Source: an uncultured Pelagibacteraceae bacterium
GTDB taxonomy: Bacteria > Pseudomonadota > Alphaproteobacteria > Pelagibacterales > Pelagibacteraceae
Assembly (NCBI GenBank): GCA_902558815.1
Contig: CACEFF010000001.1
Span: 1-64,000, forward strand
Direction: 5' to 3'
DNA length: 64,000 nucleotides
A program made the translations under genes and the position numbers. Shown here piece after piece: positions 1-64,000 of the stretch; within the stretch, counting starts at the first letter, position 1; each line of letters begins with the position of its first letter. The notes beneath the pieces are model-generated. The model did no database searches. It was not told the origin of the DNA and saw only the letters and a program-made list of their open reading frames with translations.

Positions 1-876
1 AATAAGTTTTATAAAGCTAATACCATGATAAGCTGCAATTTCAGGAACTAATGAAAGGTTTGTCATACCCGGTTGTGTGTTAATTTCGAGAAGATAAAAT
101 TTTCCTTTAAAAAATTTAAAATCTGAACGAGTCACTCCTCGACATTTAATTAGTTTGTGTGCTTTTAGTGCCAGTGTCATTATTTTATTGTAATCTTTTT
201 TTTTTAAATTCACTGGAATGACATGCTTCGTTTTTGCTTTAGTGCTGTATTTTGCGTCATAATCATAAAATTTTCTCTTTGGTATTAATTCAATAGCTCC
301 GAGTTTTTTTTTTCCAATTATTGCTGCTTGAATTTCTCTACCTTTGATTAATTCTTCGATAATTATTTTTTTATAAATTTTTAATAACTTTATCTTCTTA
401 ATAATATCTGATTTATTGCAAATAAATACATTAACACTCGAACCTTCATTTAAGGGTTTTATTACTACTGGAAATGATAATTTTTTATCAATTAATCTGA
501 TTAAATCTGAATTAGATTTATCAAAAGTATAGGAAATATATCTTGGGGTTAAAATATTATTTTTAATAAATATCTTCTTAGACAATTCTTTGTCCATAGC
601 TATTGCAGACGATATAACCCCTGAGTGAGTATAAGGAATTCCAGTAGTTTCTAAGATAGTTTGAATATATCCATCTTCTCCAAATTGCCCATGTAAAGCA
701 TTAAAAATAATATTTGGTTTAAATGATTTAATTAAATTGATTAATTCAAAGTTTGGTTCAACTATTTTTACAAAATAGTTGTTTTTTTTGAGTTCTTTTG
801 CAACTTGAATTCCAGTATCAAGACTTATAATTCTTTCTTTAGATATACCTCCAGAAATTACTAATATTTTTTTCAA
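1..876 (-). CDS. ddl: D-alanine--D-alanine ligase, 3' end beyond window
   Basis: Joins two D-Ala molecules with ATP to give the dipeptide that MurF adds to the peptidoglycan precursor; cytoplasmic. The 292 codons in the window show the N-terminal GGISKE motif (residues 9-14), HGQFGEDG (62-69) and the metal/substrate motif EINTQPGMT (about 264-272). Ddl enzymes are usually about 300-320 residues, so only a short C-terminal piece lies left of base 1. The start appears to be TTG, 1 nt after the murB stop codon; no ATG fits the conserved N-terminus. It is the last dcw gene visible; ftsQ and ftsA, its usual followers, would lie outside the window. Confidence 0.93.
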   Translation of the reverse strand, partial: MKKILVISGGISKERIISLDTGIQVAKELKKNNYFVKIVEPNFELINLIKSFKPNIIFNALHGQFGEDGYIQTILETTGIPYTHSGVISSAIAMDKELSKKIFIKNNILTPRYISYTFDKSNSDLIRLIDKKLSFPVVIKPLNEGSSVNVFICNKSDIIKKIKLLKIYKKIIIEELIKGREIQAAIIGKKKLGAIELIPKRKFYDYDAKYSTKAKTKHVIPVNLKKKDYNKIMTLALKAHKLIKCRGVTRSDFKFFKGKFYLLEINTQPGMTNLSLVPEIAAYHGISFIKLI

Positions 877-877
877 A

Positions 878-1786
878 TTATTCCAAAATTTTAATTTCTT
901 TTTCTAAACTAATTCCAGTTTTTTCCAAAACATTTTTAGCTACAAAATCAATTAATTTTTTCATGTCTTCAAATTTTGCCTCACCCTTGTTAACAAAAAA
1001 ATTACAATGTTTTTCTGAAATACATGCATCTCCAAATCTTTTATCTAGAGGCACTGAGTCTTTTATAAGTTCCCAAACCTTTTTTTGTGTTTGAGATATT
1101 GGATTTTTAAAAGTACTACCGCTTGTTTTAATTTTTGAGGGTTGATTTTTTTCTTTTTCATTTTTAAGCTTATTAACTTGATCTTTTATTTTTATTTGGT
1201 CACTTTTATAACCTCTAAAAGAGGCACTTAAAAAAATTAAATCATCGGATAAGTTATTTTTTCTATAATCAAATTTAATATCCTTAGATGGAATGGTTAT
1301 TACATTGCCAATTTTATCAATCGCTTGAATTGATAATAAAATGTCACTAAATTCTTTTCCAAAACAGCCTGCATTCATCCTTATGCCTCCACCAACGGTA
1401 CCTGGAATGCAAGATAAAAACTCAAAACCACTTAAATTATTTTTGGTTGCAAAATCAGATAAAGATTTGTCTAAAATTGCACTTCCAGCTATTATAATTT
1501 CTTCCCCAAGAAGTGAAATATTATTAAAATTTTTACTTAATTTGATTACAACACCATCAAACAATTTATCATTAATTAAAGTATTTGAGCCTGCTCCAAG
1601 AATAAATATTTTTTCTTGATTATTAAGTGTTTTCAAAAAACTTATTAATTCTTTTAAATTTTCTGCTTTATAAAAAACTTTTGATTTACCACCGATATTA
1701 AACCAATTTTTCTTCTTTAGATCATGTTCAAATGTTACATTATCTCCAAATTTATATAATATTTTTTTTAACTCTTTTATTTTCAT
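878..1786 (-). CDS. murB: UDP-N-acetylenolpyruvoylglucosamine reductase
   Basis: FAD enzyme that uses NADPH to reduce UDP-GlcNAc-enolpyruvate to UDP-MurNAc. The 302-residue product has the FAD-binding motif GAGSNTL (64-70), IPGTVGGGIRMNAG (127-140) and the active-site serine stretch SGSTFKNP (222-229), which are standard for MurB. The frame stays open to a start at 1816, but I chose the ATG at 1786. It overlaps the murC stop as ATGA, the upstream 10 residues do not resemble MurB, and they would lie inside murC. This is part of a tightly overlapped dcw operon. Confidence 0.94.
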   Translation of the reverse strand: MKIKELKKILYKFGDNVTFEHDLKKKNWFNIGGKSKVFYKAENLKELISFLKTLNNQEKIFILGAGSNTLINDKLFDGVVIKLSKNFNNISLLGEEIIIAGSAILDKSLSDFATKNNLSGFEFLSCIPGTVGGGIRMNAGCFGKEFSDILLSIQAIDKIGNVITIPSKDIKFDYRKNNLSDDLIFLSASFRGYKSDQIKIKDQVNKLKNEKEKNQPSKIKTSGSTFKNPISQTQKKVWELIKDSVPLDKRFGDACISEKHCNFFVNKGEAKFEDMKKLIDFVAKNVLEKTGISLEKEIKILE

Positions 1787-3180
1787 TTTATTAATTCTGG
1801 AAGTTCTCTCATCCAACTAGAAATAGATCCTGCACCCATTCCAATTACAATTTTTTTTCCATATATATTTTTTTTTATAAATTTAGCTAATTGAATTTTA
1901 TCTTTTACTAAAAATAACTTTACATTTGAATTTTTAATTATTTCCCTTGCAAAATTAAGATAATTAAAGCCTAATCTAATTTTTTCTCCAGCAGTATATA
2001 TGGGGCATAAAACAACTGTATCAGCATTTTTAAAAGCTAATGAAAATTCTTTTCTTAAGTCTTTTACCCTTGAGATGCGATGAGGTTGAAATATACAAAC
2101 TTTTTCATAATCTTTATAAACTTTATTGACCCCATCTAAAACAACTTTAATTTCAGTTGGGTGATGTGCATAATCATCATAAAAATCAGTATTATTATAA
2201 GTAAAAATTTTATTAAATCTTCTTTGAACTCCTTTAAAATTTAATAGACCTCTCTTTATATCAAAGTAGGATATTCCCATTGTCAAAGCTACTGCTACTG
2301 CTGCTACAGAATTTCTTATGTTGTGAACTCCAAGTAATGGTACTTTAATCTTTTTTATCCTAATTTTTTTTTTGTTAGGCACATTAACATATAAATCAAA
2401 CTCAGAAAACTTAATATTTTGTTTGATATTTTTAATAAAGAAATTTGATTTAGGATTTTTTCCATAAGTATAAAAATTTTTATTTTTTAATTTTTTGATA
2501 AGATCATAATTAACTTTATCATCTGCACAAATAAATGATTTTCCAAAAGAAGGAACTTTTTCAATAAATTGTATAAAATATTTTTTTAGATCTTCCATAG
2601 ATTTATAAAAGTCCATATGTTCCCTATCTATGTTAGTAATAATTGAATAAGTAGTTGGGATATGAATAAAACTTCCATCAGATTCATCTGCTTCTAAAAT
2701 TGACCAATCGCTTTTTCCAAGTTTAGCAGTATTTTTAATCGAATTAATAACACCACCATTAATAACAGTTGGATCCAGTTTGGTTTTATCAAAAATTGAA
2801 GCTATCAATGAAGTTGTTGTAGTTTTACCATGAGAACCAACCACAACAATATTTTTCATCAAAGATACAATATGAGCCAGCATTTTTCCTCTTGAAATTA
2901 TTGGCAAATTTTTTCTTTTCGCTTCAATAAATTCTGGGTTATTTTTTTTAATAGCTGAAGAAACAACTATTATGGTAGCATTTTTAAGATTTTGTTTTTT
3001 TTGCCCAATAAAAATATTTATTTTTTCTTTTTTAAGTCTCTCAACATTTTTATTAGATGATAAATCACTTCCTTGTACTTTGAACCCTTTTCCTTTCATT
3101 ATTAAAGAAAGTCCACTCATACCTATTCCACCAATACCTATAAAGTGAATAACCTCAGTTTTTGCTAATTCAATTTTCAT
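1783..3180 (-). CDS. murC: UDP-N-acetylmuramate--L-alanine ligase
   Basis: First amino-acid-adding Mur ligase: it attaches L-Ala to UDP-MurNAc using ATP. The 465-residue protein has the N-terminal Rossmann motif GIGGIGMSG (about 15-23), the Mur-ligase P-loop GSHGKTTT (115-122) and the central-domain segment DDYAHHPTE, all typical of MurC and in the usual order. Length matches the family (about 460-490). It overlaps murG by 11 bp at its 5' end and murB by 4 bp at its 3' end, so translation is probably coupled. Confidence 0.96.
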   Translation of the reverse strand: MKIELAKTEVIHFIGIGGIGMSGLSLIMKGKGFKVQGSDLSSNKNVERLKKEKINIFIGQKKQNLKNATIIVVSSAIKKNNPEFIEAKRKNLPIISRGKMLAHIVSLMKNIVVVGSHGKTTTTSLIASIFDKTKLDPTVINGGVINSIKNTAKLGKSDWSILEADESDGSFIHIPTTYSIITNIDREHMDFYKSMEDLKKYFIQFIEKVPSFGKSFICADDKVNYDLIKKLKNKNFYTYGKNPKSNFFIKNIKQNIKFSEFDLYVNVPNKKKIRIKKIKVPLLGVHNIRNSVAAVAVALTMGISYFDIKRGLLNFKGVQRRFNKIFTYNNTDFYDDYAHHPTEIKVVLDGVNKVYKDYEKVCIFQPHRISRVKDLRKEFSLAFKNADTVVLCPIYTAGEKIRLGFNYLNFAREIIKNSNVKLFLVKDKIQLAKFIKKNIYGKKIVIGMGAGSISSWMRELPELIK

Positions 3181-4234
3181 TTAGTGTTCTTAATATTTTT
3201 TGATTAACATTAATCCAGGTGTTTTTATAATTTATTTTTTTAAGATTTTCTTTTTTTTTAAAAAAATCACTATTATCTTTAATAATATTCTTTAATGCCT
3301 CTTCTATTTTTTCTTCAAAATTGTCTTGTTCAATTATCCAACAGCACCCATTATCTTTATAAAAATTGGCATTTTCAAGTTGATGATTGTCTTTAGATGA
3401 TGGTAAAGGAATTGCTATAAAAGGAATATTACTTACTGATAATTCAGCTAAAGTTGAAGCACCTGCTCTTGTAATACACAAGTCTACTTGATGAAGAATT
3501 TTAGAGAAATTTTTATCAAAACTAAAGATTTTATTTTCTATATTATATTTTGAGTAAAAATTACTCAATCTAACAACATTGTTTACATTGGTTTGTTGTA
3601 TTATTTGAATTGGTTTTTCTTTTGAAATGTTAACGATCAAATTTTTTAAATTTTTATCAAAAATATTTGCACCCTGACTCCCTCCAACGACTAATAAGTT
3701 TAACTTTTTTCCAATACTTTTAGATGATTTTATATTATAGATATGTTCTTTCACCAAAGGATTAATAATAATAATTTTATCATTATAATTTTTAGGATAG
3801 CTAATAATCTTATTTGTATAACAAAAAATTTTTGTACAAAAATTAAGAAAATACTTATTAGCACGGCCAAGTACTAGATTTGGCTCTAATAAATATATTT
3901 TTAAATTCAAAATTTTTGCTGCTAAAATTATTGGTAAAGACATATATCCACCCGTAGAAAAAATTTTTTCTATTTTTTTTCTTTTTAATAAAATAATAGA
4001 TTTTAAAATTAAAAATAAAACTACAAAAAAGTTAAATGGTAAAAGAAAAATATTGTTTAACTTTGGTGTATCAATTATTTCAAATTTGTATATATCTTGA
4101 TCTAGATACTTTAAACCTCTTTTATCAGTAGAAATAATAATATTCGCCTCTTTATATAAGTGCTCATATAAAATCGTAGCTGGTAGTACATGTCCTCCAG
4201 AACCACCTGTTGTAATTAAAAAGTTTTTTCTCAC
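3170..4234 (-). CDS. murG: UDP-GlcNAc--undecaprenyl-pyrophosphoryl-MurNAc-pentapeptide transferase
   Basis: GT-B glycosyltransferase that converts lipid I to lipid II on the cytoplasmic face of the inner membrane. The 354 residues start with the glycine-rich donor loop GGSGGH (10-15); a second loop, GGSQGA, opens the C-terminal domain, followed by TRAGASTLAE, the MurG signature for the UDP-sugar site. The start is GTG at 4234, one base after the ftsW stop codon. Length and gene order (ftsW-murG-murC) match the family. Confidence 0.95.
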   Translation of the reverse strand: MRKNFLITTGGSGGHVLPATILYEHLYKEANIIISTDKRGLKYLDQDIYKFEIIDTPKLNNIFLLPFNFFVVLFLILKSIILLKRKKIEKIFSTGGYMSLPIILAAKILNLKIYLLEPNLVLGRANKYFLNFCTKIFCYTNKIISYPKNYNDKIIIINPLVKEHIYNIKSSKSIGKKLNLLVVGGSQGANIFDKNLKNLIVNISKEKPIQIIQQTNVNNVVRLSNFYSKYNIENKIFSFDKNFSKILHQVDLCITRAGASTLAELSVSNIPFIAIPLPSSKDNHQLENANFYKDNGCCWIIEQDNFEEKIEEALKNIIKDNSDFFKKKENLKKINYKNTWINVNQKILRTLNEN

Positions 4235-4235
4235 C

Positions 4236-5366
4236 TTATCTGATTTTTCTTTTTGTTAAATTTAAAATTATACCAGATAAAATTGAAATACTAATTATTG
4301 AAGAGCCCCCATAACTTATAAATGGAAGTGTCATTCCTGTAGTTGGAAATAACCTTATATTTACTCCAATGTGTATCATCGCTTGCACTAAAATAAGACT
4401 TATGCAGCCAACTAAAATCAATTTTGTCCTTTCTTCGTTTTCTAAATAAACTTTCTTAAAAACAGAATAAATGAATATTAAAAACATCAATAAAATTAAA
4501 ATTATGGCAATTACACCAAATTCTTCCGAAATTACTGAAATTATATAATCTGTATGAGCTTCAGGTACTCTATTTTTTAGGGTTCCTTCTCCTAAACCTT
4601 TACCAAAATATCCTCCACTTGAAATTGAATCTATAGCCTTTTCTGATTGAGCATTATGTGTACCTGACTCCGTATTGAAAAAAGATAGTATTCTATTTTT
4701 TATATAACCAAATTTTGGTACAAAATTTATTAAAAGATAAAGTGCTGAAGATAAAATTAAACACGAGGTTAATAAAAAAATAATATTAATTCCTGATATA
4801 AATATTAGAACTGACCAGCTAAAAAAAACTAATAAAGTTTGACCAATATCTGGTTGAGCTGCCAATAGTAATGCTATTGTAAGAGTTATCAAAAAAGAAA
4901 ATATGTATTTAAAATAGATACTTTTATACTTTTCACTGCATAAAATTAAGCTAATTAAAATAATCAAAAATGGTTTTACCAGTTCTATTGGTTGAAATCT
5001 AGGTAAGAAATAAAAGTCTATCCATCGTTTAGCGCTGTTGACCTCAATTCCGATAATTGGAACCAAAAATAAAAAAGTTAATGAAAATATAAAAATTAAT
5101 GGAGAAATTTTAAAAAGTCTTTCCTCACTAATTGAAGAAAAAATAAATATTAAAATCATTCCTAAAAAAACAAAAGATAAATGTTTAAAAAAAAATGTAT
5201 AATCGTTCGTATCTAATTTATCAGAAACTAATAAAGATGTTGATACTAGTGAAAAAAATAGTCCAGTAATGAATAATAAAGTAATTAAAGAAAATATAAA
5301 CTTATCAATGTTTTTCCACCACTCATAATAAAAGTTATATATTGATCTGTTATATTTTGTTAACAT
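4236..5366 (-). CDS. ftsW: Division-specific SEDS glycosyltransferase FtsW
   Basis: SEDS-family integral membrane protein that, with FtsI, polymerises septal peptidoglycan from lipid II. The 376 residues are strongly hydrophobic, with about ten predicted membrane segments. SEDS landmarks are visible: a PIELVKP segment in the middle, AAQPDIGQT, and PFISYGGSS near the C-terminus. Its place between murD and murG argues for FtsW over RodA. The start overlaps the end of murD by 17 bp. Confidence 0.94.
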   Translation of the reverse strand: MLTKYNRSIYNFYYEWWKNIDKFIFSLITLLFITGLFFSLVSTSLLVSDKLDTNDYTFFFKHLSFVFLGMILIFIFSSISEERLFKISPLIFIFSLTFLFLVPIIGIEVNSAKRWIDFYFLPRFQPIELVKPFLIILISLILCSEKYKSIYFKYIFSFLITLTIALLLAAQPDIGQTLLVFFSWSVLIFISGINIIFLLTSCLILSSALYLLINFVPKFGYIKNRILSFFNTESGTHNAQSEKAIDSISSGGYFGKGLGEGTLKNRVPEAHTDYIISVISEEFGVIAIILILLMFLIFIYSVFKKVYLENEERTKLILVGCISLILVQAMIHIGVNIRLFPTTGMTLPFISYGGSSIISISILSGIILNLTKRKIR

Positions 5367-6639
5367 ATTTTTTTACTAATTTATTAAAATACAAACCTCT
5401 ATCTTCAAAATTTTTAAAGCTATCAAAGGATGCAGCGCATGGACTAAATAGGATAGTTCTATTTTTAAATTTTTCTTTTTTTACAATATTAAAAATTTTT
5501 TTTAAAGCATCTTTAAGATTATCAAAATTTTGATATTGTATTTTACCAAAAAGCTTCTTTTTAAAAAAAACTTTATTTTTTCCATAAATAAATGCTTTGA
5601 TATTTTTGTAATACTTTTTTGATAATTTCAAATTATCTCCCTTTTTATGAATACCTCCTAATAACCAATAAATATTTAGGTTGGATTTTAAAAGGTCTAC
5701 AGAGGACGAAAAACTAGTAGATTTTGAGTCATTAATTATTGTAAGAAATTTTTTATTAAAAATAATTTGTTGACGATATTTTAAACCTTTAAATTTTTGG
5801 ATAGTTTTGATTAGCAAATTCTTTTTTACATTTAATTTTTTTGTAATTTCTATTACAAAAAGTAAATTTTGTTTATTTGTTTCGGTCAAAAAATATTTAT
5901 TTTTAAATATTTTAAAAAAATTATCTGTTCTTGTTGTATTTACTTTAATTATTTTGCTATTAAACTTATTAAGCCTAAGTTCTCTATTAATTAAAAAATC
6001 ATCTTTTTTTATAAAAGCCAAATTTCCTTTTAATTGATTTTTTAAAAGTTTAAATTTTGCTTTTACATAATTGTTTAAAGTTTTGTGTCTCTCAATGTGA
6101 TCAGGAGATAAGTTTAATATTGCTACATATTTTGACTTAAAAATCTTGCTATATTCCAATTGATAAGAAGATGCCTCAATGACAAAAATAGTTTTTTTTT
6201 TTACATTTTTTACAGATAATATTGGATTGCCAATATTACCAACTAATTTAACATCAAATTTTTGATCTGATAATACCTCATAGATTAGTCGACATGTTGT
6301 GGATTTTCCATTTGTACCTGTAATAGTAATACAATCATTTTTATAAAATGAATAAAATACATCTAAATCAGAATGAACTTTTTTGTAATTTTTTTTTAAA
6401 AATTTAGATAATTTACATTTGCTAATATCTATACCAGGACTTAAAATTATTTGATCAAATTTTACTTTAGAAATATTTTTAAATTTGACTAATTTTTTTT
6501 TGATATCTTCACTCTTAATTTTTGATCGATAATCGTCATACAAAAAAATATCAGCTTTATCTTTTAAAAATCTAAACGCAGATAAGCCACTTTTTCCTAA
6601 TCCATAAATTAATATTTTTTTGTTTAAAAAGATATTCAA
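5350..6639 (-). CDS. murD: UDP-N-acetylmuramoylalanine--D-glutamate ligase
   Basis: Adds D-Glu to UDP-MurNAc-L-Ala with ATP. The 429-residue product has an N-terminal Rossmann segment GLGKSG (about 13-18), the Mur-ligase P-loop GTNGKST (108-114), the central EASSYQL motif, and a C-terminal domain with LFSPCAASFDSF, characteristic of MurD. The start is TTG at 6639, with an AGGA Shine-Dalgarno-like sequence about 7 nt upstream, right after the mraY stop. It is unusually rich in Lys, Asn and Ile, as expected from the AT-rich genome. Confidence 0.94.
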   Translation of the reverse strand: MNIFLNKKILIYGLGKSGLSAFRFLKDKADIFLYDDYRSKIKSEDIKKKLVKFKNISKVKFDQIILSPGIDISKCKLSKFLKKNYKKVHSDLDVFYSFYKNDCITITGTNGKSTTCRLIYEVLSDQKFDVKLVGNIGNPILSVKNVKKKTIFVIEASSYQLEYSKIFKSKYVAILNLSPDHIERHKTLNNYVKAKFKLLKNQLKGNLAFIKKDDFLINRELRLNKFNSKIIKVNTTRTDNFFKIFKNKYFLTETNKQNLLFVIEITKKLNVKKNLLIKTIQKFKGLKYRQQIIFNKKFLTIINDSKSTSFSSSVDLLKSNLNIYWLLGGIHKKGDNLKLSKKYYKNIKAFIYGKNKVFFKKKLFGKIQYQNFDNLKDALKKIFNIVKKEKFKNRTILFSPCAASFDSFKNFEDRGLYFNKLVKKYVNKI

Positions 6640-6650
6640 AGCAATATCCT

Positions 6651-7736
6651 TTATCTTAATTTAAGAGTGGCTAAACCAATCATTGCTAAAATAATTGAAA
6701 TAATCCAAAATCTTATTACTACCGTTGATTCAGGCCAACCTTTCTTTTCAAAATGGTGGTGGATTGGTGCCATTCTAAATATTCTTTTCCCTGTTAGTTT
6801 AAATGAAATTACCTGAACCATTACAGACAAAGCTTCTAAAACAAATAGACCTCCAGTTATAGCCAAAACTATTTCATGTTTAGTAACAATTCCTATAGCA
6901 CCTAAAGAACCACCTAATGACAGAGATCCCGTATCTCCCATAAATATTTTAGCAGGTGGTGCATTAAACCATAAAAAACCTAGACATGCCCCAATAATTG
7001 CACCGCAAAAAATTGATATCTCTCCGGTACCCTCAATATAAATTATTTGAAGATATTCAGAAAAGACAATGTTACCTGAAACGTAACTAATAAAAGCAAA
7101 ACAACCTGCTACCAAAATTACCGGGACTGTTGCTAACCCATCTAATCCGTCTGTTAAATTTACAGCATTTGAAGAACCTACAATTATAAAGATTGAAAAA
7201 GGTATAAAAAACCAACCTAAATTAATTATCAAATTTTTAAAAAATGGAAAATAAAGATTTCTAAATTCATCATACTCCACAAAATATGTTAAAATAATTA
7301 GTCCCAACATAGCTAAAAAAATCTGCATAATTATTTTAAACTTAGATGAAATCCCTGAAGAACTATTATTTCTAATCTTTTTATAGTCATCATAAGCACC
7401 AAGTAGCCCAAATGAAGAGACAATAAATAAACAAAATAGAATATAAACATTTGTTAAATCAGCCCAAAGTAAAACAGAAATTATTAAACCTAATAAAATA
7501 ATTACACCACCCATTGTTGGAGTTCCAATTTTTTTTACAATGTGTTCAGATGGTCCATCCTCCCTGATAGGGTTAAAAATTTTTCTATTTGAAAATAATC
7601 TTATAAAAGGTCCTCCAATTAAAAGTGCAATTAGTAGCGATGTAAAAAAAGCTAATCCAGTTCTAAATGTTATGTATTTAAATACATTTAAAAAATTTAA
7701 TGACTCAACATAGTTGAGTAGTAATTCATATAACAT
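6651..7736 (-). CDS. mraY: Phospho-MurNAc-pentapeptide transferase
   Basis: Integral membrane enzyme that moves phospho-MurNAc-pentapeptide onto undecaprenyl phosphate to form lipid I. The 361 residues have about ten hydrophobic segments, the aspartate-rich motif NLTDGLDGLA, the FMGDTGSL motif, and the C-terminal MAPIHHHFE histidine motif, all diagnostic for MraY. The ATG overlaps the end of the murE/murF gene by 11 bp. Length matches the family (about 360). Confidence 0.96.
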   Translation of the reverse strand: MLYELLLNYVESLNFLNVFKYITFRTGLAFFTSLLIALLIGGPFIRLFSNRKIFNPIREDGPSEHIVKKIGTPTMGGVIILLGLIISVLLWADLTNVYILFCLFIVSSFGLLGAYDDYKKIRNNSSSGISSKFKIIMQIFLAMLGLIILTYFVEYDEFRNLYFPFFKNLIINLGWFFIPFSIFIIVGSSNAVNLTDGLDGLATVPVILVAGCFAFISYVSGNIVFSEYLQIIYIEGTGEISIFCGAIIGACLGFLWFNAPPAKIFMGDTGSLSLGGSLGAIGIVTKHEIVLAITGGLFVLEALSVMVQVISFKLTGKRIFRMAPIHHHFEKKGWPESTVVIRFWIISIILAMIGLATLKLR

Positions 7737-10578
7737 GTAAACTTCTTTGTTTTAAATTTTTTGTTATTTTATGAAGCCCTGTAGAGTTAGATCCCTTAAT
7801 CATTAAATAATCATTATTATTTAAATTCTTATTTATCAAATCAATTATATCAAATTTATTATCCAATATTGTAGCTCTTTTGTTAGGATTTAATCCCTTA
7901 AAAGTCTCTTTAATATCTTTTCCAATTACATATACTTTATTAATACTCGTTTTATTTAAAATCTTACTTATAAGCTTATGTTGTTTAATAGAATGTTTTC
8001 CTAATTCAAGCATATCTCCTAATATCAAATATTTTCTTGAATTTTTTGAGTCTATTTTTTCAAAATTATCTAAAGCAGTTTTGAGTGACAAGGGGTTTGA
8101 ATTATATGATTCATCTACCAAAAAAAATTTCTTGTTTCTTAATTTAATTTTTGAAATATCCCCTCTTCCATTTGGAGTTTTAAAATTTAAAAAAATATCT
8201 TTTTTTAATTTTTTAATATCTATATATAAATTTAAAGAGGCTATTGTTGCTAAAATATTATATATATTATTGTTATTATTGTTATTTGAATAAAAAGAAA
8301 TAACTTTTTTATTTATGCTAATTAATAATTCATATTTATTATGAATTTTTTTAAACTTAATCAACTTTATCATTGAAGATTTATTTTTAATGCCAAATGA
8401 AATAACTTTTAATTTTTTATTTAATGCAACATTTTTGAGATAACTATAAAATTTATCATCCATATTCAAAACAACAGTGCCCCTACTTTTAATATTATTC
8501 ATAATCTCTGCTTTAGCATCTGCTATTTGATTTATACTTGCAAAGTTTTTGGAATGAGCATAACTAATATTTGTTATAATTCCTAAATCTGGTTTAATAA
8601 TTTTTGTTAAACAATCAATCTCTCCTTTTTTATCCATACCTACTTCGAAAACACCATAACGATCCTTCTGTTTTAAATTAAATAAACTTAGAGGGACTCC
8701 ATATCTATTATTAAATGATTTTGGAGAATAAGTTGTTTTTGATATTTTTTTTAGAGTAAGTCCGATCATTTCTTTTAAAGTTGTTTTTCCACAACTTCCA
8801 GTAATAGAAATAATTTTTGCATTAATATTTTCTCTAAAAATAGACGAGCAATTTGATAAAAAACTTAGAGTATTTTTAACTTTGACTTGTTTTAATAATG
8901 GGTAACTTTTGTTTATTCGGTTAACAATTGCTAAACTAGATTTTTTTTTAAATGCTTCTGAAACAAACCTATTCCCATCATTTTTTTTTCCTCTAATAGC
9001 AAAAAAAACATCATTTTTTTTTATTATTTTAGAGTCTATACAAACATTTTTAATGACTAAATTATTAGATATTTTAGCCTTAGACTGCTCTTTAATAATA
9101 TTTAATTTTAAGTCTTTAGATAAAAATTTATTTTTAAGTTTTATAGATTTCAAAATTACTTGTTTATCGGAAAAAAATAATTTTTTTTTGCCATAATCTT
9201 GAATTTTTTCATGACCCTTTCCAGCAATCAATAAAAGCTCACCTGTATTAAGACTCATTATAGCCTTATGAATTGCTTTTTTTCTATTAGGAAATTCTTG
9301 AATCTTAATTTTTTTAATACCTTTTTTAATTTCTTTTCTAATTTTATCTGGATTTTCATTTCTTGGATTATCATCAGTCAAAAAAATTCTGTCTGAGTAT
9401 TTTTCGGCAATTTTTCCCATCATAGATCTTTTTTGAAAATCTCTTTCTCCACCACATCCAAACACTAAACTTATCTTACTAGATGGAAATTGCTCTTTAA
9501 TATTTAATAAAGCTAACTCTAATGCTGCAGGGGTGTGAGCATAATCTAGAATTACCTTACTAAGATTTTTTATTTCTCCAATTTTTTCTAGTCTTCCTTC
9601 TACAGGTTTAATTTTCTGAATTACTCTAATTATCTTTTTAAATTCTAAGCCACTTTTGTTAGCAGCCAAAATTGCCATTAATATATTTTTTATTTGAATT
9701 TTACCTATTAAATCTAATTTTAATTTATAAATTTTATTATTAAATCTAATTTCTAAAATTTGTTTTTGATTAATAAATGCATGTGAAATTAATTCTATAC
9801 CTTTTTCTTTGCTAAAAATTAAATTTAAGTTCATTCTTTTTTTTTTTGAAATATTCTTTATTCTTTTGCTCTGAGGTATATTTGCATCAGTAATTATATT
9901 TCCTTTTTTTTTTATTAAATGTTCAAATAAATATAACTTTGAATTAAGATAATCTTTCATGGTTTTATGATAATCTAAATGATCATGTGATAAATTTGTA
10001 AATATTCCAACATCAAATAACAATCCATCTAGTCTATTTTGTTTCAATCCATGGCTTGAAGCTTCCATAATTATATATTCAGTTTTTTTTTTTCTAAGAT
10101 CTTTAATAATAGAACACAGTTTGATTGGATCTAAGGTTGTATTATCTAAACTTTTTTTTTCATTATTGTGTCTAATTCCTATAGTTCCTATTGAAGCCAC
10201 TTTCTTGTGATTTAGCTTCAATATTTGGTAATAAAAATCTGCAATCGACGATTTACCGTTTGTACCTGTTACTGCAACTAACTTTTTTGGTTTGTTATCT
10301 AAAATTTTGAAAGCAACATTTGCTAATAATTTTCTTACATTTGAAGAATATAGAAAAACTATATTTTCTTTTTTTTTATTTATCTTTTTTTCTGTAACAA
10401 TTACTTTTGCACCTTTTTTAATGGCAATATCAATAAAGTTATTACCATCGAATTTATTTCCTTTGATAGCAAAAAAGATATCATTTTTTTTTACTTTAGA
10501 ACTATCAAAGGCAATCCCAGAAAAAAAAACGTTGCTATATTTTTTACTTATAAAAGGAATAAAATCTTTGAGTTGCAT
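7726..10578 (-). CDS. murE/murF: MurE-MurF fusion: tripeptide synthetase plus D-Ala-D-Ala-adding enzyme
   Basis: A single 950-codon frame encodes two complete Mur ligases. Residues about 1-475 are MurE: P-loop GTNGKSS (105-111), the DNPR motif (403-406) that marks meso-diaminopimelate specificity, and GKGHEK (about 453-458). After a short linker near 480-503, residues about 504-950 are MurF: an N-terminal domain, P-loop GSCGKTT (594-600), and a DESYNSNP motif further on. There is no internal stop or frameshift, and mraY follows directly. Each half matches the usual length of the separate enzyme, so both activities are expected. Similar fusions are known elsewhere, for example in Bordetella. 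Confidence 0.94.
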   Translation of the reverse strand: MQLKDFIPFISKKYSNVFFSGIAFDSSKVKKNDIFFAIKGNKFDGNNFIDIAIKKGAKVIVTEKKINKKKENIVFLYSSNVRKLLANVAFKILDNKPKKLVAVTGTNGKSSIADFYYQILKLNHKKVASIGTIGIRHNNEKKSLDNTTLDPIKLCSIIKDLRKKKTEYIIMEASSHGLKQNRLDGLLFDVGIFTNLSHDHLDYHKTMKDYLNSKLYLFEHLIKKKGNIITDANIPQSKRIKNISKKKRMNLNLIFSKEKGIELISHAFINQKQILEIRFNNKIYKLKLDLIGKIQIKNILMAILAANKSGLEFKKIIRVIQKIKPVEGRLEKIGEIKNLSKVILDYAHTPAALELALLNIKEQFPSSKISLVFGCGGERDFQKRSMMGKIAEKYSDRIFLTDDNPRNENPDKIRKEIKKGIKKIKIQEFPNRKKAIHKAIMSLNTGELLLIAGKGHEKIQDYGKKKLFFSDKQVILKSIKLKNKFLSKDLKLNIIKEQSKAKISNNLVIKNVCIDSKIIKKNDVFFAIRGKKNDGNRFVSEAFKKKSSLAIVNRINKSYPLLKQVKVKNTLSFLSNCSSIFRENINAKIISITGSCGKTTLKEMIGLTLKKISKTTYSPKSFNNRYGVPLSLFNLKQKDRYGVFEVGMDKKGEIDCLTKIIKPDLGIITNISYAHSKNFASINQIADAKAEIMNNIKSRGTVVLNMDDKFYSYLKNVALNKKLKVISFGIKNKSSMIKLIKFKKIHNKYELLISINKKVISFYSNNNNNNNIYNILATIASLNLYIDIKKLKKDIFLNFKTPNGRGDISKIKLRNKKFFLVDESYNSNPLSLKTALDNFEKIDSKNSRKYLILGDMLELGKHSIKQHKLISKILNKTSINKVYVIGKDIKETFKGLNPNKRATILDNKFDIIDLINKNLNNNDYLMIKGSNSTGLHKITKNLKQRSLHVI

Positions 10579-10581
10579 TAC

Positions 10582-12270
10582 TTAATTAATTTCACCGTAT
10601 TTTGTGGCTAAAATAGGCCCAATTTTTTCTACAATTTGTCCTGTAACCTCAACTGTTGTCCAACCTGAAGTATTAAATGGAGTGCCTTTATATTTAATAT
10701 TAGATCCATCCCTATAGTGATAAATATAATCTTTGTTGGTTTTGGGCTCATCGAGCATAACTGCTAAAACAAATTTTGGTTTAGATGTTGGAAAAACAGA
10801 TATAAAAGAATTTATTTTCTTTTTTGAATATCCACCAACCGTGCTTTTTTGGGCAGTGCCAGTTTTTCCTCCAATTTCATATCCAGCAACATTTGCTAAA
10901 GAGGCAGTTCCCTCTTTTGTGGTCACAATTTTTCTTAAAATTGGTAATATTTTTTTTGATACTTCTGCATTTAAAATTTTTTCTCGATCAATCTTTTTAG
11001 TCTTTTTGATAAGACTTGGATTAATATTATACCCTCCATTTACTATAATTGAATAAGCTTTTGCTAATTGGAGTAAAGTTGTTGTTATACCATGGCCAAA
11101 TGAAATTGTCGCAAGTGGACACTTACCCCAATTAAATTTAATTGGTTTTCCAACTTCATCGATGTCAAAAGTAGTCTCTCCTAGAATACCAATTTTTGAT
11201 AAAAATAACTTGTAATTATCTTCTCCAATTTTTTGACCAATTCTTACTGAGCCTATGTTTCCAGATCTAATTAAAATTTGCTCTGCTGTTAAATTTGAAG
11301 GTATCTTATTGTCATATTCTCTAATAGAAAATCCTGCACAGGTTAATAATTTTGGTAAATCTACAAATTCAGTTTCTGGTTCGACAATTTCTTCATCAAA
11401 AGCTGCTGCTAAAGTCAAAGTTTTAAAAACTGAACCAAATTCATAAACTCCTTTAGTTGCTCTATTTATAAAATTTAAATCACTAATTTTCTCTCTTTTA
11501 TTAGGATCGAAATCAGGCAAAGAAACTAACGAAAAAATTTCTCCATTATTGACATTCATTAAAATTGCTGCACTACCTTTTGTATTAAAAACTTTATTAA
11601 ACTTTAAAAGTTCTCTTCTAATTAAAAATTGAATATCTTTATCAACTGTTAATTTTATTGGTTGTTGAATTTTTTTTAAATCTTCATCAAGTGATTTTTC
11701 TAATCCTGATATACCATTATTATTGTCATCAATTTGACCAATAATATGACTGAACAAATTTTTTTGTGGATATATCCTTGTTAATTTATCCTCTGATTGA
11801 ATAGATTTATCACCCAATTTCATTAATTTTTCATAGTTTTCTTCAGATATTTTTCTTTCAAAATAAAAAAAGTTTTTATTCTCAATTTTAGATGCAATTT
11901 TGGAATAATCTTTATTTGGAAAAATATATTTTAAATTTAGTAACAACTTTTTTTTATCTATAATCTTTTTAGTACTTATTCCAATGTCAATTGAGCTTAC
12001 TGTTTTTACTAAATATTTATCATTTCTATCAACTATATCTGCTCTATAAAGGCTATTTATTGGTTTTTTTAAGTTATTACTAATCTCAAATTTTACCTTT
12101 CGAGATCCGAGATGAATTAAATGAATGGAATATATAATAAAAATCATTACAAAAATAAAAAAAATAAATGAAATTCTATTAAATGATATATTTAGTTTTG
12201 ATTCATTTTTTTCATATAAAAAATTACTTTGTCTATCTTCTAAAATTATTCTTGAATTTTTATTACTCAT
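10582..12270 (-). CDS. ftsI: Septal peptidoglycan transpeptidase, penicillin-binding protein 3
   Basis: Cross-links septal peptidoglycan together with FtsW; anchored in the inner membrane with the catalytic domain in the periplasm. The 562 residues show one N-terminal membrane segment (about 32-54), a dimerisation/pedestal region, and the transpeptidase domain with the catalytic S280-V-F-K283, the S336-G-N338 motif and K469-T-G-T472. It overlaps ftsL by 8 bp and ends 3 bp before murE/murF. Class B PBP of division type by motif set and position. Confidence 0.95.
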   Translation of the reverse strand: MSNKNSRIILEDRQSNFLYEKNESKLNISFNRISFIFFIFVMIFIIYSIHLIHLGSRKVKFEISNNLKKPINSLYRADIVDRNDKYLVKTVSSIDIGISTKKIIDKKKLLLNLKYIFPNKDYSKIASKIENKNFFYFERKISEENYEKLMKLGDKSIQSEDKLTRIYPQKNLFSHIIGQIDDNNNGISGLEKSLDEDLKKIQQPIKLTVDKDIQFLIRRELLKFNKVFNTKGSAAILMNVNNGEIFSLVSLPDFDPNKREKISDLNFINRATKGVYEFGSVFKTLTLAAAFDEEIVEPETEFVDLPKLLTCAGFSIREYDNKIPSNLTAEQILIRSGNIGSVRIGQKIGEDNYKLFLSKIGILGETTFDIDEVGKPIKFNWGKCPLATISFGHGITTTLLQLAKAYSIIVNGGYNINPSLIKKTKKIDREKILNAEVSKKILPILRKIVTTKEGTASLANVAGYEIGGKTGTAQKSTVGGYSKKKINSFISVFPTSKPKFVLAVMLDEPKTNKDYIYHYRDGSNIKYKGTPFNTSGWTTVEVTGQIVEKIGPILATKYGEIN

Positions 12271-12565
12271 TTATTAATAATTTTTCTATTCCAAATTTTA
12301 TTATTCCTTTATCTATAATTTTAATCTCCTGAATTTTTTTTTTTAATAATATTCCTTCAAAATATTGTTCTTGAAATTCAATTAATTTTTCTGCAGAACT
12401 GAGATAATCATGTTCTAATCTTATGTTTTCCAAATCTTTTTTTAAGCTTCTTATACTTTCCTTTTTGACAAATATTTCATCATCAATTCTTTTTGTTGAA
12501 TTTTTTATAAAGGCTGTGAATAATATTAAAAATGAAATTGAAATGACAACTATAATTTTTTTCAT
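12263..12565 (-). CDS. ftsL: Cell division protein FtsL-like
   Basis: The 100-residue product has a single N-terminal membrane helix (about 3-20), followed by a charged stretch with coiled-coil character (about 30-75). That is the FtsL/FtsB architecture. Sequence identity alone would not settle it, but the position between rsmH and ftsI is the standard ftsL position. It overlaps rsmH by 4 bp (ATGA) and ftsI by 8 bp. Expected role: bridging FtsB/FtsQ to FtsI/FtsW in the divisome. The assignment rests on position plus topology. Confidence 0.75.
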
Positions 12566-13560
12566 AGTTTATCACTTATATTTTCTATATTTATCAGATA
12601 CTCAAATTTTTTAAGAATATCTGTATCAAAGTTATAAAAGTCACTCTTTTTAATTATATAACGAAGTTTTGCAGACCTTGAGGGTGCGTTTTGAGCAAGC
12701 TCCTTTTGGGTTGGGGTAATAGGTTTTTTTTGGACCGATTTAAATAGGGTATCAGGTTGATCTAATTTTGGAAGATAGCGAGAGACACTCTTATTTTCAG
12801 ATAAATTTTTAAAAAAATACTTAACTATTTTGTCTTCTAATGAGTGAAAAGTAACAACTGCTAAAACTCCATCCTTTTTTAATATTTTAGCGGCAGCTAT
12901 TAAGCCAAATATTAATTCGCTTATTTCTTTATTTACAAAAATTCTTAAAGCTTGAAAAACTTTAGTAGCACTATGAATCTTATAATTTTTTTTTCTCTTA
13001 GTTTTTTGTATTAATTTAACTAAACTTTGAGTATCAATTTTTTTATTTTTTCTTTCTAAAATAATATTTTTTGAAATTTTTTTTGCTTCTTTTTCTTCTC
13101 CAAAAAACTTGAATATTTTTTCAAGATCAACTTGATCTAAATTATTAATTGCATCTTTTGCTGAAAAATTATTAATACCCATTTGCATATTTAAATCACC
13201 GACTGAATAAAATGATAAACCTTTATTTGGGTCTTTAATTTGAGTATATGAATAACCTAAATCAAAAAATATACTTTTAATATTCTCATTTTTCAATTTA
13301 AGATTTAATAATTCACTAAATTTTTTATTTTTAAATATTAATCTGCCCTGAAAATCTTTTAAAATTTTATCTGCTTCTTTTTTACTTTCTATATCTCTAT
13401 CTATTGCAATGACTCTGGTATTGTCATGACTTAAAATTTTTCTTGTGTATCCACCTTGACCAAATGTGCAGTCAATAAATGTGCCACCATGCTGAGGGGA
13501 AATAATGCTAATTAATTCATTTAGCAGTACGGGATAGTGTTTTGCAATATCCAATACCAT
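12562..13560 (-). CDS. rsmH: 16S rRNA (cytosine(1402)-N(4))-methyltransferase
   Basis: SAM-dependent methyltransferase that makes N4-methyl-C1402 in 16S rRNA. It has the HYPVLL start motif, the SAM-binding [15 protein letters not shown] region, FDLGYS, and the C-terminal [12 protein letters not shown] motif of MraW/RsmH. The frame also starts at 13572, but the ATG at 13560 has a GGAAG Shine-Dalgarno-like sequence 8 nt upstream and places HYPVLL at the usual distance from the N-terminus; this choice is a judgement. It follows ftsZ in this operon instead of mraZ, which is unusual. Confidence 0.94.
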
Positions 13561-13590
13561 GGTGGCTTCCATTTATTTTTTTGAAGACCA

Positions 13591-15051
13591 TTAATTTTTT
13601 TGTCTTCTTAAAAATGCTGGTATTTCAAGATCATCTTCCTCATGATCATCTTTGGTAGTTTCTAACAAGTCATCTGTGATTACATCTTGATTGTTAGAAG
13701 AAAATAAATCTGGCTCATCAGTATCTACTCCAAATTCTTTAAGATCACTAGATTGAGTCATTTCTGTCTCCGAGACTTCCATTGCTTCTTTAGAAAATGA
13801 TTTTTCATTATGATCTGAAACATTATTTACAATACTTTCAGCTTCTTGATTTTTTAGTAATTCCTCATTGTATTGATTATTTACTTCATCAACTGACTCA
13901 TTAAAGTTTTCTGTTACAATTTCATTTTCTAGTTTTAAAGCATTTGCTCCATGTGTAACCATATTGGAAGTGTTATTAGAATAAGAAAAAGATGCAGTTG
14001 CATTATTTGATCCAAAATCAGAATATCCTGGGTTTCGATTTTGAATTCGATGAACCATATTAACAACTGATTTAGATTCAGGATGTTGATTGTCCAATGA
14101 TGTAGCAACTATTGAAACTCTTATTTTGCCTGCAAGAGCCTCATCTGTAATTGCACCTATAATGACTTCTGCATCAGCTTCAACTTCTGATCTAATTTTA
14201 TTGACTACTTCATCAACTTCAAAAAGTTTAAGATCTTTTCCACCAGTAATATTAACTAATAAACCTTTTGCTCCTTTGAGCGTATAGTCATCAATTAAAG
14301 GATTACTAATTGCCATTTCTGTGGCTTGCATAGCTCTGCCATCTCCTTCAGCTTCTCCTGTTCCCATCATTGCTTTACCCATTGATGCCATAACAGTTTC
14401 AACATCAGCAAAATCTAAATTAATTATTCCTGGTCTTACCATTAGATCAGTAACACTTTGAACTCCGTGCATTAAAACATTATTTGAAAGATTAAAAGAT
14501 TCTTCAAAAGTAGTTTGTTCATTAGCGATTTTAAATAAATTTTGATTAGGTATTACAATAATTGTATCTACGTGTTTTCTTAATTCTTCTAATCCAATTT
14601 GAGCTCTTCTCATTCTTGAAGGGCCCTCATATAAAAAAGGAAGTGTTACTACACCTACTGTTAATATATTTAATTCTTTTGCAGCTCTTGCTATTACATG
14701 TGCGGCTCCTGTTCCTGTGCCTCCACCCATTCCAGCAGCAATAAAAACCATGTTTGCACCTTGCAAAATATTTACAATTTCATTTAAAGACTCGTCTGCT
14801 GCGGCTTGACCTATATCTAGTTTTGCTCCTGCACCTAAACCTTTAGTTAAATTCAAACCAATTTGAATTTTTGATTTTGCTTTACTGTGTTTGAGATCTT
14901 GAGCATCTGTATTAACTGCGATGAATTCTACACCTTGCATTCCATTTTCAATCATTTCATTAATTGCATTTCCACCTGCGCCACCAACTCCCATAACTAA
15001 AAGTCTTGGTTGCAACTCTTTTATCTCTGGTGTTTTAAAGTTAATCGTCAT
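13591..15051 (-). CDS. ftsZ: Cell division GTPase FtsZ
   Basis: Tubulin-like GTPase that forms the Z-ring. The 486 residues carry the N-terminal GVGGAGGNA nucleotide loop (21-29), the tubulin signature GGGTGTG (109-115) and the T7-loop NLDFADV. A long acidic, Ser/Asn-rich linker (about 330-465) leads to the conserved C-terminal peptide IPAFLRRQ (477-484), the FtsA/MipZ/ZipA docking tail in alphaproteobacterial style. The gene sits 14 bp after mraZ and just before rsmH. In most bacteria ftsZ ends the dcw cluster behind ftsQ-ftsA, so this placement is a real rearrangement. Confidence 0.98.
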   Translation of the reverse strand: MTINFKTPEIKELQPRLLVMGVGGAGGNAINEMIENGMQGVEFIAVNTDAQDLKHSKAKSKIQIGLNLTKGLGAGAKLDIGQAAADESLNEIVNILQGANMVFIAAGMGGGTGTGAAHVIARAAKELNILTVGVVTLPFLYEGPSRMRRAQIGLEELRKHVDTIIVIPNQNLFKIANEQTTFEESFNLSNNVLMHGVQSVTDLMVRPGIINLDFADVETVMASMGKAMMGTGEAEGDGRAMQATEMAISNPLIDDYTLKGAKGLLVNITGGKDLKLFEVDEVVNKIRSEVEADAEVIIGAITDEALAGKIRVSIVATSLDNQHPESKSVVNMVHRIQNRNPGYSDFGSNNATASFSYSNNTSNMVTHGANALKLENEIVTENFNESVDEVNNQYNEELLKNQEAESIVNNVSDHNEKSFSKEAMEVSETEMTQSSDLKEFGVDTDEPDLFSSNNQDVITDDLLETTKDDHEEDDLEIPAFLRRQKN

Positions 15052-15065
15052 TTTTTTATCCCCCG

Positions 15066-15521
15066 TTATTTGTTAAGTTGAAGCTCCCACTTAAGGCTAG
15101 CACGATTTAAATTTGATTTTTTCTTTGCATTAACCTTAAATTTTTCAAAAGCTGTTGGCTCCCATATTTGAAATGTTTTGCCTTGGCCAACAAACAACAT
15201 ACTACTTTTAATATTTGCATGTTTTAATAATTTCGATGTAAGTGATATTCTTCCTTCACCATCAAACTGTAAATTAACACTTTCAGATAATATCGATGTT
15301 GCAAAATAATCTCTTTTTTCCTCAAAGGGATTTAATGAATCAATTGTATTTGAAATTTTTTCTATTCTATCTTGTGGCCATGCTTCTATTGATTTGTGAT
15401 TAAAAGATGGGTAACAAATTACTCCATTGTACCCAAGGTTGGATAAATAAGACCTATAACTTGCAGGCACTGATACCCTTCCCTTCTTGTCTAATTTGTT
15501 TTCGTAACTTGATAAAAACAT
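15066..15521 (-). CDS. mraZ: Transcriptional regulator MraZ
   Basis: AbrB-fold DNA-binding protein that regulates the dcw operon it heads. The 151 residues contain the two tandem MraZ half-domains, with their DxxxR motifs at D11-K-K-G-R15 and at DGEGR (about 87-92). The length is close to the family's 140-155. Upstream lie three TGGG boxes at 10-bp period over a good sigma-70 promoter, matching known MraZ autoregulation. First gene of the operon. Confidence 0.95.
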   Translation of the reverse strand: MFLSSYENKLDKKGRVSVPASYRSYLSNLGYNGVICYPSFNHKSIEAWPQDRIEKISNTIDSLNPFEEKRDYFATSILSESVNLQFDGEGRISLTSKLLKHANIKSSMLFVGQGKTFQIWEPTAFEKFKVNAKKKSNLNRASLKWELQLNK

Positions 15522-15548
15522 AAACCATAATTTCTATAGACCCTTATT

Positions 15549-15572
15549 TGGGAATATATGGGATATTATGGG
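15549..15572 (+). promoter_or_regulatory. MraZ operator: three TGGG boxes at 10-bp spacing
   Basis: TGGG occurs on the plus strand at 15549-15552, 15559-15562 and 15569-15572, exactly one helical turn apart. In E. coli, MraZ is reported to bind direct repeats of TGGGN separated by 5 nt, the same period. Here the boxes flank and cover the -10 element of the minus-strand mraZ promoter, so binding should block RNA polymerase. The orientation relative to mraZ (boxes on the non-coding side) should be compared with E. coli. Confidence 0.75.
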
Positions 15573-15591
15573 TTTTTTTAAACAGAGTCAA
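15563..15591 (-). promoter_or_regulatory. Promoter of the mraZ-ftsZ dcw operon, with GANTC in the -35
   Basis: On the minus strand, TTGACT (15591-15586) and TAATAT (15568-15563) are separated by exactly 17 bp, a near-consensus sigma-70 promoter about 40 bp upstream of the mraZ ATG. The -35 box overlaps GACTC (plus-strand GAGTC, 15585-15589), a GANTC target for the CcrM methylase encoded at 57620. It is the only clear promoter for the dcw genes seen here. Confidence 0.75.
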
Positions 15592-15679
15592 TACCCTCAA
15601 TCTTGTATAATTATAAGTAATTTGACCTGAAAAAAAAGTGAATCAAAACGTGAACATTTATTTAAATTTAAGAAGATAT

Positions 15680-16037
15680 GCCAGATAAACTATAAGCCGG
15701 TTTCTGTCATTTAAATTTATCATTTGTCTAGGCTTAAAATCACTCTTAAGCTCAAGCAACTAACCCTGATGACTAGCCAAGGATGGCTTTTAGTTTTTCA
15801 ACAATGTCATCTCTACTTAGTCTTGCTCCCAGTGGGGTTTTCCAGCGTTCATTGTTACCAATAGAACCGGTGTGCTCTTACCACACCTTTTCACCCTTGC
15901 CATGTTATGGCGGTTTATTTTCTGTGGCACTATCCCTAGGGTTGCCCCCGCCAGGTGTTACCTGGCACTGTATCCTTGTAGAGTCCGGACTTTCCTCTTT
16001 AAAAATTAATTTAAAGCGATAAATCGTTTATCTGGCT
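15680..16037 (-). ncRNA. rnpB: RNase P RNA component, bacterial type A
   Basis: Catalytic RNA that trims 5' leaders from pre-tRNAs. On the minus strand the ends form an 11-bp P1 helix: GCCAGATAAAC (16037-16027) pairs with GTTTATCTGGC (15690-15680). Conserved core elements follow in order: GAGGAAAGTCCGGACTC near the 5' end, a GGGGGCAACCC region, AGGGTGAAAAGGTGTGGTAAGAGC-like P8-P10 sequence, and ACAGAAACCGGCTTAT near the 3' end, which pairs in P4 and carries the tRNA-CCA-binding context. Length is about 358 nt. The exact ends are inferred from P1. Confidence 0.95.
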
Positions 16038-16043
16038 TAGTTA

Positions 16044-16071
16044 ATTTATTATTTTTAACGAGAAATTCAAG
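16044..16071 (-). promoter_or_regulatory. Probable rnpB promoter
   Basis: On the minus strand, TTGAAT (16071-16066) and TAAATT (16049-16044) are separated by 16 bp, and the first base of RNase P RNA lies 7 nt after the -10 box. The 46-bp gap between the amidase stop codon and rnpB leaves no other place for a promoter. Confidence 0.5.
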
Positions 16072-16083
16072 AATTAAAATTTA

Positions 16084-16824
16084 CTAATTTATAACATTTT
16101 TACTTATTAGAAGACATTCTTTATCTAATTTACCGTTTATCAAATCCTGTCTGTATCTTCTTTGAAACGCTTTTACAATATAATCAATATTTTTTTTTAA
16201 ATCTTTACCTTTGGACATTGAATATCCAATCTTTTGAATATTATTTAAAAATTCTCCTTTCTCTTTTAACGAAAGTTTAAGTTTTCTAAATTTTCTAATT
16301 CTTTTTAATTTCAAATTATGCCACAAACACAACTTATCTTTTGCTAGATTTCTCCAAGGAAATTTTTCTCCAGGATCTTTTTTACGATTTGGAGATATGT
16401 CTGAATGACCTAAAATAGATTTGTAAGAAATTTTGTATTTTTTTGATAAATATTTTATTAACTTTTTTAAAGAAGAAATTTGTTTTAAAGAGAAATTCCT
16501 ATACCCATGTTGATGACCAGGATTAGTTAACTCAATTCCAATAGAGTATTTATTTAATGATTTATAAGTTTTCCATTTTGATTCACCCGCGTGCCATGCC
16601 TCATATAGGTCTGGCACTAAATTTAATATACTACCATTTCTTTTTATATAATAATGCGAGCTTACTTTTGATTTTGGATCACATAATTTTTTAATTGACG
16701 ACGATTCTTTTTTCATCCCAGTGTAATGAATAATAATAAATTTAATTCTTTTTTTTTCTCTTTTTGGCAAGCTAAAATTAAACGAATACTCTGAAGTCAA
16801 TTTTATGCCAATTTTTAAGCTCAT
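16084..16824 (-). CDS. AmpD-like N-acetylmuramoyl-L-alanine amidase
   Basis: Zinc amidase (Amidase_2 fold) expected to cleave the bond between MurNAc and L-Ala in peptidoglycan or recycled anhydro-muropeptides. The 246 residues show the first zinc histidine in IIHYTG (about 31-36), SSHYYIKRNG, a GIELTNPG core, the second histidine in LGHSDISP, and the third ligand Asp in the following KKDPG segment. There is no signal peptide, so a cytoplasmic recycling role is plausible. A C-terminal extension of about 75 basic residues may be a peptidoglycan-binding-like domain. Precise identity (AmpD or AmiD type) is uncertain. Confidence 0.85.
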   Translation of the reverse strand: MSLKIGIKLTSEYSFNFSLPKREKKRIKFIIIHYTGMKKESSSIKKLCDPKSKVSSHYYIKRNGSILNLVPDLYEAWHAGESKWKTYKSLNKYSIGIELTNPGHQHGYRNFSLKQISSLKKLIKYLSKKYKISYKSILGHSDISPNRKKDPGEKFPWRNLAKDKLCLWHNLKLKRIRKFRKLKLSLKEKGEFLNNIQKIGYSMSKGKDLKKNIDYIVKAFQRRYRQDLINGKLDKECLLISKNVIN

Positions 16825-16876
16825 TTTTGTGAATTAGTTATTTTACTTTAAAATTTAATATATTATAAGGACAGTT

Positions 16877-17665
16877 ATGTTGAGAAAAATACTAATAATA
16901 TTAATTACAACTACAGCGCTAACTCTTAATGTTAACGCTGCATCTGATGGTAATCTTTTAATGAAAAAGAACGACCCTACTGAAGTAAAAGATTGTTTTG
17001 AAGGAATAAATAGAGCCACATTCGCATTCAATCAAGTTCTTGACGGAATAATATTTCAACCAGTAGCTAGTGCTTACAGAGTTCTTCCATCACCTGTAAA
17101 AACTGGTGTAAGTAATTCTCTAGATAATCTTTCTAATTTAATAACTATACCAAATAATATTCTTCAAGGTGAATTCGCTAAAGCTGGAGCAAATACTGGA
17201 AGATTTGCTATTAATACTACTATTGGTATTTTGGGTTTATTTGATGTAGCACAATATTTAGGGCTAACAGAATTAGAAAAAGAAGATTATGGTCAGTCAT
17301 TAGCAAAATTTGGTTTTGGTCCAGGCTGTTATGTTGTTTTGCCGGTTATAGGACCTAGCACTGCAAGAGATGCTGTTGGATCAGTCGGAAATTTTATGGG
17401 TGGAGATGCATGGTATAATGTTACTGTTAAGAATGACACTCAGTACTTTAATGATATGGACTATTATCTTTCAAAAATAACTTCAGGAGTTGATTTTAGG
17501 GCAAAAAATTATGATGCCATAGAAAATCTAGAAAAAAACTCATTGGATTTTTATGCTTCAGTAAAAAGTTTATATTTACAAGATAGGCAACAAAAAATTC
17601 TTAATACTAATAAATTAGTAAACACCCAAAATGATAGTGATTGGGAAGAAATTGAAAATCAATAA
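16877..17665 (+). CDS. mlaA: MlaA (VacJ) family outer-membrane lipid-asymmetry protein
   Basis: MlaA removes misplaced phospholipids from the outer leaflet of the outer membrane and passes them to MlaC. The 262 residues have a signal peptide (1-21, ANA-like cleavage) and the family core: FEGINRATFAFN, LPSPVKTGVSN, NLITIPNNILQG, NTTIGILGLFD, and LPVIGPSTARDA. Unlike the well-known lipoprotein form, no lipobox cysteine follows the signal peptide; the first Cys is at about residue 39. An AAGGA Shine-Dalgarno sequence lies just upstream of the ATG. The mlaC gene follows 17 bp later. Confidence 0.92.
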   Translation: MLRKILIILITTTALTLNVNAASDGNLLMKKNDPTEVKDCFEGINRATFAFNQVLDGIIFQPVASAYRVLPSPVKTGVSNSLDNLSNLITIPNNILQGEFAKAGANTGRFAINTTIGILGLFDVAQYLGLTELEKEDYGQSLAKFGFGPGCYVVLPVIGPSTARDAVGSVGNFMGGDAWYNVTVKNDTQYFNDMDYYLSKITSGVDFRAKNYDAIENLEKNSLDFYASVKSLYLQDRQQKILNTNKLVNTQNDSDWEEIENQ

Positions 17666-17682
17666 TCAGAATTAGTCTAATT

Positions 17683-18273
17683 ATGAGATTGAAAAATTTA
17701 TTATTTTTCACATTAATATATTTTTTAAGTTTAACTTCTGTTCATTCTATTGAAGCTGATGTATTTGTTCAATCAACAGTAAATAGAGCCTCTCAAATTT
17801 TATCAGAAAATATTTCAAAAGAGCAAAAAATTGAAAAGTTGAAATTGATAGCAAAAGAAACTGTGGATATTAAGGGTATTGGATACTATACATTAGGTCC
17901 AGTCAGAAAAACTCTGGATGAAGATTTAAAAAAAAAATATTCAATTTTATTTGAAAAATATTTTTTAAAAAGCTTCTCCAGCAGATTAGCGGAATACACA
18001 AATCCAGAAATCGACGTCTATGGCAAGGAAGTGTTAAACAAAAACTATACCATTGTTAATAGTCTATTAAAAGGAACAAAAGAAAGACCAGAGGTAAAGA
18101 TTGACTGGAGGATATATACTAAAAATCCTGATAATTTTTTAATTAGAGATTTGATAATTGAGGGTTTAAGTTTAGCTAGAACTCAAAAAGAAGAGTTCTC
18201 ATCTGTTTTAAGTTCAAATAATGATGATATTTCTGCTTTATTTGAAAATTTAGAAAATTTTATTAAAAATTAA
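17683..18273 (+). CDS. mlaC: MlaC-like periplasmic phospholipid-binding protein
   Basis: Periplasmic carrier that shuttles phospholipids between MlaA at the outer membrane and the MlaFEDB transporter in the inner membrane. The 196 residues begin with a signal peptide (about 1-22), followed by the Tol_Tol_Ttg2 domain pattern: a helical N-terminal part, a DIKGIGYYTLG segment, and the central FEKYFLKSFSSRLAEY helix. Its place right after mlaA supports the call. The MlaFED genes are not in this window. Confidence 0.9.
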   Translation: MRLKNLLFFTLIYFLSLTSVHSIEADVFVQSTVNRASQILSENISKEQKIEKLKLIAKETVDIKGIGYYTLGPVRKTLDEDLKKKYSILFEKYFLKSFSSRLAEYTNPEIDVYGKEVLNKNYTIVNSLLKGTKERPEVKIDWRIYTKNPDNFLIRDLIIEGLSLARTQKEEFSSVLSSNNDDISALFENLENFIKN

Positions 18274-18289
18274 TTTCAAAAAAATTTAC

Positions 18290-18366
18290 TGGTGGGCCCG
18301 CCAGGACTCGAACCTGGGACCAATACATTATGAGTGTACTGCTCTAACCAACTGAGCTACAGGCCC
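18290..18366 (-). tRNA. tRNA with CAT anticodon, probably tRNA-Ile2 (lysidine type)
   Basis: The cloverleaf is complete: acceptor GGGCCTG / CGGGCCC, D-stem GCTC/GAGC, anticodon loop CTCATAA (anticodon CAT), T-loop TTCGAGT, and encoded CCA. CAT can be initiator Met, elongator Met or Ile2. C4-G69 and C5-G68 are both present, as is the variable-region sequence TTGGTC, which I associate with tRNA-Ile2, the substrate of TilS. Elongator Met remains possible. Confidence 0.9.
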
Positions 18367-18423
18367 AAATAATTATTTGTTATACCATTTTTAAGACGTT
18401 AGCAATTGAAGATAAAAAAAAAT

Positions 18424-18498
18424 TGGTGGGCCGTGTTGGTTACGCTCCAACTACCCCTGCAATGTCAATGCAGTACTCTACTATTGAGCTAACGGCCC
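18424..18498 (-). tRNA. tRNA-Val(GAC) with non-canonical D- and T-loops
   Basis: Acceptor GGGCCGT / ACGGCCC, D-stem GCTC/GAGT, anticodon arm CTGCA-TTGACAT-TGCAG (anticodon GAC), T-stem GTTGG/CCAAC and encoded CCA all pair correctly. The T-loop reads AGCGTAA instead of TTCRANN, and the 7-nt D-loop AATAGTA lacks the invariant GG. All stems are intact, which argues for a functional but structurally unusual tRNA and against a decayed copy. Confidence 0.88.
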
Positions 18499-18502
18499 CA
18501 AA

Positions 18503-20329
18503 CTAGCTTTCTAAAAAGCTTTTTAACTGTTTTGATCTACTAGGATGCTTTAGTTTTCTAAGTGCTTTAGCCTCAATTTGTCTTATTCTTTCCCTCGTAA
18601 CAGAAAATTGTAATCCAACTTCTTCTAATGTGTGATCAGTATTCATTCCTACACCAAAGCGCATTCTCAAAACCCTTTCCTCTCTTGGTGTTAAAGTTGA
18701 TAATATTTTTGTAGTGGCTTCACCTAAATTTGATTTAATTGCTTGTTCTAAAGGAGCTAGAGCTTTTGTATCTTCTATGAAATCTCCCAAACTACTATCT
18801 TCTTCATCTCCAACAGGTTTTTCAAGAGATACTGGTTCTTTTGAAATCTTTAAAACTTTTCTGACTTTGTCTAATGGCATTCTTAGTTTTTTAGCGAGCT
18901 CCTCTGGGGTAGCTTCTCTACCAAACTCACTTAATATTAATCTCTGTGTTCTAACAATTTTGTTTATAGTCTCAATCATATGAACTGGAATTCTAATTGT
19001 CCTTGCTTGATCAGCAATTGATCTTGTAATTGCTTGTCTAATCCACCATGTGGCATAAGTTGAAAATTTATAACCACGTCTATATTCAAACTTATCAACA
19101 GCTTTCATTAAACCAATATTTCCCTCTTGTATCAGATCTAAAAATTGAAGTCCCCTATTAGTATATTTTTTGGCAATAGAAATAACTAATCTTAAGTTTG
19201 CTTCAACCATTTCTTTTTTAGCAATTCGAGACTCTTTTTCTCCTTTTTGAACTCTACTAACTAATTTTTTAAAATCAGTTACCGACATACCAAGTTTATG
19301 ACTTATCTCAATTAGTCTTTCTCTTATATTTTTAAATTCTTCTTTATTTTTGGAAAAAAATTGCTTCCAAGAGGGATTTGTATCTAAAAATTTTTTTAAA
19401 TTTGGATTTATCTCATTGCCAATATAAAATTTAATAAATTCATTTCTTGGGATATTATTATCTAAAGCTAATCTTAAAAGATTTCCCTCTAAAGATATGA
19501 TCTTTTTATTTTCTACATAATGCTTTTGGACTAATTCTTCTAAAACTGAAGGTGACAACTGAAGTGATTTTATATTTGCTAAAATATCACTAATAACTTT
19601 CTCGTAACTTTTCTCCTTAGCATTTGAGAAAATTTGTGATTTCAAAATACAATCTAGTTTTTCTCTTTGATATTTTATTGATTTGTTGTATTCCTTTGTT
19701 AATGTGGTAACTGTTTTTAATACCTTTGGTTTAATCTCTGTCTCCATAGCTGCAAGAGTTGGGTTGAAATCATCATCTGCCTCATCATTAGAATTCTCCT
19801 CTTTATCGGTCTCTCCAGCATTTTTTTGTTTCGCGCTTGGTCCAGTACTTTCATCTTCCATATAGTTGGTATCAATATCAATTATCTCTCTTACTAATAT
19901 CTCATCTTTCTGAAGTTTTTCGTTCCATTCAGAAAATTGCTGTGCTGTCAATGGGCTTTGAGATAAGGCAATCAACATAACATCTTTTCCAGCCTCAATT
20001 CTTTTTGCGATTGCTATTTCCCCTTCTCTTGAAAGTAATTCAACCCCACCCATTTCTCTAAGGTACATTCTTATTGGGTCATCACTTTTTTCAATGGTCT
20101 TACCTTCATCTTTGGATGAATTTTCTTTCTTTCTAAGTACCTTAAAATCAGATTTTTTTTCTACCAATGAAACTTTTTCATCTAAAATATGAATAAAAGC
20201 CTGAGCTAAATTTTCATCTGATAAATTTCTCTTTCCTAAAGATTTATTTAATTCATCGTAGGTTATAAAGCCTCTATGAGTGCCACGACCCATTAGTCTA
20301 GCAAATGATTTAGTAATTATTCTTTCCAC
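18503..20329 (-). CDS. rpoD: RNA polymerase primary sigma factor (sigma-70)
   Basis: Housekeeping sigma factor. The 608 residues include region 1.1-like N-terminal sequence, [11 protein letters not shown] (region 1.2), an acidic non-conserved region, region 2 with the core-binding and -10-recognition segments ([35 protein letters not shown]), region 3, and region 4 with the helix-turn-helix ending in [17 protein letters not shown]. The start appears to be GTG at 20329, the first codon that keeps the whole region 1.1. It follows dnaG by 67 bp, the classic macromolecular-synthesis arrangement. Confidence 0.97.
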
Positions 20330-20396
20330 AGCAATAAAATTTGAAGAGTCTTATATAATGTCAAATTTATAAAAATCCATGATTAAATTAGGAAGA

Positions 20397-22172
20397 TTAA
20401 TTGATATTTTGCTTTTTTTTAAGCTCTTTTAGCTCATTAAATGTAGCTTCACTTAAATCCTTAGAAAATTTTGATTCTAATTCTTGGATTCTGAATTCAA
20501 GATCATAATTCATTAAATCTCTGGAAATATCCTCAAGTAATTCAATAATTTCTTGTTCATTATTACTCTTATTCTTTAAAATATGCTTAATAGGTGCAAA
20601 CTTACTTATTGTATCTATTAATTGTTTATCTAAATTTAAGTCTTGAATGGTTATTTTTTCTCCAGATTTTAACTTTACAATTATCATTTCCATAATTTGT
20701 ATATTCATTTCAGAAAATAATTTAATGTTTTCAATTAAATGAATATTTGATTGTAGTAAACTTAGATTGTTTATAACTAAATATAATAAAGAAAATTCTT
20801 TAAGTTCAACCCTTGTCAATGACTTAGTTTCGTTAAAATATTTTTTAGTAGCATCTAATGTTTTTATTTTTTTTACATAAAACTTTCTCTTATTGAGAGT
20901 TGTATGTGGAGTTAATTCAGCAATATTAGCTAAAAAGTATTCAAGAACATATTTTTTGATAAAATCATCTTTAATAGTATTGGCTATTTCTCTAAGTTTT
21001 TTTTCAAAAATTGCCATTGATGAGGGATTATTTTCAGTTTGTTTTTTATAATGACTAAAAATAAATTGATGAATAGGTAATTTTCTTTGTTTGGTAAAAT
21101 CTATAAAATAGTTTTTACCATTTTTACTTATATAACTATCTGGATCTTCTTTATCGGGTAAAAATAAAAAAGAAATTTGTTTTTTAGGCTTTAATTCTTT
21201 AATAGAACTTTCTGCAGCTCTTAAAGCAGCCTTATAACCGCTTTCATCTCCATCAAAACAAATTATTATATCTTCAAAAAACTGATTTAAAATTAAAATT
21301 TGTCTATCAGTTAAAGATGTTCCTAAATTTGCTACAGCATTTTCAATTCCACCCTTACTTAATCCTACAACATCCATATAACCTTCTACTAAGTATATAT
21401 TATCTAATCTATTTGATAATTTTCTTGCTAGATCTAAGTTATATAAGTTTGAGCCTTTTTTAAAAAAAATTGTCTCTGGAGAATTAATATATTTTGGTAA
21501 ATAATCTAATTTTTCAATTATTCTTCCTCCTAATGCTATTGGTTGTCCTGAAATATTATTTATTGGAAAAATTAATCTTCCTCTAAATCTTTCAATATAT
21601 ATTTTCTTTTTTTCGTCTAAATAAAATAATCCACTTTCAACTAAAGATTGTTCACTAAACTGATTTTTTAATTTATCAAAAAAATTTGGTTTTTTTTCTA
21701 TGTAGCCTATTTTAAATTTTTTAACTTCTTCTTTTCCTACAGATCTATTTTTTAAATAATCTCTTGCGTTAGAGCAGTTATCGTTTTTTAATAGATTATT
21801 GTGATAGAAATCAACATATTGACTATAGATAGAAAGATACTCCTTCCATTTTTTTTCTCTCTCTTCATCTTGTTTTGAAAACAAATAGGGTTGCATTCCT
21901 GCTAATTGAGCTAAGTGTTTAACTGCTTCACCAAATTTAAAATTTTGGGTTTTCATTACGAAATCAAAAATATTTCCGTGTTCTGATGTTGCAAAACAAT
22001 GATAAAACTCCTTTTCATCATTTACTGTAAATGAAGGTGTTTTTTCATTTTTAAAAGGTGATAAACCGACATATTCTTTTCCTCTTTTTTTTAAAGTGAC
22101 AAATTTCGAAACAACTGTTGAAACTTTTAATCTTGTTTTAATTTCATCAAGATATTCTTTAGGGTATTTCAT
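20397..22172 (-). CDS. dnaG: DNA primase with degenerate zinc-finger ligands
   Basis: Makes RNA primers for replication. The 591 residues have an N-terminal CHC2-type domain (about 1-100), the RNA-polymerase/TOPRIM core with the EGYMDV and DGDESG motifs, and a C-terminal DnaB-interaction region. The zinc site is altered: the C-P-F-H pair reads S38-P-F-K41 and the CFGC pair reads C59-F-A-T62, so three of four ligands are gone while the surrounding EKTPSF and YHCF framework is kept. It overlaps yqeY by 4 bp (ATGA). Confidence 0.96.
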   Translation of the reverse strand: MKYPKEYLDEIKTRLKVSTVVSKFVTLKKRGKEYVGLSPFKNEKTPSFTVNDEKEFYHCFATSEHGNIFDFVMKTQNFKFGEAVKHLAQLAGMQPYLFSKQDEEREKKWKEYLSIYSQYVDFYHNNLLKNDNCSNARDYLKNRSVGKEEVKKFKIGYIEKKPNFFDKLKNQFSEQSLVESGLFYLDEKKKIYIERFRGRLIFPINNISGQPIALGGRIIEKLDYLPKYINSPETIFFKKGSNLYNLDLARKLSNRLDNIYLVEGYMDVVGLSKGGIENAVANLGTSLTDRQILILNQFFEDIIICFDGDESGYKAALRAAESSIKELKPKKQISFLFLPDKEDPDSYISKNGKNYFIDFTKQRKLPIHQFIFSHYKKQTENNPSSMAIFEKKLREIANTIKDDFIKKYVLEYFLANIAELTPHTTLNKRKFYVKKIKTLDATKKYFNETKSLTRVELKEFSLLYLVINNLSLLQSNIHLIENIKLFSEMNIQIMEMIIVKLKSGEKITIQDLNLDKQLIDTISKFAPIKHILKNKSNNEQEIIELLEDISRDLMNYDLEFRIQELESKFSKDLSEATFNELKELKKKQNIN

Positions 22173-22633
22173 TTACTATTTAATAAATTTTTAATTAGTG
22201 GGCCAGCCTTTGCAAAATCAATTTCATCAGAATGAAGTTTTTTTAACTCGCTCATTACTTTGCCCATATCCTTTATAGAACTTGCTCCAAGTTTAGAAAT
22301 AATCTGAGCACATATTTTTTTGGTCTCATCTTCATTAAGCTGTTTAGGTAAAAATCCAGTTAAAATATCATACTCACTTTGCTCAACTTCCAAAAGATCT
22401 GTTCTGTTATTTTTTTTGTAAATATCAATCGATTCGGCTCTTTGTTTGACCATTTTTTTTAATAGCTTCTTAATATCTTCATCGTCAGTTTCTTTTTTAT
22501 TTGGACCTGATCTATTTGATATATCTAGATCCTTTATCGAGGACAGAATTAACCTATAAGTTGATATTTTAGTTTTATCTTTAGCTTTTAAGGCATTTTT
22601 GTATTCAGTTTCAATTGTTTCTTTTAAAGACAT
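22169..22633 (-). CDS. YqeY/GatB-domain family protein
   Basis: Small 154-residue protein of the YqeY family, related to the tRNA-binding tail domain of GatB. It is helical and starts with the family pattern SLKETIETEYKNALKAKD; the KKMVKQRAESIDIYKKNNR and LTGFLPKQL segments are typical. The biochemical role is not firmly known; tRNA binding or amidotransferase-related quality control has been proposed. In alphaproteobacteria it commonly precedes dnaG and rpoD, as here. Confidence 0.88.
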   Translation of the reverse strand: MSLKETIETEYKNALKAKDKTKISTYRLILSSIKDLDISNRSGPNKKETDDEDIKKLLKKMVKQRAESIDIYKKNNRTDLLEVEQSEYDILTGFLPKQLNEDETKKICAQIISKLGASSIKDMGKVMSELKKLHSDEIDFAKAGPLIKNLLNSK

Positions 22634-22757
22634 ATTTTTAATCTACTTCAAAGAAAAAAATCTTCAAAAGAAAAATTGTTTTTTTACAATTTTATAATAC
22701 ATCTCTGTTGCGATAATAAATCAATTATTGTATTAACCTTTAACTTATGAGTTGTAA

Positions 22758-23951
22758 TTGATCAAAAAAGTAAAAAAAACTCACTCAAAAAATTCACAAA
22801 TTAACACAGGTATTTTAGTTCTTGAAAATAAGAAAATTTTTAAAGGTATTGGGATTGGATACCAGGGGGAAGCTACTGGTGAAGTTTGTTTTAACACTTC
22901 ATTTACAGGATACCAAGAAATAATATCTGATCCATCATACGCAGGGCAAATTATAAACTTTACATTCCCTCATATTGGAAATGTTGGAACCAACAAAGAA
23001 GATTTTGAGTCTGACAAAATTTGGACCAAAGGAGTAATTTTTAATTCTGAAATAACTTCACCATCAAATTATAGATCTTTTCAACATTTAGATGCTTGGC
23101 TTAAAAAAAATAAAATTGTTGGAATTACAGGGCTGGATACTAGATATTTAACAAATTATATAAGAGACAAAGGTGCTCCTAAAGGAACCATAGTTTATTC
23201 AAAAAGAGCTAAGTTTAAAATTACTAAACTTATAAATTCAACAATAAAATGGAGTGGACTAAAAAACTTAGATCTTGCAGAAAAAGTAACTACACCTAAA
23301 AATTATATTTGGAAAGGACTAAAGACATGGAAAAAAGAAGAGGGTTATAAGAAAAATAGTAATAATTCTTTTCACGTAGTTGCTATAGATTATGGAATAA
23401 AAAAAAATATTTTAAGATATTTTTCTGACTTCAAATGTAAAGTTACTGTGGTTTCGTGTAAAACATCTGCTGAAAAAATTTTGGCTCTTAAACCAAATGG
23501 TATATTTTTATCAAATGGTCCTGGGGACCCAGCTGCAACTGGAAAGTACGCAATTAAAATAATTAAAAAATTGATTAAAAAAAAATTACCTTTATTTGGT
23601 ATTTGTCTTGGTCATCAAATACTCGCACTAACATTGGGTGGCAAAACAAAAAAAATGAAATTAGGACATAGAGGCGCAAACCATCCTGTTAAAAATTTGA
23701 TTAATGACAATGTAGAAATTACAAGTCAAAATCACGGTTTTGAAGTTGTCAAAGAAAACTTACCAAAAAATATAGAAATCACACATAAATCCCTATTCGA
23801 TAATAGCATTGAGGGTATAAAATTAAAAAATAAACCTGTATTTTCTGTTCAATACCATCCTGAGTCAAACCCCGGACCACAAGACAGTGTTTATTTGTTT
23901 CAAGAATTTATTAACTATATGAAAAAAAATGCCAAAAAGAAAAGATCTTAA
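22758..23951 (+). CDS. carA: Carbamoyl-phosphate synthase small (glutaminase) subunit
   Basis: Hydrolyses glutamine and channels ammonia to CarB for carbamoyl phosphate, the precursor of arginine and pyrimidines. The 397 residues show the CPSase small-chain N-terminal domain ([19 protein letters not shown]), then the class I glutamine amidotransferase domain with the nucleophile in GICLGHQ and the His-Glu pair in QYHPES. The start is TTG at 22758; no ATG fits. A perfect TATAAT (22693-22698) lies upstream, but without a good -35. It overlaps carB by 23 bp. Confidence 0.95.
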
Positions 23952-26900
23952 AAAAATATTAGTTATCGGTGCAGGACCAATCATTATTGGCCAAGCATGT
24001 GAATTTGATTATTCAGGGACACAGGCTTGTAAGGCTTTAAGAGATGAGGGATACAAAGTTGTTTTGATTAATTCAAATCCAGCAACAATTATGACTGATC
24101 CAGATATTGCTGATAAAACTTATATAGAGCCTATTACTTTAGAGGTTTTAGAAAAAATTCTCAAAAAAGAAAAACCTGATGCAATTTTACCAACAATGGG
24201 TGGTCAAACTGCTCTCAACCTTGCAATGGAGGCCCAGAAAAAAGGAATTCTAAAAAAATATAAAATTGAACTTATTGGGGCTAATTCAAAGGCGATTGCT
24301 AATGCAGAAGATAGAAAGAAATTTAGAAAAAATATGATCGACATTGGTTTAGATTTACCCAAATCTGAAATCGTCAACAATATAAATCAAGTTTCAAAAG
24401 TTCTAAAAAAGATTGGTTTACCAGCAATTATAAGACCAGCATTTACACTAGGAGGCTTAGGAGGAGGAATAGCAAAAAATAAGAAAGACTACTTAAAGAT
24501 TATCAAAACTGGTTTACACGAGTCCCCTGTTAATCAAGTTCTAGTAGAAGAATGCTTAGAAGGTTGGAAAGAGTTTGAAATGGAAGTTGTAAGGGATAAA
24601 AAGGATAATTGTATAATCATATGCTCAATTGAAAATATTGATCCAATGGGAATACATACAGGGGACTCTGTAACTGTTGCACCTGCTCTCACTTTGACCG
24701 ACAAAGAATATCAAGTAATGAGGAATGCTTCTATTGCTTGTTTAAGAAAAATTGGAGTTGAGACAGGAGGTTCAAATGTACAGTTTGCTATTAATCCCAA
24801 AAATGGTCGTATGGTTGTAATTGAGATGAATCCTAGAGTATCTAGATCATCAGCTCTTGCATCGAAAGCAACTGGATTTCCAATCGCAAAGGTCGCAGCT
24901 AAACTTGCAATTGGTTATACTTTAGATGAATTAAAAAATGAAATCACCCAGGTAACTCCAGCATCATTTGAACCAAGTATAGACTACGTGGTAACTAAAA
25001 TCCCAAGATTTACTTTTGAAAAATTTTCAACTTCTCCAGCAATCTTAGGTACATCAATGAAATCCGTTGGAGAGGCAATGGCAATTGGAAGGAATTTTAA
25101 AGAGTCGCTACAAAAAGCTTTGGTCTCTCTTGAAACTGGTTTTTCAGGCTTAGATAGAATATTTGATTTAAATAAAAAACAAATTGAAAAAAATCTCAAA
25201 GAAAATATTCCAAATAAATTACTACTAGTTGCTGAAGCAATTAGAAAAAAAATTAATTTAAAAAGAATATTTGCATTATCTAAAATTGATCCATGGTTTT
25301 TAGAACAAATAAAAGAAATAGTAGATAATGAAATTGAAATTAAGATCAAAGGATTACCGAAAGATTTTAATGAGTTAAATAGAATTAAATCTATTGGTTT
25401 TTCTGATAAAAAACTATCAGAATTAACTAATACCTCAGAAGATATAGTAAGACAAAAAAGAACTGCACTTAAAATTTTACCTGTCTTTAAGAAAGTTGAT
25501 ACTTGTGCTGCTGAATTTAAATCCTTCACGCCTTATATGTACTCAACTTATCAAAGAAACTTTTCAATAAATTCTGATTGTGAAGCTAACCCATCAAATA
25601 AGAGAAAAATAATAATATTGGGCGGAGGACCTAATAGAATAGGACAAGGAATTGAATTTGATTATTGCTGTTGCCAGGCAAGTTTTTCTCTAAAAGATGC
25701 AGGATTTGAAACAATTATGGTTAATTGTAATCCCGAAACAGTTTCAACTGATTATGACACTAGTGATCGATTATATTTTGAGCCTTTAAAAGAAGAATAC
25801 GTTTTTAATATAATTAAGAAAGAAAATGAAAAAGGAAATTTAATTGGTGTTATTGCTCAATTTGGCGGTCAAACTCCAATTAAATTAGCAAAGTTTTTAC
25901 ATGACAACAAACTACCCATTTTGGGAACGCAATACACTTCAATTGATCTAGCAGAAGATAGAGATCGATTCAGAAATCTTCTTAATAAATTAAAACTAAA
26001 ACAAGCAGAAAGTGGTGTCGCAAAAACTTATAATCAAGCAATCCGAATAGCTGAAAAAATTGGCTTACCATTGATGGTTAGACCTTCATATGTGCTGGGT
26101 GGAAGAGCAATGGAAATTGTTCATGAAAAAAGTCAACTTAAAAACTTTGTTCAAGAAGCATTCAAAGCTGCAGAGGAAAACCCAATTTTGATAGATAAGT
26201 TTATTGATCACGCAATGGAGGTGGATGTGGATGCAATATCTGATGGAAAACAAGTTTATGTTGCTGGTATCATGCAGCATATTGAAGAAGCTGGAATTCA
26301 CTCAGGAGACTCGGCTTGTAGTTTGCCTCCTATATCAATTAAACCTTTTCTGATTAAAGAAATTGAAAATCAAACTAAAAGATTAGCTTTAGCCTTAAAG
26401 GTTAAAGGTTTCATGAATATTCAGTTTGCTATCAAAAAAGATGAAATTTATGTGATCGAAGTCAACCCTAGAGCAAGTAGAACTGTGCCGTTTGTTTCTA
26501 AGGCAAAAGGTCTACCTCTTGCTAAAATTGCTTCAAGAGTAATGGCAGGTGAAAAATTATCCAAGTTTGATTTAAAAGATAGATCCAAAGGTATGTTTGC
26601 AGTTAAAGAAGCTGTATTTCCATTCAACAAATTCCCAAACAGCGATTTACTTTTAGGTCCTGAAATGAAATCAACTGGTGAAGTAATGGGATTCGATAAA
26701 AACTTTGGAATGGCGTTTGCTAAAAGTCAGATAGCTTCAGCTAATTCATTACCTAAACATGGTCTTGCTTTTATTTCTCTAAAAAATTCACATAAAGATG
26801 AGGGAATTGATTTAGCAAAAAAATTAATAAAATTAAACTTTACTTTATGCGCTACAAGAGGGACAGCAGAATATATTAAAAAACATGGTATGAGATGTAA

Positions 26901-27153
26901 AATTATAAATAAAGTCAGTAGTGGCTCACCTCACATTGTTGATGTTCTAGACTCTAAGAAAATTGCGTTAGTAATCAATACTGGAGGTGGAAATAGTGAA
27001 CACAGATTAAACGATGCAATCGCTCTTAGAAGAGGAACACTTAAAAACAAAGTTCCTTATTGTACTAATATGTCAACTGCTCTTGCATGCTTGGAGGCTA
27101 TTAAATCTCTTAAAACTAAAAAATTAGAAGTCAATTCACTTCAGGATGTTTGA
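23929..27153 (+). CDS. carB: Carbamoyl-phosphate synthase large subunit
   Basis: The 1074-residue synthetase builds carbamoyl phosphate from bicarbonate, ammonia and two ATP. The two homologous ATP-grasp halves are visible: the first starts at [17 protein letters not shown], the second near residue 560 at [16 protein letters not shown]. Each half has the E-NPR-SRS or E-NPR-SRT metal-site motif. The C-terminal MGS-like allosteric domain (about 940-1074) includes [12 protein letters not shown]. Length matches the family. Co-transcribed with carA. Confidence 0.97.
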
Positions 27154-27230
27154 GAATTAATATGTTTACGGGTTATTAAAAAATTCAATTAATAGGTTGT
27201 TAAAAATTTTACATAAGATAACAGTAAAAG

Positions 27231-27764
27231 ATGAGGTATTTAATTTTTATTTTAATAAGTTTATTATTTTCATTAAATTTGTGTGCTGATGAAAAAGCTA
27301 AAATAAAATCTGAAAAATTTGATAATTGGTTTTTAGAGTGCAGAGAAATTAATATGAAAGAAAAGTGTGAGTTAGTTCAAGTTCTTTCTATTAAAGATAC
27401 AAATATTAAATTTAAACTTCTTTACAATATGTTTAAGAATCAAGATGGAAAACTTAAAGAGGTTTTTAACATCGTAACACCTTTGGGAGTAAATTTAATA
27501 GTAAATCCGGCCTTCAGATTTGATGGAGGTAAACAATATAACTCTAGATACATCAAATGTGAAGTTTTTGGCTGTATTATATCTATTACCAACAACACCA
27601 ATAATGAAAAAGCTAATAAATTATCTGAAGAAATTGTTTTAAATTTAAAAAAATCAAAAGAATTAGAAATAGTATTGCAAATTTTTAATTCAAAGACTTT
27701 TGCTGTCAAAACGTCTTTAAAAGGTTTTAGTAAAGCTCAGGCTGAATTAAAAAAAAAATTATAA
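27231..27764 (+). CDS. Invasion-associated locus B (IalB) family protein, periplasmic
   Basis: The 177-residue product has a signal peptide (about 1-18), then the IalB-like pattern: FDNWFLECRE, KCELVQ, TPLGVNLIVNPAFRFD, IKCEVFGCI and a terminal SLKGFSKAQAEL. Four conserved cysteines (in LECRE, KCEL, IKCE and GCI) probably form disulfides. The family is widespread in alphaproteobacteria. Despite its name it has no proven invasion role in free-living species, and its function is unknown here. It stands alone after carB. Confidence 0.8.
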   Translation: MRYLIFILISLLFSLNLCADEKAKIKSEKFDNWFLECREINMKEKCELVQVLSIKDTNIKFKLLYNMFKNQDGKLKEVFNIVTPLGVNLIVNPAFRFDGGKQYNSRYIKCEVFGCIISITNNTNNEKANKLSEEIVLNLKKSKELEIVLQIFNSKTFAVKTSLKGFSKAQAELKKKL

Positions 27765-27800
27765 ATTAAGAATAATTTTTTTAGCTTGTAATTTTCTTGA

Positions 27801-28463
27801 CTAAAAAACTTTCCAGTCAGTTTTAAATGTTACATAATTTACTTGTATGCATCTTCTTTCTTTGACTATTTTCTTTTTTTCCATACCATGCCAGGTATTT
27901 GGCCCACTCGTAAAAAGATATCCATAATTATGTTTATAAGGAACTGTTTTTACTTTTTCTAATTTACTATTATAAAAATCTGTGCCCAAGTTCTCAGACT
28001 CATTGAAATTATTTACAAAGATTAAACCTGACATTAATTTTTCCTTAATATCACAATGAGGTTTTAACCAGAAACCTTCTCGATCACAAATTACTTCAAC
28101 TCTAACATATGAGTTCGATAAATCTTTATTAATCATTTTGGAAATTGTTTTATGAGTTTCTTCAGATTGAAGTTCACTAATGAATTTTACCAAGTGTGGA
28201 AATTTTGATGCATTTTCTTTTGTAATGAAACATCTAAATTTAATTGCTTCACCTCCAGATGCTATTCCTTCCCTAAACTCTGCTGCACCACCATCAATAG
28301 CTCTTGTGCCATCATAGTTAAGATTGTGTTTACTAACATCTGGAATATCTGCATTTATAATCTCTTTAATAGCGTCATTACTTAGAGCATTATTATATTC
28401 CCAATGATCAAATGGAAATTCATGCTTCTTTGATTGTTTTAGAATAGAATTAAGAAAAGTCAT
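27801..28463 (-). CDS. 2-oxoglutarate/Fe(II)-dependent oxygenase-like protein
   Basis: The 220-residue protein fits the 2OG-Fe(II) dioxygenase fold. It has an HxD iron motif in KPHCDIKE (about residues 134-141), a GTDFYN strand, a distal iron histidine in NTWHGME (about 195), and the 2OG-binding arginine in the following ERRCIQVNYV. The substrate cannot be told from sequence. It overlaps the upstream ELM1-like gene by 14 bp, so the two are translated together. This pairing suggests a joint role, possibly in modifying a surface glycan or lipid, but that is inference. Confidence 0.72.
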   Translation of the reverse strand: MTFLNSILKQSKKHEFPFDHWEYNNALSNDAIKEIINADIPDVSKHNLNYDGTRAIDGGAAEFREGIASGGEAIKFRCFITKENASKFPHLVKFISELQSEETHKTISKMINKDLSNSYVRVEVICDREGFWLKPHCDIKEKLMSGLIFVNNFNESENLGTDFYNSKLEKVKTVPYKHNYGYLFTSGPNTWHGMEKKKIVKERRCIQVNYVTFKTDWKVF

Positions 28464-29400
28464 AATTTTTTAATTGTTCCTTTATATAACTGGATATCCT
28501 GTTTGTTTCATCAAGTTTTTCATAATTCCAATTGTCTAGTGAATTTTCTAAATCTTTAATTATATTTAATGATTTAAATAATTCGAAAAATTTTTTGAAT
28601 CTATAATTTTTCCTAATAGCTGGCATTTGAGCTACATATATTGGTTTTCCTGTTATTGCAGCTTCGGAGATCATTGAAGTTGAGTCGCAAGTTACCACAA
28701 TATAATTTGCTAATTTTAAAGATGAAAGGTAGGCTTTTTTATCTACCTCTCTAATAATAATTTGATTTTCATCAAAATATCTTTTTGCTTTATCAATTAC
28801 TTTTTTTGGAGTTCTCATCGAAGGAATTAAAATCAATTGATAGCCTTTATTAATAAAATTATTTGTAATTTTTAAAAAAACTTCTTCAATAGATATATCA
28901 TTATAATCATAATATCTATTTGGGCCTCCAACTACTAGTGTAACTAATTTTTCTTTATTTACTTTAAATTTTAAAAAATTTTCATTTTCTTCTAGCTCGT
29001 TTTCTCTTAAATAATGAATTGCACCCTTAGATTTTAAAACATTTTTACCCTCTAAATTGTCATGTTCAGGAGCAACAATAAAATCAAAATTATCTAAAGA
29101 AACTTTTGGGTCTTGTATATGAATATTCATAATTTTATTTTTAAATTTTTTTTTTAAATAGATTGATGGAATTACACTTTTTCTTCCACAAGAAATCACT
29201 ATATCGAAATTTTTTTCAATTTTATTTTTAAAAACAAATTCTTTTACTGGAGTCAGCGAAGGTGGAATAAATTTCCAAAGGTTATTAAGTTCAATTTTCT
29301 CGTGTATAAATTCTAGATCTAAAGCTTTAGCAAGGCCTTCTACTTGGCTTATCATGCCATGCATTCCCTCTGTCAATAATATACCTTTTAATTTAGTCAT
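28450..29400 (-). CDS. ELM1/DUF1022-family predicted glycosyltransferase-like protein
   Basis: The 316-residue product matches the mitochondrial-fission ELM1 family, bacterial homologues of which resemble GT-B glycosyltransferases. Visible segments are the N-terminal GMISQVEGLAKAL, the ISCGRKSVIPSIYLKK core, HIQDPKVSLDNFDFIVAPEHD, VVGGPNRYY, and the late TCDSTSMISEAAITGKPIYVA donor-site-like motif. The bacterial function is not established. The start ATG is only 21 bp from the divergent trxB ATG. Confidence 0.8.
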   Translation of the reverse strand: MTKLKGILLTEGMHGMISQVEGLAKALDLEFIHEKIELNNLWKFIPPSLTPVKEFVFKNKIEKNFDIVISCGRKSVIPSIYLKKKFKNKIMNIHIQDPKVSLDNFDFIVAPEHDNLEGKNVLKSKGAIHYLRENELEENENFLKFKVNKEKLVTLVVGGPNRYYDYNDISIEEVFLKITNNFINKGYQLILIPSMRTPKKVIDKAKRYFDENQIIIREVDKKAYLSSLKLANYIVVTCDSTSMISEAAITGKPIYVAQMPAIRKNYRFKKFFELFKSLNIIKDLENSLDNWNYEKLDETNRISSYIKEQLKNYDFS

Positions 29401-29421
29401 TAATCACTATATAGCTTTCAT

Positions 29422-30369
29422 ATGAGTCAAAATCCAACTAAACACACAAAAGTGTTAATAATTGGATCTGGTCCTGCCGGATACACTGCTGCTGTTTATG
29501 CAGCGCGTGCAATGTTAAATCCTACGTTAGTACATGGATCGGAGCCTGGTGGACAATTAACTACAACAACTGATGTAGAAAATTACCCAGGTTTTGCAAA
29601 TGTAATTCAGGGCCCTTGGCTGATGGATCAAATGAAAGAACAAGCAAAAGCTGTTGGAACTGAAATGATCCAGGATCATATTTCCTCAGTTAATTTAAAA
29701 TCTAAACCATTTGAAGCTATTGGTGATAGTGGTCAAAAATATACCGCGGATAGTATTATTATCTCGACGGGTGCTCAAGCAAGATGGTTAAATATAAAAT
29801 CAGAACAAGAATTCAGAGGCTTCGGTGTGTCGGCATGTGCTACATGTGACGGTTTTTTTTTTAAAGAGAAAGAAGTAGCGGTAGTTGGTGGTGGAAATGC
29901 TGCAGTAGAGGAGGCAATGTTCTTAACAAAATTTGCCTCTAAAGTAAAATTAATTCACAGGCGTGATAAATTAAGAGCTGAAAAAATGCTTCAAAAAAAA
30001 TTAATGGAAAACAAAAAAATTGAAATTATTTGGGATACAGTTATTGAAGACGTCTTAGGTGATAAAGAACCTAAAAATGTTAAGGGAATCAAAATAAAAA
30101 ATGTGAAAACAAATAAAATAGAAGAGATTAAAGTAGATGGGTTATTTGTGGCAATTGGTCATGATCCAGCAACATCATTATTTAAAGATCAATTAAAAAT
30201 GGATAATGAAGGATATTTAATTACTAAACCAGATTCTACAGAAACTAATGTTCCTGGAGTTTATGCGGCAGGAGATGTGAAGGACAAAACTTTTAGACAG
30301 GCTGTAACTGCTGCGGGTATGGGGTGCATGGCTGCTCTTGAGGCTGAAAAACATCTTTCACATAAGTAA
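29422..30369 (+). CDS. trxB: Thioredoxin reductase (NADPH)
   Basis: FAD flavoprotein that reduces thioredoxin with NADPH. The 315 residues have the FAD Rossmann motif GSGPAGYTA (16-24), the redox-active C139-A-T-C142, the NADPH motif GGGNAAVEEA, and the C-terminal GVYAAGDVKDK motif. Length is typical (about 315-320). Confidence 0.97.
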   Translation: MSQNPTKHTKVLIIGSGPAGYTAAVYAARAMLNPTLVHGSEPGGQLTTTTDVENYPGFANVIQGPWLMDQMKEQAKAVGTEMIQDHISSVNLKSKPFEAIGDSGQKYTADSIIISTGAQARWLNIKSEQEFRGFGVSACATCDGFFFKEKEVAVVGGGNAAVEEAMFLTKFASKVKLIHRRDKLRAEKMLQKKLMENKKIEIIWDTVIEDVLGDKEPKNVKGIKIKNVKTNKIEEIKVDGLFVAIGHDPATSLFKDQLKMDNEGYLITKPDSTETNVPGVYAAGDVKDKTFRQAVTAAGMGCMAALEAEKHLSHK

Positions 30370-30370
30370 A

Positions 30371-31318
30371 GTGAAGAATAATTTACATGTTTTTTTAGGA
30401 GCAACTGTAGCCGATGCTGCAGCTAGACCTTTGCATTGGGTTTATAATCAAAAAAAACTTACAAGTTATATTAAAGGTAAAAAAGATTTTACTTTCTTAA
30501 CTAAAAATAAAAGTCCATTTTACAATATCAAGACTGGAGAAGTTTCAGGATATAATAAAATTGGTCAAGTTATGTTTAAAACATTACTTGAGGATCACAA
30601 GGATATTGAGAAAAGATTTAAAAAAAATATTACAAAAAGTTTTGGTCCAGGAAGTATTTACTGGAAAAATTTAAATCTAAGAGCGAAATATAGGAAAGTT
30701 AAAGATTGGCGAGGAATAATTAAAGGACCTTGGATCCATCAAAACATCATAGAAACTGTCAGAAATATTAAAGCTAAAAAAAAATTAACTGGAGGTATAA
30801 AGGTAAATGAGTCTGATGGTTATTGTGCTGCACTTCCCTATTTTTTATATGGTTATAATTTTAAAAAAATAAAAAAAATTATCTCCACAGTAACTATTTC
30901 AAAAATGAGCTTAAAGTATGCTTTAGTAAAATTTTATCTATTAGATTTGGCACTAAAAGGTAGTAAAGATCCAATAAATGAATTCATTACGAAATTTAAA
31001 AAAAATTCATATTTTAAAAGTGTTGTAAATGACATTCAAAAAGTGAAAAGATTAAAATCGAAACCTCACTCACTATTAGTTAAAAAATTAGGAATGGCAT
31101 GTAGCTATCCTGGAACTTTTAATAGCTCAATTCATTCAATCATTAATTCAAAAAATTATAAAAGCGCAGTTTTAAGAACAATTAAAGCTGGTGGCTGCAA
31201 CTGTTCAAGAGTAAATTTTATTGGAGCATATTTTGCAGCTTTAAAAGGAGTAAACACTATCCCTAAATCTTGGATAAAAAAAACTGCTCCTGCTAAAAAA
31301 ATATTAGAGCAAAAATAA
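30371..31318 (+). CDS. ADP-ribosylglycohydrolase / J1-crystallin family protein
   Basis: The 315-residue product fits the ADP-ribosylglycohydrolase superfamily, closest to the J1-crystallin-like branch: ATVADAAARPLHW near the N-terminus, a central NESDGYCAALPYFLYG segment, SYPGTFNSSIHSI, and a C-terminal GGCNCSR...IGAYFAA...IPKSW region. In active family members the last motif has GGD; here Cys replaces that metal-binding Asp, so catalysis is uncertain. The frame is open from a TTG at 30338 inside trxB; I chose the GTG at 30371, one base after the trxB stop, because it gives the conserved start. Confidence 0.75.
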   Translation: MKNNLHVFLGATVADAAARPLHWVYNQKKLTSYIKGKKDFTFLTKNKSPFYNIKTGEVSGYNKIGQVMFKTLLEDHKDIEKRFKKNITKSFGPGSIYWKNLNLRAKYRKVKDWRGIIKGPWIHQNIIETVRNIKAKKKLTGGIKVNESDGYCAALPYFLYGYNFKKIKKIISTVTISKMSLKYALVKFYLLDLALKGSKDPINEFITKFKKNSYFKSVVNDIQKVKRLKSKPHSLLVKKLGMACSYPGTFNSSIHSIINSKNYKSAVLRTIKAGGCNCSRVNFIGAYFAALKGVNTIPKSWIKKTAPAKKILEQK

Positions 31319-31324
31319 TATTAT

Positions 31325-32512
31325 CTATTCTAAACTTTCACAAAAAGATTTAATTCTACTCATAGCTTTTTTTAAATTTTTCATTGAAGTCGCGTAGGAA
31401 ATTCTAAAATATCCATCTAACCCAAATGCCGAACCTTGAACAACAGCAACATTTTCTTTTTCAAGTAACTTTTTGACAAAATCGGTGTCAGTTTTTAACT
31501 TTGTTTTTTTATTCAAAAGACCTTTACAGCTTGGAAAAACATAAAATGCTCCATTGGGTTTTAGGCAACTAATACCTTTAATTCTATTTAAGCTTTTAAC
31601 TACAAAGTCTCTTCTTTGCTTAAAAGCATTAGATCTTTTTTTAATAAAACCCTGATTTCCGTTCAGTGCTTCAACTGCAGCTGCCTGACTTATAGAGGAA
31701 GGGTTTGAGGTAGACTGCGATTGAATTTTACCAATAGCTTTAATTATATCTTTTGGTCCTGCTGCATAGCCTATTCTCCATCCGGTCATAGCATATGATT
31801 TACTCACTCCATTCATAGTAAGTGTTCTATCTTTAAGTTTTGAAATTTGAGCAATTGTAAAAAAATTAAAGTTATCATATCTAACATGTTCATAAATATC
31901 ATCGCTTAAAATATAAATTTTTTTGTTTCTTGCTAAAACTTTTGCTAAATCTTGAATTTCTTTTTTTAAGTAACCAGCACCAGTAGGATTTGATGGAGAA
32001 TTTAAAATTACCCATTTGGTTTTTTTTGAAATTGCTTTTTTAAGTTTTTTTGGTGTAAGTTTAAAACCTTCTTTTTCAGTACATTTTACTATTTTTGGTT
32101 TTCCTCCTGCCAATAAAACCATATCTGGATACGAGACCCAAAATGGTGCTGGGATAATAACTTCATCACCTTTATTTAAAGTTGCCATAAAAGCATTGTA
32201 GAGAACTTGTTTTCCTCCAGTACCTACTGTTATTTGATCAAGAGAATATTTTAATTTATTCTCTCTTCTAAATTTTCCTATAACAGCTTTTTTTAATGCT
32301 GGAGTACCATCCACTGCAGTATATTTAGTATCTCCTTTTTTAATGGCTCTAATGGCTGCATTTTTAATATTGTCAGGAGTGTCAAAGTCTGGTTCACCAG
32401 CACCAAGGCCAATCACGTCTTTTCCTGCTACTCTCAGTTCTCTTGCTTTTTGGGTAACCGCAATAGTAGGTGATGGTTTTATTCTTTTTAAACTGTCTGA
32501 TATTATGCTCAT
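31325..32512 (-). CDS. aspC: Class I aspartate (aspartate/prephenate) aminotransferase
   Basis: PLP enzyme, 395 residues, of the type I-beta aspartate aminotransferase group common in alphaproteobacteria. It has the GLGAGEPDFDTP N-terminal motif, YTAVDGTPALKKAV, NSPSNPTGAGY, the DDIYEHVRY segment and the PLP-binding lysine in GVSKSYAMTGWRIGY. Likely reaction: aspartate plus 2-oxoglutarate to oxaloacetate plus glutamate, perhaps also prephenate amination. It stands alone and convergent with the preceding hydrolase-like gene (6-bp gap). Confidence 0.9.
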   Translation of the reverse strand: MSIISDSLKRIKPSPTIAVTQKARELRVAGKDVIGLGAGEPDFDTPDNIKNAAIRAIKKGDTKYTAVDGTPALKKAVIGKFRRENKLKYSLDQITVGTGGKQVLYNAFMATLNKGDEVIIPAPFWVSYPDMVLLAGGKPKIVKCTEKEGFKLTPKKLKKAISKKTKWVILNSPSNPTGAGYLKKEIQDLAKVLARNKKIYILSDDIYEHVRYDNFNFFTIAQISKLKDRTLTMNGVSKSYAMTGWRIGYAAGPKDIIKAIGKIQSQSTSNPSSISQAAAVEALNGNQGFIKKRSNAFKQRRDFVVKSLNRIKGISCLKPNGAFYVFPSCKGLLNKKTKLKTDTDFVKKLLEKENVAVVQGSAFGLDGYFRISYATSMKNLKKAMSRIKSFCESLE

Positions 32513-32547
32513 TGAAATATAATTTAATTCTACTACTTTCTTAATAT

Positions 32548-34722
32548 ATGGAAAATACTTATCAAGATTTAATTACAGATATTCAGAGTAAAAATCCAAA
32601 AATCAGTGGAAAACTCGAGGGTGGAATAAAATTCAAAATTAAGTCAGATTTTAAACCAGCAGGAGATCAACCTGAAGCCATCAAAAAATTAGTAAATGGA
32701 GCCAATAAAGATGAATTTAATCAAGTTTTACTTGGTGTTACAGGTTCTGGAAAAACATTTACAATGGCAAAAGTTATTGAGGCCACAAATAGACCTGCGC
32801 TAATTTTAGCACCAAATAAAACACTTGCTGCCCAACTTTATGGTGAAATGAAAGTTTTTTTTCCAGACAATGCAGTTGAGTATTTTGTTTCTTATTATGA
32901 CTACTACACTCCAGAGGCATATGTGCCTAGATCTGATACCTATATTGAAAAAGAAGCATCTATTAATGAACAAATAGATCGAATGAGGCACTCAGCAACA
33001 AGATCTCTTCTTGAAAGAGATGATGTTTTAATAGTTGCAAGTGTATCATGCATATATGGTTTAGGCTCAGTTGAAGCATACAGTAAAATGACTTTGACCC
33101 TTCAAAAAAATTATGAATATAACAGAGAACAAATAATTAAATCTTTAGTAGCTCTTCAATATAAGCGTAACGACCAAAATTTTTATAGAGGTACATTTAG
33201 AGCTAGAGGAGAATATTTAGAAATATTTCCATCACATTTAGAAGATAGAGCTTGGAGATTAAGTTTATTCGGAGATAAACTTGAAAAAATCGAGGAATTT
33301 GATCCTTTAACCGGAGATCAAGTGAGAGAACTCAGTCTGGTAAAAGTATATGCTAATAGCCATTATATAACGCCTAAGCCAACAATCGAACAGGCAGTTA
33401 TTAATATTAAAAAAGAATTAGAAGTTACTTTAAAAAAACATAAAGCAGAAAATAAACTACTTGAAGCACAAAGATTAGAGGAGAGAACTAAATTTGATCT
33501 AGAAATGATTGAAGCAACTGGCTCATGTGCAGGAATTGAGAATTACTCAAGATTTTTGTCTGGAAGAAAACCAGGAGAACCTCCCCCAACTTTATTTGAA
33601 TATTTCCCTGATAATACTTTGATTTTTGTTGATGAGTGTCATGTAACTGTTCCGCAACTTAACGGTATGTATAAAGGTGATAGATCAAGAAAAAGCACTT
33701 TGGCTGAATATGGATTTAGGCTTCCATCTTGCATGGATAATAGACCATTAAAATTTGAAGAATGGGATTTAATGAGAACACAAACAGTTTTTGTGTCGGC
33801 AACTCCAGGGCCTTGGGAGTTAGAACAAACAAAAGGGAAATCTATAGATCAAGTAATTAGGCCCACTGGATTAATTGATCCACCAGTTGAAATAAGACCA
33901 GCCAAGAATCAAGTTGATGATCTAATGCATGAGTGCAAAAAAGTAATCGAAAATAATCATAGAGTGTTAGTTACAACTCTAACAAAAAAAATGGCTGAAG
34001 ATTTAACAGAATACCTTCATGAAAATGGGGTCAAGGTTAGATATCTTCATTCTGATATAGACACTCTTGAAAGAATAGAAATTATGAGAGACTTAAGAAT
34101 GGGAGTTTTTGATGTGCTTGTTGGAATAAATTTATTGAGAGAAGGTTTAGACATTCCTGAATGTGCATTAGTAGGAATTTTAGATGCTGATAAAGAAGGT
34201 TTTTTAAGGTCAGAAACCTCATTAATTCAAACTATAGGAAGAGCAGCAAGAAATATTGAGGGCAAAGTAATATTATATGCTGATAAAGAAACTAAAAGTA
34301 TAAAGAAAGCTGTTAAAGAAACTGATCGTAGAAGAAAAATTCAATTAGATTATAACAAAAAACATAAAATTGATGCAAAGTCAGTCAAAAAGGAAATTAG
34401 TGATATCTTAGAAAGTGTTTACGAAAAAGATTATGTAAAAATTAGTGAAGGTTCTAATGTGGGCGGTAATTTAAAAAAACACCTTAAAGCTCTAGATAAA
34501 AAAATGAAAGAAGCCGCCTCCAATCTTGAATTTGAAGAAGCTGCAAAAATTAGGGATGAAATAAGAAAATTAGAGAGTACAGAGTTAGAAATTACGTTAA
34601 ATCCTAAAATAAGACAGTATGATGTAAAAAATAAACTTTACCCAAAGGGTAGATCAACTATGGGTATGCCAGGTACTAAAGTTACAAAAAAAAGAGACAA
34701 AAAATGGAAACACGGAAAATAA
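32548..34722 (+). CDS. uvrB: Excinuclease ABC subunit B
   Basis: Damage-verification helicase of nucleotide excision repair. The 724 residues show the helicase P-loop GVTGSGKT (about 64-71), the beta-hairpin region [12 protein letters not shown] that clamps DNA, the VDECHVT box, QTIGRAARN (motif VI), and the C-terminal UVR motif [19 protein letters not shown] that binds UvrC. It has an N-terminal extension of about 25 residues relative to the common start, and a basic C-terminal tail. It overlaps the next gene by 19 bp. Confidence 0.97.
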
Positions 34723-35459
34723 TTATTACTGGAGGAGCGACCAGAATAGGTGCTGCAATAGCAAAAAAATTATCAGGACCAAAAATTGAAATTGTAATTC
34801 ACTATAACAAATCAAAATCCAAAGCAGAAAAGCTTAAAAAAGAATTAAAAAAGAATGGTACTATAGTTTATTTAGTAAAAGCAGATTTAGGTAGAGAAAA
34901 TGACATTGAAAAAATTATCAAATTTTCAAAATTAAAATTAAAATACTTTGATTGTTTAATTAACAATGCATCCTTATTTGAAAACGATAGGTTAGAAAAT
35001 TTTACAATTAAAAGTTGGGATCTTCATTTAAACGCAAATCTTAAAGCGCCTGCATTGTTATCAAAAGGTTTTGCAAAAAATATCAGAGGAAAAAATAATA
35101 TTATAGTCAACATTATTGACCAAAGAGTCTTTAAATTAACACCATACTTTTTTTCATACACACTGAGTAAAACAGGTCTTTATACTCTTACAAAAACAAG
35201 TGCCATGAGTTTAGCGCCCAATATACGCGTTAACGGCATAGCCCCTGGCCCAACAATTAAAAATAAAAGACAAACTGAAAAACACTTCAGAAAACAATAC
35301 CTTGCTACACCTTTAAAGCAGCAAGTAGATGTTAACCAAATCTGTAATGCTGTTGACTTTTTTATTAAAAACAGCTCTATTACTGGTCAAGTTTTAGCTA
35401 TTGATAGTGGTCAAAGTTTGAACTGGCAAACACCAGACATAATTAGAAGCAAAGAATGA
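34704..35459 (+). CDS. SDR-family reductase, pteridine-reductase (FolM/PTR1)-like
   Basis: NAD(P)-dependent short-chain dehydrogenase of 251 residues. The glycine motif is [12 protein letters not shown] (9-20), followed by NNAS and the catalytic YTLSK. The usual catalytic Ser is Asp (IIDQ), located 13 residues before the Tyr, the arrangement I recall in pteridine reductase PTR1. The next gene, folB, overlaps by 4 bp, which supports a role in reduced-pterin/folate metabolism such as dihydromonapterin or dihydrobiopterin/dihydrofolate reduction. The exact substrate is not proven. Confidence 0.8.
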
Positions 35460-35881
35460 AAAAAAATAATCTTAAAATAGTAAAGATCGACAAATCAAAA
35501 AGCTTATTTAATTATGAAAAAAAGATTCTAATTAATGAACTAATTTTAGATTTAAAGCTTGGCTATTACGATTTTGAAAAAAGAATTGCTCAAAAGGTAA
35601 AATTTAGCCTCGAAATTGATTATGAAAATAAAAAACCAACCAACGATAAAGATATTAAATCAATTGTAAACTATGGGCAGGTTGTAAAATTGATAAGGAA
35701 ACTTACTAAAAACAAACATTATAATTTTTTAGAGACTCTGGCAGAAGATACTTTTGATGTGCTTTTTAAAGATAAACGTATTGGTAAGATCATGCTAAAA
35801 ATTGAAAAATTAGAAATTTTGAAAGACTGCTCATCTGCTGGTATTCAAATTATCAAAAAAAGAAGTCATGATAAGTTCTGA
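35456..35881 (+). CDS. folB: Dihydroneopterin aldolase
   Basis: FolB cleaves dihydroneopterin to 6-hydroxymethyl-dihydropterin in folate synthesis. The 141 residues show the FolB fold pattern: [20 protein letters not shown] near the N-terminus, [10 protein letters not shown], the LETLAED helix with the catalytic Glu, and a C-terminal IEKLEILKD strand with a Lys at the usual catalytic position. An N-terminal extension of about 25 residues precedes the domain. It overlaps both neighbours (4 bp with the SDR, 14 bp with uvrC). Confidence 0.83.
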
Positions 35882-37703
35882 AATTGGAAAAGAAGTAATT
35901 AAAAAAGAACTCCCTCTAATTCCTAAGCTACCTGGTGTTTATCGTATGCTCAATGATAAAGGAGATATACTCTATGTGGGGAAAGCAAAAAATTTACCTA
36001 ACAGGCTTAAAAGTTATGTGGCAGAAAAGAATCATATTATTAGAACAGGGAGAATGCTTTCTCAAACAAGAAAATTGGAAATAACAACAACATCAAATGA
36101 AAGTGAAGCGCTGTTGCTTGAGGCAAATTTAATCAAAAAACATAAACCAAAATTCAATATTCTACTAAGAGATGACAAATCTTTTCCATTTATTTTCATT
36201 GGTAATAAGGATAAATGGCCTCAAATAAAAAGACATAGAGGGAAAAAAACTAAAGACGGTTTTTATTTTGGGCCTTTTGCTTCTGCTGGTTCAGCTAATT
36301 GGACTATAAAAATGATTCAAAAAATCTTTCACTTAAGAGTTTGTGACGATACAGTTTTTAAAAATAGAGAACGTCCATGTATTTTATACCAAATTAAAAG
36401 ATGTTCTGGACCATGTGTTGGTTACGTAGACAAAGATGAATACAAAAAAACTGTTAACGATTCAATTGAGTTTGTTTCTGGTAAATCCAGAAGTATTCAA
36501 AAAAGTCTATCTGATCAAATGGAAAAGGCCAGTGAAGATCTTGATTTTGAAAAAGCTGTAATTTTAAGAGATAGGATTAAATCATTAAATATAATTCAAT
36601 CTTCTCAAAGAATTAATGAAGCAAACTTAGTCGAGGCTGATGTAGTTGCTGGATATAAAGAATCTGGCAAAACTTGTATTCAGGTTTTTTTTTATCGATC
36701 AAAACAAAATTGGGGTAATCAAGCTTTTTTTCCCAAACATGATCCAGATGAAAAGTTAACAGATATCATAAATTCTTTTGTGTCGCAATTTTATGAAAAT
36801 AAGAGTGTCCCATCGACAATAATATTATCTGAGGAGATTAAAGAAAAAAACTTAATTGAAAAAACTCTTTCAAAAAAGGAAGATAAGCAAATAAATATTT
36901 CTGTTGCAAAAAAAGGCTCTAAACTAAAAGTAATAAACCAGGCAATTAAAAACGCAAAAGATAGTTTAAATAGAAAACTTTATGAGAGCCAAAATAATAG
37001 AGAGCTTTTTGATTCAGTTGCAAGAAAATTTAATCTAGAGACTAATATTAATTTAATAGAGGTTTATGATAATAGCCACATTCAAGGAACTAATAGCGTT
37101 GGAGCTTTAATTGCTTATGGTGATGAAGGGTTTGTCAAAAAAAGATATAGAAAATTCAATATCAAAGTTCAAAAAAATGAACAAGATGACTATGGAATGA
37201 TGAGAGAAGTTTTGAATAGAAGATTTAAAAGAGCTATTCAAGAAAAAGATAATTATCTTACTTTCCCTGATCTTATTCTTGTTGACGGTGGAAAGGGCCA
37301 ATATTCTGTTGCTAGAGAAACGTTAAATGAATTAGGACTTCACGATTTACCAATTGTTGCTATTGCAAAAGGAAAAATGAGAAATAGTGGAAATGAAGCT
37401 TTTTTTCATAATGGAAAAGAATCTAAATTTGCCAAAAATGATCCCACTCTCTTCTTTCTTCAGAGAATTAGGGATGAGGCACACAGATTTGCAATAAGTG
37501 CTCATAGGGCTAAAAGAAAAAGAGGAATCAGTAAATCTTTACTTGATCAAATAGAAGGTATTGGTTCTATAAGAAAAAGAGCTTTATTGAACCATTTTGG
37601 CTCTGCGCGATCTGTTGAATCAGCAAGTTTGGATGAAATAAAATCAGTTGAAGGTGTTGAAGCAAAAGTTGCAAAAAAGATATATAATTTCTTTCACGAA
37701 TAA
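35868..37703 (+). CDS. uvrC: Excinuclease ABC subunit C
   Basis: Endonuclease that makes both incisions in nucleotide excision repair. The 611 residues have the GIY-YIG nuclease domain (PGVYRML...[10 protein letters not shown], about 23-45), a cysteine cluster near [17 protein letters not shown], the UVR motif ([18 protein letters not shown]), the RNase-H-like second nuclease with [19 protein letters not shown] and VDGGKGQ, and C-terminal helix-hairpin-helix repeats ([31 protein letters not shown]). It follows folB by overlap; pgsA follows 8 bp later. Confidence 0.97.
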
Positions 37704-37711
37704 AAAATATC

Positions 37712-38296
37712 ATGTTAAAAAAAATTCCAAATATACTAACTATTGGTAGAATTTTAATTGTTCCTTTTTTTGTTTTAGCTTTTTACTTGCCAGGTTTTTA
37801 TGGAGACTTAACTGCGCTAATACTATTTATTGTAGCATCATTCACTGATTTTTTAGATGGAATGCTAGCTAGATTACTTGGGCAAGAGTCGAAGCTTGGA
37901 GAATTGTTGGACCCAATCGCGGATAAAATTATTGTAGCGACTGCTCTTATTTTGCTAGTAATGGACGGCACTATTCGAAGTTATGAGGTTATTGCTGCTA
38001 TAATAATTTTAACAAGGGAAATTTTAATTTCTGGATTAAGAGAATTTCTAGCAAAGGGTAAAATTAAACTTCCAGTTTCAAGTCTTGCGAAATTAAAAAC
38101 TGTGCTTCAAATGGTGTCTATTGCACTTTTATTATCAGGCGAAACTGGAAATAAAATTATAAATTTTCAAGATTACAATGCCCAAACAATTGGAATTATT
38201 TTTTTATGGCTTTCTGCAGCTTTAACTCTCTTTACTGGGTATGAGTATATTCGAAGAGGAATAGATCATGCTATTTCTGAAGATAATAAAGATTAA
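37712..38296 (+). CDS. pgsA: CDP-diacylglycerol--glycerol-3-phosphate 3-phosphatidyltransferase
   Basis: Inner-membrane enzyme that commits CDP-diacylglycerol to phosphatidylglycerol synthesis. The 194 residues have several membrane helices and the CDP-alcohol phosphotransferase signature D-G-x2-A-R-x8-G-x3-D-x3-D, seen as DGMLAR...GELLDPIAD (about 49-71). The uvrC-pgsA order is common in alphaproteobacteria; moaD and moaE, which often follow, are absent here. The 3' end overlaps the convergent ilvE gene by 4 bp. Confidence 0.94.
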   Translation: MLKKIPNILTIGRILIVPFFVLAFYLPGFYGDLTALILFIVASFTDFLDGMLARLLGQESKLGELLDPIADKIIVATALILLVMDGTIRSYEVIAAIIILTREILISGLREFLAKGKIKLPVSSLAKLKTVLQMVSIALLLSGETGNKIINFQDYNAQTIGIIFLWLSAALTLFTGYEYIRRGIDHAISEDNKD

Positions 38297-39174
38297 GCAG
38301 CTTTTTTCTTTTTAACTAAAATTTGATAGCTCTCGTTCAGGTCAATTATCATTTCACAAACTTTAAATTTATTTTCAGCGATACATGATACGGGAGTCAC
38401 TTCTGCTGCAGTTCCAGTTAAAAAACATCCTACGAAATCTTTTAATTCTTCAGGTTTAATTTTTCTTTCATGAACTTTGATATTTTTAGATTTTGCAATT
38501 CCAATAACTGTCCTTCTTGTTATTCCATCTAGAAATGAATCTGGTATTGGAGTATGAAGTTCACCTTTTTTATCTTTAAAAAAAATATTTGCACCTGTTG
38601 CTTCAGCAACGTTTCCTTCATGATCAAGCATGAGAGAATCTGTAAAGCCTTGTTTTTCTGCTTCATGTTTTGAAAGTGTACAAATCATATAAAGTCCAGA
38701 AGCTTTTGTATCCCAAGGTATTGTATTAGGTGCTGGTCTTCTCCAGCTAGAAATATTTAATCTTATACCCTCAACTTTTAGTTTGGGGTCAAAGTAAGAA
38801 CCCCATTCCCAAGTCGCTATAGCAACATGAATTTTGGTTTGTTGAGCAGAAATTGCCATCATTTCACTTCCTCTCCAAACTACAGGTCTCACATATCCAT
38901 TTTCCACTTTCTGAGTGGCAATTATTTTATTTGATGCAATATTTATTTCATCCTCACTGTAAGGAATTTCAAAACCCATTCTTTTAGCAGAATAAAATAA
39001 TCTTGAGGTATGTTCTTCTAACTTGAATATTGAACCATCGTAAACTCTTTCACCTTCAAAAACACAACTTGCATAGTGGAGACCGTGACTTAATACATGA
39101 ACTTTTACATCTGACCAATCCACTAATTCGCCATTGTACCATATTTTGCCTGATCTTTTATCGTAAGGTATCAT
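38293..39174 (-). CDS. ilvE: Branched-chain amino acid aminotransferase
   Basis: Class IV PLP aminotransferase, 293 residues, for the last step of valine, leucine and isoleucine synthesis. Motifs seen are VHVLSHGLHYASCVFEG near the N-terminus, RPVVWRG, the PLP lysine in WDTKASGLY (about 159), EATGANIFF, and DGITRRTVI. Length and motifs match alphaproteobacterial IlvE rather than D-amino-acid transaminase. Divergent from the MarR-type gene. Confidence 0.92.
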   Translation of the reverse strand: MIPYDKRSGKIWYNGELVDWSDVKVHVLSHGLHYASCVFEGERVYDGSIFKLEEHTSRLFYSAKRMGFEIPYSEDEINIASNKIIATQKVENGYVRPVVWRGSEMMAISAQQTKIHVAIATWEWGSYFDPKLKVEGIRLNISSWRRPAPNTIPWDTKASGLYMICTLSKHEAEKQGFTDSLMLDHEGNVAEATGANIFFKDKKGELHTPIPDSFLDGITRRTVIGIAKSKNIKVHERKIKPEELKDFVGCFLTGTAAEVTPVSCIAENKFKVCEMIIDLNESYQILVKKKKAA

Positions 39175-39217
39175 GTTATGAAATATAAAAATTCTTACTG
39201 AAAAATATCTTTGTATC

Positions 39218-39223
39218 TATAAT
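39218..39223 (+). promoter_or_regulatory. Probable -10 element for the MarR/regulator/kinase operon
   Basis: A perfect TATAAT lies 22 bp upstream of the MarR-type ATG in the 71-bp divergent gap with ilvE. The hexamer 17 bp further up (TTACTG) matches the -35 consensus poorly, so an activator or extended -10 may be needed. Confidence 0.45.
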
Positions 39224-39245
39224 ATGTCAATATAACTTACCGACA

Positions 39246-39683
39246 ATGAAAGAACTTTTATATCTCAAAGATGATCAATTGAAAGATTTGATTGAAAAAA
39301 TATTTATTAGTTATAGGGAAACTTTTGCTGATTCAAAAAAAATACTGGATAAATATTCGATTGGTATAGCTCATCAAAAGGTTATTCATTTATTATCTAT
39401 GTACGAAGGTATTTCAATATCAGAATTATTATTAAAATTAAAAATAACTAAACAAAGCTTAAACAGAGTGCTTAAAGATCTTACAAGAATAGAAATTATA
39501 ATTTATAAAAAGGACGAGCAAGATACTAGGATAAAACATGTCTTTTTAAATGAAAAAGGAAAAAAAATATTTAATGAAATTTTTATAACCCAAAAAAAAA
39601 GAATATATAATGCCTTACTGAAGTCTAGTTCAGAGGAAGTAATTAATTTTGACAATGTATTAAAAAAAATAATTAATGGATAA
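39246..39683 (+). CDS. MarR-family transcriptional regulator, PetP-like position
   Basis: The 145-residue winged-helix protein has the MarR layout: N-terminal dimerisation helices, IAHQKVIHLLSMYEGISISELLLKLKI-type helix-turn-helix (about 45-75), the recognition helix around TKQSLNRVLKDL, the basic wing ending in DTRIKHVFLNEKGKK, and C-terminal helices. It overlaps the following OmpR-type gene by 8 bp. A MarR gene next to an OmpR-type regulator recalls petP-petR of Rhodobacter, which control cytochrome bc1. The target here is unknown. Confidence 0.85.
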   Translation: MKELLYLKDDQLKDLIEKIFISYRETFADSKKILDKYSIGIAHQKVIHLLSMYEGISISELLLKLKITKQSLNRVLKDLTRIEIIIYKKDEQDTRIKHVFLNEKGKKIFNEIFITQKKRIYNALLKSSSEEVINFDNVLKKIING

Positions 39684-40353
39684 CTTTTTTGCACATATAT
39701 TGGTTGTTGATGATGATGATGGTATAAGAACATTGGTCAAAAAATATTTAATTGAGAATAAGTTTTTAGTAACAACAGCTGAAAATGCTGAAGATGCTTC
39801 TGAGAAAATAAAAATAATAAAATTTGATCTAATTATTTTAGATATAATGATGCCTGGAAAAAATGGTTTAGAATTTATTTTAGAACATAAAAAAAAATTA
39901 GAAACACCAATTATTTTATTAACAGCCAAAGGCGAAGCCAGTGAAAGAATTGAGGGACTAGAATATGGTGCTGATGACTACCTTCCAAAACCATTTGAAC
40001 CAAGAGAACTTACTCTAAGAATAAAAAATATATTAAATAAAACAAAAGTAAATGATCAAAAAAAAGTTATAAATTTTGAAAATGTACAGATCGATTTAAA
40101 TAAATCATTGATTAAAAAAAATGATAGAGAATATAAAATAAATAATACAGAAAAAATAATTTTAGAAAAAATGATTAACAACCCAGGGAAAACTTTTTCA
40201 AGAGAAGATATTGGTATACTAATTGATGTAGATAAAGAAAGATCCATAGACGTAATTATAACAAGATTGAGAAAAAAAATTGAAATTGATCCCAAAAATC
40301 CAAAATTTTTACAAACGATTAGAGGTGCAGGATATGTTCTATGGATTAAATAA
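39676..40353 (+). CDS. OmpR/PetR-type response regulator
   Basis: Two-component regulator of 225 residues. The receiver domain (about 5-120) has the acidic pocket D12-D14, the phosphoacceptor D56 in LDIMMPG, and the conserved Lys in LPKPFEPREL. The C-terminal winged helix (about 130-225) includes the DKERSIDVIITRLRKKIE recognition helix and the terminal RGAGYVLW of the OmpR/PhoB family. It overlaps the MarR gene by 8 bp and the kinase by 20 bp, so the three form one operon. Confidence 0.93.
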   Translation: MDNFFAHILVVDDDDGIRTLVKKYLIENKFLVTTAENAEDASEKIKIIKFDLIILDIMMPGKNGLEFILEHKKKLETPIILLTAKGEASERIEGLEYGADDYLPKPFEPRELTLRIKNILNKTKVNDQKKVINFENVQIDLNKSLIKKNDREYKINNTEKIILEKMINNPGKTFSREDIGILIDVDKERSIDVIITRLRKKIEIDPKNPKFLQTIRGAGYVLWIK

Positions 40354-41653
40354 GTTTGTTAAAAATATTCTTCCAAAAAGATTATTTTATAGAGCATTAT
40401 TAATAGTAGCTGTTCCAGTAATAATTTTACAACTAATTATCACTATTGTTTTTTTTGATAGTCTTTGGATTAAAACTAACAAAGGTATGACAAAAGCATT
40501 GGTAAATGAAATAAATACTTTTATTAAAGTATATAACGATGAAATTTATGATAAAGAAGAAATTACAAAACTTTTTTCTATTTACCAAGATTTGAATATT
40601 GAATTTGTTGAAGATGATGATTTCAACTACGTTTATGACGAAAGATGGTTTAGTCCAATAGATAGAACTTTGAGAAGAGAATTAAAATCTAAATTTAATG
40701 ATAAAGAATACTGGTTTAATACAATTAGTTATAAAGAATTAATTGATATAAGAATAAAATATCAAGGAGGTTACTTTAAATTTCTTATACCAAGGGATAG
40801 AGTTACGAGTTCTTCAGCAAGAATATTTGCCTTATGGATTACTGTCCCTGCAGTTATAGTGGTATTTGTATCTTTAATATTTTTAAAAAATCAAACTAGA
40901 CCAATTACAAATTTAGCAAAAGCTGCTGAAAGATTTGGAAAAGGTGAGGAGATTGAGGAATTCAAGCCCTCTGGAGCAGCAGAAATAAGACAAGCAGGAT
41001 ACGAATTTGACAAAATGCGAAAAAGGATTGTCAGACATCTAAATCAAAGATCTGAAATGTTATCAGGAATAAGTCATGACTTAAGAACACCTTTAACAAG
41101 AATGAAGTTACAAATTGCTTTTATCAAGGATAAGGAATTAGGGAATAAATTAGCTGAGGATATAAATGAAATGGAAAAAATGTTAAATGAGTATCTTCAA
41201 TTTACAAGCTCCTCATACTTAGAAAAAGATGAAAAATTTAATCTTAGTCAATTAATTGATGAAACAATAAAAAAATATAATAACAAAAATATCTCTTCAA
41301 ATATTTCCTCTAATTTCTACTTTAATGGAAGGAAAAATTTAATAAGAAGATGCATTAATAACTTGATAGACAACGCAATCAAATATGGTGACAAAGTTCA
41401 TGTGGAGCTTAACAATAGTAAAGACAGCTTATTTATTAAAATCGAGGATAATGGACCTGGAATCGCTGAAAAAGAACATGAAAATGTTTTTAAACCATTT
41501 TATAAAATTGATAAAGGTAGAGCAGATTCAAAATCAAGTGTTGGATTGGGGCTTTCAATAGCATCAGATATAATTAGATCACATGGTGGAAATATAAAGT
41601 TAGAAAAATCTTCCATGAATGGTCTTGGTGTTAAGATTTTTTTTCCTATTTAG
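40334..41653 (+). CDS. EnvZ-type sensor histidine kinase
   Basis: Membrane kinase of about 439 residues: TM1 (about 20-40), a periplasmic domain (about 45-160), TM2 (about 170-190), HAMP (ending near AAEIRQAGYEFDKM), phosphoacceptor His in GISHDLRTP, N-box NNLIDNAIKYG, G1 DNGPGI, and G2 GLGLSIASDIIRSHGG. This matches the EnvZ/RstB group that pairs with OmpR-type regulators. The frame is open from a TTG at 40280, but the ATG at 40334 fits better and overlaps the regulator's stop by 20 bp. The signal sensed is unknown. Confidence 0.9.
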   Translation: MFYGLNKFVKNILPKRLFYRALLIVAVPVIILQLIITIVFFDSLWIKTNKGMTKALVNEINTFIKVYNDEIYDKEEITKLFSIYQDLNIEFVEDDDFNYVYDERWFSPIDRTLRRELKSKFNDKEYWFNTISYKELIDIRIKYQGGYFKFLIPRDRVTSSSARIFALWITVPAVIVVFVSLIFLKNQTRPITNLAKAAERFGKGEEIEEFKPSGAAEIRQAGYEFDKMRKRIVRHLNQRSEMLSGISHDLRTPLTRMKLQIAFIKDKELGNKLAEDINEMEKMLNEYLQFTSSSYLEKDEKFNLSQLIDETIKKYNNKNISSNISSNFYFNGRKNLIRRCINNLIDNAIKYGDKVHVELNNSKDSLFIKIEDNGPGIAEKEHENVFKPFYKIDKGRADSKSSVGLGLSIASDIIRSHGGNIKLEKSSMNGLGVKIFFPI

Positions 41654-41882
41654 TTTTTCTTTTTTTTTGATTTTTTAGTTGTACTATTTTTTTTTCAAGA
41701 TTCTCTACCCTTTTAGATAATATTTCAAATTCATCTTTACTAGTTAATTTCATCTTAAAAACTATTTCATCTCTTTTTGATTTTAAGATAGTTATTAATT
41801 CATTAGCTATATCTTTTGATGAAATTAACCCCTGCTCAAACAGTCTAGCAAGTTTATCAATAACAAACTTTGAATTTTTCAT
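41646..41882 (-). CDS. ubiK: UbiK-like accessory protein (BMFP domain)
   Basis: The 78-residue protein matches the YqiC/UbiK (BMFP) family: an N-terminal amphipathic helix (VIDKLARLFEQGL), and a C-terminal coiled coil (TSKDEFEILSKRVENLEKKIVQL) ending in a basic tail. UbiK helps ubiquinone synthesis in the Ubi complex and binds lipids as a trimer. The coding region overlaps the end of the kinase gene convergently by 8 bp; lgt starts about 50 bp away on the other strand. Confidence 0.8.
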   Translation of the reverse strand: MKNSKFVIDKLARLFEQGLISSKDIANELITILKSKRDEIVFKMKLTSKDEFEILSKRVENLEKKIVQLKNQKKRKTK

Positions 41883-41932
41883 ATATTTTTATAATAACTT
41901 ATTATAATTATAACTTATATTTATATTTTAAA

Positions 41933-42715
41933 ATGTTCATTAATAATTTTGACCCAGTAGCGATTGAAATTTTTTCAGTGGAAATTAGGTGGTATTCTTT
42001 GGCTTATATTACGGGTATATTTCTAGGGTGGATTTTGAGTAAAAAGTTTTTTTTATCAAATATTCAATTAAAAGAAAAATTTGATGATTACATAACTTAT
42101 TTGATAATAGGAATTATCATTGGTGGTAGACTGGGCTATGTATTCTTTTACAACTTTAATTATTATTCCAATAACATATTTGACATTATAAAAATTTGGC
42201 AAGGTGGTATGTCATTTCATGGCGGGCTTATTGGAGTCGTGCTTGCTAGTATTTTATTTGCAAAAAAATATAATCACAATCCATTTAGTTACTTGGACAT
42301 TGTTTCTATTGTAGCTCCGATAGGAATCTTTTTAGGAAGAATAGCAAATTTCATTAATTCTGAATTATACGGAATAGAGACTAATTTACCTTGGGCAGTA
42401 AAATTTGTTAAAATAGATAATATTTATAGACATCCATCTCAATTATACGAGGCACTTTTTGAGGGATTTATATTATTTCTAATTTTAATATATTTCAGAA
42501 ATAGAGGATTAATAAAAACTCCAGGATTGATTTCAGGTTTGTTTTTAATCTTTTACTCAGCTTTTAGATTTATTATTGAATTTATTAGAGTACCAGATCA
42601 ACAGTTGGGTTATTTATTTTTTGATTTAACAATGGGTCAATTAGTAAGCATTATATTTTTATTAATTGGAATTTATTTAGTTATTATGAAGTATGAAAAC
42701 ACAAAAGAGACTTAA
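41933..42715 (+). CDS. lgt: Phosphatidylglycerol--prolipoprotein diacylglyceryl transferase
   Basis: Inner-membrane enzyme that attaches diacylglycerol to the lipobox cysteine of prolipoproteins. Starting at the ATG at 41933 the protein has 260 residues, with about seven membrane helices, GGRLGYVFFYN, MSFHGGLIGV and the signature GRIANFINSELYG. The open frame goes back to 41870, but those residues are not family-like. The 3' end overlaps midA by 23 bp. Confidence 0.94.
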   Translation: MFINNFDPVAIEIFSVEIRWYSLAYITGIFLGWILSKKFFLSNIQLKEKFDDYITYLIIGIIIGGRLGYVFFYNFNYYSNNIFDIIKIWQGGMSFHGGLIGVVLASILFAKKYNHNPFSYLDIVSIVAPIGIFLGRIANFINSELYGIETNLPWAVKFVKIDNIYRHPSQLYEALFEGFILFLILIYFRNRGLIKTPGLISGLFLIFYSAFRFIIEFIRVPDQQLGYLFFDLTMGQLVSIIFLLIGIYLVIMKYENTKET

Positions 42716-43739
42716 TATACCATTGGATAAATTTATAAATTTATCTCTATATAATAAAAAGTTTGGTTACTACATTAAAAAAAATCCTTTTGGCAAAGAG
42801 GGAGATTTTATAACTGCACCTAATATTTCAAGACTTTTTTCTGAGATGATTAGTGTTTGGGTAATCAGTTTCTGGCAAAGTCTAGGTTCACCTAAAAAAT
42901 TTAATTTAATTGAACTTGGAGCTGGAAATGGTGAAATGATGAAAATTATGATTGAAAGTTTTAAGAATTTTCCAACTTTTTTTAACTCATGTAATTTTTT
43001 TATTCATGAAATAAGCCCATCATTAATCAAAATTCAAAAAAAAAAACTAATTAACAAAAAAATAATTTGGGTTTCAGATATAAAAAAAATAAAAAAAAAT
43101 CCTTGTATCTTTATTGCAAATGAATTTTTTGATGCAATGGCAATTAAGCAATTTAAAAAAAAAGGTAGTTTATGGTTTGAAAAATTTGTTAATTTTAAAA
43201 ATCAAAATAACTTTTTTTTTTCTGAAAAAAAAATAAATATAATTAAAATTGAAAAAAAAATTAATTTAAAAATATCACAGAATCAAAATTTTATCGAGTA
43301 TTCAGAGCTAGGATTTAAGTACCTAAGAAATATTTCTAGAATGATTAAAAAACATACTGGAGGGATTCTATTAATAGATTATGGATATATAGATGGAAAA
43401 ATGAAAAACACTTTACAGGCAATATCTAATCACAAATTTGCCAATATTTTAGACAATATAGGTAATGCAGATATTACACACAATATAAATTTTAAACTTT
43501 TTAAAAAATTAATAAAAAAAATGGGGGGGTTAGAAACTAATTTAACAACTCAAAAAAGTTTTTTGATAAACATGGGAATAAGACAAAGAGCTGAAATTAT
43601 ATCTAAAAATCTTAATTTTTCAAAAAAAACAGACATATATTATCGTATGAGAAGACTTATAGATGATAAACAAATGGGTAATTTGTTTAAGGTTATGTTG
43701 ATTAAAAATAAAAAAAATAAATTTAAATTAGGATTTTAA
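42693..43739 (+). CDS. MidA/NDUFAF7-family SAM-dependent methyltransferase
   Basis: Class I methyltransferase of the NDUFAF7 (MidA) family, 348 residues. Human NDUFAF7 methylates an arginine of a complex I subunit, and bacterial members often sit in respiratory or lgt neighbourhoods. Motifs are YYIKKNPFGKEGDFITAPN, the SAM loop NLIELGAGNGEMM, ANEFFDAMAIKQF and LLIDYGYI. A G7 run (43523-43529) falls inside the gene in frame, unusual for this base composition. The substrate is inferred from homology only. Confidence 0.85.
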   Translation: MKTQKRLNIPLDKFINLSLYNKKFGYYIKKNPFGKEGDFITAPNISRLFSEMISVWVISFWQSLGSPKKFNLIELGAGNGEMMKIMIESFKNFPTFFNSCNFFIHEISPSLIKIQKKKLINKKIIWVSDIKKIKKNPCIFIANEFFDAMAIKQFKKKGSLWFEKFVNFKNQNNFFFSEKKINIIKIEKKINLKISQNQNFIEYSELGFKYLRNISRMIKKHTGGILLIDYGYIDGKMKNTLQAISNHKFANILDNIGNADITHNINFKLFKKLIKKMGGLETNLTTQKSFLINMGIRQRAEIISKNLNFSKKTDIYYRMRRLIDDKQMGNLFKVMLIKNKKNKFKLGF

Positions 43740-43740
43740 G

Positions 43741-44502
43741 TTGCTTACTTCTAGAAAACTATTAGCACAAAAAAATATCAGTCATGGTTTTTTTAATAGA
43801 AACGGAGGTAAGTCAAAAGGTATTTACAAAAGTTTAAATTGTGGTCCAGGCTCTAATGATAAAAAAAATAAAGTAAATGCAAATTTAAAAGTTGTGAAAA
43901 ATAAATTGAATAAAAATTCTAAAAATATTTTTTTACTTAATCAAATTCATAGTAATAAATTTATTTTCATAAATAAAAATTTTAAATTTAACAAAAAAAA
44001 AATTAAAGCTGATGCTATAATAACCGACCAAAAAAAACTACCCATAGCAGTTTTGACTGCAGATTGTGTTCCTATTTTGTTACATGATAATAAAAAAAAT
44101 ATTATAGCAGCCATACATGCGGGATGGAAGGGTGCCTTTAAAGATATAATAAACAAAGTGATAAATTTTATGTATAAAAAAGGGTGTAACAAAAAAAATA
44201 TTACTGCAGCAGTAGGTCCCTGTATTAATAAGCATAATTACAATGTAAAAGAAAATTTTAAAAAAAAATTTTTAAAAAAAGAAAAGAAAAATATTAAGTT
44301 TTTTAGTAGTAAAGATAATATGATTTATTTTGATTTACCTGGCTATATTAAATTCCAACTAAAACTAAACAAAATTACAAACATTGATATGAAAAATATT
44401 GATACTTTTGACGAAAAAAATAATTTTTTCAGCGCAAGACGATCTTTAAGATTAAAACATGATGATTATGGTAGAAATATTTCAATAATTATGATTAATT
44501 AA
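43741..44502 (+). CDS. pgeF: PgeF/YfiH-family laccase-domain protein
   Basis: 253-residue Cu-oxidase_4 (DUF152) protein. Members were called polyphenol oxidases, but are now known as purine nucleoside phosphorylases (LACC1-like) or as PgeF, a peptidoglycan-editing factor. The metal-site residues are seen in [25 protein letters not shown] and [11 protein letters not shown]. The start is TTG at 43741, one base after the midA stop; it gives the standard N-terminus. The exact substrate is not decided by sequence. Confidence 0.85.
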
Positions 44503-44510
44503 ACTTTTCA

Positions 44511-45443
44511 ATGAAATTATTAACTGGCAATAGCAATAAAGTCTTAAGTAAGAATATTGCTAAATATTTAAAATCGAAACTTGTAAATTCAAGTATCAGA
44601 AAATTTTCTGATGGAGAAATCTATGTTGAGATAAATGAAAATATTAGAGGTAATAGTATTTTTATTATTCAATCTATTTCATCCCCAGCCAATGATAATT
44701 TAATGGAATTACTATTATGTATAGATGCTCTTAAAAGATCTTCTGCAAAGAATATAACTGCGGTAATCCCATATTTTGGTTACGCTAGACAAGATAGAAA
44801 AGTTGTTCCAAGAACATCTATATCAGCCAAATTAGTTTCAAATTTAATTACAAAAGCTGGAGCTGATAGAGTTGTAACTGTTGATTTACATGCTGGGCAA
44901 ATTCAAGGATTCTTTGATATCCCAGTGGATAATCTTTTTGCAACTCCAATATTTGCAAGACACGTTAGAAAAAAAATTAAAAGTAAAAAAATTATTTGTG
45001 TAGCTCCAGATGTTGGTGGAACTGAAAGAGCAAGAGCTCTTGGAAAACTTCTAAATGTTGGTTTGGCAATTGTTGATAAAAGAAGACCAAAACCAGGTCA
45101 GTCTCAAGTTATGAATGTGATAGGAGACGTAAAAGATAAAACATGCGTAATTGTAGATGATATTATTGATTCTGGTGGTACCATTGTAAATGCCGCTAAA
45201 GCTCTAAAAGAAAGAGGCGCAAAAGAGGTTTATGTTTATATTACTCACGGCGTTTTAAGTGGAGATGCAGTAAAAAAAATAAAAAACTCAGTAATTAAAA
45301 ATTTAGTGATTACTGATACAATAGACAATATTGAAAAAACCAAGAACGTTAAAAATATAGAAGTTTTACCAATTTCAGCTCTTATGGGTGAAGCAATTAA
45401 GAGAATATCTAATTCAACATCTGTATCAGATTTATTTAAATAA
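44511..45443 (+). CDS. prs: Ribose-phosphate pyrophosphokinase (PRPP synthetase)
   Basis: Makes PRPP from ribose 5-phosphate and ATP for nucleotide, His and Trp synthesis. The 310 residues have the N-terminal KKVLSKNIA-like region, [22 protein letters not shown] (catalytic loop), [26 protein letters not shown], and the PRPP-binding [16 protein letters not shown] motif. Length matches class I PRPP synthetases. Confidence 0.96.
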
Positions 45444-45486
45444 TTACCTTGATTATTTATAAACATGAGTTAAAAAACTTGGTTTT

Positions 45487-46230
45487 ATGAATTCGTTAGA
45501 AGCTAATATTAGAGAAAATTCTACAAAGGGGCAATTAAACTCCATAAGAAACAACGGCAATGTTCCAGCTATTATTTATGGTGGAAAAGATCAAAATCAA
45601 AAGATTTATATTTCAAAAAAATTACTTAAAACTTTAATCGAAAAAGAAAACTTTTTGTCAAATATAATTACATTAAATGTTGATGGAAAATCACAAAATG
45701 TTTTGCCTAGAGAAGTAAAGTATCATATTTTAAGTGATGAACCTACTCATGTAGATTTTTTAAGAGTATTACCTGGTGTAAAAATTAAGATTGAAGTCCC
45801 AGTAAAATTTATAAATCAGGAAAAATCTCCTGGTCTCAAAAGAGGTGGGGTTTTAAATATTGTTAGAAGAAAAGTAGAATTAAATTGTCCAAGTGAAAAA
45901 ATACCTGAAAGTCTAACTTTAGATCTTGATGGAATTGACATTGGAGAAAGTTTTAAAATTTCATCGGTAAAATTAGATGCAGAAGTAGTTCCGACTATTC
46001 AAGGTAGAGATTTTGTAATCGCTACCCTTGCTGCACCAACAGTCATGAAAGAACCAGAAAAACCTGCTGAATCAGAAACGCCAGAGGGTGAAGAAGCAGC
46101 TGAAGGAGCTGAAGGAGCGGTTGCTGCAGCTGAAGGAGATAAGCAAGCAGCAGACGGATCAAAAGGTGATAAAAAAGAAGGTGATGATAAGAAGCCTAAT
46201 GAAAAAAAACCTTCTGAAGAAAAAAAATAA
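45487..46230 (+). CDS. rplY: 50S ribosomal protein L25 (Ctc form) with charged Ala/Glu/Lys tail
   Basis: 5S rRNA-binding ribosomal protein. Residues about 1-90 form the L25 domain (RNNGNVPAIIYGG, LPREVKYHILSDEPTHVDFLRV), and about 95-185 the Ctc/TL5 beta domain (VPVKFINQEKSPGLKRGGVLNIV...). The last 55-60 residues are low-complexity: acidic and Ala-rich first, then Lys-rich, with clearly higher GC than the neighbours. Many alphaproteobacterial L25 proteins have such tails. The pth gene follows 33 bp later, a common pair. Confidence 0.95.
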   Translation: MNSLEANIRENSTKGQLNSIRNNGNVPAIIYGGKDQNQKIYISKKLLKTLIEKENFLSNIITLNVDGKSQNVLPREVKYHILSDEPTHVDFLRVLPGVKIKIEVPVKFINQEKSPGLKRGGVLNIVRRKVELNCPSEKIPESLTLDLDGIDIGESFKISSVKLDAEVVPTIQGRDFVIATLAAPTVMKEPEKPAESETPEGEEAAEGAEGAVAAAEGDKQAADGSKGDKKEGDDKKPNEKKPSEEKK

Positions 46231-46263
46231 TCAATCAAAATTGAAAATTTAATTCTATTATTT

Positions 46264-46824
46264 ATGCTTTTATTCGTAGGATTAGGCAATCCAACACCTG
46301 ACAGTGAAAATAATAGACATAATATTGGATTTAAAATTATAGATTCAATAAACAAAAAATTTAGTCTCTCAAAGCAAAAACCAAAGTTCAAGGGGCTTTT
46401 AACTACTGGAAATATTGGTAATGAAAAAATTTATGCAATTAAACCTTTAACTTTTATGAATAACTCTGGAATTTGTATCAGAGAATTAATTGAATATTTT
46501 AAAATTGATGCAGAAGATGTAATAGTTTTTCATGATGATCTTGATATAGAATTTGGTAAAATTAAAGCTAAATTTGGTGGATCAAGTGCTGGGCATAATG
46601 GTATAGCTTCAATAGATAAATTTATTGGTAAAGATTATTCAAGAGTAAGAATTGGGATTGGAAAACCAAATAGTAAAATAGATGTTGCAGACTATGTTTT
46701 GCAAAACTTTGATGACGAAGAGCTAACTAAAATTGAGAAAACTTTTGAAGATATTACTGAATCTATTTCAATTCTAGTTGAAAAAAAGTTAGATTTATTT
46801 TCTAGTACAGTAAATAACAAATAA
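46264..46824 (+). CDS. pth: Peptidyl-tRNA hydrolase
   Basis: Releases tRNA from prematurely terminated peptidyl-tRNA. The 186 residues show GLGNPTPDSENNRHNIGF (N10- and H20-type active-site residues), PLTFMNNSG, FHDDLDIEFGKIKAKFGGSSAGHNGI and RVRIGIGKP, all family hallmarks. It follows rplY and ends in a 1-bp overlap with ychF (TAATG), so the three genes probably form one transcript. Confidence 0.96.
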   Translation: MLLFVGLGNPTPDSENNRHNIGFKIIDSINKKFSLSKQKPKFKGLLTTGNIGNEKIYAIKPLTFMNNSGICIRELIEYFKIDAEDVIVFHDDLDIEFGKIKAKFGGSSAGHNGIASIDKFIGKDYSRVRIGIGKPNSKIDVADYVLQNFDDEELTKIEKTFEDITESISILVEKKLDLFSSTVNNK

Positions 46825-47897
46825 TGAGTTTTAAGTGTGGAATAGTTGGATTACCTAACGTTGGTAAATCAACTTTATTTAATGCCTTAACTAACTCTAG
46901 TAAAGCACAAGCTGCTAATTTTCCATTTTGTACTATAGACCCAAATATAGGTATAGTATCAGTGCCTGATGATAGATTAGAAAATTTAGCTAAAGTTTCA
47001 AATTCAAAAAAAATTATAAATACAACTATATCATTTGTAGATATTGCTGGTTTAGTAAAGGGAGCATCAAAAGGAGAAGGTTTAGGAAATAAATTTCTTT
47101 CTCATATACGAGAAGTTGATGCGATTATACACTTGATAAGATGTTTCGACTCTGCTGATATTCAGAATGTAAACCCAACTGTAGATCCAATTAGAGATCT
47201 TGAAATTATTGAAACTGAGATGATGTTAGCAGATATTGAATCTATTCAAAAAAGATTGGGAAAAAACAATAAAAAAAATTTAGATGAAGAGCAGTTAAAG
47301 ATTCTTGAAATTGCTTTAGATTGTATCAATAATAATAAAGATATTTCTACATTAAAAAATAATTTTGATAAAAAACTACTTAATCTGAGCGGTTTATTAT
47401 TTTTAAAGCCTAAGATATTTGTGTGCAATGTAGATGAGCAAAGTTTACAAGGTGGTAATGATTACACAAAAGCATTCATTAATAAGTTTGGAAAAGAAAA
47501 TAGTTTAATAGTTTCTGCTGATATCGAAAATCAAATTAATCAGTTAGATGTAAGTGAAAAGAAAAATTATATGGAAATGATTGGTCTAAAAGAAACTGGA
47601 TTAGATATGTTAATTCAAAAAGGTTATAATATTCTTGAATTAGATACTTATTTTACATCTGGGCCAGAAGAAACTAGGGCATGGACTATTCAAAAAAATT
47701 CTACTGCTCCGAAAGCTGCTGGTGAAATTCACTCAGATTTTGAAAAAGGATTTATCAGAGCTGAAACTGTTTCTTATAGTGATTTTATTGCAAATGATGG
47801 TTGGATAAATTCAAAAACAAATGGTAAAATGAGACTGGAAGGAAAAGACTATATTGTGAAAGATGGTGATGTATTAAACTTCCGTTTCAATACGTGA
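46824..47897 (+). CDS. ychF: Ribosome-binding Obg-type ATPase YchF
   Basis: P-loop NTPase of the Obg family that prefers ATP and binds ribosomes; it is linked to translation control and oxidative stress. The 357 residues have G1 GLPNVGKSTLFNALT (about 8-22), G3 DIAGLVKGASKGEGLG, NVDE in the G4 position, and a C-terminal TGS domain with AWTIQKNSTAPKAAGEIHSDFEKGF. The 3' end overlaps the convergent cytochrome c1 gene by 24 bp. Confidence 0.96.
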   Translation: MSFKCGIVGLPNVGKSTLFNALTNSSKAQAANFPFCTIDPNIGIVSVPDDRLENLAKVSNSKKIINTTISFVDIAGLVKGASKGEGLGNKFLSHIREVDAIIHLIRCFDSADIQNVNPTVDPIRDLEIIETEMMLADIESIQKRLGKNNKKNLDEEQLKILEIALDCINNNKDISTLKNNFDKKLLNLSGLLFLKPKIFVCNVDEQSLQGGNDYTKAFINKFGKENSLIVSADIENQINQLDVSEKKNYMEMIGLKETGLDMLIQKGYNILELDTYFTSGPEETRAWTIQKNSTAPKAAGEIHSDFEKGFIRAETVSYSDFIANDGWINSKTNGKMRLEGKDYIVKDGDVLNFRFNT

Positions 47898-48653
47898 CCA
47901 AATTCTTTTCATACTAAAATAAACTAAAATAGTAAGAATAATTAGATACACGATGGCTTTAAAACCCATCTGGTGACGTGACTCAAGGTGAGGTTCGGCT
48001 GACCACATTAGAAATGTGGTAACATCTTTAGACATTTGTTCGACTGTTGAACTCGTACCGTCGGCATATTCAACTAGACCATCAGAAAGCTGATTAGCCA
48101 TTTTTATTTTATTACCATACATAAATTTATTATAGTAAACTCCATCATCTAATGTGATTCCTGAAGGAGGATCCTCATAACCTTGAAGAAGAGAATAAAT
48201 ATAATCTACTCCACCTCCCCTTGCTTTAACCAAAACTGACATATCAGGAGGATATGCACCCCCATTTGCTGCTTGTGCAGCTTTAATATTTTCATAGGGC
48301 ATAACAAATTTATCAGACAATTTTCCTGGTCTTGTAAACATATCACCTTCAGCATTAGGACCATCTGTAACCTCAAAAGAGGCTGCAATTGCTTTTGCTT
48401 GCGCCTCTGAAAATTCAGGTCCACCTTTTTCAGCTAAATTCCTGTAACTTAAATATTTCATTGAATGACAAGATGAGCACACCTCAGTATAAACTTGATA
48501 CCCTCTTTGGAGTGAAGCTCTATCAAATTTACCAAAAAGACCTTTGAAACTCCAATCTGTTTTTAAATATTCCACCTTTTCTGCTGCATTAGAATTATGT
48601 TGAAATCCAAAAAGAAATATAATTAAGAATATTATTCTAAAAAAATTTTTCAC
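47874..48653 (-). CDS. petC: Cytochrome c1 of the bc1 complex
   Basis: Haem c subunit of respiratory complex III, anchored in the inner membrane with its domain in the periplasm. The 259 residues have a signal peptide (about 1-23), the haem site C59-S-S-C62-H63, a later methionine-ligand region, and one C-terminal membrane helix (about 228-246) followed by KRIWSRIETEV. It ends the petABC operon and starts directly after the petB stop codon. Confidence 0.95.
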   Translation of the reverse strand: MKNFFRIIFLIIFLFGFQHNSNAAEKVEYLKTDWSFKGLFGKFDRASLQRGYQVYTEVCSSCHSMKYLSYRNLAEKGGPEFSEAQAKAIAASFEVTDGPNAEGDMFTRPGKLSDKFVMPYENIKAAQAANGGAYPPDMSVLVKARGGGVDYIYSLLQGYEDPPSGITLDDGVYYNKFMYGNKIKMANQLSDGLVEYADGTSSTVEQMSKDVTTFLMWSAEPHLESRHQMGFKAIVYLIILTILVYFSMKRIWSRIETEV

Positions 48654-49916
48654 TTATTTGTTCAAACTTTCATTATTCTTTGCTGTAGCTAAATTTGGGG
48701 ATCCTCCCAGGACAGGTTCAGTGATACTTAAAGGTATAGGAAGAGTTTTTTCCTTATAACCCAAGACAGGTAATATTACCAAGAAATGTAAAAAATAATA
48801 TGCAGTAGCTACTCTTGCTATTAATAAATATAATCCCTCAGCAGGCATTGCCCCCACATAACCTAAAATTAAAACATCAGCGACTAGGATCCAATAAAAT
48901 TGCCTATATAAAGGTCTGAATACTGCTGACCTAATTTTAGAAGTATCTAACCATGGTAAAGCTGCCAAAATAAATATAGCGGAAAGCATAGCAACTACTC
49001 CCAAAAGTTTATCAGGAACCGATCTCAAAATTGCATAAAACGGTAATAAGTACCACTCAGGAACAATATGCGCTGGAGTTACTAACGGATCAGCTTCAAT
49101 ATAATTATCTGCATGACCTAAAATATTAGGTGTATAAAAAACAAAGAATGCAAATACAATCATGAACATCAATAAAGCAAAACCATCTTTAATCACAATA
49201 TAAGGATGGAATGGTACTGTGTCTTTTGATGGTTTTTTAATATCTATTCCAATTGGATTATTATTTCCTGGAACATGTAGAGCCCAAATATGTAGAACTA
49301 CTAATCCTAAAATTAAGAAAGGAATCAAATAATGGAGAGTAAAAAATCTTGTTAGTGTTGGATTGTCTACAGAATAACCACCCCACAACCATGTTACAAT
49401 ACCTTCACCAACCAAAGGTATCGCGCTGAATAAATTTGTAATCACTGTTGCACCCCAGAAACTCATTTGACCCCAAGGAAGCACATACCCCATAAATGCT
49501 GCTGCCATCATTAAAAGATAGATTATAATTCCTATAATCCAAATTATTTCTCTTGGGGATTTATAAGAGCCATAAAAAAGAGATCTAAATATATGAATAT
49601 AAACTGCTAAAAAAAACATTGATGCACCATTCGCATGAATATATCTAATTAACCAGCCATAATTAACATCTCTCATTATATGTTCAACACTATCAAATGC
49701 CATATCGGCGTGAGCGATATAATGCATAGCTAAAACTAAACCTGTAACTATTTGTGTGATTAAACAAAAGGTTAGTATTCCTCCAAATGTCCACCAATAA
49801 TTTAAATTTTTTGGTGTTGGATAATCAGTTAAGTGACTCGCCAATGAAAGTAATGGTAGTCTATCATTAAACCATTTTCCAAATTTTGATTTAGGTGTAT
49901 ATTCGTGATCACTCAT
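48654..49916 (-). CDS. petB: Cytochrome b of the bc1 complex
   Basis: Transmembrane diheme subunit that carries the Qo and Qi quinone sites of complex III. The 420 residues have eight or more helices, haem-ligand histidines in the second and fourth helices (for example in [11 protein letters not shown] and [23 protein letters not shown]), and the Qo-site PEWY motif in [12 protein letters not shown]. It follows petA by 3 bp. Standard alphaproteobacterial bc1 arrangement. Confidence 0.97.
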
Positions 49917-49919
49917 TGT

Positions 49920-50429
49920 TTATCCAATCTTAATTGTGTTAGCATTAACAAACTCATACTTTGGTACTTCCATATTTGTTGGTGCCGGACCTTTTCTAAT
50001 TCTACCTGAAGTATCGTAATGAGAGCCATGGCATGGACAAAACCATCCATTATAATCACCCTTTTGATCTAATGGGACACAGCCTAAATGAGTGCAAACT
50101 CCTAACATAACAAGCCACTCAGGATCTTTTGCTCTATCCTCGTCTTTTTGAGGATCTTTTAAATCCTCTAAGCTAACGGATCTTGCATCATCAATTTCTT
50201 CTTGCGTCCTTCGCCTTATAAAAACTGGTTTTCCTCTCCATAGGACTGTAATAGTTTTTCCAGGATTTAAAGAGCTTACATCTACTTCAGTGCTAGCTAA
50301 TGCTTTGACTGAAGCATCAGGATTCATCTGATCAATCATAGGCCAAATAGTTGCTCCTACCCCTACCGCTCCTACAGCATAGGTTGCAGTAAATAAGAAA
50401 TCCCTTCTATTGGTTTTTTTTTCTGACAT
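49920..50429 (-). CDS. petA: Rieske iron-sulfur subunit of the bc1 complex
   Basis: Carries the [2Fe-2S] cluster that takes electrons from quinol at the Qo site. The 169 residues begin with a twin-arginine-like NRRDFLF motif, then a membrane anchor (about 12-32), a hinge, and the cluster ligands C112-T-H114-L-G-C117 and C131-P-C133-H134-G-S. First gene of petABC; the 92-bp gap to the divergent trmL gene should hold its promoter, though I saw no clear -35/-10 pair. Confidence 0.96.
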
Positions 50430-50521
50430 CAGTAACTTTAACTAAATATACTTAATATTGATTTTTTCCACTTAATATATGGTTTCATATAATATAAAAT
50501 ATTAATTTTACTACTGATAGA

Positions 50522-50995
50522 ATGACACATAAATCAACCGATCTTGGGCTTAAAATTGCATTATTTGAACCAGATATTCCTCAAAATACGGCAGCTATAA
50601 TCAGAACTTGTGCTTGTCTAGGTGCAAAATTAGAGATTATAGAGCCCTGTGGATTTTTAATAACTGACAAGAGATTTAAGAGGGTTGTTATGGATTATAT
50701 GGATGAAAAAGATATCAAATTTTATAAAAGCTCTGATGATTTTTTTAAATTTAAAGAGAATCAAAGAATTATATTGATGACCACTAAAGCATCTATATCT
50801 TATGCTAAGTTTAAATTTGATAAAAATGATACAATTTTGTTTGGAAGAGAAAGCGCGGGTGTTCCTGAGAGTTTTCATAAATTAATTAAAAATCGGTTAA
50901 AAATACCCATGAAAAATAATAAACGGTCACTCAACATTTCATCATCAGTAGCTATTGTGCTATCTGAATGTTTAAAACAAATTAATTTAATATGA
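50522..50995 (+). CDS. trmL: tRNA (cytidine/uridine(34)-2'-O)-methyltransferase, SPOUT family
   Basis: Methylates the ribose of the wobble base in some leucine tRNAs. The 157 residues fit the TrmL subgroup of SPOUT enzymes: ALFEPDIPQNTAAIIRTCACLG at the start, GFLITDKRFKRV, LFGRESAGVPE, and the C-terminal knot sequence RSLNISSSVAIVLSE. The stop overlaps the hemF ATG (ATGA). Confidence 0.92.
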   Translation: MTHKSTDLGLKIALFEPDIPQNTAAIIRTCACLGAKLEIIEPCGFLITDKRFKRVVMDYMDEKDIKFYKSSDDFFKFKENQRIILMTTKASISYAKFKFDKNDTILFGRESAGVPESFHKLIKNRLKIPMKNNKRSLNISSSVAIVLSECLKQINLI

Positions 50996-51819
50996 ATTTA
51001 GAAATTAAAAAAGATTTAGCAAGTAATTGGTTCAAGACATTACAGGATGCATTTTGTGATGATATTATCAAACTTGAGAAAAATAAACTCAAGTTTAAGT
51101 CAACGATTTGGAAAAAGAATATTAAAAGAGATGAAGGTGGTGGTGAATATAGAATGTTACAAAATGGAAAAATTTTTGAAAAAGTTGGAGTTAATTTTTC
51201 TAAAGTTTATGGAAAGTTTCCAAAAAAATTTCAGAAAGATATACCTGGCGCTCAAAAAGATCCAAGATTTTGGGCATCAGGAATTTCTGTAGTAATGCAT
51301 ATGAAAAATCCATTAATTCCTGCCATGCATTTTAATACGAGATATATTTGTACTACTCAGGATTGGTTTGGTGGTGGAATGGATGTGACACCTTCAAAAA
51401 TTGATAAAAATGAAAAAAAAGAATTCCACAGAATTTTAAGAAATATGTGTAACCGTCATAATAAAAAATATTATAAAAAATACAAAAACTGGTGTGATGA
51501 ATATTTTTATTTACCCCACAGAGAAGAGCCAAGAGGTATTGGTGGTATTTTTTTTGATTATAAAAAAGAAAATTTCGAAAAAGATTTTAAATTTGTTAGA
51601 GAAGTTGGTGTAACTTTTCAATTAATTTTTAATAAGATTATTTCAAAGAAGATTAAAAAAAAGTGGACAGCCAAAGATAAAGAAATGCAATATATCAAAC
51701 GCGGGAGGTATACAGAGTTTAATTTATTGTACGATAGAGGAACAAAGTTCGGTTTACAAACTGGTGGAAATGTAGAAGGGATACTAATGTCATTGCCACC
51801 ATTAGCGAAATGGAAATGA
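50992..51819 (+). CDS. hemF: Oxygen-dependent coproporphyrinogen III oxidase
   Basis: Aerobic haem-synthesis enzyme that decarboxylates coproporphyrinogen III to protoporphyrinogen IX. The 275 residues show GGGEYRML, VMHMKNPLIPAMHFNTRYI, WFGGGMDVTP, HREEPRGIGGIFFD, and RGRYTEFNLLYDRGTKFGLQTGG, strongly conserved in HemF. Haem made here would serve the bc1 complex encoded next door, although they are on opposite strands. Confidence 0.96.
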   Translation: MNLEIKKDLASNWFKTLQDAFCDDIIKLEKNKLKFKSTIWKKNIKRDEGGGEYRMLQNGKIFEKVGVNFSKVYGKFPKKFQKDIPGAQKDPRFWASGISVVMHMKNPLIPAMHFNTRYICTTQDWFGGGMDVTPSKIDKNEKKEFHRILRNMCNRHNKKYYKKYKNWCDEYFYLPHREEPRGIGGIFFDYKKENFEKDFKFVREVGVTFQLIFNKIISKKIKKKWTAKDKEMQYIKRGRYTEFNLLYDRGTKFGLQTGGNVEGILMSLPPLAKWK

Positions 51820-51820
51820 C

Positions 51821-52297
51821 ATGGAAAAAGAGCCAATTACTTTAAATGGATTAAATATTCTAAAAGAAGAGTTAATATTTTTAAAAGAAAAAAAAAGACC
51901 TGAAATTATAGCTGCCATTGCTGAAGCAAGATCTCATGGAGATCTAAAAGAAAATGCTGAATATCATGCTGCTAAAGAGGAACAATCTCATAGCGAGGGT
52001 CGTATCACCGAAATAAATGATATCATCGCAAGAGCCAACGTAATTGATGTCACAAAGTTAAATAATGATGGCAAAGTAATCTTTGGTTCGACTGTATTTT
52101 TAGAAAACTTAGATAATGGAGAAAAAATAAATTATAAAATTGTTGGCAAAGATGAAGCAGATTTAAAAAAAAAATTAATTTATTTTATGTCACCGATTGG
52201 AAAGGGATTAATTGGCAAAAATAAAAGTGATTTGGTTGAAATTAAAACTCCAGCAGGTATTAAAAATTTTGAAATTAGGGATGTAAAATATATTTAA
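51821..52297 (+). CDS. greA: Transcription elongation factor GreA
   Basis: Stimulates cleavage of backtracked RNA in stalled RNA polymerase. The 158 residues have the N-terminal coiled coil with its acidic tip (ARSHGDLKENAEYHAAKEEQ, with the DLKENAEY signature) and the C-terminal FKBP-like domain (SPIGKGLIGKNKSDLVEIKTP). It starts 1 bp after the hemF stop and ends with a 4-bp convergent overlap with the cca region. Confidence 0.96.
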   Translation: MEKEPITLNGLNILKEELIFLKEKKRPEIIAAIAEARSHGDLKENAEYHAAKEEQSHSEGRITEINDIIARANVIDVTKLNNDGKVIFGSTVFLENLDNGEKINYKIVGKDEADLKKKLIYFMSPIGKGLIGKNKSDLVEIKTPAGIKNFEIRDVKYI

Positions 52298-52935
52298 TTA
52301 TTAATTATACTGTCGATCTGCTGATCTGAAATTTTGAAATTATTTTTAACCCACTGTTCTTCAATTATTCTTAGCTTTTCTCCTAATTGCTTACCTTCGG
52401 GAATCTTATACTTTCCCATTAATAATTCTGCACTTACTGGCATCGTGGGAACATCTTTGTTTTCGTATTGTTGGCTCAATGCAATTAGAGTTTGATCTAC
52501 TTTATTTAATTTTATTATTCTATAATTTAAAATATCACAAGAAGCTTGTTTCCCAAAATAATAAAAAACTTTATTCATATTATTTTCAGTGAATGTCTTT
52601 GAGTTTATTTTTTCTTTATAAAAATTATCTATAATTTTAATTCTCTTTTGATCTTTTTTAGAAATATTAAATCTATATAAAAAATAATCTGTATTATCAG
52701 TATCGTCTATAATAGCTAGTGATAATAAAAAAATAAAATCTTGTTTTTTTAAAAGATCTTTATTTTTAAAGTCTAATTTGGAAAAAGTTTTTATACTCTT
52801 TAGTTCTGGAAAAATTATTAAAATTAAATCAAGACTTAACTTGTCTTTTATTAAATTTTCTATTGTATCAACTTTTATAATTTTTTTTAAGCTCATTAAA
52901 TAATCTCTCTTTTGATAATTTTGAAATTCCACCAA
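52294..52935 (-). CDS. cca: CCA-adding enzyme, C-terminal part in a shifted frame
   Basis: This frame encodes the C-terminal RNA-binding half of the tRNA nucleotidyltransferase. True homology begins at about 52896-52880 with LKKIIKVDTIENL, which continues the upstream frame's FNELKK if one A is removed from the A8 run at 52881-52888. The residues encoded before that are not real protein sequence of this family. The rest (FPELKSIKTFSKLDF, LSLAIIDDTDNTDYFLYRFNISK, KYKIPEGKQLGEKLR) is intact and looks selected, so the gene may still work through slippage, or the extra A may be a sequence error. Confidence 0.75.
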   Translation of the reverse strand: MVEFQNYQKRDYLMSLKKIIKVDTIENLIKDKLSLDLILIIFPELKSIKTFSKLDFKNKDLLKKQDFIFLLSLAIIDDTDNTDYFLYRFNISKKDQKRIKIIDNFYKEKINSKTFTENNMNKVFYYFGKQASCDILNYRIIKLNKVDQTLIALSQQYENKDVPTMPVSAELLMGKYKIPEGKQLGEKLRIIEEQWVKNNFKISDQQIDSIINN

Positions 52936-53569
52936 TATTAATTTTAAGTGTTCTGATAATTTCTGGGTTGTGTGGTTGCTTTGAATAATCTAAATAAAAT
53001 CTTAAATATCTTAATATTCTCAGATAATCTTCTTTAATTCTTTTATCAGCATCCCCTATAAAATTAATAATACCATTTTCTAAATCTTTTTTTCCATTAA
53101 AGGGGTCAAATAAATTTCCATCTCTATCAGAGTATATTGAGTTAATTGTAAAATCTCTTCTGGAAGCATCTTCCTTCCAATCATTTGAAAATTCTATCTT
53201 AGCATGTCTTCCATCTGTAGAAATATCTCTTCTTAAAGTGGTAATTTCAAATTTATATTTATCTTCTACTGCAGTTATTGTGCCATGTTCAATACCGCTT
53301 TCGAAATAATTAATATTATTTTTTTTAAGAACCTTGCAAACTTCTTTTGGATCTAAGTTGGTAGCTAAATCAATATCGTCAATTTTTTCTTTGTTAATGA
53401 TTTTTCTAATACAACCTCCAACATATCTAATTTCGCTTTCATTAGAATAAGAATTTATAGCATCAAAAATTTTACTAACAGGGGTGTTACGTGAAAGATC
53501 TTTAATTCTTTGACTAATATAATCTAAATTATTAGATCTAAAAAAAATTTTATCTAAAACATTTCTCAT
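52868..53569 (-). CDS. cca: CCA-adding enzyme, catalytic N-terminal part
   Basis: tRNA nucleotidyltransferase adds or repairs the 3' CCA of tRNAs. This 233-codon frame has the class II nucleotidyltransferase signatures: EIRYVGGCIRKI, the metal pair in KIDDIDLATNL, EFTTLRRD-like motif (FEITTLRRDI), SRRDFTINSIY, and EDYLRILRYLRF. It ends early at NELKKNYKS because of an extra A in the A8 run at 52881-52888; the remainder of the protein continues in the next frame. The ATG is only 3 nt downstream of the 3' end of the tRNA-Gln gene. Confidence 0.85.
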   Translation of the reverse strand: MRNVLDKIFFRSNNLDYISQRIKDLSRNTPVSKIFDAINSYSNESEIRYVGGCIRKIINKEKIDDIDLATNLDPKEVCKVLKKNNINYFESGIEHGTITAVEDKYKFEITTLRRDISTDGRHAKIEFSNDWKEDASRRDFTINSIYSDRDGNLFDPFNGKKDLENGIINFIGDADKRIKEDYLRILRYLRFYLDYSKQPHNPEIIRTLKINIGGISKLSKERLFNELKKNYKS

Positions 53570-53572
53570 AGT

Positions 53573-53646
53573 TGGCTGGGGCGCTAGGATTCGAACCTAG
53601 GATGCAGGTACCAAAAACCCGTGCCTTACCGCTTGGCTACGCCCCA
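53573..53646 (-). tRNA. tRNA-Gln(TTG)
   Basis: Cloverleaf with acceptor TGGGGCG / CGCCCCA, D-arm GCC...GGC, anticodon stem CGGGT/ACCTG, loop TTTTGGT (anticodon TTG), T-arm CCTAG-GTTCGAAT-type loop, discriminator G and encoded CCA. The TGGGG acceptor start is typical of bacterial tRNA-Gln. Its 3' end is 3 nt from the cca start codon on the same strand. Confidence 0.95.
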
Positions 53647-53679
53647 ATATTAAGTTCGTATAACACAAAAAAATAAAAT

Positions 53680-54525
53680 TTATATAGTTTTTGAAGCTAT
53701 ACACCAGTAATTTTTATATTTTTTATTAAACTGTTTTTTAGCATAATCACATCTTTGTTTTGACATAAAATAAGCAACCATAGCAGACCCTGATCCTGTC
53801 ATTCTAACAAATACAGGATCTGAGAATTTTTCCAAAAAAAACTTGATTGCTTTCAATTTACTATATTTTGAAAATGCAATTGGTTCCAAAGAATTAGTCA
53901 TTTTCTTCAAATAATTTGGATTAAACATTCTTTTGTTAGGATTATTAAGTCTTGGTTTGTCAATTCTTTTAACTTTTGAATATATCTCTTTAGTGGAACA
54001 GCCAAATTCAGGCTTTACAATTAATAAATGGAATTTTTTACAGTTGTTAAAATATTTAATTTCATTGTTTGAATTTAAAATAGAATTGGTGGAATTAAAG
54101 CCCAAAATTACATCAGAGCCAATAAGCCTTGATATTTTTAAAAGTTCATACTTATCAGCTTTAATAATATTTTTCTTTACAAAATAATTTAATATATTGG
54201 CAGCATTCATTGAACCTCCTCCCAACCCTGCTTTATTAGGAATTTTTTTATTGATCTTTATTTTAAATTTTTTATCTTTCAGTAATTTTTTTTTATCTAA
54301 GATCTTAAGTAGTTTTGATACAGAATTATTTTTACCAATATTTTTAGAAAACCTACCACAAAATAATATATTATGAGATTTTGATTTTATTTTACTAATA
54401 AAAACTTCATCATGTAGTGAAGCAAAAGTAACTATGGTCTCAATTTTATGAAGTGTAGAGGATTTGCCAGTAACATTCAAAACTAAGTTTAATTTAGCAT
54501 ATGATTTAATTTTGGTCTGAGTCAT
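53680..54525 (-). CDS. ispE: 4-diphosphocytidyl-2-C-methyl-D-erythritol kinase
   Basis: GHMP kinase of the MEP isoprenoid pathway. It phosphorylates CDP-ME and so supports undecaprenyl phosphate and ubiquinone synthesis. The 281 residues begin with IKSYAKLNLVLNV, have the ATP loop IPNKAGLGGGSMNAA (about 90-104), GSDVILGF and the C-terminal RMTGSGSAMVAYF. A TTG at 54528 is also open, but the ATG at 54525 overlaps the TPR gene's TGA by one base (TGATG) and is the likely start. Confidence 0.93.
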   Translation of the reverse strand: MTQTKIKSYAKLNLVLNVTGKSSTLHKIETIVTFASLHDEVFISKIKSKSHNILFCGRFSKNIGKNNSVSKLLKILDKKKLLKDKKFKIKINKKIPNKAGLGGGSMNAANILNYFVKKNIIKADKYELLKISRLIGSDVILGFNSTNSILNSNNEIKYFNNCKKFHLLIVKPEFGCSTKEIYSKVKRIDKPRLNNPNKRMFNPNYLKKMTNSLEPIAFSKYSKLKAIKFFLEKFSDPVFVRMTGSGSAMVAYFMSKQRCDYAKKQFNKKYKNYWCIASKTI

Positions 54526-56210
54526 CAAGAATTTATTAATCCCTCAATCATTTTAATATTGATATTTTTGATCATTTCTGACTCAGCATCTTTCATTTTT
54601 AGAACATTCCCCCAGAAATATCTCGCTTGAATCTTGCGATCTAACTTCCACAAAATATCCCCATAATGATCATTAACTATAGGGTCATCTGGCATTAACT
54701 CTACCGCCCTTTTTAAAAATTTTTCAGCTTTAAAAAAATCATCGATTAGATAATAGGCCCAACCAATTGAATCGATAATATAAGGATCATCACTTTTAAA
54801 TGAATAGGCTTTCTCGAGCATTTTAATTGCTTCATTAATTTTATAATCTCTTTCAAGCCATGAATAAGCTAAATAATTTAATATATATGCATCATCTGGA
54901 TTTATCTTTAATGCATAAAGTAAATCTTCATCTGCTTTATCATATATACCAATTCGCTCATAACTGCCCCCTCTTCTATAAAGAAGATCTGCTTTCATTT
55001 CAGAAATATCATCTAAATTATCAATTATTTTTGTATAATATTTTATTGCCTCCTCATATTCCTTTGAATTTTTGTAAAAATTTGCAATATCAAAAATTAC
55101 TTTATTATTTGGTTCATTAATTTTAGCAAATTCTGCTGTTATATAATTTAATGACTCTTTTTTATTTCTTTGCTTTGAAATAATTTGTGCCTCTTTTTTA
55201 ATTCGATACCAGTAATAAAAATCATCCTCCACTTTAAATTTTTTCAAAGTTTTTTTTGCTTTTTTATATTGTTTATTTGAATATTGGTTTTCAGCTACTA
55301 ATGATAAATTGAATAGAAATTTTGGGTTTAAAAAATTTGATAAATTTAAGTAAAAATTTGATTTTTCAAAGTTATCTTGTGAAGAATAAAGATTTGAAAT
55401 TAAAAATAGAAACTCGCCGATTACATCATTAGGATTTTTACAAGAAAAAACATTTATAAAACTTTCTGTATTTTGACTTTGTATCCAACTTTTTCCTTGG
55501 GACAATAGCAATGTAGTATTAATATAATCTAAATCATCAGTAATTTTTTTTGCATCTTCTATTCTATTGTTTTCAATTAAATAACTAAGATAAAAATAAA
55601 TATATCTAGAGTAATCTGCCTCATTGTCGTTAATTAAGTTAGAAAAATATTCATCTGTCATTTTGTCTCCTAAATAACATCTCTGAAAAGTTTCTGAAAT
55701 AATTGATAATTTGCCTAAATTTTTTTCATCATTTAGAATTTTTTTTTCTTTAAAAACATAAATATATTGTTTCAAACTTTCTAAAATTGCTAAATTAAAT
55801 CTATCCAATCTTTTAAGGCTAGCTATTTTTTTTAAATAGAAAGTTGTTTTTTCGTACTCATTTTTTTTTAAACTATCCAAGATTAATAACAAATGTGCAT
55901 CAAAAAAATCTGTACTACTTTTTTCTTTATTATTTTTAACGATATTAATTGCTTTCGAAATTTTGTTTTCTAATACTAAAGAATAAATATATCTTTTTAA
56001 ATAAGGATCATGTTTATTTATTAAAATTTTAGAGGAATTAAAAAAATCTAAAGCTAGTGGGTTATCTTTATTTTCAAAAGCCACTATACCTGAAAAATAT
56101 TTTGATAAGTTTCTAGAGTCTAAATCATTAAAAGTAGAGCTTTTAGAATATAAAGGATTTTGATAAAGTAAAAATATAATTAAAATAAATTTTATTTTTT
56201 TTAATGACAT
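54525..56210 (-). CDS. Periplasmic/exported tetratricopeptide-repeat protein
   Basis: 561-residue protein with an N-terminal signal peptide (about 1-22, ending near YSKSS) and TPR repeats. The clearest are in the last 200 residues: DLLYRRGGSYERIGIYDKAD, NPDDAYILNYLAYSWLERD, and DDPYIIDSIGWAYYLIDDFFKAEKFLKRA. The N-terminal half is helical but more diverged. Alphaproteobacteria often place such a TPR gene directly before ispE. It is likely a periplasmic scaffold; partner unknown. Its ATG is 11 bp from the divergent glycosylase ATG. Confidence 0.85.
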   Translation of the reverse strand: MSLKKIKFILIIFLLYQNPLYSKSSTFNDLDSRNLSKYFSGIVAFENKDNPLALDFFNSSKILINKHDPYLKRYIYSLVLENKISKAINIVKNNKEKSSTDFFDAHLLLILDSLKKNEYEKTTFYLKKIASLKRLDRFNLAILESLKQYIYVFKEKKILNDEKNLGKLSIISETFQRCYLGDKMTDEYFSNLINDNEADYSRYIYFYLSYLIENNRIEDAKKITDDLDYINTTLLLSQGKSWIQSQNTESFINVFSCKNPNDVIGEFLFLISNLYSSQDNFEKSNFYLNLSNFLNPKFLFNLSLVAENQYSNKQYKKAKKTLKKFKVEDDFYYWYRIKKEAQIISKQRNKKESLNYITAEFAKINEPNNKVIFDIANFYKNSKEYEEAIKYYTKIIDNLDDISEMKADLLYRRGGSYERIGIYDKADEDLLYALKINPDDAYILNYLAYSWLERDYKINEAIKMLEKAYSFKSDDPYIIDSIGWAYYLIDDFFKAEKFLKRAVELMPDDPIVNDHYGDILWKLDRKIQARYFWGNVLKMKDAESEMIKNINIKMIEGLINS

Positions 56211-56221
56211 AATTATACTTT

Positions 56222-56941
56222 ATGACTAAAAAGGTTTTAAATCAAAATGGCAAATTTGTTCAAGAATTAATTGATTCTATTGAACCTGACTTTACCTTTA
56301 ACAACAATCCCACTAATAGATTTAAAATCATCAAAACCAAGAAAGATAATTCAAAACAAAATAAACATGAACAATTATTGGAACTAAAAAATAGAATTAA
56401 TTCAATTGAAAATTGTAATTTAAAAAATAACTCAAAAAATCTTGTTCTTGGAGATGGTGACATTAATAGCCCATTGATGTTAATTGGAGAGGCTCCTGGA
56501 GAAATAGAGGATAACTCTGGTCATTCTTTTCAAGGCGAAGTTGGTTCTCTTCTTAAAAAGATGTTGATGGCGATAAATATTAGATTCGAAAACGTTTATT
56601 CTACATACTCAATTAATTTTAAAACACCTGTGGATAAAAAACCAACAGTTCAAGAAATCAAACGTTACTCAACGTTTTTGAAAGAGCATATATCTATTAT
56701 CAATCCAAAAATTGTTATTTTAATGGGCAGCACCGCAATGGAGTCTGTTACAGGGTTAAATACTAAAATTTCAAATGAAAGAGGAAAATGGAAAGAAATT
56801 ATTTTAAAAAGTAAGATTTTTCCTTTTATGATTACTTTTAGTCCCTCATACTTAATTAGATTTCCTGAAAACAAAAAATATTCCTGGGAAGATTTAAAAA
56901 AGATTAAAAAAAAACTTCAAGATTTAAATATTAAAATTTAA
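56222..56941 (+). CDS. Family 4-type uracil-DNA glycosylase
   Basis: 239 residues fitting the UDG superfamily, type 4/5 branch: MLIGEAPGEIEDNSGHSFQGEVGSLL-like active-site region (motif A), the central KTPVDKKPTVQEI, LMGSTAMESV, and motif B ITFSPSYLIRFPENK. In the family, four cysteines bind a 4Fe-4S cluster; here only one near the N-terminal position (ENCNLK) remains, and the later CxxP/C positions are K and S, so the cluster is probably absent. It overlaps rnhB by 1 bp (TAATG). Confidence 0.8.
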   Translation: MTKKVLNQNGKFVQELIDSIEPDFTFNNNPTNRFKIIKTKKDNSKQNKHEQLLELKNRINSIENCNLKNNSKNLVLGDGDINSPLMLIGEAPGEIEDNSGHSFQGEVGSLLKKMLMAINIRFENVYSTYSINFKTPVDKKPTVQEIKRYSTFLKEHISIINPKIVILMGSTAMESVTGLNTKISNERGKWKEIILKSKIFPFMITFSPSYLIRFPENKKYSWEDLKKIKKKLQDLNIKI

Positions 56942-57501
56942 TGAAGATTATTGCAGGAGTCGATGAGGTTGGCAGAGGAAGTTTGATAGGACCAGTTTAT
57001 GCAGCGGCTATTATTTTAAATAAATCTATTAACAAAAAATTACTAAAAGATTCTAAAAGTTTAAAAAAAACTAAAAGAGAATTTTTATCAAAATATATTA
57101 AAAAAAATTCAGTGTGGTCTATAGGCAAAGCCTCAGTAAAAGAAATAGAAAAAATAAATATTCTTCAAGCAAGTTTACTCGCTATGAGAAGAGCTATAAA
57201 AAAACTTAAAAAAAAACCTACACTAATCCTAGTTGATGGAAATAAAATACCTAAAATGAAAAATTACAAAATTAAATCAATAATAAAAGGTGATGAAAAG
57301 ATACCCTCAATTTCGGCAGCATCAATTATTGCTAAAGTTACACGTGATAAAATGATAACTAATTTGGGAAAAAAATTTAAAGGTTACTATTGGGATCAAA
57401 ATTATGGATACGGAACTAAAATGCATTTAAAAGCTATAAAAAATTTGGGTATTACGCCCCATCATAGAAAAACTTTTTCACCAATAAATAAAATTAAATA
57501 G
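56941..57501 (+). CDS. rnhB: Ribonuclease HII
   Basis: Removes RNA, including single ribonucleotides, from DNA. The 186 residues show the catalytic pair in AGVDEVGRG (D8, E9), LVDGNKIP with the next Asp, and SAASIIAKVTRD with the fourth carboxylate. The protein ends at a typical PHHRKTFSP segment. Base excision repair and RNase HII genes here form one pair. Confidence 0.94.
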   Translation: MKIIAGVDEVGRGSLIGPVYAAAIILNKSINKKLLKDSKSLKKTKREFLSKYIKKNSVWSIGKASVKEIEKINILQASLLAMRRAIKKLKKKPTLILVDGNKIPKMKNYKIKSIIKGDEKIPSISAASIIAKVTRDKMITNLGKKFKGYYWDQNYGYGTKMHLKAIKNLGITPHHRKTFSPINKIK

Positions 57502-57517
57502 GTTTCACGTAGAAACA
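57501..57517. repeat. Short inverted repeat resembling parS, with one extra base
   Basis: GTTTC...GAAAC spaced by ACGTA at 57502-57516. It looks like the ParB site TGTTTCACGTGAAACA with an A inserted after the ACGT centre. It may equally be a small hairpin just after the rnhB stop. Confidence 0.3.
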
Positions 57518-57578
57518 CAAGATCTAGTTATTTAATAAAATCTTAGCACAAATCGAAACTGAATAATTCAATCCTAGG

Positions 57579-57607
57579 TTGACCCAAGAATCTTTTTAGA
57601 GTCTAAT
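57579..57607 (+). promoter_or_regulatory. Probable ccrM promoter with two GANTC sites
   Basis: TTGACC (57579-57584) and TCTAAT (57602-57607) are 17 bp apart. GAATC (57588-57592) lies in the spacer, and GAGTC (57599-57603) runs into the -10 box; they are 11 bp apart, start to start. The expected start site is only about 6 nt before the ATG at 57620, so the message may be nearly leaderless. Methylation by the encoded enzyme could switch this promoter. Confidence 0.6.
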
Positions 57608-57619
57608 TTGTTTTTATAA

Positions 57620-58693
57620 ATGACTTTTAATTTTAAAAATAGATTAATTAATGGAGATAGCTTAGAGGAATTAAAAAAAATTCCTGATGAGTCTTTTGAT
57701 TTAGTTTTTGCAGACCCCCCTTACAACTTACAATTAAAAAGCGAGTTGACCAGACCCGATAGATCTAAAGTAAGTGCAGTAAATGATAAGTGGGATCAAT
57801 TTGAAAGTTTCAAAAAATACGATGATTTTACTTACGCTTGGTTAAGTGAATGTAAAAGAATTTTAAAAAAAAATGGAGCAATTTGGGTCATTGGTAGTTA
57901 TCACAATATTTTTAGAGTTGGTACTGCAATTCAAAATTTGGGTTTTTGGATTTTAAATGATGTTATTTGGAATAAAAAAAATCCAATGCCAAACTTTAGA
58001 GGAACTCGTTTTACAAATGCTCATGAAACTTTAATTTGGGCTTCTAAATCTGAAAAATCAAAATACACTTTCAACTATCAGTCTTTAAAATGCTTAAATG
58101 ATGATCTTCAAATGAGATCTAATTGGGATTTACCAATTTGTAATGGATCGGAAAGACTAAAGAGGAATGGGAAAAAAATACACTCAACTCAGAAACCAGA
58201 GGCCTTACTTCACAGAATTTTATTAGCAACATCAAATAAAAATGACTTAATTTTAGATCCTTTTTTAGGAACAGGAACAACTGCAGTTGTTTCTAAAAAA
58301 TTAGGTAGAAATTATTACGGAATTGAAAAAGAAAAAGCCTATTTTAAAGCTGCTCAGCAAAGATTAAGAAAAGCAAAACCTATAGAGGATGATTATTTGG
58401 ATACTCTAAAGAACGGAAGGTCTAAACCAAGAATACCTTTTGGTTCATTAGTTGAACTTGGAATAATAAAATCAGGAACAACTATTTTTGATAATAAAAA
58501 GAAAATTAGTGCAAAAATCATGGCCGATGGAAGTATAAAACACGCGCATAATGAAGGCTCAATTCATAAAGTAGCAGCAACAATACTGGGTGCTGAAAGT
58601 TGCAATGGTTGGACTTACTGGCATTGTAAAATTGGAAGCAGCATTGTCCCAATAGATAATTTAAGACAAAAATTTCTTCATAAAAATAATTGA
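57620..58693 (+). CDS. ccrM: Cell-cycle DNA adenine methyltransferase (GANTC)
   Basis: Orphan N6-adenine methyltransferase of the CcrM group, 357 residues, with no restriction partner nearby. It is a beta-class enzyme: catalytic ADPPYNLQL (31-39) comes first, then the target-recognition part, then the SAM motif DPFLGTGTTAVV (about 214-225). A C-terminal extension (about 265-355) with GSLVELGIIKSGTTIF and WTYWHCKIG fits the RAMA domain typical of CcrM. CcrM controls the alphaproteobacterial cell cycle by methylating GANTC. No paired endonuclease gene is seen. Confidence 0.95.
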   Translation: MTFNFKNRLINGDSLEELKKIPDESFDLVFADPPYNLQLKSELTRPDRSKVSAVNDKWDQFESFKKYDDFTYAWLSECKRILKKNGAIWVIGSYHNIFRVGTAIQNLGFWILNDVIWNKKNPMPNFRGTRFTNAHETLIWASKSEKSKYTFNYQSLKCLNDDLQMRSNWDLPICNGSERLKRNGKKIHSTQKPEALLHRILLATSNKNDLILDPFLGTGTTAVVSKKLGRNYYGIEKEKAYFKAAQQRLRKAKPIEDDYLDTLKNGRSKPRIPFGSLVELGIIKSGTTIFDNKKKISAKIMADGSIKHAHNEGSIHKVAATILGAESCNGWTYWHCKIGSSIVPIDNLRQKFLHKNN

Positions 58694-58696
58694 AAA

Positions 58697-59839
58697 TTAC
58701 CTGTAAATTTTACCTAGATAACTCTCTAAAAACTTTTTGTTTTTAACCAATCTTTTCAGAAAAATATTTCTAAAAAAAGTTGTTAAAGGATTAGATAAAT
58801 GAAAAGCAAACTGATTAATTTTTGATCTGATATTAATCATTTTTGTTTTATTGACTCTATTCTTAAAAAAATTATTTTCTGTATTATTCTCAATACTTTT
58901 AAATAATTCATAAGCACCCTCTATTGACTGTGATGCACCTTGGGCAAATGATGGTGGAAAGGCAAAAAAAGCGTCACCAATCAAATGAATATTATTATTT
59001 TGCAATTTATAGAAATTGTCACTTACAAATACTGGAAATATCTTAAGTTCCTTTAGGTCATACAAAAAGTCTTTGTTTTTTAAAGGAAATTTTTCTAAAA
59101 CTTTTCTAATAAATAATTTGTCACTGAATAATGAGTAATTTTCTTTTTCCTCCTCTGACAATTTGTATTTCATTATAGCTATAAAATTCAAGTCTCCTTT
59201 TGAGTTTACTGGATAAATTACATGATGAAAATCTGGACCTAAAAATAAAGAAACATTTTCTTTATCAATGGTCTCAGGAGATTTGGTTAAGATTCCTCTA
59301 ATTGCTAGTGTGTTATCATATTTAGGTCTAGCTTCACTCTTAGATATAAGATTTTTACTTTTTGAAAAAACTCCATCAGAAATAATTAAATAATCACATT
59401 CATTGACCTCTTTGTTTTCAAAAAAGAGCTTAGTACTTTTCTCGATATTTTCTATTTTTGAAATATTATATCCAGTCTTTATCAAGTTATTTAAATCTTT
59501 TTTTAAAAAATTGATTAAAGACGATCTTTTTAAAGTAGTGTACTTGCAGTCCTCTGAATTAAATTTGGTAATATCTAACTCACATATTTTATTTGAGCTG
59601 TTATTTGAATAAAAACTAATTTTTTCAGGAGTGAATTTTTCTTTGTTTTGTAATTCTTTAAATCCAATTTCATTTAAAAGTTTGATGCTGTTTACTGATA
59701 ATTGAATACCATAGCCCTCCTCTAAAGTAATTGAGGTATTTTTTTCATATATCGTAATTTGATAATTAGGATTTCTTTTGAATAAATTGGCAATAAATAA
59801 TCCTGAAATTCCAGCCCCAATTATAGCTATTTTTTTCAT
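58697..59839 (-). CDS. FAD-dependent monooxygenase (UbiH/salicylate-hydroxylase type)
   Basis: 380-residue group A flavin monooxygenase. It has the FAD motif GAGISGLFIANLF (about 8-20), the middle DG motif (YLIISDGVFSKSK), and the GD motif LIGDAFFAFPPSFAQGASQSIEGA. The fold suits aromatic hydroxylation, for example in ubiquinone synthesis or salicylate-like substrates; sequence does not decide. The ATG at 59839 overlaps the mutY TGA by one base (TGATG); the TTG at 59842 is less likely. Confidence 0.82.
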   Translation of the reverse strand: MKKIAIIGAGISGLFIANLFKRNPNYQITIYEKNTSITLEEGYGIQLSVNSIKLLNEIGFKELQNKEKFTPEKISFYSNNSSNKICELDITKFNSEDCKYTTLKRSSLINFLKKDLNNLIKTGYNISKIENIEKSTKLFFENKEVNECDYLIISDGVFSKSKNLISKSEARPKYDNTLAIRGILTKSPETIDKENVSLFLGPDFHHVIYPVNSKGDLNFIAIMKYKLSEEEKENYSLFSDKLFIRKVLEKFPLKNKDFLYDLKELKIFPVFVSDNFYKLQNNNIHLIGDAFFAFPPSFAQGASQSIEGAYELFKSIENNTENNFFKNRVNKTKMINIRSKINQFAFHLSNPLTTFFRNIFLKRLVKNKKFLESYLGKIYR

Positions 59840-60819
59840 CAATTTTTTTCTAAATATTTAACAATTTTTTTTGTAAATGAAGGAAGCACATAATTATCTA
59901 ATTTTTTTTCATCAACCCAATAAGGTGTATGAAATTTTCTTATATTTTTTGAGTATTGAATTTTAATATTCATATTCATATTTGATAATTTTATATTTAA
60001 ATTTTCATTAAAATTTTTTGGTTGAGATAATTCTTCCATAGGAAATATTGTTAGATTTTTTAGAAAATTAAACTTGGTATTTTTAATTAATAAATATCTT
60101 TGATCTTTTTTAAAAACTTTTAAAAGAAAATACTTGTCTATATTCTTTTTATTATTCTTTTTTAAATAAAAATCTTTTTTTTTAAATGCCATACACTTAT
60201 TAGATATTGGACATTTATAACATGACGGATTAGTTGGTTTACATATTAATGCACCTAACTCCATTAGTGCCTGGGCATAATCACTAGGTCTTGATGATAT
60301 TCCAAATATGGATTTTTTTTTAATTAGATTGTCTTTTTGAATATCTTTCTTTTTTTTTAAATACAAATATCTTTTTAAAACTCTTTCTATATTTCCATCC
60401 AATGGAATGTAAGGTTTATTAAAGGCTATAGCTAAAATAGCGCTTGCTGTATAATTTCCTATACCAGGCAACGATATTAAATCTGCGAAACTATCAGGTA
60501 TTTTTCCTTTAAAATTTTTAGTAACTATTTGAGCAGTTTTTTTTAAATTTTTCGCTCTAGAGTAATATCCTAGACCTTCCCAAAGTTTCAGAAGCTTCTT
60601 ATTTTGAACTCCTGAGAGAGATTTTAAATCTGGAACATTTTTTATAAATCGTTTGAAATAAGGAATTACAGTTACAACCTGGGTTTGTTGTAACATAAAT
60701 TCACTCACCAATGTATAATACTGCCTTTTTTGTTGAGAAACATTTTTTCGCCAAGGTAAAGATCTTTTATTTAAATCATACCAATTAAGAATTTTTTTTG
60801 TTACTAATTGTTCTTTCAT
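59839..60819 (-). CDS. mutY: A/G-specific adenine DNA glycosylase
   Basis: Removes adenine paired with 8-oxoguanine. From the ATG at 60819 the protein has 326 residues: catalytic Glu in LVSEFMLQQTQV, the helix-hairpin-helix/GPD region LISLPGIGNYTASAILAIAF with the catalytic Asp in PLDGNIERV, and the 4Fe-4S cluster ligands C-x6-C-x2-C-x5-C in CKPTNPSCYKCPISNKC. A C-terminal domain (NUDIX-like) follows. The frame is open to 60864, but the WYDLNKRSLPWR motif sits at the right distance from the ATG chosen. Confidence 0.94.
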   Translation of the reverse strand: MKEQLVTKKILNWYDLNKRSLPWRKNVSQQKRQYYTLVSEFMLQQTQVVTVIPYFKRFIKNVPDLKSLSGVQNKKLLKLWEGLGYYSRAKNLKKTAQIVTKNFKGKIPDSFADLISLPGIGNYTASAILAIAFNKPYIPLDGNIERVLKRYLYLKKKKDIQKDNLIKKKSIFGISSRPSDYAQALMELGALICKPTNPSCYKCPISNKCMAFKKKDFYLKKNNKKNIDKYFLLKVFKKDQRYLLIKNTKFNFLKNLTIFPMEELSQPKNFNENLNIKLSNMNMNIKIQYSKNIRKFHTPYWVDEKKLDNYVLPSFTKKIVKYLEKN

Positions 60820-61308
60820 ATGCAATTTAAAAAATATACTAAGCAGAGAATTAGAACCATTCAAGGATTAAGATCACTAAAAGACACTTTGCCAAAAAAC
60901 ATTAGAAAAGTGATAAACAAAAGAGGGCAGATTTATTCTGAAACTTTAAATAATTGGAAATATATTGTAGGAGAAAATTTATTTAATGTTTGTTTTCCAA
61001 AATCTTACAAAAATTCAAATAGTTTTAGTGTCAGTACTTTATTAATAATGGTCAAAAGAGGTCACGAAGTAGATTTGGAATATTCAAAAAAAAATATAAT
61101 CGATAGGATGAATGCATTTTTTGGGAATACAGTTGTTGAAAAAATTAAATTTACTAGCTTTAATGATGAAAAAAAAATTACCCCTGAAGAAAATAAAATA
61201 AAAACTAATGTGACAAATAATGAATATAGAAATAAGATAAATGATGTTAAAAATCAAAAAATAAAAAAATCATTACTTGAATTAACTAAAGTATTTAAAA
61301 AAAAATGA
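60820..61308 (+). CDS. DUF721/DciA-family protein
   Basis: 162 residues of the DUF721 family, which includes DciA, a loader-type partner of the replicative helicase DnaB. The recognisable part is ETLNNWKYIVGENLFNVCFPKS and the following SVSTLLIMVKRGHEVDLEYSKKNIIDRMNAFFG strand-helix pattern. The C-terminal third is a Lys/Asn-rich, probably disordered tail. The mutY / DUF721 / DsbA-like / smc run is conserved in alphaproteobacteria. ATG at 60820 abuts the mutY ATG on the other strand (CATATG). Confidence 0.8.
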   Translation: MQFKKYTKQRIRTIQGLRSLKDTLPKNIRKVINKRGQIYSETLNNWKYIVGENLFNVCFPKSYKNSNSFSVSTLLIMVKRGHEVDLEYSKKNIIDRMNAFFGNTVVEKIKFTSFNDEKKITPEENKIKTNVTNNEYRNKINDVKNQKIKKSLLELTKVFKKK

Positions 61309-61880
61309 AAAAAATTTTTATAATTCTTATTTTATTTTTTGGATTAGAAACCCATATGAATGCTGAAATTAAAAGAATAATTTCAGGGAATAAAAATGCT
61401 AAAATTACAATTATTGCATATGAGTCTTTAACTTGTAGTCATTGCGCAGATTTTCATAATGATGTTTATCCTCAACTTAAAAAAGATTATATTGATACAG
61501 GTCTTGCTAAAATAGAATTTAGACATTTCCCATTAGATATAGCAGCCTTTAATGCGTCAAAAATTTCCCAATGTAAACAAGATCAAAGTTTAGAAATTTT
61601 GGAGTCTTTATATTCAAATCAACAAGCTTGGGTGAAAGGAAATACTGTTGAAGAGTTAAATGAAAATCTTAAAAGATTTATTAAAAAAGAGGGATTTAAA
61701 GTAGATTTCGAAAAATGTATTATTAATAAAGAAATAGAAGATTTTGTTTTAAACGATCGAATCGAAGGAACTAAAAACTTCAAAATAAATGCTACTCCTA
61801 CGATAATTATTAACAATGAAAAGTTTGAAAAATCGCTTAATTATAAAAATTTAAAAAAATCTCTTGAAAAACTGATATAA
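61305..61880 (+). CDS. DsbA-family thiol-disulfide oxidoreductase, exported
   Basis: 191 residues with a signal peptide (about 1-20), then the thioredoxin-like DsbA_4 domain: IAYESLTCSHCADFH gives the active site C44-S-H-C47, and ATPTIIIN gives the cis-Pro loop. A second Cys pair (SQCKQDQ, EKCI) is typical of the family. It probably forms or isomerises disulfides in periplasmic proteins. It overlaps the DUF721 gene by 4 bp, and smc follows 8 bp later. Confidence 0.88.
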   Translation: MKKIFIILILFFGLETHMNAEIKRIISGNKNAKITIIAYESLTCSHCADFHNDVYPQLKKDYIDTGLAKIEFRHFPLDIAAFNASKISQCKQDQSLEILESLYSNQQAWVKGNTVEELNENLKRFIKKEGFKVDFEKCIINKEIEDFVLNDRIEGTKNFKINATPTIIINNEKFEKSLNYKNLKKSLEKLI

Positions 61881-61888
61881 GTTAAATT

Positions 61889-64000
61889 ATGGAGTTTAAA
61901 AAAATCCAGCTAAATGGATTTAAATCTTTTGCAGATAAAACTAATTTCTTAATTGAAGATGGTCTAACTGGAATAGTAGGTCCAAACGGCTGTGGTAAAT
62001 CTAATATAGTAGAATCTCTTAGATGGGTAATGGGAGAAACATCTGCAAAAAGTATGAGAGGATCTGGAATGGAAGATGTAATATTTTCAGGTACTTCAAA
62101 TAAAGCTTCTAAAAATATTGCAGAGGTTACAGTTACAGTTGCCAATGAAAAGAACGAGGGTCCCGTTCAATTTAGAGAACTCGATGAAGTAAATGTTAGA
62201 AGAAAAATTGAAAAAGAAAAAGGCTCTAAGTTTTATATAAACGACAAAGAAATTAGGGCAAGAGATGCTCAAATGTTTTTTGCAGATTTATCCACCGGAG
62301 CTCATTCACCATCTATGATTAGTCAAGGTCGTATAGGTGCACTTGTTACTGCAAAACCAACTGATAGAAGAGCAATTTTAGAAGAGGCAGCAGGTATATC
62401 GGGCTTACATGTTAGAAGGCATGAGGCAGAATTAAGATTAAGTGCAGCAGAAAACAATCTAAAAAGGGCAGATGAATTAAGGAGACAACAAGAGAAGCAA
62501 TTGGCGAATTTACAAAAACAAGCAGAAGAGGCGACTAAATATAAAGACATATCTGATGAAATAAAAAAAGTGGAGGCAGGTTTATATTATTTAAAATTAT
62601 TAGAAATAGATAAAGAAATCAGAATTGAAAATGAAATTAATACTGAAGCAGAGGAAGAAGTAAGTGGTTTCAATAACAAAATTTTTGAAATCGAAAGTAT
62701 GATTAAATTTGAAATAGAAAAAGTAACACCTCTAAGAGAAAAAAATATTGAAAACCTCTCAAAAATTCAAAGGCTTAACTTAGAGCTTCAAGGTTTGGAT
62801 GAGGAAAAAACAAGAATTCAAGATGAAATACAAAATATAAAAAAAACTCTTCACACTTTTGATGATGATATCAGTAGAGAAAAAGGAATAATTATTGATG
62901 CGAATTCCAATGAAAAAAGACTTAAAGAAGAAAAAAAAGAATTAATTGAAATTGATTCTAAGTACTATGAGACTGAAAAGCATTCTAACGAAGATTTAGA
63001 TGGAGCTAAGAACAGACTAAATTTAGAAATAGATAAAGTAAAAGAATTAATTAATTTACAAAAAAATCAAGAAGCAATATCTGTTCTAGATAAGTGTAAA
63101 GTAATTATAGAGGAATATGCAGATAGTTACAGCAAAAATCAAAATATCAAAAAAGAGTCAATAAAAAGAAATGAAAGAATTAATATTATAGATAAAGAAA
63201 TAGAAAGCTGGAAAAATTTGCTCTTAAATTCAGAGAAGATGGTTACAGAACTAAGTGATAGAAAAAATAAATTGAATTTACAGTTAGAAAGATTAGACAA
63301 TCAACCCAAGTTACAAGCTGAAAAAAAAGGTCAAATTTCTGAGGGTCTTAGAATTTCTGAACAAGAAAAAACTGATAATGAAACAATTATAGGTTCTACA
63401 GATGAAAAAATAGAAACTTTAAGATCCCAATTAAATGAAATTCAAGAGCAATCAATTCAAATCAGAGAACGAAAAGCAAGTTCTGGTGCAACGATAGAGG
63501 GGCTCAAAAAACGAAAAAATGATCTTGTTGATAGAATTAACTCAGAATTAAATTTAAAAGAGGATAATATTTTAGAAAATTCTAATCTTTTTGGAAAAGA
63601 AGAGCTTCCAGATGCAGTTAATCAAGAAGATTTATTAGATAAAAAAAAACAAGAGAGAGAAAAATTAGGGTCAGTGAATTTAAAAGCTGATGAGGAAACA
63701 AATAAATATGAAATGGAAATTAAAAAGATGGAGCAAGATCGAGCAGATTTAGTTACTGCAATTACTAAATTAAAAGAAAGTATTAATGAATTAAATCAAA
63801 AAGGTAGAGAAAGATTAATTGAAGCATTTGATAAGGTTAATAGAAAGTTTAATGAAGTTTATACTAAATTATTTAATGGAGGTAATGCTAAACTAGAATT
63901 GGTAGATTCAGATGATCCACTAGAAGCAGGTTTAGAAATGTTGGTAAGTCCTCCAGGTAAAAGACTTCAGTCCATAACTTTATTATCTGGTGGTGAACAA
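61889..64000 (+). CDS. smc: SMC-type chromosome segregation ATPase, apparently hinge-less, 3' end beyond window
   Basis: Head ATPase and coiled coils of a chromosome-organising SMC. The 704 codons in the window have the Walker A motif GPNGCGKS (31-38), the SGTSNKASKNIAEV region, the Q-loop-like SPSMISQGRIG, and EEAAGISGLHVRR at the start of the coiled coil. Residues about 165-590 are charged helix, then LGSVNLKADEE (about 594-604) and the ABC signature LSGGEQ at 699-704, which normally lie far later. No hinge domain is visible between the arms. Position after the DsbA-like gene is the usual smc place. Confidence 0.93.
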   Translation, partial: MEFKKIQLNGFKSFADKTNFLIEDGLTGIVGPNGCGKSNIVESLRWVMGETSAKSMRGSGMEDVIFSGTSNKASKNIAEVTVTVANEKNEGPVQFRELDEVNVRRKIEKEKGSKFYINDKEIRARDAQMFFADLSTGAHSPSMISQGRIGALVTAKPTDRRAILEEAAGISGLHVRRHEAELRLSAAENNLKRADELRRQQEKQLANLQKQAEEATKYKDISDEIKKVEAGLYYLKLLEIDKEIRIENEINTEAEEEVSGFNNKIFEIESMIKFEIEKVTPLREKNIENLSKIQRLNLELQGLDEEKTRIQDEIQNIKKTLHTFDDDISREKGIIIDANSNEKRLKEEKKELIEIDSKYYETEKHSNEDLDGAKNRLNLEIDKVKELINLQKNQEAISVLDKCKVIIEEYADSYSKNQNIKKESIKRNERINIIDKEIESWKNLLLNSEKMVTELSDRKNKLNLQLERLDNQPKLQAEKKGQISEGLRISEQEKTDNETIIGSTDEKIETLRSQLNEIQEQSIQIRERKASSGATIEGLKKRKNDLVDRINSELNLKEDNILENSNLFGKEELPDAVNQEDLLDKKKQEREKLGSVNLKADEETNKYEMEIKKMEQDRADLVTAITKLKESINELNQKGRERLIEAFDKVNRKFNEVYTKLFNGGNAKLELVDSDDPLEAGLEMLVSPPGKRLQSITLLSGGEQ

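Follow-up and report, generated by a model that had tools for sequence, protein, structure and literature searches.

A Hinge-Less Smc Protein with Two Exact Tip Lengths in SAR11 Bacteria

The smc Locus and Its Partners

The analyzed DNA is a stretch of 64,000 nucleotides (the window) from a Pelagibacteraceae (SAR11) genome, with an smc gene at its end (Table 1). The reading frame stays open through the end of the window, which holds 704 residues, and on the contig it is closed by a stop codon at 64285, 285 bases beyond the window, giving a product of 798 amino acids. The initial annotation had described a continuous frame with a Walker A motif at residue 31 and the signature LSGGEQ at residues 699 to 704, and the translation places both motifs at the same positions. 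Its figure for usual bacterial SMC proteins, a signature near residue 1090, has to be corrected for this class: eight of nine long alphaproteobacterial SMCs carry it at residues 1052 to 1066 and the ninth at approximately residue 1003, with start codons not assigned in all cases. The gene is located downstream of DciA-like and thioredoxin-like genes (window 60808–61880; L012:6300–8645), and it is followed by genes that we take to be ATP synthase genes (L012:6300–8645).

Table 1. Features of the smc gene in the window, with the evidence for each.
Feature	Position	Strand	Basis
smc gene, 704 of 798 codons in the window	61889..64000	+	Frame on the contig; NCBIfam TIGR02168, 658.9 bits
Walker A GPNGCGKSN, residues 31–39	61979..62005	+	Translation
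N-terminal arm helix, residues 173–389	62405..63055	+	AlphaFold2 model
Tip, residues 366–416: predicted helical hairpin in the place of the hinge	62984..63136	+	AlphaFold2, hydrophobic pattern, no hinge match
Tip turn, residues 390–392	63056..63064	+	AlphaFold2 model
C-terminal arm helices, residues 393–470 and 472–553	63065..63547	+	AlphaFold2 model
ABC signature LSGGEQ, residues 699–704, reaching the window edge	63983..64000	+	Translation

The 798-residue protein passed the NCBIfam equivalog for bacterial Smc (TIGR02168) with 658.9 bits at a cut-off of 567.35, whereas Rad50 models reached at most 42.8 bits; among the 25 listed of its 37 NCBIfam matches, no RecN model was present. A profile search identified smc as the sole gene above the SMC_N cut-off in this genome, and the 80 best of 351 relatives found were all assigned to Pelagibacteraceae, Pelagibacterales or Candidatus Pelagibacter. 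A check for ScpA and ScpB had been suggested earlier, and both were found together with ParB: scpA and scpB are adjacent to each other on another contig of this genome, the one genome in which ScpB was sought. ScpA was detected by Pfam in all 16 SAR11 genomes and in 19 of 20 genomes overall, with G291 (family f30) as the sole miss, and ParB was present in 13 of 13 SAR11 genomes and in 16 of 16 overall.

Absence of the Hinge

Most models of SMC motors assume two arms joined at the hinge, a domain that has long been thought essential for joining the two SMC halves. The hinge profile PF06470 gave no match in the 798-residue protein even at E-values up to 10. The single weak match in the whole genome (15.1 bits at a cut-off of 22.5, contig C8) was rejected as a hinge, as it runs antisense to an open reading frame that is presumably transporter-like. 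PF06470 was nevertheless discarded as the only test for hinge absence, since it also scores weakly on the long SMCs of the class, with 17.1 to 29.2 bits in five genomes, two of them above the cut-off. To account for this weakness in Alphaproteobacteria, a class-specific hinge profile was built from nine long alphaproteobacterial SMCs (1104–1169 amino acids).

With this profile, 105 SMC proteins were scored, comprising the nine training sequences, two held-out short-armed SMCs and 94 others (91 distinct SAR11 SMCs, two partial SAR11 frames and L077 from family f23). The training sequences reached 177 to 206 bits and the two held-out proteins 98 and 71 bits, so that the hinge was found in both, while none of the 94 others exceeded 1.1 bits. 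When the search was extended to whole genomes, a hinge region was detected in none of the 16 SAR11 genomes and not in the f23 genome either (17 genomes in total), and it was detected in all six controls, three of which (G088, G204 and G291) were outside the profile training. Judged from these sequence searches, the hinge is absent here and in both sampled families of the order. The initial annotation had proposed a missing hinge and had named a hinge-profile match as one observation that would speak against it; PF06470, the class-specific profile and the genome-wide search all bear the proposal out, with no such match in the protein, the SAR11 SMCs or the 16 genomes.

Two Tip Lengths and Their Predicted Structure

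Within the genus of this genome, 30 distinct SMCs have exactly 798 residues and 35 have exactly 857. All 65 proteins have 362 residues before the tip and 382 after it, leaving a tip of 54 or 113 residues, and the difference between the two forms is confined wholly to the tip. The earlier description of a short, hinge-free SMC stands, but it had overlooked that the genus holds two exact tip lengths. Genus g202 has SMCs of 812 and 859 residues with tips of 67 and 114, and the other genera are represented by 800 to 814 (g201), 809 (g5), and 880 and 881 residues (g199 and g200). SMCs of the sister family have 863 to 864 residues.

The 798 form was modeled by AlphaFold2 from 52 sequences (mean pLDDT 73.2, pTM 0.34). 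The heads were modeled poorly, and therefore no conclusions are drawn from them. An unbroken arm helix of 217 residues is predicted that ends in a bare hairpin tip (block pLDDT 80–85), in agreement with the short hairpin that the initial annotation had envisaged in place of the hinge. From the helical rise over approximately 217 residues, the arm length is estimated at about 32 nm. For the 857 form (36 sequences, mean pLDDT 73.6, pTM 0.39), the model has a helix at 173–392, a loop, short helices at 401–418 and 422–443, and a further helix at 446–529, which together suggest a small tip of four helices, predicted less confidently than that of the 798 form (block pLDDT 56–78, residues 381–460). 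The inner hairpin of this form carries a motif resembling the tip of the 798 form. Among the 50 Foldseek matches listed for each model, most were SMC heads and complexes, and they were uninformative with regards to the tip.

The short tip has a fixed pattern. Positions 377, 381, 384, 387, 388, 397, 400, 407 and 410 are occupied by large hydrophobic residues in 30 of 30 short-form proteins, and these nine positions are hydrophobic in 97–100% of 77 distinct named proteins, a set overlapping with the 30. A396 is invariant in the 30 proteins and is kept in 75 of the 77. A CxxC motif within residues 341–520 was found in none of 177 SMC sequences below 900 amino acids (duplicates and three non-SAR11 sequences included). 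A Rad50-like hook was rejected on these grounds, and in this respect the earlier suggestion of a Rad50-like arm pair finds no support.

Distribution and Origin of the Hinge Loss

SAR11 cells are some of the most abundant in the ocean. Within the order, 220 of 248 surveyed genomes gave an SMC match at an E-value of 1e-40, and among good genomes the match was found in 138 of 149. The 28 genomes with no match, 20 of which are listed, likely reflect assembly gaps, because all 11 single-contig genomes in the survey table carry the gene. No frame above 864 residues occurred among those listed, a few of which were below 410 amino acids, and 20 further-searched genomes contained no frame above 891. 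A full-length SMC in related genomes, which the initial annotation regarded as evidence of a local deletion or assembly artefact, was not encountered among the rows listed.

In the survey of the class, 164 of 241 genomes had an SMC head match at an E-value of 1e-30, and most of the listed frames were near 1150 to 1200 residues, while some were shorter fragments. SMCs that are short but intact occurred in the SAR11 order and in families f23 (817 amino acids), f127 (881) and f30 (869). Here, the hinge is missing in the SAR11 families f1 and f2 and in f23, and it is retained in f127 and f30 (L078:1670–4312 and L079:2050–4656, the two held-out proteins described above). These two proteins come near the SAR11 SMCs in total length but keep their hinge, and they therefore count as short-armed only.

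On a tree of the heads only (24 rows), SAR11 SMCs are monophyletic with a support of 97/85. As they form one clade, a single hinge loss before the SAR11 order diversified would be the simplest reading. The f23 protein (L077:1983–4433, genome G081) has a long branch on this tree, and the support for a joint clade of f23 and SAR11 is 27/81. ScpA and ParB are present in G081, a genome of 89% completeness and 6% contamination.

Intactness and Selection

The same form recurs across relatives: of 351 found, the 80 top-ranking named records each have an intact frame of 798 residues, although these loci were picked by similarity to a 798-residue query. It also occurs on the single-contig genome G246. 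From 291 short-form gene pairs with 86–98.5% DNA identity (some genes being present under two loci), dN/dS was 0.020 for the heads, 0.049 for the arms and 0.098 for the tip. These ratios indicate that smc is under strong purifying selection, and that the tip is its fastest-evolving part yet constrained. In two relatives, L020 (G015) and L025 (G014), smc is interrupted by stop codons, from which one could argue that the gene is an assembly artefact, a degenerating copy or the product of a local deletion. Against the recurring 798 form, the single contig of G246 and dN/dS values far below 1, such an origin is hardly credible, and both artefact and pseudogene were rejected.

Comparison with Known Systems

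With canonical Smc of the Smc-ScpAB complex (TIGR02168), the SAR11 protein shares the head motifs, the equivalog score, ScpA and ScpB, ParB and a predicted long coiled-coil arm. It differs by the absence of a hinge, by a length of approximately 798 instead of 1150 residues, and by an arm helix of approximately 217 residues. Due to the missing hinge, we file it as a hinge-less derivative of Smc and not as canonical Smc. Burmann (2017; PMC5344682) described SMC arm lengths as multimodal, with prokaryotic modes of 238, 341 and 515 residues. Rad50/SbcC likewise combines a head and an arm without an SMC hinge, but carries a CxxC zinc hook that is missing in SAR11 SMCs.

A further likeness is to the hinge-less SMCs that Sussfeld (2025; PMC12153180) reported in marine Actinobacteria, with which the SAR11 protein shares the SMC head and fold, the lack of hinge and CxxC, and the ocean host, whereas the hosts belong to another phylum and the two are likened by description, not by sequence. 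With its head and coiled coil and neither hinge nor CxxC, the SAR11 SMC has the features of this class. SAR11, Pelagibacter and Alphaproteobacteria are absent from the main text of that study, and in the parts of it drawn on here, partners, selection and tip alleles are not treated, which are facts that the SAR11 case supplies. A hinge-less SMC of SAR11 was not found in print among open-access full texts (without subscription journals and preprints). With SAR11, a second lineage with a hinge-less SMC is added to the marine Actinobacteria.

Pairing without a Hinge

With the rest of Smc-ScpAB-ParB kept, SAR11 is a natural system in which to ask what elements of the ring are required. Our main reading, to which we assign a probability of about one half, is a functional Smc-ScpAB that forms no hinge-closed ring and is paired by the kleisin, the heads and the arms. 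Before diversification of the order, a hinge-bearing ancestral Smc would have lost the hinge along with some of each arm, leaving a head and a two-helix arm of approximately 217 residues, predicted to be capped by a plain helical hairpin. Two copies could be held by ScpA-ScpB bridging the heads, with ATP-driven head engagement and side-by-side arm contacts adding to the pairing, and the tips would provide at most a small contact. The complex might act as a ParB-loaded rod or tongs and not as a hinge-closed ring; work on Bacillus subtilis Smc by Diebold-Durand (2017; PMC5526789) counts in favor of this reading. As B. subtilis Smc is non-functional once hinge dimerization is abolished (PMC5344682), tips that are not linked would set the SAR11 protein clearly apart.

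The hairpin could instead be a replacement dimerization module, with the tips packing as a small helical bundle and the ring closed by a minimal hinge. This deserves serious weight, at odds of roughly one in three: the tip pattern is fixed, including A396, and L387 and I397 near the apex are hydrophobic though outside the assigned core of the coiled coil, possibly a sign that the tips touch each other. The similar motif on the inner hairpin of the long form points in the same direction, and in B. subtilis a Rad50 zinc hook in place of the Smc hinge allowed normal growth (Burmann 2017; PMC5344682). Against this, the tip evolves fastest (0.098 versus 0.020 in the heads) and varies in length and sequence among genera. 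That a separate protein, unlike the hinge in sequence, joins the two tips appears improbable; the otherwise complete set of ScpA, ScpB and ParB would leave room for it, but no hinge-like sequence was found elsewhere in the 16 SAR11 genomes by a search that is blind to unrelated proteins.

Possible Exchange of Tips between Lineages

On a tree calculated without the tip, the 798/857 character has to change six times in the genus, and at least seven changes are required for the short class overall even when only starred branches are counted; the tree was a quick one (LG+G4, SH-aLRT only) with 25 of 88 inner branches open. Segment-wise nearest neighbors were determined for 11 genes. In L125, the nearest neighbor was an 857-type gene for 11 of 12 flank segments and a 798-type gene for the remaining one, and the three segments beside and across the tip had 798-type genes as nearest neighbors. 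L130 was alike with a wider block, where three N-terminal and four C-terminal segments were nearest to the 857 type, one was a tie, and seven inner segments were nearest to the 798 type. For both genes, the flank margins amount to 1–7 points, and the tip comparison itself favors the same length class. The tips of L125 and L130 were probably exchanged by homologous recombination. The alternative that both lengths arose by repeated independent indels of identical size, with length under strict selection, and not by cassette exchange, can draw on the six switches and on the nine of 11 genes without a clear breakpoint; with 798-like tip segments between 857-like flanks in L125 and L130, we regard it as unlikely.

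A wider reading that we put forward tentatively, at odds of roughly one in three, would be a ParB-loaded Smc-ScpAB that is never hinge-closed, with two tip lengths as alleles recombining between lineages; taken together with the Actinobacteria, loss of the hinge would then be convergent among streamlined marine bacteria. The two exact tip lengths offer a way to ask if arm length is subject to tuning. If the wider reading is true, neither stable dimerization at the hinge nor a topological ring would be indispensable, and the tip alleles would amount to a natural arm-length tuning experiment. A tip of 54 residues was also found in an SMC of genus g201 (L168:223–2622, genome G467) that groups next to genus g1 on the tree, which may be due to either an intergenus transfer or a genome placement problem.
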